44,798 bases of DNA, from assembly GCA_017444525.1 (NCBI GenBank), contig JAFSWL010000025.1, positions 1-44,798 on the forward strand. Direction: 5' to 3'. Positions 1 through 44,798 of this stretch are shown piece by piece. Origin of the DNA: Alphaproteobacteria bacterium (lineage in GTDB: Bacteria; Pseudomonadota; Alphaproteobacteria; RF32; CAG-239). Under the pieces are notes generated by a model. The model saw only the letters and a program-made list of their open reading frames with translations. It was not told the DNA's origin and made no database searches. Numbering within the stretch: position 1 is the first letter of the stretch; every line of letters starts with the position of its first letter. The position numbers and the translations under genes were made by a program.

Positions 1-119
1 CCACCAGTAAACTGGTGGTACTATTAACGCTACAAACCTTACGGTTTGACCGCACTTTCAGTGCGGAGCGGCGTTATTCTAACGCCTTAACATTCATCCC
101 CGTATAAATACGGGGTTTT
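1..119. repeat. Cluster of five consecutive perfect stem-loops
   Basis: Five perfect inverted repeats lie back to back: 1-18 (CCACCAGT/ACTGGTGG), 33-48 (CAAACC/GGTTTG), 50-66 (CCGCACT/AGTGCGG), 70-86 (GGCGTTA/TAACGCC) and 98-115 (CCCCGTAT/ATACGGGG), with loops of 2-4 bases. The last is followed by TTTT and could terminate transcription. No open frame of useful length crosses the stretch. Such hairpin trains are seen at ends of IS200/IS605-type elements and in their guide-RNA regions, and also in non-coding RNAs. The left part is outside the window, so the identity stays open. Confidence 0.6.
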
Positions 120-141
120 CTGCAAGGCAACTAATAAAAAA

Positions 142-170
142 AAGGCTCTCCACCGAGAGCCTTAGATTTT
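142..170. terminator. Rho-independent terminator, probably bidirectional
   Basis: A 9-bp perfect stem (AAGGCTCTC / GAGAGCCTT, 142-150 with 155-163) encloses a CACC loop. It is preceded by a run of A (136-143) and followed by AGATTTT, so it has a T-tract in either direction. It closes the hairpin cluster to its left. Confidence 0.65.
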
Positions 171-230
171 GTAATGATGATATAAAATATATACCTCAAA
201 AAATGTTGCAAAAAAAAATTTAGTTTGTTA

Positions 231-400
231 TGCTGATTTCAGCCGGAGTTTCCGGTTAGTGCCTAAATAAAAAGGTGCGGGCTGTCGTAAGCCTTTGTTG
301 CGTGCGGTGTTCGGATGTAACATCGTTAAATTGTCGGTTATTCGTAACAACCGACGATAAATATATCCCCGATTCATAGCAATATGGTCGGGGAGCTTTT
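231..400 (+). other. Gene-free stretch with stem-loops, ending in a terminator-like hairpin
   Basis: No gene is credible between 170 and 530. The stretch holds an inverted repeat GTCGGTT/AACCGAC (333-339 with 349-355) and a terminator-like hairpin CCCCGA/TCGGGG (367-372 with 388-393) followed by AGCTTTT. It could be a small structured RNA or the trailer of an upstream transcript. I looked for tmRNA, RNase P and tRNA-like features and did not recognise any. Confidence 0.3.
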
Positions 401-478
401 AGTGTATGTCCAAAAATCTTATATGATTTTAAAGGCTAAAAGAATCATTTCACGCAATATGATTTACGAACTCTCCGA

Positions 479-507
479 CCACCTTATTTATTTAAGGTGG
501 ATTTTTT
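479..507 (+). terminator. Rho-independent terminator upstream of the first gene
   Basis: A perfect 8-bp stem CCACCTTA/TAAGGTGG (479-486 with 493-500) is followed by ATTTTTT. It argues against any gene start upstream of 500. The next gene should start at the ATG at 531, whose ribosome binding site (AAAGGGGAT, around 516-523) lies just after the T-tract. Confidence 0.7.
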
Positions 508-530
508 ATGGTGTGAAAGGGGATACGATT

Positions 531-1223
531 ATGAGTAATAGTGAAGAAATAAGAAAATTTCTACAGGAAGAAATAGAGCAAATGCAACAATCTATAGGCG
601 GGGTAAAACATAATAATTACTACTATAATGATAGTGATAATCAATGTTATTATGAAGGAGTAGATACCGACGATAGAGATTGTTCTTATTATGAAGATGC
701 TTACTATAATATAATTAATATGATTGATAGACAGTATGAAGAAATGGAAGATGCATATTATGATTTGGAAGAGTTTTATGCAAATCAAAAATTTTTAATA
801 GAGCCAGTGAAAACAGAATTGCAAAAAGCAAAAGAATTCAGAATGTCTCAAGAATATCAAAAAGCCATTGCTATATGTGATGATTTACTTAAGAAAAATG
901 AAAATAATCGTTATGCGGTTGACTTAAAAATAGCTGCTCTTGGAGATATAGGTAGTCCTGAAGCTTACAATTTAGCAATTTTTTATATGAAAAAATATGC
1001 ACGTAAATTAGATTATATACACACAATGTTTGGTTTATTGCAAAAAATGCATTCTAGAAAGGATGAATTCATCAAAGCTCTTTATAAATATTGTCCTGAA
1101 TGTCTCGAAGTCTATGTAGAAAACTTAGGAGAGAATAATCCGAAGCGAACATATCTGAAAGAATTGATGAGGTTAGTAAATAAATCTCAAATCAATAATC
1201 TAACCAACCCCGAAGGAGACTAA
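531..1223 (+). CDS. Unknown cytoplasmic protein, Tyr/Glu-rich with a TPR-like C-terminal half
   Basis: I do not recognise a family. The start at 531 follows a GGGG-type ribosome binding site and a terminator at 479-507; the open frame reaches back to 384, but an upstream start would run through that terminator. The 230-residue product has no signal peptide or membrane segment. The first 90 residues are acidic and rich in Tyr and Asn, with predicted helical stretches. From about residue 95 a pattern resembling a tetratricopeptide helix pair appears (AKEFRMSQEYQKAIAICDDL), followed by more amphipathic helices. It ends one base before the next gene, whose ribosome binding site lies in its last codons, so the two are cotranscribed and probably work together. 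Base composition is clearly more AT-rich than the downstream housekeeping genes, consistent with accessory DNA. Confidence 0.65.
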   Translation: MSNSEEIRKFLQEEIEQMQQSIGGVKHNNYYYNDSDNQCYYEGVDTDDRDCSYYEDAYYNIINMIDRQYEEMEDAYYDLEEFYANQKFLIEPVKTELQKAKEFRMSQEYQKAIAICDDLLKKNENNRYAVDLKIAALGDIGSPEAYNLAIFYMKKYARKLDYIHTMFGLLQKMHSRKDEFIKALYKYCPECLEVYVENLGENNPKRTYLKELMRLVNKSQINNLTNPEGD

Positions 1224-1224
1224 A

Positions 1225-2130
1225 ATGAAGAAAATATCGGCAATAATTGCAAGTTTAGCGGCAATTTTATGTGTAGGCGGTATAAGTGCTTATGCATATA
1301 TGAACAGCAATCAGTTTTTAATTAATAAATATATCAAAACATGCTCGGTAGAAGCACCAAATTCACCTGATTACTGCAAATGTAAAGCGTATCTAAATAG
1401 CGAATATAATAAGGATATATTCAAACAACTTGCTAATGCCGATAAAGTAGCGCGTAGTGGAATAATGAGTTCGCTTTCGCAAGATAAACTTGATGTCTAC
1501 TATAAGAAAATCAATAAATGTTTTCTTTACTTAAGTGATGACGATTATTTGGCAAATCTTAAATATCCGTTTTCTAAATCAGAAGAATGCGTCAAAGAAG
1601 CATTTTATAAAATGCCGCAATATCAACGCTGGTACATTAAAACGCATAATAAAGATAAAAATGACAGTAAGTTGGTAAAAATTGGTGATTTCTACTCTGA
1701 ATTAGCTACTAAATGTTTGAAGAAATATGATTCCGATGAAGAATATAAAAAATATCTCGTATATAATTATTTTTTGAAAAACAGCAGATTGCCGGATGAC
1801 AGTTTTGAAAAATGTATCAACCAATTATCTCGTGAAGAAATGGAAGCATATAATGAGAATGACATAAAAGCCCTTATAAAGGTTGAGGATTGCATATTCT
1901 CCGAATATAGCGTAGATGAAATTATTTCAACAACAGCCAAGGCGAAAATTATGCTTATGGAAGAAAATGCAAAAAAGAAAATGAGTGACTACGGAAAAAA
2001 CATCATACGCAAAAAAGTTCTTAAATGTATGGAAGATAAAATCAGCAAATTATCAAAAGAAGAATTACAAGAATTTAAGAATAATGCACCGGATTCTGAA
2101 ATTTTGCAAAGTTGTATTGATGAGGATTAA
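1225..2130 (+). CDS. Unknown exported or membrane-anchored Lys-rich protein with paired cysteines
   Basis: No family is recognised. The 301-residue product begins with a basic tip and a hydrophobic segment (about residues 5-27) that could be a signal peptide cleaved near AYA or a signal anchor; there is no proper lipobox. The rest is Lys/Glu-rich and mostly helical by composition, with regularly spaced Cys residues, including a DYCKC cluster soon after the signal. This suggests disulfides in the periplasm, where the nearby DsbD-like protein would act. The start is supported by AAGGAG at 1213-1218. It is coupled to the preceding gene with one base between stop and start, and a strong terminator follows at once, making a two-gene transcription unit. 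Confidence 0.65.
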   Translation: MKKISAIIASLAAILCVGGISAYAYMNSNQFLINKYIKTCSVEAPNSPDYCKCKAYLNSEYNKDIFKQLANADKVARSGIMSSLSQDKLDVYYKKINKCFLYLSDDDYLANLKYPFSKSEECVKEAFYKMPQYQRWYIKTHNKDKNDSKLVKIGDFYSELATKCLKKYDSDEEYKKYLVYNYFLKNSRLPDDSFEKCINQLSREEMEAYNENDIKALIKVEDCIFSEYSVDEIISTTAKAKIMLMEENAKKKMSDYGKNIIRKKVLKCMEDKISKLSKEELQEFKNNAPDSEILQSCIDED

Positions 2131-2135
2131 ATATT

Positions 2136-2168
2136 AGCCCCGTACCTCTTCTGGTACGGGGCTGTTTT
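2136..2168 (+). terminator. Rho-independent terminator of the two-gene unit
   Basis: A perfect 11-bp stem (AGCCCCGTACC / GGTACGGGGCT, 2136-2146 with 2153-2163) with a six-base loop is followed by GTTTT. It sits six bases after the stop of the 1225-2130 gene and between convergent genes. Confidence 0.85.
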
Positions 2169-2186
2169 GTGCAATGACAGACAATG

Positions 2187-2732
2187 TTATTTCTTCAAAT
2201 CTGCCAGAACTTTCATTGAAACAATCACGTCCGGATTGATAACCGTACCGTTGTCGGCAGGGTCTCCGCGTTTGATGTTATCTACAAATTCCATACCTTT
2301 GATAACCTGTCCCCAAACGGTGTATTGACCGTCCAGAAAACCGGCATCCTTAAAGCAGATGAAAAATTGGCTGTCGGCAGAATCCGGATCCATCGCCCGT
2401 GCCATCGAAACTGCGCCGCGTCCGTGGTGCTTGTCATTAAACTCAGCCTTGATATTTCGACCGCTGCCGCCGGTGCCGTTACCGCGCGGGTCGCCGGTTT
2501 GCGCCATAAAGCCGTCAATCACCCGATGGAATTTTAAACCGTCGTAAAAGCCCTGACGCACTAACTCTTTAATGCGGGCAACATGGTTAGGCGCAACATC
2601 CGGATATGTTTGAATATAAACATCGCCGTCTTTTAATTTAAGCACAATCACGTCTTCCGGATTAACATTTTGAGCTGACGTGTTGAAAGAGGTTAAGAAA
2701 AGCGCCATACAGGCAAGTAAGAGTTTTTTCAT
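2187..2732 (-). CDS. ppiA: Periplasmic cyclophilin-type peptidyl-prolyl cis-trans isomerase
   Basis: Catalyses cis-trans isomerisation of prolyl bonds during folding of exported proteins. The 181-residue product has a signal peptide (residues 1-20, cleavage after NTSA), placing it in the periplasm. The cyclophilin core is complete: FHRVIDGFMAQTGDP (about 69-82) supplies the catalytic Arg and the Phe-Met-Gln pocket, SQFFI (121-125) the second part of the pocket, and DGQYTVWGQV (134-143) the conserved C-terminal strand. Length fits the short bacterial class. It lies 30 bases downstream of the DsbD-like gene, so the pair probably forms a periplasmic folding operon. The symbol reflects the family and location; assignment to ppiA rather than another cyclophilin is by analogy. 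Confidence 0.92.
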   Translation of the reverse strand: MKKLLLACMALFLTSFNTSAQNVNPEDVIVLKLKDGDVYIQTYPDVAPNHVARIKELVRQGFYDGLKFHRVIDGFMAQTGDPRGNGTGGSGRNIKAEFNDKHHGRGAVSMARAMDPDSADSQFFICFKDAGFLDGQYTVWGQVIKGMEFVDNIKRGDPADNGTVINPDVIVSMKVLADLKK

Positions 2733-2762
2733 ATTTTTTCCTTTCCATAAAGTTTGTTACAA

Positions 2763-4505
2763 TTATTTCGGCAAAGAATTTACGCGGAAAAACAGCGGCA
2801 AAATCTGATAATTGCCTTGATGATAATACACATACAACGGAATGGCATCACGACCGTAAGATGAGAGTGCAGTGCCTAAATCTTCTTGATGTTCGGTTAA
2901 ATCGGCCACAAATAAAGCCACATCATTTTCCTGTACAAATTCTTTAAACTTTTGACTCTTCAAAATAAATCTTTCGTTGAACTGGCAAGTCAGACACCAG
3001 TCAGCGGTAAAGTCCACGAATATATTGCGTCCTTTAGCATTTAATTCAGCAATTTTATCGGCATCAAACGGCTGCCAATCAAGCTCCGTAGTATCGGCGG
3101 TATATATATCAGTCTTGATTTGCGTATAAAAAATGGAACCGAGCCAAATCGCCGTAATCAAAATAGGTATGGAGAGAATGATTTTCAGCTTTTGCATCCA
3201 AGCCCCCGGCTTTGGCAAAATGCGGTGCAAAGCCTGCGGAAACATCTCAATCAGAGCATAGGGTAGGGCATAACCGAATGCCAATGCCGTAAAAATCGCT
3301 ATAACTTCGGTGTTGGTGCGCATAAAGGCATAGCCGATGGCCGCCCCCATAAACGGACCTGCACACGGGCTGGCCACCAATACCGCAAAAAATCCGGTGG
3401 TAAATTCGTTTAAACCAGAAAGACGATGAATGAAGTTACCGCCGAAATTAGGAAAATGCAAAATATCCGTCATAAACAAAAACAACAGGAAAAATACCGC
3501 AGCCATAATCCCCACAAACCAAGCCGTTTGCAGTTGGAAACCCCAGCCGATGTTATTGCCTCCGGTTTTCAACCATAACATAATCAAAGCCAGAATAATG
3601 AAAGACAGTACCACCCCTAATGTGTAGAAAAGTGCGTTTTTATAAGGGATTATCCCAGTTTGTGGCTTTTTTAACAATGTAAATATTTTCAGGCTTAAAA
3701 TCGGAAATACGCAAGGCATGGCATTGAGAATTATACCGCCGATAAAAGCTAAAAGAATCATATATAAAAGTTTCAAACTTAATGTATTTTCATATTCTAT
3801 ATTAATCAAATAAGCATTATCGGGGGTCAATAACAAAGCCTGTTTTAGTTGCTGCGGCTGCTCGGATTGCCAACGCACATTAACTCCGTTTTGGGTTTCT
3901 TCAATATTGATACTCATTTCATCAATTATGTTTTTTTGTGTCGGAGCAAAATACATCTGATTGGTTACATCTGTATCGAATTGTAATAAATTTTCATCTG
4001 TGGGACTTATTAAGGTTATTTTTTGCGGAAAAGTTTCTTTTGCCCGTTGCCGTAACATACCCCATTGTGTCTTATCAGATGCTGCTATTTCCGCTAATTT
4101 AAACGTCAATGTTTCCGGTTTGCAAACATCATTACATTCCACAAAATTAAATGTGATTTCGGCATCATTGAGATTATTCACCCGAAGAGAATAATAGGCT
4201 TTATTTTCGTACAAATATTCATGCATAAAGTCATAAACAGTGCGCGCTACAGGTATTGACTGTTCTAAAACTTCGATTGTTGTATTAACCGCCGTTACCT
4301 CAGTAGGCTGCCCTACATCACCCGGATTGCTCCACGAAATATGCCAGTCAGGCTGGATTGTAAATTCTGCCAACACTTCATCTTTACCATTATGATAAAG
4401 CTGAATTGAGGTATTCTCTGTACTTTTCAGCGAATAACCTGCATACGCAGCGGAACAATTCAACATGCCGAACAATAAAGCAATACCGAGCAATAACTTA
4501 CGCAT
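2763..4505 (-). CDS. dsbD: DsbD/ScsB-family thiol:disulfide interchange protein
   Basis: Passes electrons from cytoplasmic thioredoxin across the inner membrane to periplasmic thiol proteins. Three parts are visible. After a signal peptide (1-22) comes an N-terminal alpha-like domain with a Cys pair (C124, C128, in ECNDVC). A polytopic CcdA-like core (about 247-460) carries the two redox cysteines in MPCVFP (C265) and SPCAGP (C381). A C-terminal thioredoxin-like domain has the active site WCLTC (C504, C507). I start at 4505 rather than 4523 because AGAGGA lies 9 bases before this ATG and it gives a clean signal peptide. The 580-residue length is normal. The cyclophilin gene follows; a plausible promoter lies upstream. 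ScsB-type and DsbD-type members are hard to separate by eye. Confidence 0.9.
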   Translation of the reverse strand: MRKLLLGIALLFGMLNCSAAYAGYSLKSTENTSIQLYHNGKDEVLAEFTIQPDWHISWSNPGDVGQPTEVTAVNTTIEVLEQSIPVARTVYDFMHEYLYENKAYYSLRVNNLNDAEITFNFVECNDVCKPETLTFKLAEIAASDKTQWGMLRQRAKETFPQKITLISPTDENLLQFDTDVTNQMYFAPTQKNIIDEMSINIEETQNGVNVRWQSEQPQQLKQALLLTPDNAYLINIEYENTLSLKLLYMILLAFIGGIILNAMPCVFPILSLKIFTLLKKPQTGIIPYKNALFYTLGVVLSFIILALIMLWLKTGGNNIGWGFQLQTAWFVGIMAAVFFLLFLFMTDILHFPNFGGNFIHRLSGLNEFTTGFFAVLVASPCAGPFMGAAIGYAFMRTNTEVIAIFTALAFGYALPYALIEMFPQALHRILPKPGAWMQKLKIILSIPILITAIWLGSIFYTQIKTDIYTADTTELDWQPFDADKIAELNAKGRNIFVDFTADWCLTCQFNERFILKSQKFKEFVQENDVALFVADLTEHQEDLGTALSSYGRDAIPLYVYYHQGNYQILPLFFRVNSLPK

Positions 4506-4565
4506 TACACCACATCCTCTCATCTGCGGATATAGTAATCAAAAAAGATAAATAAAAGATTAGCA

Positions 4566-4595
4566 AGTATACATTTTTAAAGCATAATTTTGCAA
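4566..4595 (-). promoter_or_regulatory. Candidate sigma-70 promoter for the dsbD-ppiA unit
   Basis: On the minus strand TTGCAA (4590-4595) is followed after 18 bases by TATACT (4566-4571). It sits in the 94-base gap between the histidine phosphatase stop and the dsbD start and would separate dsbD-ppiA from the glycan operon upstream. Sequence match only. Confidence 0.4.
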
Positions 4596-4599
4596 TAAC

Positions 4600-5184
4600 T
4601 TACATAAATCCTTCAATTTGCCACTTTCCGCCGCAATAAGACAAGCATAAGATACTTCCGTTAGAAACATCGGTACCGCTTTGACCAAGGGCAATAAGCA
4701 GTTGTGTCAACATAATTCCGTGAGAAGAAACTGCTATAATAGAATACGGTGAGTTTTCGGCATATTGCTGCAATCCTTCAAATACGCGTTGTCGAACTTC
4801 TTTTTTACTTTCTCCGCCGATAAAACGCAAATTTTCGTATTTTGTATCACAACTGCGCCACTGCTGATATTTTTCGCCGAATTTATTCATTATCTCTGTA
4901 TAGTGCATGCCTTCGATTTCGCCGACATTAACTTCAATAAAATGAGCATCCTCGACAATAGGGCAGTGTAAAGATATGTTAGCCAACTCGGCAGTTTGTT
5001 TAGCTCGTGCCAATGGCGAGCAAAGAATAATCTCAATATCTTTATCTTTAAGTTTTGTGCCGATTTCTAAAGCTTGTTGTTTTCCCAAATCAGTCAGCAC
5101 CGAATCATTGGTTTGTCCTTGAGTTCTGCCGGCCAAATTATAAGTACTCTGTCCATGACGAAATATATAAAAATATTTTTTCAT
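4600..5184 (-). CDS. Histidine phosphatase superfamily protein (phosphoglycerate-mutase-like)
   Basis: A branch-1 histidine phosphatase, which hydrolyses phosphate esters through a phospho-His intermediate. The signature FRHGQSTYN places the nucleophile at H10, with R9, R60 (SPLARAKQTA) and the second histidine H155 (SSHGIM) completing the phosphate pocket, so the 194-residue enzyme looks active. There is no signal peptide, so it is cytoplasmic. The family covers mutases, cobalamin-pathway and sugar-phosphate phosphatases and cannot be narrowed by motif alone. Its start overlaps the stop of the zeta-like kinase gene by four bases, so the two are translationally coupled. I infer that it may reverse or process the kinase product. 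It is the last gene of the glycan operon. Confidence 0.85.
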   Translation of the reverse strand: MKKYFYIFRHGQSTYNLAGRTQGQTNDSVLTDLGKQQALEIGTKLKDKDIEIILCSPLARAKQTAELANISLHCPIVEDAHFIEVNVGEIEGMHYTEIMNKFGEKYQQWRSCDTKYENLRFIGGESKKEVRQRVFEGLQQYAENSPYSIIAVSSHGIMLTQLLIALGQSGTDVSNGSILCLSYCGGKWQIEGFM

Positions 5185-6092
5185 TTTTCCAATATTCCGG
5201 ATCTGAATAAAATAGAATTTTTGAAATCAGATGACAGTAACAGTCCTGATTTTCTCATAAATTTAGTAAATAATTCTTCAACGGTTTTCAGTTCTTTAGT
5301 CGGAGCTTTACGCTCTTTCATCATAGATATAACATCTATCCACTTTAATGCCACATTAGTCATATCTTCACGATTTAGCGCACTGTTACGAGCTTCACGC
5401 AATTTGCGCTGAACCAACAACGGATCTTTATCTTGAATACTGCTATCGTAAAAATTGCAGTATCTGCGATTATAAATGCTTATACGATCTACTGTATTAT
5501 GACGGCTCATATTAGCTAAGATATCCGGAAGTAAATAATAAGAATCATCATGCACTCCGAGAGTAGCCGGAAAACCGATTTCACGTGTAATAGCCAACTG
5601 TTCTTCTTGTCTGAAGAAAATCGAAACTTCACTGATATTGCGATGCACACCTAAAGCCACACATTCGATATTATATCCGTGTTCACGAGCCTGTAACAAA
5701 GTTTTCATTTTATAGTCATCAGGATCCAATAAAATGCTTTCTATCACAATATTATAACCTTTATCAAAACAATAATCCATCAGTTTTGTGCGTGCCATTC
5801 CTGCATCTTTCTTAGTTTTAAAGGTGTAATTGGCTCGGTCATTTCTGATAATATCATCTGCCATTGGGTGCAACTGTCTGATATCATCTGTACCAAATAA
5901 TACAGGATATTCTTCAAAATTATCTTGAGCATAACGACGAGATGAATAGCTTTTACCTGCTCCTGATTGCCCTGTAATCAAGACAAAAGTCGGATTATCT
6001 GAGGAAGTGCAATCTCGAGTAAAGGTCGGGATAATTAACTCATCCACCCATTTTTGATGTTCTTGCGGCGATAATATCGGCTCAAATTCCAT
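5181..6092 (-). CDS. Zeta-toxin-like P-loop kinase
   Basis: A P-loop phosphotransferase of the zeta toxin / PezT type. Characterised members phosphorylate UDP-N-acetylglucosamine and so block wall synthesis. Walker A is GQSGAGKS (41-48). It is followed by GTDDIRQLHP (67-76), which matches the zeta segment with the catalytic Asp, then GYNIVIES (the beta-strand before the lid), a basic FFRQEEQ helix, and ISIYNRRYCNFYDS, matching the conserved zeta 'LYNR' strand. The product has 303 residues, close to zeta (about 290). The C-terminal 60 residues are helical and unassigned. It starts one base after the stop of a 74-residue gene and overlaps the phosphatase gene by four bases. The position after a small helical protein resembles epsilon/zeta toxin-antitoxin order, but the glycan-operon setting also fits a sugar-nucleotide kinase. 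Its substrate is not shown by sequence. Confidence 0.75.
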   Translation of the reverse strand: MEFEPILSPQEHQKWVDELIIPTFTRDCTSSDNPTFVLITGQSGAGKSYSSRRYAQDNFEEYPVLFGTDDIRQLHPMADDIIRNDRANYTFKTKKDAGMARTKLMDYCFDKGYNIVIESILLDPDDYKMKTLLQAREHGYNIECVALGVHRNISEVSIFFRQEEQLAITREIGFPATLGVHDDSYYLLPDILANMSRHNTVDRISIYNRRYCNFYDSSIQDKDPLLVQRKLREARNSALNREDMTNVALKWIDVISMMKERKAPTKELKTVEELFTKFMRKSGLLLSSDFKNSILFRSGILEK

Positions 6093-6317
6093 CTATTCCT
6101 CTTTTTCCAACTGTTGCAGATAAGGCACATAAACATTTTTTATCTTTTCGAGGATAATCGATTTATCGATAAATTTCAAGTCTTTTTGCAATTGCTTAAT
6201 TTTTTTATTATAATCAGACCTGTCATTATCATCACATTTTTCCGATAAAGCATACAGTTTTCTTATCAATGTCAGAACAACATATTTTGCCTGTTCAATA
6301 TCTTCGAAAGTATTCAT
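6093..6317 (-). CDS. Small helical protein, possible partner or antitoxin of the zeta-like kinase
   Basis: The 74-residue product is unrecognised. It is charged and almost entirely helix-forming, with no Cys-based motif, signal peptide or membrane segment. Its start codon overlaps the stop of the 802-residue gene upstream by one base (TAATG), and the zeta-like kinase begins directly after its own stop, so all three are translated in a chain. Size, helical character and position just before the kinase match what is known of epsilon antitoxins, which are three-helix proteins that block the ATP site. I see no sequence motif that proves homology, so the antitoxin role is an inference from context. 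Confidence 0.55.
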   Translation of the reverse strand: MNTFEDIEQAKYVVLTLIRKLYALSEKCDDNDRSDYNKKIKQLQKDLKFIDKSIILEKIKNVYVPYLQQLEKEE

Positions 6318-8725
6318 TATATTCTCTCTGAGTCGATAAGTAATCTTATTTTTTTTACTACCGGTTTAAGTTCCAAATATTTATCACGATACTTTTTCTT
6401 TTTATCCCCGAAAGTAATTAACGCCATAAACTTACAGAAATAATATTTATGCAAAATTTCATACCGCAAAGCAAGTAATATATTTGTTTTTTTCAATTCT
6501 GCATTTTGTTCGGTAATCTTATTTATTTTTTGTTCATTTTCCCAATTTTTCAGACGTAATTCTTTGATTTGCGTATCCAAATAAATTTCTTCATCCGTAA
6601 ATTTTTCCGCTGCATTATTATTTGCCAAGGCATTTTTCAACCAATTGATGGCAAAATCGGCTTTTTCTTTAACAATACGATTGGTTTGAGTAAAATCAAA
6701 CGGTTGCAATAAAGCATCATTATTATAAACATCTGAAGGATTTGCCACAATTCTTTCTTTAAGTTTCAATAAATCAAACAGTTTATATCTCAATCCGCCG
6801 CGAGCAAGATTTATAAACGAAATAAACGGCTTATTGAATTTCGTGGCAAAACAGGTTCCGTGATAAGAATCAGTAATCACAAAGGAAGCATTTTTATAAT
6901 ACCATAAAAATTTCTCCGGAGTAACATCCTTTTGATAAACAATTCCCGCAACCGTTCTCTGATGTTTTTCTTCCGGATTATTTATATTAATTACCTCTAA
7001 TCCGAGTTTGCGCGCAACATAATCAATAGCTTTATATTTTTCTGCATTTGCATCCAAAATATAAGTTACTAAAAACGGTTTATCTGTCAACTTATCCACA
7101 TTGGCTGTAAGTTTGATATATTCCGAAACATCAAGCATAAGTGTAGGGTCAATAAGTTCCTGAGCGTTTAAGTTAAAAATTTGTTCAATATTCGAACCGT
7201 CTTCACGCAAAGAAATATGATTAAACCGTCTAAATGAATATTTTCTTTTTTGGGTTACGAACTCATCATCACGAAATGCGTCATCGCCAAACGATGTTGC
7301 AAAAGAAATCTTATTTTTAATATTTTTAACAAAATCCAAAAAAGCCGGTTCTTGATGCAATGAAGGCTTAAACAGCTGATCCGAGCCAACTATAAATGCT
7401 TTGCAATGCTGGTTTAAATGTACCAAATCATCTATATTATTATAAATGCGTGAAATAGTGTAGTGCTTGCGGGCAAAATTCATCGGAATCGTATTTTCAA
7501 GCGGATATCCCGGCCAGATATAGCTCAGCTTTTGCAACATCAATACTTTCTGTTTCAATTGTGTAAGAATATTGTGCACGGCATACGCTACCATGATGGC
7601 ACCAAAATTTTTAGCAAAGAATGTTGTTATCAAACAAACATCGTATTTATCTTTTGTTGATATTTCCGCGGCCTGACGAAAACCGTCTTTGCGATACAAC
7701 ATAAAGAAAGAATTCCTCGCTGGATTAAGTTTAGTACCTATTCGTATATGTCCATTATTATAATTTTCCTTCATTTGAATTGAACGAGCATCGGGGGCAA
7801 CCTCGGCAACAACGGCTTTTCCTTTAGCCGTATTTGCCAACACCAAGGACAATCCTTTGCCATCGTTAAGCCCCGGCACATGTTCGCTTATTCCCCACCA
7901 GTCTCCGAGTGTGATATCTGCAGGTCTTGGCAATAATGAATATTTGCAATTTTCGCAAGATTTTCGCAGAATAGTGGAATTATGAAATAATTTTGTATAA
8001 CTATCGGAAACAATTTTATTACCGTTAGCCATTGTAAAAGTACAACTGGAACAAGACCACCCGATTTTTGACTTATCGCGAAAATTAACGTTTTTAATTT
8101 GTGAACGATCAAAACATTCATCAAGATATTTTTGCCATACACCGCGGCTTGGAGCTCCGTGGCACAAAATATCTACCGTCAGCAAATTATCATATTTCTT
8201 ACCTAAAAAAGTATTTAAGCCGGCAACCTGACAAGGGGTTCCGCTGAATAGAACTTCTTTTCCGCCTTTAAGCAGTTTTTCGATTTCAGAATAGCATTTT
8301 TCCGTATCGCTTTGTACATATTTAGAACCGCGCAGTTTATCCAAATCATCTGCATTATCTATGATAATATGATGAACATTCCATTTTTCATCAAAAGCAG
8401 CACCGCACACCACACCGCTTTTATTTAAAATATGCTCTGCCAATAATGTAAACATTCCGCCCGAAGAACTTTTTTCGCGGATTTCATCGCTCGCCATAAC
8501 TGCATAACATTCGGGATTTTTTGTATTATCAAACTCGGAATTCAATACCGGACACACATTCAAACATTGCCCACAATTGATACACGTATCTTCATCGATA
8601 ACCGGATAAAGAAAACCTTCGTCATTTTCCTTCATGGTTATGGCTTTAACTCCGCATTTGTTAGCGCAAGCACCGCAACCGCAGCAATCTTCTGTCGAAA
8701 CTTTTAAGTTTACATTATTTTTCAT
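6317..8725 (-). CDS. Fusion of ferredoxin, FrhB-like and polysaccharide pyruvyl transferase domains
   Basis: An 802-residue multidomain protein. Residues 14-24 and 48-58 form two CxxCxxCxxxC clusters, a bacterial two-[4Fe-4S] ferredoxin. About 70-345 resembles the coenzyme F420 hydrogenase/dehydrogenase beta-subunit family (motifs SSSGGMFTLLAEH, FSGTPCQVAGL, CHGAPSRGVW, and a later Cys-rich SCENCKYSLL). About 360-690 resembles polysaccharide pyruvyl transferase (TTFFAKNFGAIMVAYAV at its start, FIVGSDQLFKP, and ITDSYHGTCFATKF with its His). The tail from about 700 is a predicted coiled coil. The two activities often sit in adjacent genes of capsule and exopolysaccharide clusters; here they are one chain. 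It likely adds pyruvate or a related redox-dependent modification to a glycan. It is 20 bases from the GlfT2-like gene and overlaps the next gene by one base. Confidence 0.85.
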   Translation of the reverse strand: MKNNVNLKVSTEDCCGCGACANKCGVKAITMKENDEGFLYPVIDEDTCINCGQCLNVCPVLNSEFDNTKNPECYAVMASDEIREKSSSGGMFTLLAEHILNKSGVVCGAAFDEKWNVHHIIIDNADDLDKLRGSKYVQSDTEKCYSEIEKLLKGGKEVLFSGTPCQVAGLNTFLGKKYDNLLTVDILCHGAPSRGVWQKYLDECFDRSQIKNVNFRDKSKIGWSCSSCTFTMANGNKIVSDSYTKLFHNSTILRKSCENCKYSLLPRPADITLGDWWGISEHVPGLNDGKGLSLVLANTAKGKAVVAEVAPDARSIQMKENYNNGHIRIGTKLNPARNSFFMLYRKDGFRQAAEISTKDKYDVCLITTFFAKNFGAIMVAYAVHNILTQLKQKVLMLQKLSYIWPGYPLENTIPMNFARKHYTISRIYNNIDDLVHLNQHCKAFIVGSDQLFKPSLHQEPAFLDFVKNIKNKISFATSFGDDAFRDDEFVTQKRKYSFRRFNHISLREDGSNIEQIFNLNAQELIDPTLMLDVSEYIKLTANVDKLTDKPFLVTYILDANAEKYKAIDYVARKLGLEVININNPEEKHQRTVAGIVYQKDVTPEKFLWYYKNASFVITDSYHGTCFATKFNKPFISFINLARGGLRYKLFDLLKLKERIVANPSDVYNNDALLQPFDFTQTNRIVKEKADFAINWLKNALANNNAAEKFTDEEIYLDTQIKELRLKNWENEQKINKITEQNAELKKTNILLALRYEILHKYYFCKFMALITFGDKKKKYRDKYLELKPVVKKIRLLIDSERI

Positions 8726-8745
8726 ATTTTTGTCCTTTAAATTTG

Positions 8746-10548
8746 CTATTTATCCAAGCCTAAATATTCGCGCCAAAATTTTTCGGTGGTTAATTCAGTA
8801 TAAGCAGTTTTTGCATTTTTCTCCAATTCTTCATAGCGATTGTATATTTCATCGAGCAATGCTTTACCTTTTTGGCGATAATACAGCGACTTTTTCTTAT
8901 CCAGTTTACGCACTTCGTATTTGCCGGTTAAGATGTTATAGACTTTTACTTCTTTAATCATAATAAAGTCCGGAACCGGCGGATACCACTCAATGGCAGT
9001 TCCTTCTTTTTCATAAAAACAATCCGGACAATGCAAACCGCGGGTAGTTATACGATATAAAAACTTGCGCCATCCGGCAACTTTATGGCGCGGCTTAATA
9101 CTTACTTCTTCTAATTTGTCTTTATCATAACATTCCAGATATTGAACCTGTTTTTGCACGGAATTAAGCGACTTAAACTTTTCTTCCGGATTTTCTTTTA
9201 GTACATCCGGTCCTTTTAAGATATCTTCCAATGCCATAATATATAATTCAGCAGAAACGTAGTCATACATGGAAACTACGCTGTTAATGCAATCCCAGAA
9301 CCATTTTCGGAATTGGCGCTTAAAATTATCTGTGTGTAATAAACGAGTATAAAAAATGTTACGAATAGTAAAATATCTGTCGACCACTTTTGAAACTCGC
9401 CATAAAAACGGCGCGTGCCAAACGTTAACACCATTGAGCCAGATAAATATTTTGTCGTTGTTGCGCCAGCTCCATTCTAAATCGTCCCCTCGGATAAAGA
9501 ACGGCAACGGCAAGCCTTTTTCTTTTATGGTATCCACGGTAAACGAACAATACCACCAACCGGCGCTTTTCATCCCTAAACTTCCTTCTTGAACGTGCTG
9601 AGGAATATTTAACACTTTCAGAACGTTTGTATAATCAAATAATGTTTGCGGATGGTGATATCCGGAAACCCAAAATCCGGATTCGATCCCGAGATTTTCA
9701 AAATACATATCTTTGCTGTATAAATCAACCATCGCTCCATTGATAAATGAATCTTTATATTCTTCTTTCAAGTAGTTTGACATCAGCAGAACGCGGTAAA
9801 ATGATTCCGGAAAAATTTCCACATCATCGTCCATTAACAACACGCGGTCAAATGTTTCTTTATCGTGCAGAGCCTCAATAATGCCGCGGGTAAATCCGCC
9901 GGCACCTCCGGCATTGATATTGGGATAAATATTGACGTTATCTGAATTTAAGCTTTCCGGCAAAGTTTTACCGTTGTCGGAAAGAATGTATTTCATTTTA
10001 TTTTTTAATGACGGATTTTCTTTTAAGAAGTTCTCAAATAAGGCTATATTGCGAGTAACGCATTCTTCACGCTTAAAAGTGCAGGTAATAACCGCCAGTT
10101 TATTGTCGCGTTGTGCTTCTTTATCTGTGCACCATGCACCGCCGTGAATTTTTATGGGATTTGCTTTGTCTTCATAAATTTTGAACGCAATACCGTCATA
10201 AGCCGATGGATTAGGAATTTCAATAACGCTTTTGCCGTTGCAATCTTGTTCAACCAATGTTGTATCAATTCTGTTAAACACGTTGTTCAGTTCGCTTCCG
10301 AATACCACAACTTTATAGGAACCGTCAATATCAAGAGATAAATATAATTTACCTAAATCACAATATGTGTGGTAAATTTTGGCGGAAAAAGCATTCATCC
10401 ACGTATCAAATCCATAGATGTTAACGTTGGTAAGAACATCGCCGAACATACACGTTTTTTCCTTACGGCGTGTGAAAAGTTCTTCATATAGCGGTAAGAA
10501 TGCTCCGTTTGGCATAATTACGCGTGATAGCTCATATAATTTACTCAT
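8746..10548 (-). CDS. GlfT2-like galactofuranosyltransferase
   Basis: A GT2-family polymerising transferase that, by family, uses UDP-galactofuranose. The 600-residue layout follows mycobacterial GlfT2: an N-terminal beta-rich domain (about 1-145), a GT-A domain starting at LAVITCTFKR (151-160), the hallmark NINAGGAGGFTRG (210-222), the metal-binding DDD (240-242, in LLMDDDVEIFP), a WWYCSF segment, a GDDLEWSWR acid cluster, VNVWHAPF with the likely base region, and a helical C-terminal domain. No membrane segment is seen, so it acts at the cytoplasmic face on a lipid-linked acceptor. It overlaps the upstream GT2 gene by eight bases. UDP-galactopyranose mutase two genes upstream would supply the donor. 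Outside actinobacteria the exact linkage cannot be predicted. Confidence 0.85.
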   Translation of the reverse strand: MSKLYELSRVIMPNGAFLPLYEELFTRRKEKTCMFGDVLTNVNIYGFDTWMNAFSAKIYHTYCDLGKLYLSLDIDGSYKVVVFGSELNNVFNRIDTTLVEQDCNGKSVIEIPNPSAYDGIAFKIYEDKANPIKIHGGAWCTDKEAQRDNKLAVITCTFKREECVTRNIALFENFLKENPSLKNKMKYILSDNGKTLPESLNSDNVNIYPNINAGGAGGFTRGIIEALHDKETFDRVLLMDDDVEIFPESFYRVLLMSNYLKEEYKDSFINGAMVDLYSKDMYFENLGIESGFWVSGYHHPQTLFDYTNVLKVLNIPQHVQEGSLGMKSAGWWYCSFTVDTIKEKGLPLPFFIRGDDLEWSWRNNDKIFIWLNGVNVWHAPFLWRVSKVVDRYFTIRNIFYTRLLHTDNFKRQFRKWFWDCINSVVSMYDYVSAELYIMALEDILKGPDVLKENPEEKFKSLNSVQKQVQYLECYDKDKLEEVSIKPRHKVAGWRKFLYRITTRGLHCPDCFYEKEGTAIEWYPPVPDFIMIKEVKVYNILTGKYEVRKLDKKKSLYYRQKGKALLDEIYNRYEELEKNAKTAYTELTTEKFWREYLGLDK

Positions 10549-11647
10549 ATCTAAAGGTCCTTTTTTTGTTTTTTTTCTTTAATGTTAATCCCAAAAACGT
10601 TACAACAATATGGCGGCGGGAAGGGGTTTCCTTAATTGAAAACAGCCAATCTCGCATTTTTTTTAAGATTATAACTGTATAATAATTTCTTTTGCGCATA
10701 TCCTTAAATATTTGCTTTTCTTCCTTGCCGAACAAACAGGAATTTTCAACCACGGAAGGAAGCATAGTTTGAAATTTTTTATGAATTTTTTCAAGACAAT
10801 ATTTGCGGTATTTTTTATCCACCCGCCCCAAATTCCAAAACATATGGCGAAAAATTTCGATATACAAATACTCCTTAATTTTCTCATACTCGACAGGATG
10901 AGCATTAAAAAACACCTCCAATGCGTCATAAATTTCGAAAATATCATCCGGATTATTCTTTTTATGCGAAGAGGCGTTTTCGTTAAATATGCGATAGTTA
11001 TAGAAAGGTTTTTCCTCCCAATAAATACTCTTGGCCTGCATCAAAGTTTCAAATCGCCAGTTTTGATCGGCATAACGTCCTTTATTTTGCTCCAATACTT
11101 TAATATTATATTCACGGATAAAATCAGTACGATATATGGCCGACCAAATGCTGGCATGACGTTGCAATGGCATCGGGTATTCGTATATATTAAACGGATT
11201 GTGCGGCGGTTTGATTTCCTGCATAAAAAATGCCGGCTGTCGCTTATAAGTGCCGTCTGGCTTATCCAATACTTCATAATAAGTACCTTTGACAATATCG
11301 ACGTTATATTTTTCGGCATCTTTATACAAAGTTTCGTACATATCAGGTTCAATCCAATCGTCCGGCTCGACAATGCCGATATATTTTCCTTCAGCTTTTT
11401 CTAGACCGTGATTAACTGCTTTGCCGTAGCCGCCGTTTTCCTGATGTATGGCAACAATACGCTTGTCTTGTGCCGCGTAGGCGTCAACCATTTGCGGGCA
11501 ATTATCTTTAGAACCGTCGTCAACCAAAATAATTTCAATTTCTTTCAGAGTTTGTGTCAAAATGCTGTCAACGCACTGCTTGAGGTATTTTTCAACCCCG
11601 TAAATCGGAACAATTATTGAAACTTTCGGTTTTTTGCGGAAAAACAT
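10541..11647 (-). CDS. GT2-family glycosyltransferase
   Basis: A 368-residue GT-A fold transferase. KVSIIVPIYGVEKYL (8-22) opens the nucleotide-binding half, LVDDGS (41-46) holds the first acidic pair, and EPDDWIEPDMYE (94-105) is the DxD-like metal site with the motif typical of EpsJ/WcaA-like enzymes of surface polysaccharide clusters. The C-terminal third is basic and helical and may contact membrane. It lies eight bases after the mutase gene and overlaps the GlfT2-like gene by eight bases. Together with the paralogue at 12756-13766 it probably builds the primer or side residues of the glycan. Sugar specificity cannot be read from sequence. Confidence 0.88.
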   Translation of the reverse strand: MFFRKKPKVSIIVPIYGVEKYLKQCVDSILTQTLKEIEIILVDDGSKDNCPQMVDAYAAQDKRIVAIHQENGGYGKAVNHGLEKAEGKYIGIVEPDDWIEPDMYETLYKDAEKYNVDIVKGTYYEVLDKPDGTYKRQPAFFMQEIKPPHNPFNIYEYPMPLQRHASIWSAIYRTDFIREYNIKVLEQNKGRYADQNWRFETLMQAKSIYWEEKPFYNYRIFNENASSHKKNNPDDIFEIYDALEVFFNAHPVEYEKIKEYLYIEIFRHMFWNLGRVDKKYRKYCLEKIHKKFQTMLPSVVENSCLFGKEEKQIFKDMRKRNYYTVIILKKMRDWLFSIKETPSRRHIVVTFLGLTLKKKNKKRTFRYE

Positions 11648-11655
11648 AACTTTGG

Positions 11656-12759
11656 CTATCCTTTGATTTGTTCAAACAGCTCCAGTGCACGGGCAATTGC
11701 TTTATCCATATCATAATATTTGTAATCACCCAAACGGCCGAGAAAATAAGTGTTGTTCAATTTTTGAGCTTCTTCGGCGTAACGGGCATACAACGCAGCA
11801 TTTTGTTCATTCGGAATTGGATAATAACGCTCATTTTTGCCGCGTTCAAAAGCTTCGGAATATTCTTTGGCAATTACTGTTTTTTCGCACAAGTCATTTA
11901 AATAGTGTTTATATTCGTGAATACGCGTAAAATCGTAGTTGCACGGATAGTTAACCACCGAATTGCATTGATAATACGGCATATCCAATTCCTCAAGCTT
12001 AAAATTAACGCTGCGATACGGCAATTCGCCGAATTTATAATCAAAAAATTCATCAATCGGTCCGGTATAAAACAAACGGTCATAGTCTTCTTTATAATCG
12101 CTGAATTTTGTGTTTAAACGTACCTCAATATTCGGGTGATCAAGCATATTTTCCACGGTTTTACCATAGCCGGCAAAAGGAATACCTTGATATTTATCTT
12201 GAAAATATCTGTCATCACATGAGATATAAACCGGAACTCGCGCGGTTACGGCGCCATCAACTTCATTAGGCGATACGCCCCATTGTTTTGTGGTGTAATG
12301 TAAAAATATTTTTTCATAAACGTATTGTGCCAAAAATTTCAAATCGGCATCATCTTGTTTTTGAAATTCCAAAATCGGCACTTTTTTATTGTATTCAAAA
12401 TGTTGCAAAAGCTTTTCTTCCATACGCTGAGCCATACTTTCCGGAAATACATTATACAGCGTACGTAAATTAAACGGAATGGTAGTTTCAATGCCGTCAA
12501 TTACTGCCACCACTCGGTGCATATAAGTGTTAAAACTGGCAAAGCGGCTGATAAACGCCCAGACACTGTCTAAATTGGTATGAAAAATATGGGAGCCGTA
12601 TTTATGAATCATGATACCGTTGTGGTCCCGATAATCGTAGGCATTTCCGGCAATATGGCTTTTGGTATCGATTACTGTTACCTTTTGGTTTAATTCTTCC
12701 GCAATTTTGCGGGCAATGGTTGCACCGGAAAAGCCGGCGCCGACGACTAAGTTTTTCAT
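11656..12759 (-). CDS. glf: UDP-galactopyranose mutase
   Basis: Flavoenzyme that interconverts UDP-galactopyranose and UDP-galactofuranose, supplying the Galf donor. The FAD-binding GAGFSGATIA is at 7-16, followed by the acidic strand end VIDTKSHIAGNAYDYRD typical of the family. KQWGVSPNEVDGAVTARVPV and FAGYGKTVENML form the substrate pocket, and YTGPIDEFFDYKFGELPYRS is a strong family signature. The 367-residue length is standard. Its ATG overlaps the stop of the upstream GT2 gene (ATGA), and the next GT2 follows after eight bases. Pairing with a GlfT2-like enzyme four kilobases or less downstream strongly supports synthesis of a galactofuranose-containing glycan. Confidence 0.96.
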   Translation of the reverse strand: MKNLVVGAGFSGATIARKIAEELNQKVTVIDTKSHIAGNAYDYRDHNGIMIHKYGSHIFHTNLDSVWAFISRFASFNTYMHRVVAVIDGIETTIPFNLRTLYNVFPESMAQRMEEKLLQHFEYNKKVPILEFQKQDDADLKFLAQYVYEKIFLHYTTKQWGVSPNEVDGAVTARVPVYISCDDRYFQDKYQGIPFAGYGKTVENMLDHPNIEVRLNTKFSDYKEDYDRLFYTGPIDEFFDYKFGELPYRSVNFKLEELDMPYYQCNSVVNYPCNYDFTRIHEYKHYLNDLCEKTVIAKEYSEAFERGKNERYYPIPNEQNAALYARYAEEAQKLNNTYFLGRLGDYKYYDMDKAIARALELFEQIKG

Positions 12760-13766
12760 ATTATACTCCTTAATTTGTGTAAAAAGTCTCTGATTCTGTA
12801 ATAACGTAAAAATCTGTCTTCTGATTTTTCCAACAATGTCAGTTTTTTAATTTTTTTAACGGAAAGAGAAAATGCACCGTCAGCAGCCATTTTTTTTGAT
12901 TTCAGCAAAAAAGGTTTGACACGCTTTATAAATGTTTTGCGATTATCCGGACTCATGCGCTCCAAATTCCAAAAATAGGCTTCACAGCGTTTGCGATTGG
13001 CTAAATTTTGCCATTGTCGCAGGTTATGTGTTTGCAGGAATTTATCAATCTCATCATACTCATCGCAAACGCAGAATATTTTGTCTTTGCTGTTGATAGA
13101 ACTGGCAGAATTATCTTGTCGATAGTGTAAAAAAGCTTTATCCAACAAAATTACCCGTTTGGCGCATATATTTGTTTTAAAAATAAAACCGGTATCTTGA
13201 AAAGAAGCACCGGGGGTTTCCGATAAACGGATATGATTATCCCTTATCATTTGATTAAGATAAATAGCTGACCAAATCGATCCCCATATATTACTGATAT
13301 ATACCTCCGGAGAAGGTGTAAATACTTTATTATAATCCTCTTTTTTAGCTATTGTTTCATATTTATCATTTCCATTGCTCCAATACTTGAAGTAATCTGC
13401 CTTGACCAAATCGGCATTATCAGCTTCTGCTGCCTTATACAATACCTCATACATATCAGGCTCAATCCAATCGTCAGGTTCATAAATGGCAACATACTTG
13501 CCGATAGCCATGTCCAAACCGTGATTTACCGCAGCTCCGTATCCTGCATTTTTTTGAGAAAAAAAACTAATTCGTGAATCTTTGGCAGCATATTCGGCAA
13601 CAATCTGCGCAGAAGCGTCTGTTGAACCGTCATTAATGCATATAATTTCAATATTATTCAGTGTTTGCGAGACGACACAATTAAGACTCTGCCGTAAAAA
13701 TTTTTCGGCATTATATATTGGTATAATAACCGAGATAAAAGGCACTTTTTGTTGCGTTTGCGACAT
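12756..13766 (-). CDS. GT2-family glycosyltransferase, first gene of the glycan operon
   Basis: A 336-residue GT-A transferase, clearly paralogous to the one at 10541-11647. FISVIIPIYNAEKFL (10-24), INDGSTDAS (44-52) and YEPDDWIEPDMYEVLY (95-110) are the nucleotide and metal sites. The C-terminal part is basic and helical. It has a good ribosome binding site (GGAGAG seven bases before the ATG) and no gene close upstream on the same strand, so it leads an eight-gene operon down to 4600 in which neighbours overlap or nearly touch. The acceptor and donor are unknown; EpsJ-like enzymes of this type are common in capsule and exopolysaccharide loci. Confidence 0.88.
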   Translation of the reverse strand: MSQTQQKVPFISVIIPIYNAEKFLRQSLNCVVSQTLNNIEIICINDGSTDASAQIVAEYAAKDSRISFFSQKNAGYGAAVNHGLDMAIGKYVAIYEPDDWIEPDMYEVLYKAAEADNADLVKADYFKYWSNGNDKYETIAKKEDYNKVFTPSPEVYISNIWGSIWSAIYLNQMIRDNHIRLSETPGASFQDTGFIFKTNICAKRVILLDKAFLHYRQDNSASSINSKDKIFCVCDEYDEIDKFLQTHNLRQWQNLANRKRCEAYFWNLERMSPDNRKTFIKRVKPFLLKSKKMAADGAFSLSVKKIKKLTLLEKSEDRFLRYYRIRDFLHKLRSII

Positions 13767-13878
13767 TATCTCTCCAATTGACTAACTAACTTGTGGCAAC
13801 ACTCTAACATTATTAACCAAAAAAGCAACAAATTTAATCCCTGAGGTTAATAAATTAAAGACCTTATTTTTTTAAAGT

Positions 13879-14529
13879 CTAATAAAACATAAGTTCAATA
13901 GAATTGTCTTTAACATCGGAGCATGCACGTGCCGCAACCTCAATCAGCATGGTTTTATCTTTTGCACAGTGAATGGCATGTCCAATTTGTACTGGTTTTG
14001 AAGAAGTACAATTTTCCAAATACACATCTGTCGGTAACGGTTCATTAATCGCTAAGGCAATAAATCCCAGTCCGTTAGTTCCGTTCCACGGAGCTGCAGC
14101 TATTTCCACACAGGCTTGTTTAGGAATAAAATCATAACGGATAATAAAAGCATTTCTATCGGCTTCTCTCATTTTATCACCTACACGCATTTCGAGTTTT
14201 CCCTTAAAAGGATTGCGGAAACGATATGGTTTAATAATTTCACCTTCTTTGTTGTGAATTAAATAATCTTCAGGAATAACGTTAGCACTAATCAAAACCT
14301 CATTCGTTTCATCTAATGTCGTACCTAAACTATTGTAATTTTTTTGCCCGATAAAGGCTACATGCATCCGTGTTACGGTTTGTGTAATCAAATCGACTGC
14401 TCGGTTTGTTCTATATTTTTGCATAGCCTTTGAATAACCGGCGATACCTCCTACTGATAAAACCCCGATAATAGCCAGAACGCCAAGCATTTCAATCATT
14501 GAACGACCTGATTGAGTAAAATTTCTCAT
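13879..14529 (-). CDS. Type IV pilin-like protein (PilS-like)
   Basis: A 216-residue prepilin. The leader MRNFTQSG is followed by the prepilin peptidase site: cleavage after G8 puts E13 at +5, as required for assembly. A hydrophobic helix (about 11-33, MIEMLGVLAIIGVLSVGGIA) follows, then a globular domain with four cysteines in the last 85 residues, enough for two disulfides. The short leader and the GRSMIEMLG start are, from memory, common in host-associated low-GC alphaproteobacteria, which often carry several scattered copies. No other pilus assembly gene is in the window, so it is an orphan here and could belong to a type IV pilus or a pseudopilus. It stands as a single gene with its own upstream region. 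Confidence 0.85.
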   Translation of the reverse strand: MRNFTQSGRSMIEMLGVLAIIGVLSVGGIAGYSKAMQKYRTNRAVDLITQTVTRMHVAFIGQKNYNSLGTTLDETNEVLISANVIPEDYLIHNKEGEIIKPYRFRNPFKGKLEMRVGDKMREADRNAFIIRYDFIPKQACVEIAAAPWNGTNGLGFIALAINEPLPTDVYLENCTSSKPVQIGHAIHCAKDKTMLIEVAARACSDVKDNSIELMFY

Positions 14530-14593
14530 CAGCTAATTCCTTATAAACATTACACCCTACTGCAGCCATATTACACATATCTGGATGATTTGT

Positions 14594-14627
14594 AAAGTAT
14601 TAAATTATTCAAAATATTTAATACTTT
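14594..14627. repeat. Perfect 12-bp AT-only-arm inverted repeat upstream of the pilin gene
   Basis: AAAGTATTAAAT (14594-14605) is repeated in inverse orientation at 14616-14627 with a ten-base spacer. It lies 65 bases upstream of the pilin start and next to the terminator of the following gene. It could be a dimeric-regulator operator or an extra hairpin; nothing in the sequence decides. Confidence 0.45.
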
Positions 14628-14653
14628 AAAAGAGCCGGTATTTAACCGGCTCT
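14627..14653 (-). terminator. Rho-independent terminator of the 14686-16065 gene
   Basis: On the minus strand a perfect 9-bp stem (AGAGCCGGT/ACCGGCTCT, 14645-14653 with 14631-14639) with a five-base loop is followed by TTTTAAAG. It begins about 30 bases after the stop at 14686. Confidence 0.8.
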
Positions 14654-14685
14654 CCAATATTGCAATATCTGCATAAAGACGGATA

Positions 14686-16065
14686 TCAGCGTAAATTATT
14701 TACAGCATTGCGACTAGCAATAAACTTTTGTTGTAAATCATTTGAAGCGCGATCAAAAGCACTGTTTTTGCTAATTTTACGCCCCATACGTTTAGTTATA
14801 GTCACAGATAATTTTCTGATACCGACACCATCTTCTCCGGCAATATTGATAGCCTCTTCAATAGCTTTTTGCTGCGATTCGGAAATTTTTTGCTTACTGT
14901 TAAGCGCAACCTCTATCGGAGATTGTAAACCGTACTGCATGTACATCAGGTGAGTGTATGCAATGCGTTCGTTGCTGATATTTTCCGACACAGTAAAAAC
15001 ACCGGCTTTTTTCTGACTTTCAATTTGTTTATAAAGTCCGTCAACATCAATATTCAAGGCTGCACCGTGAATTTCATTTTTGGTATCATAAAAATTCTTC
15101 CAAATCTTCTGTTCATGCGTTAATTCCGGAGTTTTTACAGCAAACGCATCGGTATTGATTTTAGATTCTGATTTATTAAATACAAAGTTTTTATTCGCTT
15201 TAATTTCTGTATTAGACTTAATCTTACTCATATTTGGAGTTTTTGCCATAGTATCAGATTTTAGAAATCCGATACCGGCAAGAGTGAGTAATCCGGTAAA
15301 AGCCGCAGTCTTAATGTATTTTTTATTTTCCATCATCACAATTTTGGCGCGAGGAGCCTGTTCGCGTGCATTTTTTTTCATACCGTTCCATTTAGATTTA
15401 ACTGCAGTCCATATTTTATGCCAGCGGGAAGTGCGCTTTTCGGCAAAAGTATCGATCGGAGAATTATCCAGTTTTGAAATTGCTTTAGAAATATTGTTTT
15501 GATTAACCTGATTTATGAAAGTCATAAAATATTTTCTGAGCGCCGGCACATCATCACAAGCAACATTCACTCGATTGGCAATAAAGGCATTGGCATAGCT
15601 GTCTGCTTCATGTTCAAGTAAATATTGTTTTTTATAGACTTTTTCTTTATGGAACCAACCATGAGACAATTGCTGGCAAACCATATTATATTGTTTAACC
15701 CTATTTTCCATAGCTTTGCCCGAAAGCTCTATCGGTTTATCCGGATCGATATTAAACAGTTTCTGCCAGTAAGTACGTTTACTGTCTTTTAAGTATTCTT
15801 TAACATCAAAAGTCGCATTTTTCTGCAGTTTACCTAACAAAATCTCACGTTTTTCATAGGCAAACGTATCAATATACTGAGCCATGATTTTTTGATCTTT
15901 TGCCCGTACATCTAAAGCGCCGGTTTCATACCCTTTCAATAAAGCTTCTGCACGTTCTACGACTTCTTCGCTTTTATAATATTTGGATTGAGAAAATTTT
16001 TTATTCTTAAAACGGCGATATTCATGCATATCTCCATTCAATTTTTCACCGGTAATATATCTCAC
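14686..16065 (-). CDS. Unknown large protein with one central membrane segment
   Basis: The family is not recognised. The 459-residue product starts at GTG with AGGAAG seven bases ahead. Residues 1-250 are basic and helical, without a signal peptide. A single hydrophobic segment (about 253-268, TAAFTGLLTLAGIGFL) follows a basic stretch, so the N-terminal half should stay in the cytoplasm and the C-terminal 190 residues should be outside. The segment LLEHEADSYANAF (149-161) looks like the third-ligand helix of M48 metallopeptidases, but no HExxH partner is present, so I do not call a peptidase. A consensus promoter lies unusually far upstream (leader of about 185 bases), and a terminator follows, so it is transcribed alone. 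Confidence 0.6.
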   Translation of the reverse strand: MRYITGEKLNGDMHEYRRFKNKKFSQSKYYKSEEVVERAEALLKGYETGALDVRAKDQKIMAQYIDTFAYEKREILLGKLQKNATFDVKEYLKDSKRTYWQKLFNIDPDKPIELSGKAMENRVKQYNMVCQQLSHGWFHKEKVYKKQYLLEHEADSYANAFIANRVNVACDDVPALRKYFMTFINQVNQNNISKAISKLDNSPIDTFAEKRTSRWHKIWTAVKSKWNGMKKNAREQAPRAKIVMMENKKYIKTAAFTGLLTLAGIGFLKSDTMAKTPNMSKIKSNTEIKANKNFVFNKSESKINTDAFAVKTPELTHEQKIWKNFYDTKNEIHGAALNIDVDGLYKQIESQKKAGVFTVSENISNERIAYTHLMYMQYGLQSPIEVALNSKQKISESQQKAIEEAINIAGEDGVGIRKLSVTITKRMGRKISKNSAFDRASNDLQQKFIASRNAVNNLR

Positions 16066-16256
16066 TTTATTCTTCCTTTCTATTTGTTATCGAGCCATAT
16101 CAAAATTCAGTGCATTGAAAAACGTACCTTATCAATCATAAGGGCAAAACCGAACTTATACTATACTTAAATATCAGTGTCTGAACTCTTATTAAGCAGC
16201 ATATATAGACACAACACGATAGATAATTATGCGTAATTTATACACTCAATAGCATC

Positions 16257-16284
16257 ATTATAGCTGTTTAAAAAAATTTGTCAA
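16257..16284 (-). promoter_or_regulatory. Near-consensus sigma-70 promoter for the 459-residue gene
   Basis: On the minus strand TTGACA (16279-16284) and TATAAT (16257-16262) are separated by 16 bases. The gene it faces starts at 16065, so the leader would be about 185 bases long. The gap 16066-16301 shows no open reading frame of note. A weaker second promoter closer to the gene (TATAGTATAAG around 16160) is possible. Confidence 0.6.
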
Positions 16285-16301
16285 TATATTTTTTAGAAAA
16301 A

Positions 16302-16808
16302 TTAAGGTTCTATTTTAATAGGTGTATTATCCGGTACAAGCTTATAAATTTCCTCAATTTCATCATTGGTTACGGCAATGCATCCTGCTGTCCAATCTAT
16401 AAATTTATGAATCCATTTAAATATTTTTGTCGGAGATTTATTGGGATAACCATGGATCATAATATCACCGCCGGCAGAGTAGTGGTTTTCTGCCGCTTTT
16501 TTAATTTGTTCCGAGGTAGGATAAGAAATTTTAAGAGAAAGATGATATGTGCTTTGCGGATTATGTGAAACAATAACATAATCTCCTTCCGGTGTACGAT
16601 TGTCTCCTTCTTTGATTTTAGTTCCTACCGGATTGCCTCCTAAACGTATGGTATATTCACGCACAATATCATCTCCGTTCATTAAATACATCTTACGTGC
16701 GCTTTTTCTTACCAAAACACTTGTGATTCCACCATCTGCGGCAATTGCAACAGATGAAAAGCCTGCGGATAAAATGCAAAACAATACCGACAGACATAGT
16801 TTTTTCAT
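16302..16808 (-). CDS. Periplasmic L,D-transpeptidase (YkuD domain)
   Basis: Forms 3-3 peptidoglycan cross-links or attaches proteins to the wall through meso-diaminopimelate. The 168-residue product has a signal peptide (about 1-24) and little more than the catalytic domain. The YkuD signature is present: IMIHGYP (H119, G120) and, 23 residues later, the nucleophile C143 in AGCIAVTNDEI. The ATG at 16808 is preferred over a TTG three bases upstream because the AGGA site is seven bases away. It lies 11 bases after the serine dehydratase gene, so they share a transcript with no obvious functional link. The absence of a wall-binding domain is normal for short alphaproteobacterial members. Confidence 0.9.
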   Translation of the reverse strand: MKKLCLSVLFCILSAGFSSVAIAADGGITSVLVRKSARKMYLMNGDDIVREYTIRLGGNPVGTKIKEGDNRTPEGDYVIVSHNPQSTYHLSLKISYPTSEQIKKAAENHYSAGGDIMIHGYPNKSPTKIFKWIHKFIDWTAGCIAVTNDEIEEIYKLVPDNTPIKIEP

Positions 16809-16819
16809 CAATTATTCCT

Positions 16820-18205
16820 TTAACAGTTTATGGCATTTTTGGCTATACCGGCCAAAGAAGTCTCTTTATAATCCTGATTCAAACTTAATCCTGTTTCATA
16901 CATTGTTTTTATAATACTGTCAAGACTTACTATGTGCGTACCGGTACGCTGTAAGGCCAATCGCGCCGCATTAACTGCTTTGATTGCACCCATTGCATTA
17001 CGCTCAATACACGGTACCTGCACCAATCCGTCAATAGGATCACAAGTCAATCCTAAATTATGTTCCATAGCGATTTCTGCTGCATTTTCTATTTGTGCAT
17101 TATTTCCTCCGAATGCTGCAACTAAGCCGCCGGCAGCCATAGAACAAGCCACTCCGACTTCTCCCTGACACCCAACTTCAGCTCCTGAAATAGAGGCATT
17201 ACTGCGATATAGGCTGCAGATTGCCGATGCAGTAGCCAAAAATGTTATGGACGCATTTTTCTTTTCGGTTTCATTGCGAAATTTGCCATAACGTTCCATA
17301 TACCGCATCACTGCAGGAATCAAACCGGCTGAACCCATAGTAGGGGCTGTAACCATCCGGCCTCCGCAGGCATTTTCTTCTGCCACTGCGAACGCCCATA
17401 TATTTATCCAATCAATCGCCGTGAGTGAATCTGTATTATTGCTGTTAAAATTACGCTGCAACCTCTCATACATTTCTTTGGCATGGCGTTTGACTTTTAA
17501 ACCTCCAGGCAGATACCCGTCTTTTTGCATACCTATATCAATATTTTCTTGCATGATTTGAGCCAATTTCAATATTTGCTTAGATACGGAAAATTGTTTT
17601 CCCCAAATTTTCTTTTCGTTTTGCAAAACCAATTCGGCGATTGTCAGTTTATTCTGTTTGCAAATTTGCATCAATTCGGCACAATTATCAAAACTATACG
17701 GAACATCATACGGTTTACGATCGATTCTCTGAGTTATTTCATCACGTCTGACAACTGTACCGCCTCCAACCGAAAAATAGGTCTCTTCCAATAATACACC
17801 ATCATTATTGTCAAATGCCGTAAAAGTCATACCGTTTGAATGCTCGGTTAAACAAATTTTCTTTTCTAAAATTATATCATTATCAAAATTATAATCAATC
17901 AACTTCTGTCCGCCGAGATTTAACTTTTGCTCCGCTTTAATTGCCGCAATATATTCGATTTGCGGATTAATATCTTCGGCATTTAAACCCATCAAACCAT
18001 AAGTAACGGCATTTAATGTACCGTGTCCGATGCCGGTTAAAGCCAACGAACCGTACAAACGCGTTTGCACACGAACCGCACGTTTTAATTTATCTTGCAC
18101 CGCCAAATTATCCACAAAACGCTTGGCCGCTCGCATCGGCCCCACCGTATGCGAGCTGGATGGACCGATACCGATGGAAAATATCTCAAACAGACTGTAA
18201 TACAT
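16820..18205 (-). CDS. sdaA: L-serine ammonia-lyase, single-chain iron-sulfur type
   Basis: Deaminates L-serine to pyruvate and ammonia using a [4Fe-4S] cluster. The 461-residue chain has the N-terminal beta domain starting with SLFEIFSIGIGPSSSHTVGP (4-23) and the C-terminal catalytic domain. Cluster ligands are visible as C346 (EVGCQGEVG), C388 (GLTCDP) and C399 (VQVPCIER). The conserved KxxGGR-like segment appears as CGGRMVTAPTMG (280-291). I take the ATG at 18205; a GTG one codon upstream is also possible, and neither has a strong ribosome binding site, so translation may be coupled to the EF-hand gene 11 bases upstream. It suggests amino-acid use as carbon source in a low-oxygen habitat, since the cluster is oxygen-labile. 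Confidence 0.95.
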   Translation of the reverse strand: MYYSLFEIFSIGIGPSSSHTVGPMRAAKRFVDNLAVQDKLKRAVRVQTRLYGSLALTGIGHGTLNAVTYGLMGLNAEDINPQIEYIAAIKAEQKLNLGGQKLIDYNFDNDIILEKKICLTEHSNGMTFTAFDNNDGVLLEETYFSVGGGTVVRRDEITQRIDRKPYDVPYSFDNCAELMQICKQNKLTIAELVLQNEKKIWGKQFSVSKQILKLAQIMQENIDIGMQKDGYLPGGLKVKRHAKEMYERLQRNFNSNNTDSLTAIDWINIWAFAVAEENACGGRMVTAPTMGSAGLIPAVMRYMERYGKFRNETEKKNASITFLATASAICSLYRSNASISGAEVGCQGEVGVACSMAAGGLVAAFGGNNAQIENAAEIAMEHNLGLTCDPIDGLVQVPCIERNAMGAIKAVNAARLALQRTGTHIVSLDSIIKTMYETGLSLNQDYKETSLAGIAKNAINC

Positions 18206-18216
18206 CACTTAGTCGC

Positions 18217-18699
18217 TTAAAACTGAACTGCGCCGAACATTTCAGACATTGACTTTACAAAATCATCATATTCTTCTCGGGAAATTCTGCCGTCTTTATC
18301 GGCATCAAGAGCTTCGATAACCATCTGGTTGTGTGTTTCTTTGGTCTCAGAACGAAAATTTTCCAATTCTTTGGCACTGATTTTACCGTCATGATTTGTA
18401 TCCAAAGCCGAAAAGTTTGCATTCAAATCAGGCTTATCTCCTCCTTGAGCAGCCGCCAAAGATGAATAAAACTCGGTATATTCTTGCTTATTTATAGAAC
18501 CGTTTCCGTCCTTATCCAACAGTGTAAACGTTTCTTTGTTTTGCTGTATCATAGTCTGATCTTGAACAACAGAAATCTCTTCGGCCGAAACATAACCATC
18601 GCCGTCAATATCCATACGCTCGAATTCACCATCCAAACCTCGAGCATTAACTGTTGTTATCAACAAAACAGATACTGCAATTATAGTAAAATATTTCAT
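18217..18699 (-). CDS. Exported EF-hand calcium-binding protein
   Basis: A 160-residue protein with a signal peptide (about 1-19, ending VNA) and four EF-hand loops of the DxDxDG type: 30-41 (DIDGDGYVSAEE), 62-73 (DKDGNGSINKQE), 100-111 (DTNHDGKISAKE) and 132-143 (DADKDGRISREE). All four keep Asp/Asn at positions 1, 3 and 5 and Glu at 12, so all should bind calcium. The start at 18699 is chosen over 18732 because AGGAG lies five bases before it and it gives a proper signal peptide; it then sits 16 bases after gltX. The role is unknown. A calcium buffer or a calcium-dependent scaffold in the periplasm or outside the cell is possible. Confidence 0.88.
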   Translation of the reverse strand: MKYFTIIAVSVLLITTVNARGLDGEFERMDIDGDGYVSAEEISVVQDQTMIQQNKETFTLLDKDGNGSINKQEYTEFYSSLAAAQGGDKPDLNANFSALDTNHDGKISAKELENFRSETKETHNQMVIEALDADKDGRISREEYDDFVKSMSEMFGAVQF

Positions 18700-18715
18700 A
18701 TTCAGCTCCTTATAC

Positions 18716-20152
18716 TTACGAAAGTTTTTCAATAGCTTTACGAACGCGTTTCAGCGTTTCTGTCTTACCTAGTACACAAGCCAATTCAGTAGCTCCTCCC
18801 GGAGTTGTTTCCTTACCCGAAAGAGCAATGCGAACGGGATAGAGGATTTGACCGTTTTTCATCATGTTGTCCATTGCCACGCTTTTTAAGGTTTCAAAAA
18901 GATTTTCATTGGTCCATACCTCGGTATTTTCCAGTATCGGCAAAACCAAGCACAGAGCTTTTAATGCAATATCCATGTCCGTTTTCATTTTTTTATTTAA
19001 ATAAAGCTCGTTTGCATACTCCGGAACTTCTGCTAAAAATGCTGTCTCCTCCGGAATTTGCGCCAAAGTATCGATTCGCGGCTGCAATACTGCACTCAAT
19101 GCCGCAAAATCAATTGATTGCGGCAAATCAGCATAATACGACATTGCTAATTTATGAAATTCTTCGGCAGACAAATTACGGATATAACATCCGTTCATCC
19201 ACGTCAATTTTGTAATATCGAAAATAGCCGGAGATTTATTTAACCTATCACTTGAAAAACACTTTTCAAGTTCCTGAAGTGAAAATATTTCCCTTTCATC
19301 CCCTGGATTCCAACCGAGTAGGGCAATATAATTCAGAATCGCCTCCGGCAGATAGCCTTTAGCTACTAAATCCTGAAATGACGCATCCCCGTTACGCTTA
19401 CTGAGCTTATGTTGAGCATCTTTCATCACCGGCGGAACATGAACATATACCGGCGGTGTCCAACCAAAAGCCTCATAAATCAAATTATATTTCGGCGTTG
19501 ATGAAATATATTCGTTACCGCGCACCACATGAGTTATTTGCATCAAATGATCGTCGATCACATTGGCAAAGTTATAGGTAGGTAAACCATCACTTTTAAG
19601 TAACACTCCTTCATCCAACTCATCATAATCAATTTCAATATCACCATATACTACATCATGAAATATCGATGTACCTTTTTTATTGATATTTTGACGCACC
19701 ACAAACGGCTCTCCGGCTGATATACGTGCTTTAGCTTCATCCAAAGGTATATGTTTACACGGATCTTTTAGCTTAATATGAGCTTCCGGAGTATCTTCGT
19801 CAGTTTCTTTACCTTCTTCCTTTTGAGCACAAAAACAATAATGTGCACCACCAAGTTCAACCAATTTATGAGCATATTCAGCATATAACGGTTTACGTTC
19901 CGATTGTACATAAGGTCCGTAATTTCCGCCGATATCCGGCCCTTCATCCCAATTCATACCGACACGTTTCAATGTTTTGTAAATAATATCGGTTGCACCT
20001 TCAACATAACGTTTTTGATCAGTATCTTCAATACGCAAAATAAAATCGCCGCCGTCAGACTTGGCGATTAAGTACTCATAAAGCGCTGTGCGCAAATTAC
20101 CGATATGCATATATCCGGTCGGGCTCGGCGCAAATCTGGTTCTGGTTTTCAT
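18716..20152 (-). CDS. gltX: Glutamyl-tRNA synthetase
   Basis: Class I aminoacyl-tRNA synthetase charging tRNA-Glu. The HIGH motif appears as HIGN (16-19, in SPTGYMHIGNLRTALYEYL), the KMSKS motif as KLSKR (in AQHKLSKRNGD), and the alpha-helix-cage anticodon domain fills the C-terminal third. The Cys-rich insert YCFC...CKH resembles the zinc-binding version. The 478-residue length is normal. Alphaproteobacteria often have two GltX proteins and make Gln-tRNA-Gln through GatCAB, which is encoded 8 kb away, so this enzyme could be the discriminating or the non-discriminating form; sequence alone does not tell. It heads a unit with the EF-hand, sdaA and L,D-transpeptidase genes. Confidence 0.96.
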   Translation of the reverse strand: MKTRTRFAPSPTGYMHIGNLRTALYEYLIAKSDGGDFILRIEDTDQKRYVEGATDIIYKTLKRVGMNWDEGPDIGGNYGPYVQSERKPLYAEYAHKLVELGGAHYCFCAQKEEGKETDEDTPEAHIKLKDPCKHIPLDEAKARISAGEPFVVRQNINKKGTSIFHDVVYGDIEIDYDELDEGVLLKSDGLPTYNFANVIDDHLMQITHVVRGNEYISSTPKYNLIYEAFGWTPPVYVHVPPVMKDAQHKLSKRNGDASFQDLVAKGYLPEAILNYIALLGWNPGDEREIFSLQELEKCFSSDRLNKSPAIFDITKLTWMNGCYIRNLSAEEFHKLAMSYYADLPQSIDFAALSAVLQPRIDTLAQIPEETAFLAEVPEYANELYLNKKMKTDMDIALKALCLVLPILENTEVWTNENLFETLKSVAMDNMMKNGQILYPVRIALSGKETTPGGATELACVLGKTETLKRVRKAIEKLS

Positions 20153-20190
20153 TTTATCTTCCTTATATTATCAAAATTCAGCTGCTAATC

Positions 20191-20218
20191 AGAATAAAAC
20201 AAAAAATAAGGAATGCAA
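20191..20218 (-). promoter_or_regulatory. Candidate promoter for gltX
   Basis: On the minus strand TTGCAT (20213-20218) and TATTCT (20191-20196) are 16 bases apart, about 40 bases before the gltX ATG. The match is fair, not strong. Confidence 0.35.
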
Positions 20219-20250
20219 GCAAAAAAAATAACGATTTCCGAAAATAGATA

Positions 20251-20279
20251 TTGACAAAAATTAAAAAAATAAATACAGA
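20251..20279 (+). promoter_or_regulatory. Candidate promoter for the 20342-20770 gene
   Basis: TTGACA (20251-20256) is followed after 17 bases by TACAGA (20274-20279), a perfect -35 with a poor -10, in a very AT-rich gap. Confidence 0.3.
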
Positions 20280-20341
20280 TTTAATTATGATTTATATTAT
20301 TAATTTAGACCCCGTTGAAAAGGCATCGGTTATGTTTGTGT

Positions 20342-20770
20342 ATGGTACCATTAGTTACGGAATTTTACGGAACAGTTGTCGGAAGACATCCGTCTATTTC
20401 AGTAAATGAGAGCGGCGACAGATATCAGGAAGCCGAGATGTTTGAGATAGATATCAGTTCGTACAAGCCTATTTCTTATGCCCCGTTTTCAGGACAGAAA
20501 GAAAGTAATGTGATTATATCCCCCAAGGCTAGAGTTCAGTTCAGTATCTATACTTTTGAACCTGGGTATGACTATGCTGAAATCGAAAAAACCATAAACA
20601 GTCTTACCGTCGGCACGGAAATTGCTTTCCGTGTGAGAAGTTGTGAAAAGGTGGATCCTATCAATAAAAAAGTCGGATTCACAATCACTTCTATCAGAGT
20701 TATCTGTAACGAGAGAAAAGATTTGGACGATTATCTCTTTGCTTTCCATGAGAGTCAGGGCTATCTTTAA
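20342..20770 (+). CDS. Unknown protein beside the IS remnant, start uncertain
   Basis: No family is recognised. The frame is open from a TTG at 20315, but the first ATG in frame is at 20342 and gives 142 residues; neither start has a ribosome binding site. The product is a mix of predicted beta-strands (for example IISPKARVQFSIYTF and EIAFRVRSCEKV) with no signal peptide or membrane helix, compatible with a small beta-barrel or OB-like fold. Another frame, starting at ATG 20287, runs for 40 codons over the same DNA and stops at 20409, so a frameshift may have damaged the 5' end. The gene ends 40 bases before the left end of the IS remnant and may have been carried or truncated with it. Confidence 0.4.
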   Translation: MVPLVTEFYGTVVGRHPSISVNESGDRYQEAEMFEIDISSYKPISYAPFSGQKESNVIISPKARVQFSIYTFEPGYDYAEIEKTINSLTVGTEIAFRVRSCEKVDPINKKVGFTITSIRVICNERKDLDDYLFAFHESQGYL

Positions 20771-20837
20771 GCTGTTACCAAATTTTCAAATAGATATCCA
20801 CTGTTTTTGTGAACTGTACACCAGAAAATGGAGTTAA

Positions 20838-20887
20838 AAAGAAGCCCCCTTTTGGAAGAAAAAAAAGCTTTCAAAGGGGGCTTCTTT
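20838..20887. terminator. Strong bidirectional stem-loop inside the IS remnant
   Basis: A perfect 15-bp stem (AAAGAAGCCCCCTTT, 20838-20852, with AAAGGGGGCTTCTTT, 20873-20887) has a 20-base loop. A/T runs on both sides let it act as a terminator in either direction, after the 20342-20770 gene and after elbB read-through. Confidence 0.6.
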
Positions 20888-20889
20888 AA

Positions 20890-21090
20890 ATTAATTTGGA
20901 TAATGCCCCGATTGAGAGTTTTTTCGGGCGCTTAAAAGATAATTTGGATATCAAATTCTGCAAAAACTTTGATGAAGTGAAAACTTTGGTTGAAAATTAT
21001 ATTTATTATTATAATAATGAACATAGTCAGCAGAACTTAAGCAAAATAACACCGGCCGAGCGCCGATGCCATTTGTTAACTACCTTCTGA
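20890..21090 (+). pseudogene. 3' remnant of an IS3-family transposase (OrfB/rve domain)
   Basis: About 64 codons remain, beginning LDNAPIESFFGRLKD, which is the conserved segment around the last catalytic Glu of the IS3-family integrase core (N-A-x-x-E-S-F-F-x-x-L-K), followed by YIYYYNNEHSQQNLSKITPAE, the usual YNxxRxH-like C-terminal signature. There is no start codon (the frame opens with TTG) and the first two thirds of the gene, including the other two catalytic acids, are absent. The product cannot be active. It lies between the terminal repeats of the 20810-21141 element. Confidence 0.85.
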
Positions 21091-21163
21091 TGAGCTGCCC
21101 TCGGGACTTTTTTACTTGTCCAAATTTTCGGGCACAGTTCACTATACGGGGAACACCTATCCG

Positions 21164-21832
21164 TTATCTATCAATCAATTGACACATAGCACCAATAAGG
21201 TTTTGCGCACATTGGCAAACATCTGTCATATTAGTGGCAAGCATATATGCCGGTGTGGTGCATACGCGGTTTTCGCGGTCTATACAGACATCAGTAACTC
21301 CGACCTCTTCGTGCACAACACCGAGTTTCTCCAACTTTTGCGCAGTTGCACCGCCGGCTCCAAGCGTAAAGTGTATTTTTTTATCAGCCAAAACAACCGC
21401 CACCATAGCCGGCGCAATACACATTGCACCGATAACAAGCCCTTTATCATAGCATTTACGGATAACCGCGCGAACGCTTGTATCCACCGTACATTCAACG
21501 CCTTTTTGAGCAAAATCGCACCAGTTGGTGACAGCCCCTAGACCGCCGGGAAAAATAATACCGTCAAAATCATCAACATTAAATTCCTTTAAATCCATAA
21601 TGTTTCCACGGGCAATACGTGCTGATTCAATCAACACGTTGCGAATTTCATCCATTGGCTCGTTATTCAGGTGATTAATTACGGCAGCTTGACTTATATT
21701 CGGGGCAAAACATTGATATGTACAACCCAAATTTTCAATGCATAACAAAGCAAATACCGCTTCATGAATTTCTGAACCGTCAGCGCGCCCGCATCCTGAA
21801 AGAACAACGGCAAAATGTGGATTTTTGTTCAT
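21164..21832 (-). CDS. elbB: ElbB-type DJ-1/PfpI family protein (isoprenoid biosynthesis glyoxalase)
   Basis: A 222-residue member of the DJ-1/PfpI superfamily. The opening VVLSGCGRADGSEIHEAVF (10-28) is typical of ElbB, and the nucleophile elbow is GAMCIAPAMV with C138. The family shows weak glyoxalase III activity in vitro and has been linked genetically to isoprenoid synthesis, but its physiological role is unsettled. There is no signal peptide. The ribosome binding site AGGAG is seven bases before the ATG. A promoter (TTGACA-17-TAGGAT) overlaps the divergent promoter of the M16 peptidase gene. Its 3' end stops 22 bases short of the IS remnant, so that element may have landed just downstream of it. 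Confidence 0.9.
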   Translation of the reverse strand: MNKNPHFAVVLSGCGRADGSEIHEAVFALLCIENLGCTYQCFAPNISQAAVINHLNNEPMDEIRNVLIESARIARGNIMDLKEFNVDDFDGIIFPGGLGAVTNWCDFAQKGVECTVDTSVRAVIRKCYDKGLVIGAMCIAPAMVAVVLADKKIHFTLGAGGATAQKLEKLGVVHEEVGVTDVCIDRENRVCTTPAYMLATNMTDVCQCAQNLIGAMCQLIDR

Positions 21833-21860
21833 TTACATACTCCTTTTTTAATAATTGCTA

Positions 21861-21888
21861 TTGATTTATCCTAATCAGACAATATAAT
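21861..21888 (+). promoter_or_regulatory. M16 peptidase promoter
   Basis: TTGATT (21861-21866) and TATAAT (21883-21888) are 16 bases apart. AGGGGA (21913-21918) then serves the ATG at 21926. The element occupies the same DNA as the elbB promoter on the other strand, so the two polymerases cannot bind together. Confidence 0.65.
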
Positions 21889-21896
21889 GCTGTCAA
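21868..21896 (-). promoter_or_regulatory. elbB promoter, overlapping the divergent M16 promoter
   Basis: On the minus strand TTGACA (21891-21896) and TAGGAT (21868-21873) are 17 bases apart, 36 bases before the elbB start. Confidence 0.6.
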
Positions 21897-21925
21897 ATTG
21901 ATTTTTTAGAGTAGGGGATGTTTTT

Positions 21926-23191
21926 ATGGAAATAAATGTTTCAATATTGGCAAACGGATTGCGCGTAATTTCGGTAGAAAGACCGCAAACCGAGACAGTC
22001 TCGGTAGGTATTTGGGTTAATACCGGAAGCGCTTGTGAACGCATTGATAATAACGGTATTTCACATTTTTTGGAACACATGGTGTTCAAAGGAACAAAAA
22101 AACGCAATGCATTGCAAATATCTGAAGATATCGAAAACGCCGGAGGTAGTACCAATGCTTATACCTCACGCGAATTTACGGTATTTTACGCCAAAATGCT
22201 GAAAAATGATTTAGAACTCGCTCTTGATGTTTTGGCCGATATGATAATGGCTCCGACCTTTAGCGAAAATGAATTAAGCAAGGAGAGGGAAGTTGTGGTA
22301 CAAGAAATCAAACAGAATTTCGATGACCCCAACGATATATTTTATGATTATGTTCAAGAAACAACTTTCCAAAATCAGGCACTTGGCCGCAGTATATTGG
22401 GACCTGCAGATAAAGTACGTTCATTTAATGCCGACACGTTGCTTAACTATATGTCTCATAATTATGCTGCGGAAAATATCGTGGTATGCGCTGTCGGTAA
22501 TTTGCAGCATGAACTTTTTACCAAAATGGTTGAAGCCCGAATGTCGGAATTACAAAAAAACAAAAGTTTTGTACCTGATAAACAAATTTATACCGGCGGC
22601 TGTTTTGCCAAACAACGAGATACAGAGCAGTCTCAAGTAATGATGGGCTTTAAATCTTGCAATTGCTATGATGATAACCGTTATCCGATTGCCTTAATGT
22701 CATACGTTCTCGGTAATGGCATGTCCTCGCGCTTATTCCAAGAAATAAGAGAAAAACGCGGACTGGTTTATAGTGTGTACAGCTTCAACAATTCATATAC
22801 CGGAAGCGGAGTGTTTGGTATATATGCCGGTCTGGATGCAGATGAGATCAGCAATTACATACCGGTAGTAGCCGATGAAATAAAACGTATATGTAACGAA
22901 CCGATCAGTGATGCGGAATTAAACCGTGCCAAAGTGCAGAGTAAAGCCGGGATGTTGATGTCTTTAGAAAGTTCTTCGGCAACTGCGGAAATGATTTCCC
23001 GTCGTCATTTATTACATAATGACAATTTACCGTTGGAAAAAATAATAGAGATAATAGAAAATATCAGCAAAGATGATATTATGCATGCTGCGCAATTAAT
23101 TTTCACCGAACCTTTGACTTATACATTACTTGGAAACATTAAAGCATATCCGAGTTATGAAAAAGTGCAAAAAATGCTGCCGCATAAATAA
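21926..23191 (+). CDS. M16 family zinc metallopeptidase, mitochondrial-processing-peptidase-like
   Basis: A 421-residue pitrilysin-family peptidase. The inverted zinc motif HFLEH is at 47-51, with the distal Glu in the helix around SKEREVVVQEIK, so the N-terminal domain is catalytic. GSTNAYTSREFTVFYAK and, in the inactive C-terminal domain, RLFQEIREKRGLVYSVYSF are family signatures. Length and motifs resemble the beta subunit of the mitochondrial processing peptidase, whose ancestor lies in alphaproteobacteria. There is no signal peptide, so a cytoplasmic role in peptide turnover is likely. It stands alone on the plus strand, with the repeat-containing micro-ORF 66 bases downstream. Confidence 0.94.
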   Translation: MEINVSILANGLRVISVERPQTETVSVGIWVNTGSACERIDNNGISHFLEHMVFKGTKKRNALQISEDIENAGGSTNAYTSREFTVFYAKMLKNDLELALDVLADMIMAPTFSENELSKEREVVVQEIKQNFDDPNDIFYDYVQETTFQNQALGRSILGPADKVRSFNADTLLNYMSHNYAAENIVVCAVGNLQHELFTKMVEARMSELQKNKSFVPDKQIYTGGCFAKQRDTEQSQVMMGFKSCNCYDDNRYPIALMSYVLGNGMSSRLFQEIREKRGLVYSVYSFNNSYTGSGVFGIYAGLDADEISNYIPVVADEIKRICNEPISDAELNRAKVQSKAGMLMSLESSSATAEMISRRHLLHNDNLPLEKIIEIIENISKDDIMHAAQLIFTEPLTYTLLGNIKAYPSYEKVQKMLPHK

Positions 23192-23257
23192 TCTTACATA
23201 ATCCTTTTAACCTTCGTAAGATTGAACGGATAAAAATGAATTTAAAAACACCAAATA

Positions 23258-23410
23258 ATGAAATACAGACTCAATATAGAATTGAAGAAAAACAACTGCG
23301 ACAGTAAAGGTGATTGTAACAGACTCTATATAGAATTGAAGAAAAACAACTGCGACAGTAAAGGTGATTGTAGAGGATTGAATGTTAGGATTGAAGACTA
23401 TTTTAATTAG
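23258..23410 (+). CDS. Possible 50-residue peptide of two 18-residue Cys-containing repeats
   Basis: The ATG at 23258 opens a 50-codon frame ending in TAG at 23408. Its body is two near-identical 18-residue units (RLxIELKKNNCDSKGDCN; second copy from about residue 22), each with two Cys five residues apart, then a tail RGLNVRIEDYFN. The DNA duplication is exactly 54 bp, a multiple of three, and the only base difference changes Asn to Tyr. There is no convincing ribosome binding site and no recognised family. It could be a small secreted or modified peptide or a metal-binding peptide; equally it could be a decayed gene end. It lies between the M16 gene and the convergent yejF. Confidence 0.4.
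   Translation: MKYRLNIELKKNNCDSKGDCNRLYIELKKNNCDSKGDCRGLNVRIEDYFN
23265..23372 (+). repeat. 54-bp tandem direct repeat, two copies
   Basis: Copies at 23265-23318 and 23319-23372 abut with no spacer and differ at one base (CTCAAT versus CTCTAT). The near-identity shows a recent duplication. The unit keeps an open frame of 18 codons on the plus strand. Confidence 0.9.
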
Positions 23411-23435
23411 TTGATTTCTATAAATAAATTTGTCG

Positions 23436-23451
23436 CATAATATATATTATG
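23436..23451. repeat. Perfect 16-bp palindrome downstream of yejF
   Basis: CATAATATATATTATG is fully self-complementary. It lies about 50 bases after the yejF stop and 26 after the micro-ORF, between convergent genes. It may be a weak transcription stop or a protein-binding site; no T-tract hairpin for the long operon is otherwise visible in 23411-23499. Confidence 0.4.
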
Positions 23452-23499
23452 TATAATTTTACATATTCATCAAGCAGTTTTATGCAATCTGAACCGAAT

Positions 23500-25080
23500 T
23501 TATAAAATTGAAGCATGAATCAGCTGCTTGGTATATGCATGCGTCGGATTATTGAAAATCGCATCTACTGAACCGGTTTCAACGATTTTTCCGTTTTTCA
23601 TCACCAAAATTTGGTGCGCCATAGCACGAACCGCATGCATATCATGTGAAATAAAAATATATGATAAATCATATTTATTTTGCAAATTTTTCAACAAACC
23701 GATAACCTGAGCCTGAACTGTAACATCCAATGCCGATGTTGGTTCATCTAAAATAATTATTTTCGGATTTAATATCAAAGCACGCGCCAAAGCAATTCTT
23801 TGTCGTTGTCCTCCAGAAAACTCATGCGGATACTTGCTAAGAATATCCGGGCTTAACTCAACCTCGTTGATTATCTCTGTTATTTTCTTCAATCGCTCAG
23901 TTATGGAAAGCTGCGGATAACGTACAGCCAAACCTTCGCCGATAATTTGTGCAATATTCATACGAGGATTCAATGAATTATACGGATCTTGAAATACAAT
24001 TTGCAAATCCTTGGAAAATTTATTAACTTCATTAAATATATTATTGTTTTTAATATATATTTTTCCTATATGATTTACTAAATTAACCACAGATAAAGCC
24101 AATGTGGTTTTACCGGAACCGGACTCTCCGACAATTCCCAGTGTTTCTCCTTTATTAAGCGTAAAACTGACATTATCAACAGCCTTCAATTCTTTAACTA
24201 CCCTTCCCCACAAATTTTTCTTCAAAGGAAAACTGACAGCAACATCTTCCGCTCTAAGAATTACATCATTTTTGTTTTTATTATTATTTTTCAATAATAA
24301 ATTCGATGAAATTAATTTTTTAGTATAACTATGTTGCGGTGTTGTAAATACGGTATCGGCACTTCCGTATTCTATTAATTTTCCTTTATACATTACCGCA
24401 ATCTTATCGGCAATCTTATGAACCAAACGCAGATTATGACTAATAAAAATAATAGACATACCTATCTTCTTCTTTAATTCCATCAATAAATCAATGATTT
24501 GTTCTTGAATTGTTACATCAAGAGCCGTTGTCGGCTCATCTGCAATCAAAATTTGCGGATTATTCGCAATTGCCATGGCAATCATAACCCGTTGCCGCTG
24601 TCCTCCTGACAATTCAAACGGATAAGCATTCATTTTATTTTGCGGATCCGGAATTTTAACAGCTTCTAACAATTCTACTGTACGCTTTTTAATCTCCACT
24701 CGGCTCAAATTTTGATGCAACTTCAAACTTTCGGCAATTTGTTTACCTATTTTATGCAACGGATTCAATGATGACATTGGCTCTTGAAAAATAAAAGCTA
24801 TTTTATTGCCACGAATCTGTTGAAATTTTTTCTCATCCAATCCTATAAGTTCTTGATTTTCAAAAATAATAGAAGATTCTGTGGTATACTCTGCCTTAGG
24901 ATATGGTAACAATCCCAAAACGGAAAGTGCCGTAACAGATTTACCGGAACCGGACTCACCGACAATTCCCAGAATTTCGCCTTGTTCCAATTTTAAGTTT
25001 ACATCATTAACTGCCTGAAACTTATCGTTTTTTCGACCGTTAAAAGCTATCGATAAATGTTTAATTTCGAGCATACTCAT
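23500..25080 (-). CDS. yejF: Peptide ABC transporter ATPase with two fused nucleotide-binding domains (YejF-like)
   Basis: Powers import of peptides through the YejBE permease. The 526-residue chain has two full ABC domains: Walker A GESGSGKS (41-48) with LSGGQRQRVMIA and ADEPTTALD, then a second GESGSGKT with FSGGQRQRIALA and LDEPTSALD. Each ends with the oligopeptide-family tail (HSYTKKL, HAYTKQL). The fused arrangement is typical of YejF and its relatives GsiA/DdpDF-like proteins. Its start overlaps the permease gene by four bases. In enterobacteria the operon is yejABEF; the binding protein and second permease are not in this window. Confidence 0.9.
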   Translation of the reverse strand: MSMLEIKHLSIAFNGRKNDKFQAVNDVNLKLEQGEILGIVGESGSGKSVTALSVLGLLPYPKAEYTTESSIIFENQELIGLDEKKFQQIRGNKIAFIFQEPMSSLNPLHKIGKQIAESLKLHQNLSRVEIKKRTVELLEAVKIPDPQNKMNAYPFELSGGQRQRVMIAMAIANNPQILIADEPTTALDVTIQEQIIDLLMELKKKIGMSIIFISHNLRLVHKIADKIAVMYKGKLIEYGSADTVFTTPQHSYTKKLISSNLLLKNNNKNKNDVILRAEDVAVSFPLKKNLWGRVVKELKAVDNVSFTLNKGETLGIVGESGSGKTTLALSVVNLVNHIGKIYIKNNNIFNEVNKFSKDLQIVFQDPYNSLNPRMNIAQIIGEGLAVRYPQLSITERLKKITEIINEVELSPDILSKYPHEFSGGQRQRIALARALILNPKIIILDEPTSALDVTVQAQVIGLLKNLQNKYDLSYIFISHDMHAVRAMAHQILVMKNGKIVETGSVDAIFNNPTHAYTKQLIHASIL

Positions 25081-26087
25081 CCGTTTTTCCTTGTATCAAG
25101 AGCATCACGAATCCCCTCGCCGATAAAAATCAACATCGATAACAAACTCGATAAAACCACAAAAATACTTATACCTATCCACGGAGCTTGTAAATTATCC
25201 TTACCTTGCCTTACTAAATCACCCAATGACGGATAATCTGTCGGTAGTCCCAATCCCAAAAAGTCAAGTGCGCTTAATGAAGTTATTGCTTCTGCCATTA
25301 TAAATGGTATAAATGTTACTGAAGTAACCACAGCATTAGGAAGAATATGTCTAAAAATAATTCGAAAATTGCCTACTCCGAGCACTTTTGCCGCTTTTAC
25401 ATACTCAAAATTGCGCAAACGCAGAAATTCGGCCCTGACCATACCGGTCAATCCAGTCCATGAAAACAATAATAAAATAATAAGCAAACTCCAAAATGTC
25501 GGTAAAAAGACACTGGCAATTATAATTAATATAAACAATTGTGGTAAAGAATCCCATATTTCGATAAACCTTTGTAAAATCAGATCAACCTTTCCGCCAA
25601 AATATCCCTGAACAGCCCCAATAAATATGCCGAACAAAGAAGAAACTGCTGTCAATAAAAAAGCAAAGACCACTGATAATCTGATTCCGTACAGTAAACG
25701 CGCTACAATATCACGCCCCTCCTCGTCCGTACCTAACCAATGTTGCTTATCAGGTGCAGACGGGGTTGCCGTATTCAGATAATAATCAACCGTATTAAAA
25801 GAATATGGTATCGGAGGCATTATCATCCAACCATTGCGAGCAATGTTAGTTTTAATCAACTTATCATTATAGTCAACTGCAGTCGGAAAATCACCACCAA
25901 AATATGCATCGGTATAAGTTTTAAAAGCTGGAAATAAAATTTGATTATTATACTTTATTATCAAAGGCTTATCATTTGCTATTAATTCGGAAAACAATGA
26001 AAGTAAAAACAATATCGAAAACAATATCAACGACCAGAAAGCACGTCTATTCTTACAAAATATATGTACTTTCTCTGCCAAAATCAT
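25077..26087 (-). CDS. yejE: Peptide ABC transporter permease (YejE-like)
   Basis: Inner-membrane permease of the oligopeptide (DppC/OppC) family. The 336-residue product has one N-terminal membrane segment (about 19-36), a long periplasmic loop of the YejE type (about 37-125), the LGTDEEGRDIVARLLYGIR motif that precedes the transport core, five more membrane segments, and the cytoplasmic EAA loop EAITSLSALDFLGLGLP that docks on the ATPase. Both ends overlap neighbours by four bases, so it is translated with yejF. A partner permease (YejB) is needed for a working importer and must be encoded elsewhere, since the gene upstream is not a permease of this kind. Confidence 0.9.
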   Translation of the reverse strand: MILAEKVHIFCKNRRAFWSLILFSILFLLSLFSELIANDKPLIIKYNNQILFPAFKTYTDAYFGGDFPTAVDYNDKLIKTNIARNGWMIMPPIPYSFNTVDYYLNTATPSAPDKQHWLGTDEEGRDIVARLLYGIRLSVVFAFLLTAVSSLFGIFIGAVQGYFGGKVDLILQRFIEIWDSLPQLFILIIIASVFLPTFWSLLIILLLFSWTGLTGMVRAEFLRLRNFEYVKAAKVLGVGNFRIIFRHILPNAVVTSVTFIPFIMAEAITSLSALDFLGLGLPTDYPSLGDLVRQGKDNLQAPWIGISIFVVLSSLLSMLIFIGEGIRDALDTRKNG

Positions 26088-28117
26088 CGGTCAACTCCAA
26101 ATAAATCGCCGATATTTCCTTCGTCATCAGTCGAATTGTCGACATCAACCCGAACAATCGCTTCATTATCTTCCGTTTTTGCGTTAATTACCTCAGTCTC
26201 TGACATCGCATTATCAATCGTTTCTGTCTCAAATAAAGATTCTTCAGAGACTTCTGTATTCATCTCCTTGTTTTTTTGATGTTTTTTCCATTCGTCATAC
26301 CAATTTTCATATACATTGATTTTATTTGCATTGATGTTACGATTATACAAATTCAATTGTTCAACCACTGTATCCACCATCTTCTGATGATAATCCGATA
26401 AATTATTTTCACACCTTTGTTCCTTAAACAAATATTCTTTTAGTATTTGATTTGTCGTACAAAAGCGTTCATCGGCCGCATATTTTCCTTTTAAGGCATC
26501 GAAAATTGCCATATTAACAATACGATTATTCATAATCTGTTCAACAGAAGCATCATTAACAGTACTTGAAAAATCATTAACTCCGGATGTACCTTGAATG
26601 ACAATTGTAGTATTATTCAACATATCATTGGCACGCAAATTTTCGATAAATTCTGACATTTTACCAAACAAACAGCGTGTTTGCTGCAAATATGCCTCTT
26701 GTCTTTTTTCTTTATAATCTCTTCTTATCCATGGCAAATTTATCATTGATATCCATTTATTCTGCGGTTTTATCTGGCAATACTCATCATATACATACAT
26801 ATCAGAAGGCAAATCCATAAATACAAAATATGCTTGTTTTCCGCTGTCTTGTTTAATATCTTCAAACAAAACATCAAAAGTTTTATCCGCATTTACCACA
26901 TATAGATTATTGAAATTGGTACCGACCATCGGTATATTTTCGATATTGATAACAGAGCTTATCATATTATAAATAAATGAAGCATCGTCAAATAGACGCA
27001 TATTGATAATCCACTCCACTGCCAGAATTCCGGCTCGAGACATTATCGGCAACTGCGTATTATACAAATTTATCGGCTTATTGATTTTCTCAACACAACG
27101 CTCAACATTAAATTGATGTTGTTGATGACACATATCAAAATCTCGAGATTTATACGCTGAAATTTGATAATCCTTTTTCTTAAATATATCATATAGCTCA
27201 TTGTTTTTAATAAAAATATACTCATTTTTAATATTATGAAAGCTCCAATATCTATCAAGCAATCTGGTATTTAATCGATGTTCAAAACTTAATTCATTCG
27301 AAGTCGGATTCAAACTACGTATCATATTGGCGTAATAATTGTTTTCCGGAACATAAGCTTTTGAATATACTATAAATTTATTTTTTTGATAGAAGCCTTG
27401 CATTATATCCTGTGTTTTTCTTGCGGAATCATTGTTCATCATGGTCAGATAAGCATAAGACTCTAAATTAGGCAGCATAAAATAAATAAAGCGCTCAGCT
27501 GGTACGATACTAGGTTTTTGTATATTATACGTTTCTTCAAATTCTTTATTACCGGCTTTACCTGAATATGCTGAATATACGTTTACAAACATCACAGCAA
27601 ACGCAATAACATATAATACTTTAAAAAATACTTTTTTTTGCTGAAACACAGCAAAGGTCGCACCGCCGACAAGCAACGCCACTGCCACAGACAAAGGTAT
27701 CATTCCGTTCCCTAACGAAAAGATATGTGAATACAGGAAAAACTGGCAAAAAATTACATATACGAACATTACCGCAATAGATGCCGCCAACGAATATTTA
27801 ATTATGCGTTTTTTATGAAATGGCACAATCAACAGCAAAGCTATCGCAAGAATACCGCCTAATACAATTCCAACTTCAGGAATCGGAATATAATAATCGG
27901 AAACAATTTTCAAATCACCGGAACCGGCAAACAAAATAAAATCAATCGCCGGCAGAAAAAAGACAAACAATACCACCAGTAGCGTATCTAACCATTGCGG
28001 ATCTCGATTAATTTTTTTTACAATTTTCCCTTTGCGAGAAAACGCCCCGCTTATATCATGATTGAGAGGTGATATGGCATCAGATTGCTCTACTTTGTTA
28101 ATACTGTTCATCCACAT
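26084..28117 (-). CDS. Unknown polytopic protein with a possible degenerate sulfatase-like domain
   Basis: A 677-residue protein with five predicted membrane segments (about 43-64, 81-100, 107-129, 138-158, 164-184), then a large soluble region of about 480 residues and an acidic tail. The layout recalls phosphoethanolamine and lipoteichoic-acid type transferases (five helices plus an alkaline-phosphatase-fold domain). ERFIYFMLPNLESYAYL (about 208-224) sits where the first metal-site strand would be. IVIQGTSGVNDF sits where such enzymes have the SDHGE-like metal motif, but the Asp-His pair is missing, so it may be catalytically dead or not of this fold. The start is one base after gatB and the end overlaps yejE by four bases. 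Function unknown; a cell-surface role is likely from topology. Confidence 0.6.
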   Translation of the reverse strand: MWMNSINKVEQSDAISPLNHDISGAFSRKGKIVKKINRDPQWLDTLLVVLFVFFLPAIDFILFAGSGDLKIVSDYYIPIPEVGIVLGGILAIALLLIVPFHKKRIIKYSLAASIAVMFVYVIFCQFFLYSHIFSLGNGMIPLSVAVALLVGGATFAVFQQKKVFFKVLYVIAFAVMFVNVYSAYSGKAGNKEFEETYNIQKPSIVPAERFIYFMLPNLESYAYLTMMNNDSARKTQDIMQGFYQKNKFIVYSKAYVPENNYYANMIRSLNPTSNELSFEHRLNTRLLDRYWSFHNIKNEYIFIKNNELYDIFKKKDYQISAYKSRDFDMCHQQHQFNVERCVEKINKPINLYNTQLPIMSRAGILAVEWIINMRLFDDASFIYNMISSVINIENIPMVGTNFNNLYVVNADKTFDVLFEDIKQDSGKQAYFVFMDLPSDMYVYDEYCQIKPQNKWISMINLPWIRRDYKEKRQEAYLQQTRCLFGKMSEFIENLRANDMLNNTTIVIQGTSGVNDFSSTVNDASVEQIMNNRIVNMAIFDALKGKYAADERFCTTNQILKEYLFKEQRCENNLSDYHQKMVDTVVEQLNLYNRNINANKINVYENWYDEWKKHQKNKEMNTEVSEESLFETETIDNAMSETEVINAKTEDNEAIVRVDVDNSTDDEGNIGDLFGVDR

Positions 28118-28118
28118 A

Positions 28119-29579
28119 TTATTGATCCAGTTTTTCTCTGATTAATTTATTGACTATCGACGGATTAGCTTTTCCTTTAGACATTTTTATAACCTGCCCC
28201 ACAAACCAACCGGCTAAGTTTGTTTTTCCGTTTTTATAGGCGGCAACATTATCCGGATTGGAAGCAATAACCTCATTTATTATTGCTTCGATAGCCCCTG
28301 TATCGGTTACTTGTTTCAATCCTTTTTCTTCAACGATTTTTTCCGGATCTTCTCCGGTTTCGCTCATAATTTCAAATACATCCTTGGCTATTTTACCGGA
28401 AATAACATCCTTACTGATAAGCTCTACCAAATTACCGAGATTTTCTGCGCTCACCGGACTCTGCGATATATCCAGACGTTTTTTATTGAGCATTGCAAAA
28501 AAATCGCCCATCATCCAGTTGGCAACCTTCTTGGCATCATGCCCTTGTGCTGCTTGTTCGAAAAAGGCTGCATATTCTTTATTTTCACACAAAACCATGG
28601 CATCATAAGGTGTAAGTCCCAAAGTTTCCACAAAGCGTTGTTTTTTGGCATCGGGCAATTCTATCATTTCGGCTTTCACGGTATTGATATATTCATCACT
28701 CAATACCAACGGAGGTAAATCCGGTTCCGGAAAATAACGATAATCATGTGCAAATTCTTTTTTGCGCATCAATTTACTCTGCCCGGTAGTCGGATCAAAT
28801 TGACGGGTTTCCTGCTCTATTTGTCCACCGTTTTCATATACTTCGATATGTCTTTTAGCTTCGCTCTCAATGGCTTGCATCACAAATTTTACGCTGTTAA
28901 CGTTTTTCATTTCTCCGCGCGGACGCAATTCATTCGAACCGTACGGACGTACTGAAACATTAACATCGCAACGCATTGAACCCTCATCCATATTGCCATC
29001 ACACGTTCCTAGATAACGCAAAATAGAGCGTAATTTACGCAAAAATGCTCCGGCTTCTTCCGGCGCTCTAAAATCAGGTTTTGTAACTATTTCCATTAAT
29101 CCTACACCGGCGCGGTTTAAGTCAATATAACTTTTCGTCGGGTTCAAATCATGAATTGACTTTCCGGCATCTTGTTCAATATGCATACGTTCAATACCGA
29201 TTTTTTTAGTTGTTCCGTCGCTCAAGTCAATTGTAATTTCCCCTTCCCCAACAATCGGATAGCGAAATTGCGTAATTTGATAATCCGTCGGCATATCGGC
29301 ATAAAAATAATTTTTACGAGAAAATTCCGAATATTTATTGATTTTGGCATTTAACCCCAAACCAGTCTTAACTGCCTGATGCACACATTCTTTATTAAGC
29401 GTTGGCAGCATCCCCGGCATACCGGCATCAACAAACGACACATTTACGTTCGGATCATCACCAAACTCGGTCGACGCACTGCTGAATATTTTTGATTTGG
29501 AAATAATTTGGCAGTGAATCTCCAACCCGACAACAATTTCCCATTTTCCTTTATTGGTCTCTATAATATATTCCGCCAT
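28119..29579 (-). CDS. gatB: Aspartyl/glutamyl-tRNA amidotransferase subunit B
   Basis: The tRNA-binding and kinase subunit of GatCAB, which phosphorylates and then amidates Glu on tRNA-Gln (and Asp on tRNA-Asn). [13 protein letters not shown] (13-25) opens the cradle domain; the Mg/ATP region contains [13 protein letters not shown] and [26 protein letters not shown] and EMKNVNS are further signatures. The C-terminal YqeY-like helical tail (about 340-486), which recognises the tRNA elbow, is complete. The 486-residue length is standard. It follows gatA by two bases. A separate free-standing YqeY-like protein is encoded at 37017-37469. Confidence 0.97.
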
Positions 29580-29581
29580 TT

Positions 29582-31036
29582 CTATATCCTCTCAAATTTT
29601 GCATCAGCCTCGATTTTAGCCGCAACATTGAAAAGAGTTCCCTCATCAAACGGCTTTCCTATGAGTTGCATTCCGTATGGCAAACCGCCGGCAGACAACC
29701 CTATAGGCAGACTTAATGCCGGTAAACCGGCCAGATTAACCGAGACAGTAAACACATCATTCAAATACATATTAATCGGATTTTCCAACATACTCTCATC
29801 GCCAATAGGGAAAGCCGTTATCGGCGAAGTCGGGGTTAAAATCACATCACATTCTTTAAATGCGTTCATAAAATCATCATGTATCAAACGCCGCATTTTT
29901 TGTGCCTTTAAGAAATATGCATCATAATATCCTGCAGACAAAACATATGTTCCAATCATAATACGCCGTTTAACTTCTGAACCAAACCCTTGAGTACGGG
30001 TATTTATATATAAATCATCCAAATGTTGTCCATCTGCGCGGAAACCGTAACGAATACCGTCATAGCGTGCTAAATTCGACGACGCTTCCGCCGGAGCCAA
30101 TACATAATAAGTTGCTAAAGCATATTTGGTATGTGGCAGAGATATCCATTTAACTTCAGCACCGCGTGCCTTAAGATATTCTGCCGCTTTATCCCAATAT
30201 GCGGCAATTTCCGAATTAAGTCCGTCCGGACGATATTCTTTAGGCAAACCTATTTTCAACCCTTTGATATCTCCATCCAAAAAACTTTCATAATCCGGTA
30301 CCGCAACTTCGCATGAAGTTGAATCTTTTTCATCAAATCCGGCCATACTCTTGAGCAAAATTGCACAATCACGCACATCTTGGGCAATTGGTCCGGCCTG
30401 ATCCAAAGAAGAAGCAAATGCAACAATACCATAACGCGAACAACGACCATATGTAGGTTTGATACCCGTAATACCGCAAAATGCCGCCGGCTCGCGAATT
30501 GAACCGCCGGTATCGGTACCGGTCGCAGCTGCGCACAAATGTGCTGCCACCGCGGCTGCCGAACCACCGGATGAGCCCCCCGGAACCAAAGGTTTATCTT
30601 TACTCCACGGGTTAATTACCGGTCCGAAATAACTTGTTTCGTTACTGCCGCCCATGGCAAATTCATCCAGATTTAACTTACCTAAAAATACTGCTCCGTC
30701 ATCCAATAAGTTCTGAGTAACTGTAGATTCATAAGGAGGAATAAAATTATCCAATATATGTGAAGCTGCCGTGGTCCGAATATTTTTGGTGCAGAACAAA
30801 TCTTTGATCCCCAAAGGTATGCCTTCCAAAGCACGATTTTCTCCTTTTGCATAACGGATATCTGATTCTTTTGCCTGTTGCAAAGCTATTTCCGCATTTT
30901 CGGTAATATATGCATTATAATTGCGGTTATTCTCCATATTTCGCAAATATGCTTCCGTTAATTCGTATGAAGTAAATTCTTTTGTTTTCAATGCCTTCAA
31001 TATTTCACTAACCGTTAATTTTGTAATATCACTCAT
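29582..31036 (-). CDS. gatA: Aspartyl/glutamyl-tRNA amidotransferase subunit A
   Basis: Glutaminase subunit of GatCAB, releasing ammonia from glutamine and channelling it to GatB. It is an amidase-signature enzyme with the Ser-cisSer-Lys triad: Lys in PLGIKDLF (about 78), the GGSSGGSA loop (about 153-160) and the nucleophile Ser in [11 protein letters not shown] (about 179). At 484 residues it has full length. It lies five bases after gatC and two before gatB, in the order gatC-gatA-gatB, embedded in the eleven-gene operon starting at ftsE. Confidence 0.97.
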
Positions 31037-31041
31037 TTATT

Positions 31042-31329
31042 TTACTCCACAACTTTAGGCACGGCAAAATAATCATATTCTGCTGCCGGTGCATTTTTTA
31101 AAACTTCATCTTTACAATTACCGGAAGTTACCTCATCTTTACGCATTTTCAGTGTAACATTGTTAACCGAAATCAATGGCTCAACCTTATCTGTATTAAC
31201 CTCATTCAGTTCTTCAATCCAATGCAGAATTTTATTAAACTCTTCTTTTGTCGGTTCTATTTTATCATCTTCAACTTTAAGACGTGACAGGAATGCAATT
31301 TTCCTCACGGTTTGATTATCTATTGCCAT
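31042..31329 (-). CDS. gatC: Aspartyl/glutamyl-tRNA amidotransferase subunit C
   Basis: Small subunit that wraps GatA and GatB and stabilises the complex. The 95-residue product shows the usual pattern: VRKIAFLSRLKVEDD at the N-terminus, FNKILHWIEELNEVNTD in the second helix, and the extended C-terminal arm ending in YDYFAVPKVVE, which fits the family's 'F.VPKVVE' ending. AGAGG precedes the ATG. It lies 21 bases after sppA. Confidence 0.95.
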   Translation of the reverse strand: MAIDNQTVRKIAFLSRLKVEDDKIEPTKEEFNKILHWIEELNEVNTDKVEPLISVNNVTLKMRKDEVTSGNCKDEVLKNAPAAEYDYFAVPKVVE

Positions 31330-31350
31330 AACATATACCTCTTTTAATTA

Positions 31351-33093
31351 TTAAATATTCAGCATAAACGGTAACAACACAGTATCATATTGCAAGCGTT
31401 TGAAAAGTTTTAAATAGCGGATATCAACACCGCTCTGTGCAAAAACAGCTACCGTATCGACATTGCTTTGCATAACCAATTCGCGTAGTTTTTCGCTGAA
31501 ACTCTTTTCACGCGGATATGTAATGATTTTGAATTCATCATCTGCTTTAATTCCGCTTTTTTTCTTAGCCTCTCCGATTGCCGTACTTAAGCTGCCCATT
31601 TTATCCACCAATCCGAGTTCTAATGCTTCTCTACCGGTCCACACGCGACCACGTGCAATTTCATTAATATTTTTTGTTAGCTTACGGTTTGCTGCTACTT
31701 TTTCCGTAAAATCTTTATAAACCTCATCCAAAGACGCATTGAAAATTTGCTTTTCACTATTTGAAAAAGGCTTATTTACACTTAAAATATCGGCATTCTC
31801 CCCGATTTTTACATCAGTCCAATTTATCCCAAATTTCTTCCACAAATCCTGCATCACGAATTTACCGCCCAAAACCCCGATAGAACCTGTAATTGTCATT
31901 GGTTCTGCCACAATCATATCACCGGCTAACGAGATAAAATAACCACCGGACGCAGCATAACCCGACTGTGATACAATTATTGGTATTTTCTTTTTATTTT
32001 TCAAATAGTTAAGTGCAAAATAAATCTCATCAGCAGCATTATAGCTCCCTCCGGGACTATCAATACGTATAACCAAAGCTTTTAAGTTTTCAATATCCTC
32101 TATTTCTGCCAAATCAGCCAATACACTCTGACTGCCGATAACCATTTGTCCTTCAAAATCAGTAGAAGTTTTTCCGATATCAATAATACCGTTCAAATTC
32201 AATACTGCTACTGCCGGTATATTACCCTCATTCGAGAAAATCTGCGTAGCATAATCTTCCACTGCAATAAAATTTTTCACTCCGTTTTGTTTCAACTTTG
32301 TTTCCAGCTCCGGTAAATAAAGAATATCATCAATCAACTTCATTTCTTTTCCTTGTTCGGAGCTTAACGGCGCCTGATTAATAATATTCTCCCAATTTTC
32401 CGTCAGATTGCGGTTATTTACAATATCAGCTCTGATTTCACTCATCAGACTGTTGCCCAGACGCGTCATTTCACTCATATATGCGTCTGATATATATTTA
32501 TCCGTAAACGATGCCATTGCCGTTTTATATTCATATCTGGTGTAAAATTCCGGATAAACCCCTATTTTATCCAATAAACTGCGAGCAAACGGCAGCTCAA
32601 TACTGATTCCTGTTAAACCTATATTTGTATGCGGTTGCATATAAATCTCATCAAAAAAAGAAGCCAAATAATATTCTCTGTTTCCTTGTCCGAATGGTCC
32701 GAACCCTTGTGAATATACATACGCTTTTTTACCGCTGTTTCTAAAATAATTTATAGCTCTTGCCACATCCTGAATCTGCGCCAATTCCAAATCAGACACA
32801 TCCAATCTGGCGACAATCCCGTCAATTCGTTTATCTGTCGCAGCCATTTCTATAGATTTGATTAGATCGGTCAGTCGTATTCCCTGATGCTCCAACAACT
32901 CATCTATTAAACCGTTAGAAGCCTGTTCACTGAAATTATGGCTGAAATCAATTGTCAATATCGAATGTTTTGGAATCTTTACACTACTACCGGATCCTAA
33001 ATGTACGATAACAATTGCAATCGTACCGATTAAAAGCATTGCGCCCAATACCGTACAAACGGATTTAATCCATTTATATATTTTTGCCATCAT
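31351..33093 (-). CDS. sppA: Signal peptide peptidase SppA, 67-kDa long form
   Basis: Membrane-bound serine protease that degrades cleaved signal peptides. The 580-residue chain has one N-terminal membrane segment (about 11-32) and two tandem S49 domains, as in the long form. The catalytic Lys is in the first half (EYKTAMASF, about residue 190), and the Ser is in the second (SGYAASGGYFIS), preceded by IRIDSPGG. This split Ser/Lys dyad works across subunits of the tetramer. Its ATG overlaps the stop of the acyltransferase gene by four bases. The full second half, including the tail LGLVDKMGSLSTAI, shows it is not the short Gram-positive type. Confidence 0.94.
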   Translation of the reverse strand: MMAKIYKWIKSVCTVLGAMLLIGTIAIVIVHLGSGSSVKIPKHSILTIDFSHNFSEQASNGLIDELLEHQGIRLTDLIKSIEMAATDKRIDGIVARLDVSDLELAQIQDVARAINYFRNSGKKAYVYSQGFGPFGQGNREYYLASFFDEIYMQPHTNIGLTGISIELPFARSLLDKIGVYPEFYTRYEYKTAMASFTDKYISDAYMSEMTRLGNSLMSEIRADIVNNRNLTENWENIINQAPLSSEQGKEMKLIDDILYLPELETKLKQNGVKNFIAVEDYATQIFSNEGNIPAVAVLNLNGIIDIGKTSTDFEGQMVIGSQSVLADLAEIEDIENLKALVIRIDSPGGSYNAADEIYFALNYLKNKKKIPIIVSQSGYAASGGYFISLAGDMIVAEPMTITGSIGVLGGKFVMQDLWKKFGINWTDVKIGENADILSVNKPFSNSEKQIFNASLDEVYKDFTEKVAANRKLTKNINEIARGRVWTGREALELGLVDKMGSLSTAIGEAKKKSGIKADDEFKIITYPREKSFSEKLRELVMQSNVDTVAVFAQSGVDIRYLKLFKRLQYDTVLLPFMLNI

Positions 33094-33863
33094 TTACCCT
33101 CTTTTTTAATTTGAGACAACATTGCTGCCGCATGCGGATATTTGGCAGCTGCTTCATTATTGAGCTCCACGCATTTGGTTTCGATTACATTTTGTAATTC
33201 TTGCATAAATTCTTCTTTAGTCTTACCTTCGGCACTTATCGGAGGCAAAAATTCAAAGACTGCCGTTCCGGAATAACGTAAAAACGAATTCTTGGCCCAA
33301 AATAATCCGGTATTAACTGCTACCGGAATCACAGGAAGCTTAACATTTTCCGCCAAAAAATAAATTCCAGACTTATACCCTTTGGTTGTTCCCGGTAAAC
33401 ACCTTGTTCCTTCTGGAAAGATCACTACAGGTCTGCCGGTTTCCGTCTGTTTTTTCACAGCTCTTACCATATTTTTCATAGCCGAAGCTCCGCCTTTGCG
33501 ATCTACCGGAATCATTCCGTAAAAATACTGTGTCCAGCCAAAAAACGGCATATAAATCAGCTCTTTTTTCAAAATATAAGTAATGGTCGGTACAAATTGT
33601 GTAAATGAATAAGTCTCTAATGCCGACTCATGCTTGCAAGCATAAATGGCATGTTGTTTCAGAATATTTTCTTTTCCGCGTATCTCAAATTTTATGCCGG
33701 CAAAAAAATGTATCCAGAACAATGCTATAGGCATTATAATATTGTCCCAAAAATAAATTGTTGCTTTACGCGGAAACAATGCCACAACCAGCTGTAAAGT
33801 ACAACCTATCATTAAAGTGCCGAAAAAGAGAATATTGGTTAAAAATGATCTGATATAAAGCAT
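33090..33863 (-). CDS. plsC: 1-acyl-sn-glycerol-3-phosphate acyltransferase (PlsC-like)
   Basis: Adds the second acyl chain to lysophosphatidate in phospholipid synthesis. The 257-residue product has an N-terminal membrane segment (about 9-30) and the PlsC domain. Motif I is H78-ESAL-E83 rather than the textbook HX4D; a Glu in this place is also found in several proteobacterial homologues, so activity is likely. Motif III is VVIFPEGTR and motif IV VIPVAVNTG. It is ten bases after the YdcF-like gene and overlaps sppA by four bases. Another acyl acceptor (for example an ornithine lipid or lyso-lipid) cannot be excluded. Confidence 0.88.
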   Translation of the reverse strand: MLYIRSFLTNILFFGTLMIGCTLQLVVALFPRKATIYFWDNIIMPIALFWIHFFAGIKFEIRGKENILKQHAIYACKHESALETYSFTQFVPTITYILKKELIYMPFFGWTQYFYGMIPVDRKGGASAMKNMVRAVKKQTETGRPVVIFPEGTRCLPGTTKGYKSGIYFLAENVKLPVIPVAVNTGLFWAKNSFLRYSGTAVFEFLPPISAEGKTKEEFMQELQNVIETKCVELNNEAAAKYPHAAAMLSQIKKEGK

Positions 33864-33873
33864 AAAGTTTCTC

Positions 33874-34464
33874 CTAAAACAAATTACGCATCCAAGCCAA
33901 CAGAAACTTATTGTATTCAGATGCCGTAAACTTAAAGGTTCCCCAAGACATAAACCATTTTTTTGATAAATGGTCGGAATACACCGGATGCGGCAAAATT
34001 ACAAATTTAGTATTTAAGGCATAAAGTTCCAACATACTGCGTGGCAGATGATAATTTGATGTAACCAGACGAACCGAATTTATATTGTTTTTCTCTGTCC
34101 ACTCTTTGACTTCCCGCGCATTGCCGACAGTATCCCTTGCTTTATATCCCAGTTCCACCAGTTCCGGATTATCGATATAAATTTTAGCCTTATCTTCAAT
34201 ATCTTTAATCGAAACATTTTCTGAAACACCGGATATAAAAAGCCTGTTTGCCAGATTATTATTCAGCAATCTAATGGATTCTGCAATTCTGTTGCGCCCT
34301 CCGGTCAATACAACCACTGCATCGGTTTTATGATATTCATCAATTGAATATCCGTAAATTTTACCGCAAAAAAACATAAAACCGACTACCCAACAGATCA
34401 ATACTACACACAAAGGCAAAAGAAAGTACCAAAAAGTTGTTTTATATTTTTTGTTTATCAACAC
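33874..34464 (-). CDS. YdcF/DUF218-like membrane-anchored protein
   Basis: A 196-residue protein with one N-terminal membrane segment (about 9-31) and a DUF218/SanA-ElyC-YdcF type domain outside: DAVVVLTGGRNRIAESIRLL, FISGVSE, DTVGNAREVKEW and VTSNYHLPRSMLEL are the conserved blocks. Relatives affect envelope integrity and undecaprenyl-linked wall synthesis (ElyC, SanA); the chemistry is unknown. I start at the GTG at 34464, five bases after GGAG; the frame stays open further upstream inside ftsX, but those starts would overlap it by up to 97 bases. With this start the gene overlaps the ftsX stop by seven bases, so it is translationally coupled to the division gene. Confidence 0.85.
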   Translation of the reverse strand: MLINKKYKTTFWYFLLPLCVVLICWVVGFMFFCGKIYGYSIDEYHKTDAVVVLTGGRNRIAESIRLLNNNLANRLFISGVSENVSIKDIEDKAKIYIDNPELVELGYKARDTVGNAREVKEWTEKNNINSVRLVTSNYHLPRSMLELYALNTKFVILPHPVYSDHLSKKWFMSWGTFKFTASEYNKFLLAWMRNLF

Positions 34465-35366
34465 ATTTTCTCCAATGAACGACGCACTGTGTAATATGCA
34501 GTAAACCTTGCAAAAAGCAAAGAAAATACCGGAGTAAGCAGCATTATGATCCAATTAACCTCGTTCAATCCGGCACCATTTAACAAACCGCTGCCCGTGG
34601 ATATTGCATATTTTGAAATAAGAATAATCGTTGGCACTGCAATCATTAGACCTATAACTCCCGAAAAGAAACCGATTTTGGCATAACTGTGTGCATATTG
34701 TTTTGCAATATAATCATCTTGCGCCCCGATAATATGCAATATCTCAATAGAATTCATATTTATGCCGAGACTGGTATGGGTTGAATAATAAATGGAAAAT
34801 GCGCAGATAATAATCACCATTGTCAACACTGCCAGTGCCAGAGAATTCAGCGAATTGGCAAATTTCAAAAGACGATTAAGCCATAAACGATGATTATCTA
34901 TTGAAGCATTGGGTGTTATTTTATGTAAATTACGCGTAATTTCATCATAATTAATTTCAACATCTTCATCCAGTTGAATATCCATCAGCTGCGGTATCGG
35001 CAAAGACGTAATATCCACCTTATTGCCGAGCCACGGTGTCATTAGTTTTTCAATACTTTTGACATCAAGCACATGAACACTCTTAACTCCGGACACATTT
35101 TCCATATATTGCAGAACTTTATTAATCTCTAGCTGCGTTTTATCGGTATCGATTTTTTTGTTTTCATCTTCAACCGGCAACACCTGTACCGTAATCGAAC
35201 CGGTAATATCTTTTTCCCAATTAATAACCATGGAATGAATAGCCATTACCATAGCCAAAACCACTACAAACAAATACATATAAATAGATGACAGCACATA
35301 CATAAACAATGACGTATCTTCATCATCTACCGTAATTTCATTTTTACGCATCAATTCTCTATACAT
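34458..35366 (-). CDS. ftsX: Cell division protein FtsX
   Basis: Membrane partner of FtsE; the complex controls septal peptidoglycan hydrolases. The 302-residue product has a cytoplasmic N-terminus, a first membrane segment (about 24-46), a periplasmic domain of about 120 residues, and three more membrane segments in the C-terminal 130 residues with the FtsX-type MNSIEILHIIGAQDDYIAKQYA loop that contacts the ATPase. It lies 11 bases after ftsE. The periplasmic domain is diverged, as is usual in alphaproteobacteria; identification rests on topology, the ABC-permease loop and the ftsE neighbour. Confidence 0.92.
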   Translation of the reverse strand: MYRELMRKNEITVDDEDTSLFMYVLSSIYMYLFVVVLAMVMAIHSMVINWEKDITGSITVQVLPVEDENKKIDTDKTQLEINKVLQYMENVSGVKSVHVLDVKSIEKLMTPWLGNKVDITSLPIPQLMDIQLDEDVEINYDEITRNLHKITPNASIDNHRLWLNRLLKFANSLNSLALAVLTMVIIICAFSIYYSTHTSLGINMNSIEILHIIGAQDDYIAKQYAHSYAKIGFFSGVIGLMIAVPTIILISKYAISTGSGLLNGAGLNEVNWIIMLLTPVFSLLFARFTAYYTVRRSLEKMC

Positions 35367-35377
35367 TATTTTCTCCG

Positions 35378-36082
35378 CTATACACGCTGCAACGCCGGAT
35401 ACAATTTGGCGGTACCATTGGATAAATCTATTCTCTGATAATTATAAGAGGATGTCAGTTGCTCATTATGAGTTGCCAACACGATGGTAGTTCCAACTTT
35501 ATTCAGCTCGATAAATAAACGCATCAATTTTTCGGCAATTTCCGCATCAACACTTCCGGTAGGCTCATCTGCAAACAGAATATCCGGACGATTAATCACA
35601 GCTCTGGCGATGGCCACACGCTGTTTTTCACCGCCGGAAAGCGTACTGCACTGCTTATAAACACTGCGATGCAATTCAATCCACTTTAAAAGTTCCATTA
35701 CCCGCTTATTTATTTCTTTTTCGTTCATTCCGCGCACCCGTAGCGGCAAAGCTATATTATCATAAACAGTCAAATGCTCCAACAGACGAAAATCTTGAAA
35801 CACCACTCCTATTCTTTGTCGCATCAGAGCTAAATTTGTACGGTTAGAAAAGTTTATATTATTACCGAACACATTTAAAATCCCCTTGCTGGGACGCTTA
35901 ATTAGATAGAGCATGCTCAGCAAAGTCGTCTTACCAGCACCGCTCTTTCCGGTTACAAAACTAAATGATCCAGGCATCAACGAAAGATAGATATCTTTCA
36001 ACACATCCTCACCGTCATACCCTACAGAAACATTCTGCATATCAATGATCGGTTGCAATATATCAGCTGTATTATCTGTCAT
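35378..36082 (-). CDS. ftsE: Cell division ATP-binding protein FtsE
   Basis: ABC ATPase that drives FtsX. The 234-residue protein is one nucleotide-binding domain with Walker [11 protein letters not shown]-loop [17 protein letters not shown], signature [15 protein letters not shown], Walker [13 protein letters not shown] and the H-loop ATHNE. The ATG at 36082 is chosen because GGGGAG precedes it closely and the product then begins at the usual place; the frame is open for ten more codons upstream. It is the first gene of an eleven-gene minus-strand operon to 23500 and is divergent from the zinc-ribbon gene. Confidence 0.95.
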
Positions 36083-36152
36083 AATCTCCCCCCAAAACAG
36101 ATGATAGACCAATGTTACAACAATTATCTATTTAATAAAATATTTTTTTTAA

Positions 36153-36180
36153 TTGCTTATCAATATTTTTGGAATATAGT
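36153..36180 (+). promoter_or_regulatory. Promoter for the zinc-ribbon gene
   Basis: TTGCTT (36153-36158) and TATAGT (36175-36180) are 16 bases apart; AAGAGG at 36189-36194 is the ribosome binding site for the ATG at 36200. The leader would be only about a dozen bases. The 87-base gap must also hold the ftsE promoter on the other strand. Confidence 0.55.
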
Positions 36181-36199
36181 GTAAAAAAAAGAGGTTAAT

Positions 36200-36997
36200 A
36201 TGTTAATAAGTTGTCCCGAATGCCGAGCGGTATACAATATTTCGGCAGATTATATTCCTGAAAACGGAAAAAAATTTAAGTGTGCGGAGTGCGGTTATAT
36301 CTGGATGGTTTATCCAAGTGATGATACATTGGTAGAGCCGGAGGAAGATAACCGACTATCTGATACTTCTTCCGCAATCATCCCCAAAAACTCCGAAGTC
36401 ATGGATATTCCTGACGAAACTCCGCAAAACAACATCAATGACGATATTGACGCAATGTTTCGGCGCCTTTCACACAATACCAAAAATTTGTTTTCTTCCG
36501 GCAGTGCGGTAGAAGACATGAATTGGTGGGAGAAAATCAAACATTATACCGCCAACACATTTTCAATATATATGCTCTCGGCCTTTATGCTGACAATTGC
36601 TATTGCACTCAGTGCCAAAATAATTAAAGATTATCGTTATGAAATCGTCGCACAAATACCTCTTATGGAACGCATGTATCAAAGATTTGGTGTAGAAAGT
36701 ATATATCGCGGCAAAGATTTAAAGATAAAAGACGTTCAGATAAAAGAAATTATAAAAAACAATCAATCGTATATTGAAGTAAGCGGTCGGCTCCATAATT
36801 CAGGAAAGCAAACCGTAATGGTTATGCCGGTAAAAGCCTCGGTTATAACTGCCGATGAAAAAATAGAAGATGAAATAACGGAGATTCTATCCGAGCATAA
36901 GTTGGAACCTGAATTTGGAGCCCTGTTCCGCATATTATTAAACTATCCGTCCGCGAACGCTCGGAAAATCAGAATTACACTGGAAGATATCAAATAA
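36200..36997 (+). CDS. MJ0042-type zinc-ribbon membrane protein with DUF3426-like domain
   Basis: A 265-residue protein with an N-terminal zinc ribbon, C5-x2-C8 and C28-x2-C31 (ISCPECRAVYNI ... KFKCAECGYIW), matching the MJ0042 finger of alpha- and deltaproteobacterial proteins. An acidic linker, one membrane segment (about 121-139) and an extracytoplasmic C-terminal domain of about 120 residues follow, with strands typical of DUF3426 (SYIEVSGRLHNSG, MVMPVKASVIT). Its divergent position next to ftsE-ftsX is a recurring alphaproteobacterial arrangement. The function is unknown; a link to division or envelope stress is inferred from that neighbourhood. Starts 87 bases from the ftsE region on its own promoter. 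Confidence 0.88.
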   Translation: MLISCPECRAVYNISADYIPENGKKFKCAECGYIWMVYPSDDTLVEPEEDNRLSDTSSAIIPKNSEVMDIPDETPQNNINDDIDAMFRRLSHNTKNLFSSGSAVEDMNWWEKIKHYTANTFSIYMLSAFMLTIAIALSAKIIKDYRYEIVAQIPLMERMYQRFGVESIYRGKDLKIKDVQIKEIIKNNQSYIEVSGRLHNSGKQTVMVMPVKASVITADEKIEDEITEILSEHKLEPEFGALFRILLNYPSANARKIRITLEDIK

Positions 36998-37016
36998 TCT
37001 ATGAAAGGAAACAAAA

Positions 37017-37469
37017 ATGTTAAGAGATGATTTGCAAAACAGTTTGAAAGAAGCCATGAAAAACCGTGATACACAAACGGTAAACGCGGTACGCCTGATT
37101 ATTGCCGGTCAAAAAGAAAAAGATGTTGAAGCTCGCGGTAAAGGTCTGGAAAAGGCTTCAGATGATGTTTTGTTGGCTATGATGCAATCTATGATTAAGC
37201 AACGCAAAGAATCTATTAAAATTTATCAAGACGGCAATCGTCCGGATCTGGCAGAAAAAGAACAATCCGAAATCGATGTTATCACTCGCTTCTTACCTAA
37301 GCAGCTTTCTGCAGCCGAGACCGAAACCGTAATCAAAGCCATCATCACCGAAATCGGTGCTGCTTCAATCAAAGATATGGGTAAAGTTATGGCTGCTCTC
37401 AAAAATAAATATGCCGGTCAGATGGATTTTGGCGCAGCATCAGGTATCATTAAACAACTCTTATCTTAA
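37017..37469 (+). CDS. GatB/YqeY domain protein
   Basis: A 150-residue free-standing YqeY domain: LRDDLQNSLKEAMKNRD (2-18) at the N-terminus, VRLIIAGQKEKDVEARGK, the central SMIKQRKESIKIYQDGNRPDLAEKE and FLPKQLS, and the C-terminal GKVMAALKNKY with the final GASGIIKQLLS-like helix. The same fold forms the tRNA-binding tail of GatB, but the biochemical role of the free protein is not established. The ribosome binding site is AGGAA. It precedes dnaG by 11 bases; YqeY-dnaG-rpoD is a conserved order across bacteria and alphaproteobacteria in particular. Confidence 0.93.
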   Translation: MLRDDLQNSLKEAMKNRDTQTVNAVRLIIAGQKEKDVEARGKGLEKASDDVLLAMMQSMIKQRKESIKIYQDGNRPDLAEKEQSEIDVITRFLPKQLSAAETETVIKAIITEIGAASIKDMGKVMAALKNKYAGQMDFGAASGIIKQLLS

Positions 37470-37480
37470 ATTCACAATAC

Positions 37481-39349
37481 ATGAATGACGATCTGTTAAA
37501 ATTTCTTGATGAATTACGTAGCCGTATCTCTGTTGCTGAGGTAATCGGAGAAAAAGTTAAATTACAGAAACGCGGCCGCGAATACACAGGTTTATGCCCG
37601 TTTCATCAAGAAAAAACACCTTCGTTCACTATTAATGAGAGCAAAGGATTTTACCATTGTTTCGGCTGCGGTGCTCATGGAGATGTGGTAAAATTTGTTA
37701 TGGACAGTGAAGGTTTGCCGTTTATTGAAGCTGTAAAAAAGCTTGCTTCCCGTGTCGGCATGGAACTACCGGCTCTGAGTAAAGAAAGTCAGGAAGCGGC
37801 ACAGCGCCGAAAATCTTTGTACGAAATCATGGATATGGCTGCCGATTTTTTCGAAAAAAATCTTTATATGCCTGTGGGTGCTCATGGTTTGAGTTATTAT
37901 CGGCAAAAACGTGGTCTTAGCGATGAAACCATAAAAAAATTCCGTCTCGGATATGCACCAGGCAATAATGCCTTAAAAGCTTATCTGACATCCAAAGGAA
38001 TTTTTGAACAAGATATGGCAGATTTGGGATTGATAAGCATTCCGGAAGATGCGAATCGTAAACCAAACGACTTTTTTTATGATCGAGTTATGATTCCGAT
38101 AATGGATAAACAAAAAAACATTATTGCTTTCGGCGGCCGCATATTAGGCGACGGTCAGCCCAAATATCTTAACTCACCGGAAACTCCGATATTCAACAAG
38201 CGCCGAATTTTATATAATATGAATAATGCCCGTGAATCGGCTTATGCCAATAAGCGGCTGATTATATGTGAAGGTTATATGGATGTAATTGCACTTGACA
38301 GTTTCGGGTTTACCTACGCTACTGCCCCCTTGGGGACGGCATTAACGGAAGAACAAATTATAGAAGCTTGGAAAGTTTGCAACACCCCTACGCTTTGTTT
38401 TGACGGTGATACAGCCGGCATTCGAGCAGCAATTCGTTCGGTTGACCGTATTTTACCCAATTTGAGAGCCGGTTACTCCGTAAACTATATTTTCTTGAAA
38501 GGAGCCAAAGATCCGGACGAACTGCTACACAAATTCGGCGCGGAAACATTTGAAAAATATATGGTTCGGGCCAAGCCATTGGTAGATATATTGTGGCACA
38601 AATGCAAAATGAATAAAGACTCTTCAACTCCCGAACAAAAAGCCTTAATAGAAAAGGAAATTTTTGAAGAAGTTGCCAAGATTAAAGACAATCAAATCCG
38701 TAACTATTATACACAAGAAATGAAAAAACGGATTTATTATACTTTCGGACGTGGTGCTGAATTTAAAAACAATCAGCCGACAAACAATAATACTGGAAAT
38801 TCAAATAACCACAAAGACCATAACTACAATAAGTTAATTCATAAAAATTATAGTAAAACTTCACTTTTAAGACAAGGGGGAAATCTGATAAAAAAACCCC
38901 CTTTGACAGATTTATTTATACGTAAAATAGCAGCTGCCATGATATTATATCCGCAGCTTGCCGAAGCATATTGTGAGCGTCTTGCGGATTTTGAAATCAG
39001 CAAATCTTCTTTCTCCAAAATATTAAACGAAATTATGGAAATCATGCAGGAAGAAAAATCCACAGATTCAGCAACTCTTGTGGAAAAGTTACGCTTAAAT
39101 TTTGCTAATGAAATTGATGGCCTTTGGGAATTAAATATGTATAAAATGCAAAAAATCGACCTGCCAGATTTAAAAACAGAAATCAACGATTGTCTCAAAG
39201 AAATTCAATTAAAACAAATTGATACAGAAATAAATGAATGTACTTCATTGCTAAAAAAACAGCCGGAAAATGCCGAAAAAATATACGAACGCTATAAACA
39301 GCTTATTATTGAACGCAACAAATTTTTAACCGATGATAATTTTATTTAA
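37481..39349 (+). CDS. dnaG: DNA primase
   Basis: Makes RNA primers for replication. The 622-residue protein has the CHC2 zinc finger (C39, H42, C60, C63), the RNA-polymerase domain with the conserved FDGDTAG and EGYMDVIAL TOPRIM motifs (EGYMD supplies the catalytic Glu), and a C-terminal helicase-interacting domain (about 460-622). An Asn/His-rich low-complexity linker at about 428-455 (NNQPTNNNTGNSNNHKDHN) separates core and C-terminal domain. No ribosome binding site is evident before the ATG, so translation may be coupled to the yqeY gene 11 bases upstream. Confidence 0.97.
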   Translation: MNDDLLKFLDELRSRISVAEVIGEKVKLQKRGREYTGLCPFHQEKTPSFTINESKGFYHCFGCGAHGDVVKFVMDSEGLPFIEAVKKLASRVGMELPALSKESQEAAQRRKSLYEIMDMAADFFEKNLYMPVGAHGLSYYRQKRGLSDETIKKFRLGYAPGNNALKAYLTSKGIFEQDMADLGLISIPEDANRKPNDFFYDRVMIPIMDKQKNIIAFGGRILGDGQPKYLNSPETPIFNKRRILYNMNNARESAYANKRLIICEGYMDVIALDSFGFTYATAPLGTALTEEQIIEAWKVCNTPTLCFDGDTAGIRAAIRSVDRILPNLRAGYSVNYIFLKGAKDPDELLHKFGAETFEKYMVRAKPLVDILWHKCKMNKDSSTPEQKALIEKEIFEEVAKIKDNQIRNYYTQEMKKRIYYTFGRGAEFKNNQPTNNNTGNSNNHKDHNYNKLIHKNYSKTSLLRQGGNLIKKPPLTDLFIRKIAAAMILYPQLAEAYCERLADFEISKSSFSKILNEIMEIMQEEKSTDSATLVEKLRLNFANEIDGLWELNMYKMQKIDLPDLKTEINDCLKEIQLKQIDTEINECTSLLKKQPENAEKIYERYKQLIIERNKFLTDDNFI

Positions 39350-39367
39350 TTTTTTTGAGTTCTGTTC

Positions 39368-39396
39368 TTGACAAACCGATAAAAATTAACTAAATA
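39368..39396 (+). promoter_or_regulatory. rpoD promoter
   Basis: TTGACA (39368-39373) and TAAATA (39391-39396) are 17 bases apart in the 107-base gap between dnaG and rpoD. The leader to the ATG at 39457 would be about 55 bases. It allows rpoD to be expressed apart from dnaG. Confidence 0.5.
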
Positions 39397-39456
39397 TATC
39401 CGGTGCTAGCAAATGTAATCTTTTTAAAGATTAAAATCGATTTTTTAAGGAACGTC

Positions 39457-41538
39457 ATGGCAGAAAAAAACAATCAGGAATTATATGAATCGGAAAATAG
39501 CGATGAAGCTATTGTTTCTGCATCGGAAACCGCTATCAGAAATTTAATCACCAAAGGCAAAAAACTCGGATATATCACCATGGAAGAGCTTAATCGCTCA
39601 CTTCCTCCGGAAAAACTGTCTTCAGAGAAATTAGAAGATATCATGTCAAGCATATCTGAAATGGGTATAACTATCACCTCGGATGCCGAACTTGACGAGG
39701 AAGAAAATGATAAAAATTCGGAAGATTTTCAATATAGTGAGAACAATGAAGATATTGATAATGTCGGAAATATCGACCTTAAAGATATTGGTCATTCTGA
39801 TGATCCGGTAAGAATGTACCTCAAAGAAATGGGGTTGGTGGAGCTGTTGTCGCGTGAGGGTGAAATAGCTATATCCAAACGCATCGAAGCCGGAAAAACT
39901 GTTATGATTAGCGGTTTATGTGAAAGTCCGATGACTCTTAAAGCCATATCGGAGTGGCGTGATCAGCTTGAAAACGGCGAATTACAACTACGCGATATCG
40001 TCGATTTAGAGATGATGTACGGGGATGATTCCGAAGCAATGGTATATGATGATACTGAGACGCAGGTCGTTGATGATTTGGAAAAAGTTACGGCCGAATT
40101 GAACGAGTCAAATCTTGATGAAATAGATGATGATTTAGATACCGATATTGATATTGATGACGATGTCAACGATGATATGGAAGAAAGCGATGATGAAAGT
40201 ATTGAGACGCTTGAAGAGGATGCTTCGGATAACACTGATGAAGATGCCGAAGGTATAGGACACAATTCCACATCCGTTTCGGCAATGGAAAATATGCTTT
40301 TGGAGCCGGTTTTGGAAACATTAAGCAAGATTGCCGGTCAATATGATAACCTGAAAAAAGTACAATCTCAAAGAATGGCCTCCATTTTATCCGGCCGCAA
40401 GATAATCTCGACAACTGAAAAAAAATATACCAAACTCAAGAAAGAGTTGGTTGATTTGATGAGTTCGATTCATCTTAACAGTTCGCGGGTTGAACAATTG
40501 GTCGAACAGTTGAATGATTTAAATAATCGCTTACTCTCGCAAGAAGGAAAATTGTTACGTTACGCGACTGCCTGCAAAATTAAGCGCGAAGATTTTCTTA
40601 AATCTTATCAAAAATCTGAGTTAGATCCGAATTGGATGAACAAAATTGCTCAGGAAAAAGATAAACACTGGCAGCTATTTCTGGAAAAATACGGAACTGA
40701 AATTGCGGAAATCCGTCAAAATGTGGCTCAGATGGCTCAAGAATGCGATTTACCTATCAGCGAATACCGCCGCATGGTAGAAACCATAAAAAAAGGAGAA
40801 CGTGAGGCAGAAAGAGCTAAAAAAGAAATGATTGAAGCCAATCTACGTTTGGTTATCTCTATTGCAAAAAAATACACCAATCGCGGTATGCAGTTCTTGG
40901 ATTTAATTCAGGAGGGAAACATTGGTTTGATGAAAGCGGTTGATAAATTTGAATATCGCCGCGGTTACAAGTTCTCGACTTATGCAACTTGGTGGATTCG
41001 CCAAGCGATAACCCGTTCAATTGCAGATCAAGCGCGCACCATTCGCATTCCGGTTCACATGATTGAGACCATAAACAAATTGGTGCGCACTTCCCGTCAA
41101 ATGTTGGCGGAAATGGGACGTGAGCCAGTACCTGAGGAATTAGCTAAACGTCTGTCTATGCCACTTGATAAAATCCGCAAAGTGATGAAAATAGCCAAAG
41201 AACCGGTAAGTCTTGAAGCTCCTGTCGGTGATGAGGAAGATTCTTCTCTTGGCGATTTTATTGCAGATGAAAGTGCTGTTCAGCCTTTGGATATGGCCAT
41301 CCATAGCAATTTAAAAGAAACTTGCACTAAAATTCTTTCTTCTTTAACTCCTCGTGAAGAACGCGTATTGCGTATGCGTTTCGGTATTGGCATGAATACC
41401 GATCACACTTTAGAAGAAGTAGGAAAGCAATTTAATGTAACGCGCGAACGTATTCGTCAAATTGAAGCGAAGGCTTTGCGTAAACTTAAGCACCCTAGCC
41501 GTTCAAAACGCCTACGTTCATTCTTAGATCATTCATAA
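39457..41538 (+). CDS. rpoD: RNA polymerase primary sigma factor (sigma-70)
   Basis: The 693-residue housekeeping sigma factor. Region 1.1 (about 22-70, [17 protein letters not shown]), region 1.2 ([21 protein letters not shown]), a non-conserved acidic stretch with long Asp/Glu runs (about 185-255), region 2 ([37 protein letters not shown], then [20 protein letters not shown] for -10 recognition), region 3, and region 4 with the -35 helix-turn-helix ([27 protein letters not shown]) are all present. The start at 39457 has AAGGA nine bases ahead; an ATG-like start further upstream is not needed. A terminator follows at once, ending the zinc-ribbon/yqeY/dnaG/rpoD block. Confidence 0.97.
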
Positions 41539-41561
41539 TTGCTATACAAATACCATAAAAG

Positions 41562-41596
41562 TGGGAATCGTCGGAAATCGGCGGTTTCCATTTTTA
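41562..41596 (+). terminator. rpoD terminator
   Basis: TGGGAATCGTCG (41562-41573) pairs with CGGCGGTTTCCA (41579-41590) through three G-U wobbles and is followed by TTTTTATT, 23 bases after the rpoD stop. Confidence 0.75.
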
Positions 41597-41880
41597 TTAC
41601 CGTACATCATCGGAGCAAAATAATTCATCTCTATTATTAACTAAGTCCACTGCAATGTACATTAAGAGAGGCCAAATCATGTCTGGTTTAACGACAGAAA
41701 AAAAACGGTAACGATAATAAAAATATAGTATTACCGTACTCTTTATACATGATATTAATCAAAATATCAACAAATTCATTTAATTCAGCGCCAAAAAACA
41801 AAATTATTCCAAGCTTCTATATATAAGAAATGGACTGATTTTTAAGATATATAGTGTAAGTGTTCAACAATAAATACTTA
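41597..41880. other. Gene-free gap between convergent genes
   Basis: No credible gene is seen. GAGAGG followed by ATG at 41679 opens a frame of only ten codons that ends right after an A8 run (41698-41706 region); shifting by one base there would extend it by about 40 codons, which may be chance in AT-rich DNA. An imperfect 9-bp stem at 41856-41881 overlaps the stop of the OmpH-like gene and is a poor terminator. Confidence 0.4.
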
Positions 41881-42519
41881 CTATTGTGCCGCCGAACCTT
41901 TTACTATTTGAACAACCTTATTTGTTACATCTATAACATAATTGGTATTCACAGCCACGGATTTATTCATAAAAATTGTCGGAATATTATCTTCCGCTGC
42001 AATTTGTGCCAAAGCATTATTAATTTTATTCAAAGCATCTTGATTAGCCTTAGCATATGTATCCAACAACTCATCACGACGCATTTGCAACGGCTTAACC
42101 GATAAGGTCAGAACCTTATTTTTCATACCTTCATCTTTGATATCTTTAATTGTTTCCTGTGCTTCTTTTACCTGTCTATCGAGCTCATAAATATCTTCTT
42201 CAAATTTGCGTGAAGTCTCATGCAGACCAATACCTTCGATGGCTTTATCTATATCAAAAACATAAATTTTGCGGCCATCATCAACATTGTATGAAAAATT
42301 ACTGTTCATGTTTCCTATTTGCTCTTTTAACATACCGATTTGTTTTTTCATCGATATATTCTGTATTCCAAGAAAAATTAAAACAACTAAACCTACAACA
42401 CTGATAATCCAAACCATTTTATATAATCTCAGACATTTATCGCTGCATTCGTGTATAGTATTGCCACCCTCATTTGTAATTGAACTGTTATCAATATTAT
42501 TTTTCTCTGCTTCTTCCAT
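41881..42519 (-). CDS. Membrane-anchored OmpH/Skp-like periplasmic protein
   Basis: A 212-residue protein with a cytoplasmic 32-residue head holding two Cys, one membrane segment (about 35-54, VWIISVVGLVVLIFLGI), then a periplasmic domain: a short strand (KIYVFDIDKAIEGIGLHE), a long coiled coil (about 103-170), and a closing strand NTNYVIDVTNKVVQIVKG. Strand-coil-strand order matches the Skp/OmpH fold, a trimeric chaperone of outer-membrane proteins. Classic Skp has a cleaved signal peptide; here the anchor seems kept. It follows the trimeric autotransporter gene by 66 bases, so it may help that adhesin cross the periplasm. AGGAG precedes the ATG. Assignment rests on architecture, not on strong motifs. 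Confidence 0.65.
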   Translation of the reverse strand: MEEAEKNNIDNSSITNEGGNTIHECSDKCLRLYKMVWIISVVGLVVLIFLGIQNISMKKQIGMLKEQIGNMNSNFSYNVDDGRKIYVFDIDKAIEGIGLHETSRKFEEDIYELDRQVKEAQETIKDIKDEGMKNKVLTLSVKPLQMRRDELLDTYAKANQDALNKINNALAQIAAEDNIPTIFMNKSVAVNTNYVIDVTNKVVQIVKGSAAQ

Positions 42520-42533
42520 TTTTTCTCCTTCAT

Positions 42534-42571
42534 AAAATATAGGGAGGAGATTACCCCCTGCCCTATATTTT
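42534..42571 (-). terminator. Intercistronic stem-loop between adhesin and OmpH-like genes
   Basis: A perfect 11-bp stem (AAAATATAGGG / CCCTATATTTT, 42561-42571 with 42534-42544) ends in TTTT on the minus strand, after the adhesin stop and just before the ribosome binding site of the next gene. It should end or attenuate most adhesin transcripts, or protect their 3' ends. Confidence 0.65.
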
Positions 42572-42585
42572 AATCTAAATTAATT

Positions 42586-44798
42586 TTAGAATGAATATGT
42601 CAGCCCCATACGATAAACTGCATCATCCGATTCACTGAACGATAATCCGGCATTAACCATAAGATTGTTAGTAATCCAATGGAATGCACCGATTGCAACC
42701 GCCGGACGGGACTCATAAGAACCGGTACCGATTGACAACTGTGTCTTACCATCTGCTCGTGAATTTGGAGTCAATGCCGACATTGCTGCCAACGATGCCA
42801 TCCCCGAACGCATCTTGCGACGCAAATTATTGATTTCAGATCTATTCTGATCTACCGCATAAGATAACTTATACATATCGGCATCTAATACTCTTACGGC
42901 ATCTGTCAGATTTGAAGTTTCCGATACAAAGTATGTCTCTTTCAAACTTTCAACATTGCCGATAGCATTATTCACCGCTGCAATATTGGCATTAACTGTG
43001 TTATTTTTACTTACACCATTAAACGAAGCATTTTCTAACTCTTTTGCTTGTCCTATTTGAGAAGCTATGTCAGACAGAACATCAGCCACATACATATTTT
43101 CATTTGAAAATTCATAACCGTTAGAGCCTTTTTCGTTGGTAATTGTTGAACGATCACCGATAGCATCATCCAAAGCAGATAAATGCATTTCAACAGTGGT
43201 TCCTTTAGCCAAATTACCTTTGGCATTTGAACCTCGTTTATCATTCAATCCGTGGATTGTGCCCAAAGTTGCATCAATATTATTCAATGCTTCAACCACA
43301 GACTTCGGAGTATCATATCCGCCGTTAGTCAAATTCTTTAACTCAACATTCAGTTCGCTGATATCGCCTACTGTACTGTTAACAGCTGTAATATTTTCAT
43401 TTACGGTGTTTTCTGAACTTACACCATTATTCTTCACAACTTCGGTACGTTTTTCGATTTTATCCAAAACTTCACCGCTACCGATATGACTGTATACCTG
43501 AGAAACTGCATCAGACAATGTTTCTGCATTAATTGTGCCGTATGTAACATTATCGTTAGCAACAATCTTTGCGGTCCATCTTCCGGTTTCCTGATTAAAT
43601 TCACTACCCATAGCTGATGCCATCGTTGCCGCAACAGTAGCTGTTGTAGCCAATGTTGAAGCACTGGCATTACTGCTGTTAATTGCCGTACCGGTATCAA
43701 TACCTGTAACCGGATTTTCCATATTTCCTAACTTCAATTCGGTTGCCGTAATCGTACCATCACTGATAGTTACTTTCTTATCAGCATCTTTACCGAAAGT
43801 TACTATTCCGGCTTCATCATTAACCGCAACCGATGTTCCTAAATTAATATCGTCAGCAACAATATCAACTTTGCGTTCTGAAGTATCAACTTCCAAACCT
43901 GCGGTTACATTACCGTTTTGTGTATCCACGGCACCTACGGTTATATTTGTAGCTTTATCACCGACTTTAACCGTATTCTGACCATGACCGCCATGCAGAT
44001 CATCATTAGAAATATAACCGGACGGAGATACTCTTTGCGCTTCTTCCAAAGCATTACTTAATGCTCTGATATTTTGATTTATGGTTTGCTGATCACTGAT
44101 TGTATTCTGCGTACCGCTTGTCAATTGGTCTGATGTACCTATAGTCGTACTCAAATTGGTAAGTGCACCCTGAACACTTGTCGGACTAAATTCTGCATAG
44201 CTGACTTGTCCGCCTTTTCCGATAGTTGTATGCCATCCTTCAGCGTCTACAGTTCCACCTAATGCACTTCTAAGATTCGTGACTCCTGCAGAATCAACAG
44301 AACCTATCTTGCTGTTTACCTTATTAATGGCATCAACTAGATTCTTTGTTTCTGTTTGGGCAAATTCAACCTCTAAATCATCCAAATCACCGATAGTCTT
44401 CTTGACCAACCCGCTGGTAACCAAAGCGGTATCCGAAGCCGTCAAATCTGATGAACTTGTAAGAACACTATCCAATCCGACACCGCCAAGCATCAATTTC
44501 TCGCCTGCTTTGATGGTAACACCTTTGTCAGCTTTGATTTCGCTTCCGAACGTTACCGACTTGCCATCCTCATCAGCTTTGTTGTCGATTACCATCTCGC
44601 CGAGATCTATCTTATCTCCGCTTACTGTTATCGTCTTTCCGTTCGTATTATCTTCCGTCGTATTTATCTTAATACCCGTAGTTTCATCACCAAGATTTAT
44701 CTCGCCGCCGGCTATATCTACTGTTCCAGAACCTGACGTGTCTACCGATATTCCTTTCTCTATAGAACCGGTATCTTCATCCGTCTCGCCGATCTTGA
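42586..44798 (-). CDS. Trimeric autotransporter adhesin (YadA-like), 5' end outside the window
   Basis: The frame is open to the right edge, so at least 736 residues are visible and the signal peptide and head lie beyond it. The visible part is Asn/Thr/Ser/Gly-rich passenger. First come short repeats of the form G-x-I-x-L-G-(D/E) with Val/Ile-Thr strands (beta-roll or stalk), then repeated coiled-coil units of the type 'NTVNENITAVNSTVGDISEL' (at least three degenerate copies). The C-terminus is a YadA anchor: a coiled-coil lead-in with DQNRSEINNLRRKMRSGMASLAAM, and four amphipathic strands ending in YRMGLTYSF with terminal Phe. Three chains form one 12-strand pore. Likely surface adhesion. 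A stem-loop and the OmpH-like gene follow. Confidence 0.92.
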   Translation of the reverse strand, partial: KIGETDEDTGSIEKGISVDTSGSGTVDIAGGEINLGDETTGIKINTTEDNTNGKTITVSGDKIDLGEMVIDNKADEDGKSVTFGSEIKADKGVTIKAGEKLMLGGVGLDSVLTSSSDLTASDTALVTSGLVKKTIGDLDDLEVEFAQTETKNLVDAINKVNSKIGSVDSAGVTNLRSALGGTVDAEGWHTTIGKGGQVSYAEFSPTSVQGALTNLSTTIGTSDQLTSGTQNTISDQQTINQNIRALSNALEEAQRVSPSGYISNDDLHGGHGQNTVKVGDKATNITVGAVDTQNGNVTAGLEVDTSERKVDIVADDINLGTSVAVNDEAGIVTFGKDADKKVTISDGTITATELKLGNMENPVTGIDTGTAINSSNASASTLATTATVAATMASAMGSEFNQETGRWTAKIVANDNVTYGTINAETLSDAVSQVYSHIGSGEVLDKIEKRTEVVKNNGVSSENTVNENITAVNSTVGDISELNVELKNLTNGGYDTPKSVVEALNNIDATLGTIHGLNDKRGSNAKGNLAKGTTVEMHLSALDDAIGDRSTITNEKGSNGYEFSNENMYVADVLSDIASQIGQAKELENASFNGVSKNNTVNANIAAVNNAIGNVESLKETYFVSETSNLTDAVRVLDADMYKLSYAVDQNRSEINNLRRKMRSGMASLAAMSALTPNSRADGKTQLSIGTGSYESRPAVAIGAFHWITNNLMVNAGLSFSESDDAVYRMGLTYSF

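Follow-up and report, generated by a model that had tools for sequence, protein, structure and literature searches.

The window analyzed here, a stretch of 44,798 nucleotides, is one of the 50 contigs of a 1.58 Mb genome from a family of uncultured, small-genome proteobacteria. Three abutting or overlapping open reading frames on its minus strand proved real at the coordinates given for them in an earlier note: p74 (6093-6317), encoding a 74-residue protein with three predicted helices and the probable antitoxin or partner of the kinase; a 303-residue P-loop kinase of the zeta/PezT fold (5181-6092), a probable toxin whose substrate site appears altered; and HP (4600-5184), a 194-residue histidine phosphatase of branch 1 and putative eraser of the kinase product. 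The ATG of p74 shares one nucleotide with the stop codon of an upstream 802-residue FrhB/pyruvyl-transferase gene (TAATG, 6315-6319, minus strand), the kinase ATG follows immediately upon the p74 stop, and the kinase stop overlaps the HP start (ATGA, 5181-5184, minus strand). No terminator-like sites were found near these three genes, together termed the triad, and promoter-like sites showed no clear excess there (26 against 19.1 expected, standard deviation 3.9). Below, G, g and L denote family genomes, genera and sequence stretches, respectively.

The kinase matches the Zeta_toxin family (PF06414) in Pfam at E 8.7e-29, with 100.8 bits against a curated cut-off of 22.3, which upholds its proposed zeta-like identity, and its structure is predicted to follow the zeta/PezT fold across the full length. 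The Walker A motif, GQSGAGKS, and the catalytic aspartate (D69, corresponding to zeta D67) are intact, as the earlier note had said. HP falls within His_Phos_1 (PF00300, E 2.1e-40), branch 1 of the histidine phosphatase superfamily; its closest solved relatives by sequence are the 1ebb/1h2e phosphatase, PspA and CobC. Residues R9, H10, R60, E84 and H155, which we take to be the catalytic set of the superfamily, are invariant in all 23 triad HPs. No Pfam family exceeds its cut-off for p74, and no NCBIfam model does so for any of the three proteins: the kinase comes nearest to PezT and HP to alpha-ribazole phosphatase, each far short of the cut-off. The PADLOC anti-phage defence models gave no family for the three proteins (E 0.01), and PHROGs offered solely weak or unnamed families.

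Across 153 genomes of the host family, the kinase profile matches 37, 23 of them closely (E 1.6e-68 or better, the window included) and 14 weakly; 4 of the 27 genomes searched within the genus carry a kinase relative. In every one of the 23 genomes with a close kinase, p74 and HP are its direct neighbors, so the joint conservation of the three genes, named beforehand as the test on which the proposal could fail, was found in 23 of 23. Gene order is permuted among relatives, a feature not visible from the window sequence alone: p74-kinase-HP in five genomes (G000, G024, G026, G135 and G136) and HP-p74-kinase in 18 (16 of genus g32, plus G153 and G015), with the triad cut by contig ends in G087 and G015. 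Surroundings, with gene names taken from the stretches scanned, differ as well. The g32 triad follows an alpha/beta-hydrolase gene, with one small gene intervening in G098 and G105, and co-conservation in this genus is mostly vertical inheritance at one locus. In G135 and G136 the triad comes after YidC and a GTPase gene of the ribosome-binding type (an additional gene lies in between in G135); in G026 it follows a gltX-sdaA stretch, and the locus in G153 includes genes for a sodium/hydrogen exchanger and an ImpB-type polymerase.

Outside the family, no close kinase turned up in samples of the class, where 6 of 385 genomes match at E 1e-10 (two being family members), or of the phylum, where 3 of 398 match at E 1e-15 (one being the window). 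The RUG13901 locus lies on a contig that matches that of G024 in length and identity and hence does not count as an independent case. A mobile origin of the kinase was considered and rejected, since plasmid and phage records show remote zeta genes only: tblastn searches of phage and plasmid sequences (9 and 806 records) gave no match of at least 60% identity, the matches listed (best 20 of 806) lying below 30%, and on viral contigs no kinase could be confirmed in three scans.

The earlier note had placed p74 in the antitoxin position, and all 23 genomes do have a homologue directly adjoining the kinase. Its AF2 model (pLDDT 91.4) predicts helices at residues 3-27, 30-48 and 53-73. The epsilon antitoxin model (PF08998) returned no row for p74 at E 1 and does fire on the partner of the G221 kinase; fold matches in the PDB are weak, with no E value under 0.001, and the missing epsilon chain among the rows listed is no evidence against an epsilon-like fold. 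The best sequence match to a solved structure reaches E 0.073. Profile comparison gives weak similarity, above controls, between p74 and some small proteins encoded upstream of zeta kinases: sets of four, six and seven partners score 26.1, 25.7 and 24.6, all above controls, the four partners of the main test having been picked after the sequences had been looked at. Taken singly, two of nine partners exceed controls (one from a Xanthomonas plasmid at 19.1 and that of G057 at 17.8); the true epsilon partner of G221 (10.0) and six rhizobial partners together (6.6) do not, and the G202 partner shows no similarity.

Among the 137 of 153 family genomes covered by the p74 search, four carry p74 without the kinase, each at the g32 locus: G092, G093 and G101 retain HP and p74, and G114 retains p74 without HP. 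No kinase remnants were detected at these four loci by tblastn with 22 kinases (E 0.05). At the g32 locus HP stands without p74 or kinase in G085, G096, G100 and G106, as it does next to a contig end in G102 and, in another genus, in G080; no close kinase lacking p74 or HP was found among the 23 genomes. Because p74 can outlive the kinase and the kinase never outlives p74, the loss pattern looks like that of an antitoxin. Average levels of conserved columns, 43% for p74, 55% for the kinase and 70% for HP (from slightly different sets of rows), would also fit such a pattern. We consider p74 a likely partner of the kinase.

The role of HP demands greater caution. HP-type genes, counting paralogues, occur in 130 of the 153 family genomes at E 1e-20 or better. 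Of the 54 HPs in our tree, 28 stand without p74 or kinase alongside, the HP-only rows being a sample of 30 HP regions from a longer match list. HP is thus not a dedicated gene family, and since its relatives occur without p74 or kinase, it has or had another job. Such prevalence lends weight to the alternative that p74 and the kinase form a two-part toxin-antitoxin pair and that HP is an unrelated housekeeping phosphatase linked to them by hitchhiking, as does the fact that blastp revealed no HP around 10 of the 14 weak zeta-like matches in the family, the 10 whose neighborhoods were read, or at three class-level loci; nor is an HP annotated in 12 plasmid or phage zeta regions, for which the gene tables may be incomplete. 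What speaks against hitchhiking is that linkage holds in 23 of 23 genomes despite permuted order and several distinct places (g32; G153; g34; G026 and the window; G015), and that the p74-kinase pair adjoins two different HP paralogues. Tree and synteny resolve two old HP loci, A and B. Locus A is the exchanger/ImpB/flavin-reductase neighborhood of g38, g35, g39, g2 and some g32 paralogues; beside B-type HPs, the pair is present in g1, g34 and g32. In G153 the pair lies between a locus-A HP and the flavin-reductase gene, which is HP's direct neighbor in the other g38 genomes. Grouping the G153 HP with the main clade is borderline and not firmly rejected (AU p 0.058), yet the synteny that places the pair at a locus-A HP is clear. 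As p74-kinase adjoins two HP paralogues at unrelated places, a working link is suggested, and HP is probably a working partner of the pair; we regard hitchhiking as a serious but rather unlikely account. G152 and G154 provide natural empty sites with which the G153 locus (L055, 6080-7879) can be compared.

A further hint of this partnership comes from H94. Within the main HP clade all 22 HPs with a kinase have it, against 2 of 12 without; of 194 HP columns it shows the strongest association with the kinase, and two of the three that follow are its neighbors, 95 and 96. Outside the main clade 18 of 19 kinase-less HPs retain H94, making 20 of 31 kinase-less HPs overall, and the association comprises three to four starred independent pairs, for which the sign-test p does not fall below 0.125. 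The role of HP is therefore the least secure step, H94 being common in kinase-less HPs and independent pairs few. At the level of genera the trees of HP and kinase are congruent, several branches being weakly supported; the tree includes the G015 HP, cut by a contig end, with 166 residues, and the 22-row HP alignment does not. Mean path lengths in the main clade are 1.52 for 9 HP-only sequences, 1.55 for 3 with p74 and 1.06 for 22 of the triad, a difference on which we do not lean because the ranges overlap. That HP acts on the kinase product strikes us as an evenly balanced proposition. Directly beside HP in four genomes recurs a gene of 111-113 codons (L042, 5531-5869; L043, 7799-8140; L113, 5386-5721; L118, 6151-6486), whose L042 copy matches a MazG nucleotide pyrophosphohydrolase domain (E 8.2e-9).

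Kinase and phosphatase might alternatively run a reversible metabolic or signaling cycle with no toxin, in which a regulatory phosphometabolite is made and removed, much as PFK-2/FBPase-2 handles fructose-2,6-bisphosphate, and p74 serves as a regulatory subunit. PFK-2/FBPase-2 does likewise pair a P-loop kinase with a histidine phosphatase. A PFK-2-like enzyme as such was ruled out by the fold ranking and the want of a 6PF2K match: Pfam gave no 6PF2K row at E 1, and kinase and phosphatase are here separate genes, not fused. A cycle of this kind seems to us improbable.

The setting of the triad in the window invites a third reading, a biosynthetic step of the adjoining polysaccharide cluster that would phosphorylate UDP-GlcNAc, UDP-Gal or UDP-Galf. 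Immediately upstream, p74 overlaps the last cluster gene, an 802-residue fusion (6317-8725, minus strand) of an F420-hydrogenase-beta (FrhB/FdhB) iron-sulfur part and a polysaccharide pyruvyl transferase domain; beyond it lie a GlfT2-like galactofuranosyltransferase (a weak match, below cut-off), a GT2 gene and a UDP-galactopyranose mutase, Glf (8746-12759, minus strand). The G024 triad is also near Glf and a glycosyltransferase, and at least 7 of 16 g32 stretches have, a few genes off, an NAD-dependent epimerase-type gene (judged by N-terminus, with L047 scanned), set apart, however, by genes on both strands. Distribution largely contradicts this reading. Glf stands beside the triad in just 2 of 23 genomes (the window and G024), and no Glf or glycosyltransferase homologue of the window cluster lies by the triad in the other 21 within the stretches read, those of G015, G087 and G089 being short contigs. 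In G026, gltX, an EF-hand gene, sdaA and g14686 lead straight into p74-kinase-HP; between that same gltX to g14686 stretch and the triad, the window has a pilin-like gene and the GT2-Glf-GT2-GlfT2-FrhB cluster. Because G026 has the same neighborhood without the cluster, the galactofuranose cluster is a bystander, and UDP-Gal and UDP-Galf, which the earlier note had entertained as substrates, lose their support. The biosynthetic reading is weakened further because p74 outlives the kinase in four genomes, and we judge it very unlikely.

As for UDP-GlcNAc, named by the earlier note as what zeta toxins phosphorylate, the kinase residues themselves speak. Among 22 aligned close kinases (that of G087, on two contigs, was left out), K47, D69, T131 and R161 are kept throughout and position 118 is Glu in 13 and Asp in 9, such that the zeta catalytic set K46, D67, E116 and R158 is represented as K47, D69, the position-118 Glu or Asp, and R161. 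In all 22, zeta R171 is replaced by Phe and the T118 substrate contact by Ile, and none has Arg at the zeta R120 position. Of 15 other zeta-like sequences in an alignment in which 9 of the 22 kinase rows were listed, 13 retain R171 and 9 contain an E/D-G/T-T-x-R motif. UDP-GlcNAc is thus doubtful as a substrate, R171 and T118 having been lost in 22 of 22. The second phosphate-binding arginine of zeta, R171, is essential for toxicity and ATPase activity, according to PMC6356619; with Phe in its place, the kinase may depart from known zeta chemistry or be inactive. These two losses are what commends a decayed zeta homologue devoid of kinase activity and kept as a p74-binding scaffold, an account rendered highly implausible by retention in all 22 of K47, D69, T131, R161 and an acidic residue at 118, and by the lack of an internal stop in 23 copies (the G087 copy being split by a contig end).

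We return, then, to the triad, whose co-conservation is strong, as a variant of the zeta toxin-antitoxin kind. Gene set, co-conservation, the predicted folds of kinase and p74, residue changes and loss pattern are what was observed or computed; kinase toxicity, p74 binding, the substrate and the action of HP on the kinase product are what we infer. Under the reading we prefer, a three-part zeta-type module of altered-substrate kinase, p74 antitoxin and product-reversing HP, the kinase would phosphorylate a small essential metabolite from ATP, bringing growth to a stop. Its target would probably be a nucleotide or nucleotide-sugar, accommodated in a pocket unlike that of the UDP-GlcNAc 3'-kinases. 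p74, a three-helix antitoxin in the manner of epsilon/PezA, would bind the kinase to keep it off, and HP would strip the phosphate that the kinase had added, rendering leaky or transient activity reversible. We put the chances of such a module at about half. The fuller proposition, a writer/eraser system at the metabolite level, with a zeta-fold kinase of new substrate to poison a metabolite, a small protein to block that kinase and a dedicated HP to erase the poison, so as to act as a reversible growth brake and not a one-way toxin, is offered tentatively, as a possibility we hold at rather less than even.

That no described system has this composition, as the earlier note supposed, fits the literature searched, which never joined a zeta toxin with a histidine phosphatase or phosphoglycerate mutase and which covered few subscription papers; nor did any paper in it join zeta toxin with UNAG and dephosphorylation. 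Substrates of zeta-fold kinases vary, as ng_zeta1 and AvrRxo1 show. A trio of kinase, binder and phosphatase bears both on enzymatic reversal of zeta-type poisoning inside the cell and on the substrates of zeta-fold kinases that belong to neither the epsilon/zeta nor the PezAT group; three small conserved proteins make both questions directly testable. If true, a dedicated product eraser would be added to toxin-antitoxin biology.

Two other arrangements of zeta-like genes came to light. In L064 (3466-5045) and L065 (3389-4971), a distant zeta-like kinase shares a single base with a gene of 222-223 codons, which in L064 matches Gln_deamidase_2 (PF18626, E 3.8e-7), possibly a different two-gene unit of genus g38. 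L092 (4490-6658) and L093 (4185-6471) hold tandem zeta genes with a small upstream gene, that of L092 being a PF08998 epsilon antitoxin.

Among the closest known systems are epsilon/zeta and PezA/PezT (zeta 1gvn/3q8x; PezT 2p5t), from which the triad differs in its R171-to-Phe and T118-to-Ile kinase, in having for p74 a single 74-residue bundle with no PF08998 match, and in its constant histidine phosphatase neighbor. Xanthomonas and rhizobial plasmids (e.g. L134 and L133) likewise encode a protein of 89-95 residues immediately upstream of a zeta kinase, and the Xanthomonas protein has weak profile similarity to p74, whereas the rhizobial proteins have none; no phosphatase is annotated alongside, and the two kinases aligned, of L133 and L134, retain R171 and an E-T/G-T-M-R motif. 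AvrRxo1-Arc1 also combines a zeta-fold kinase, here a 3'-NAD kinase, with a small partner, but is far more distant than zeta/PezT; AvrRxo1 is a secreted effector, its partner gene lies downstream, and we know of no phosphatase in that system. For a phosphatase acting as proposed for HP, the closest precedent is the kinase-kinase-phosphatase system KKP, also tripartite, whose phosphatase, as described in PMC11341870, counters two protein kinases and serves as antitoxin by reversing phosphorylation. KKP is prophage-borne and employs Ser/Thr protein kinases on protein substrates, whereas the triad brings together a zeta-fold kinase, a histidine phosphatase and a third protein of the p74 type.
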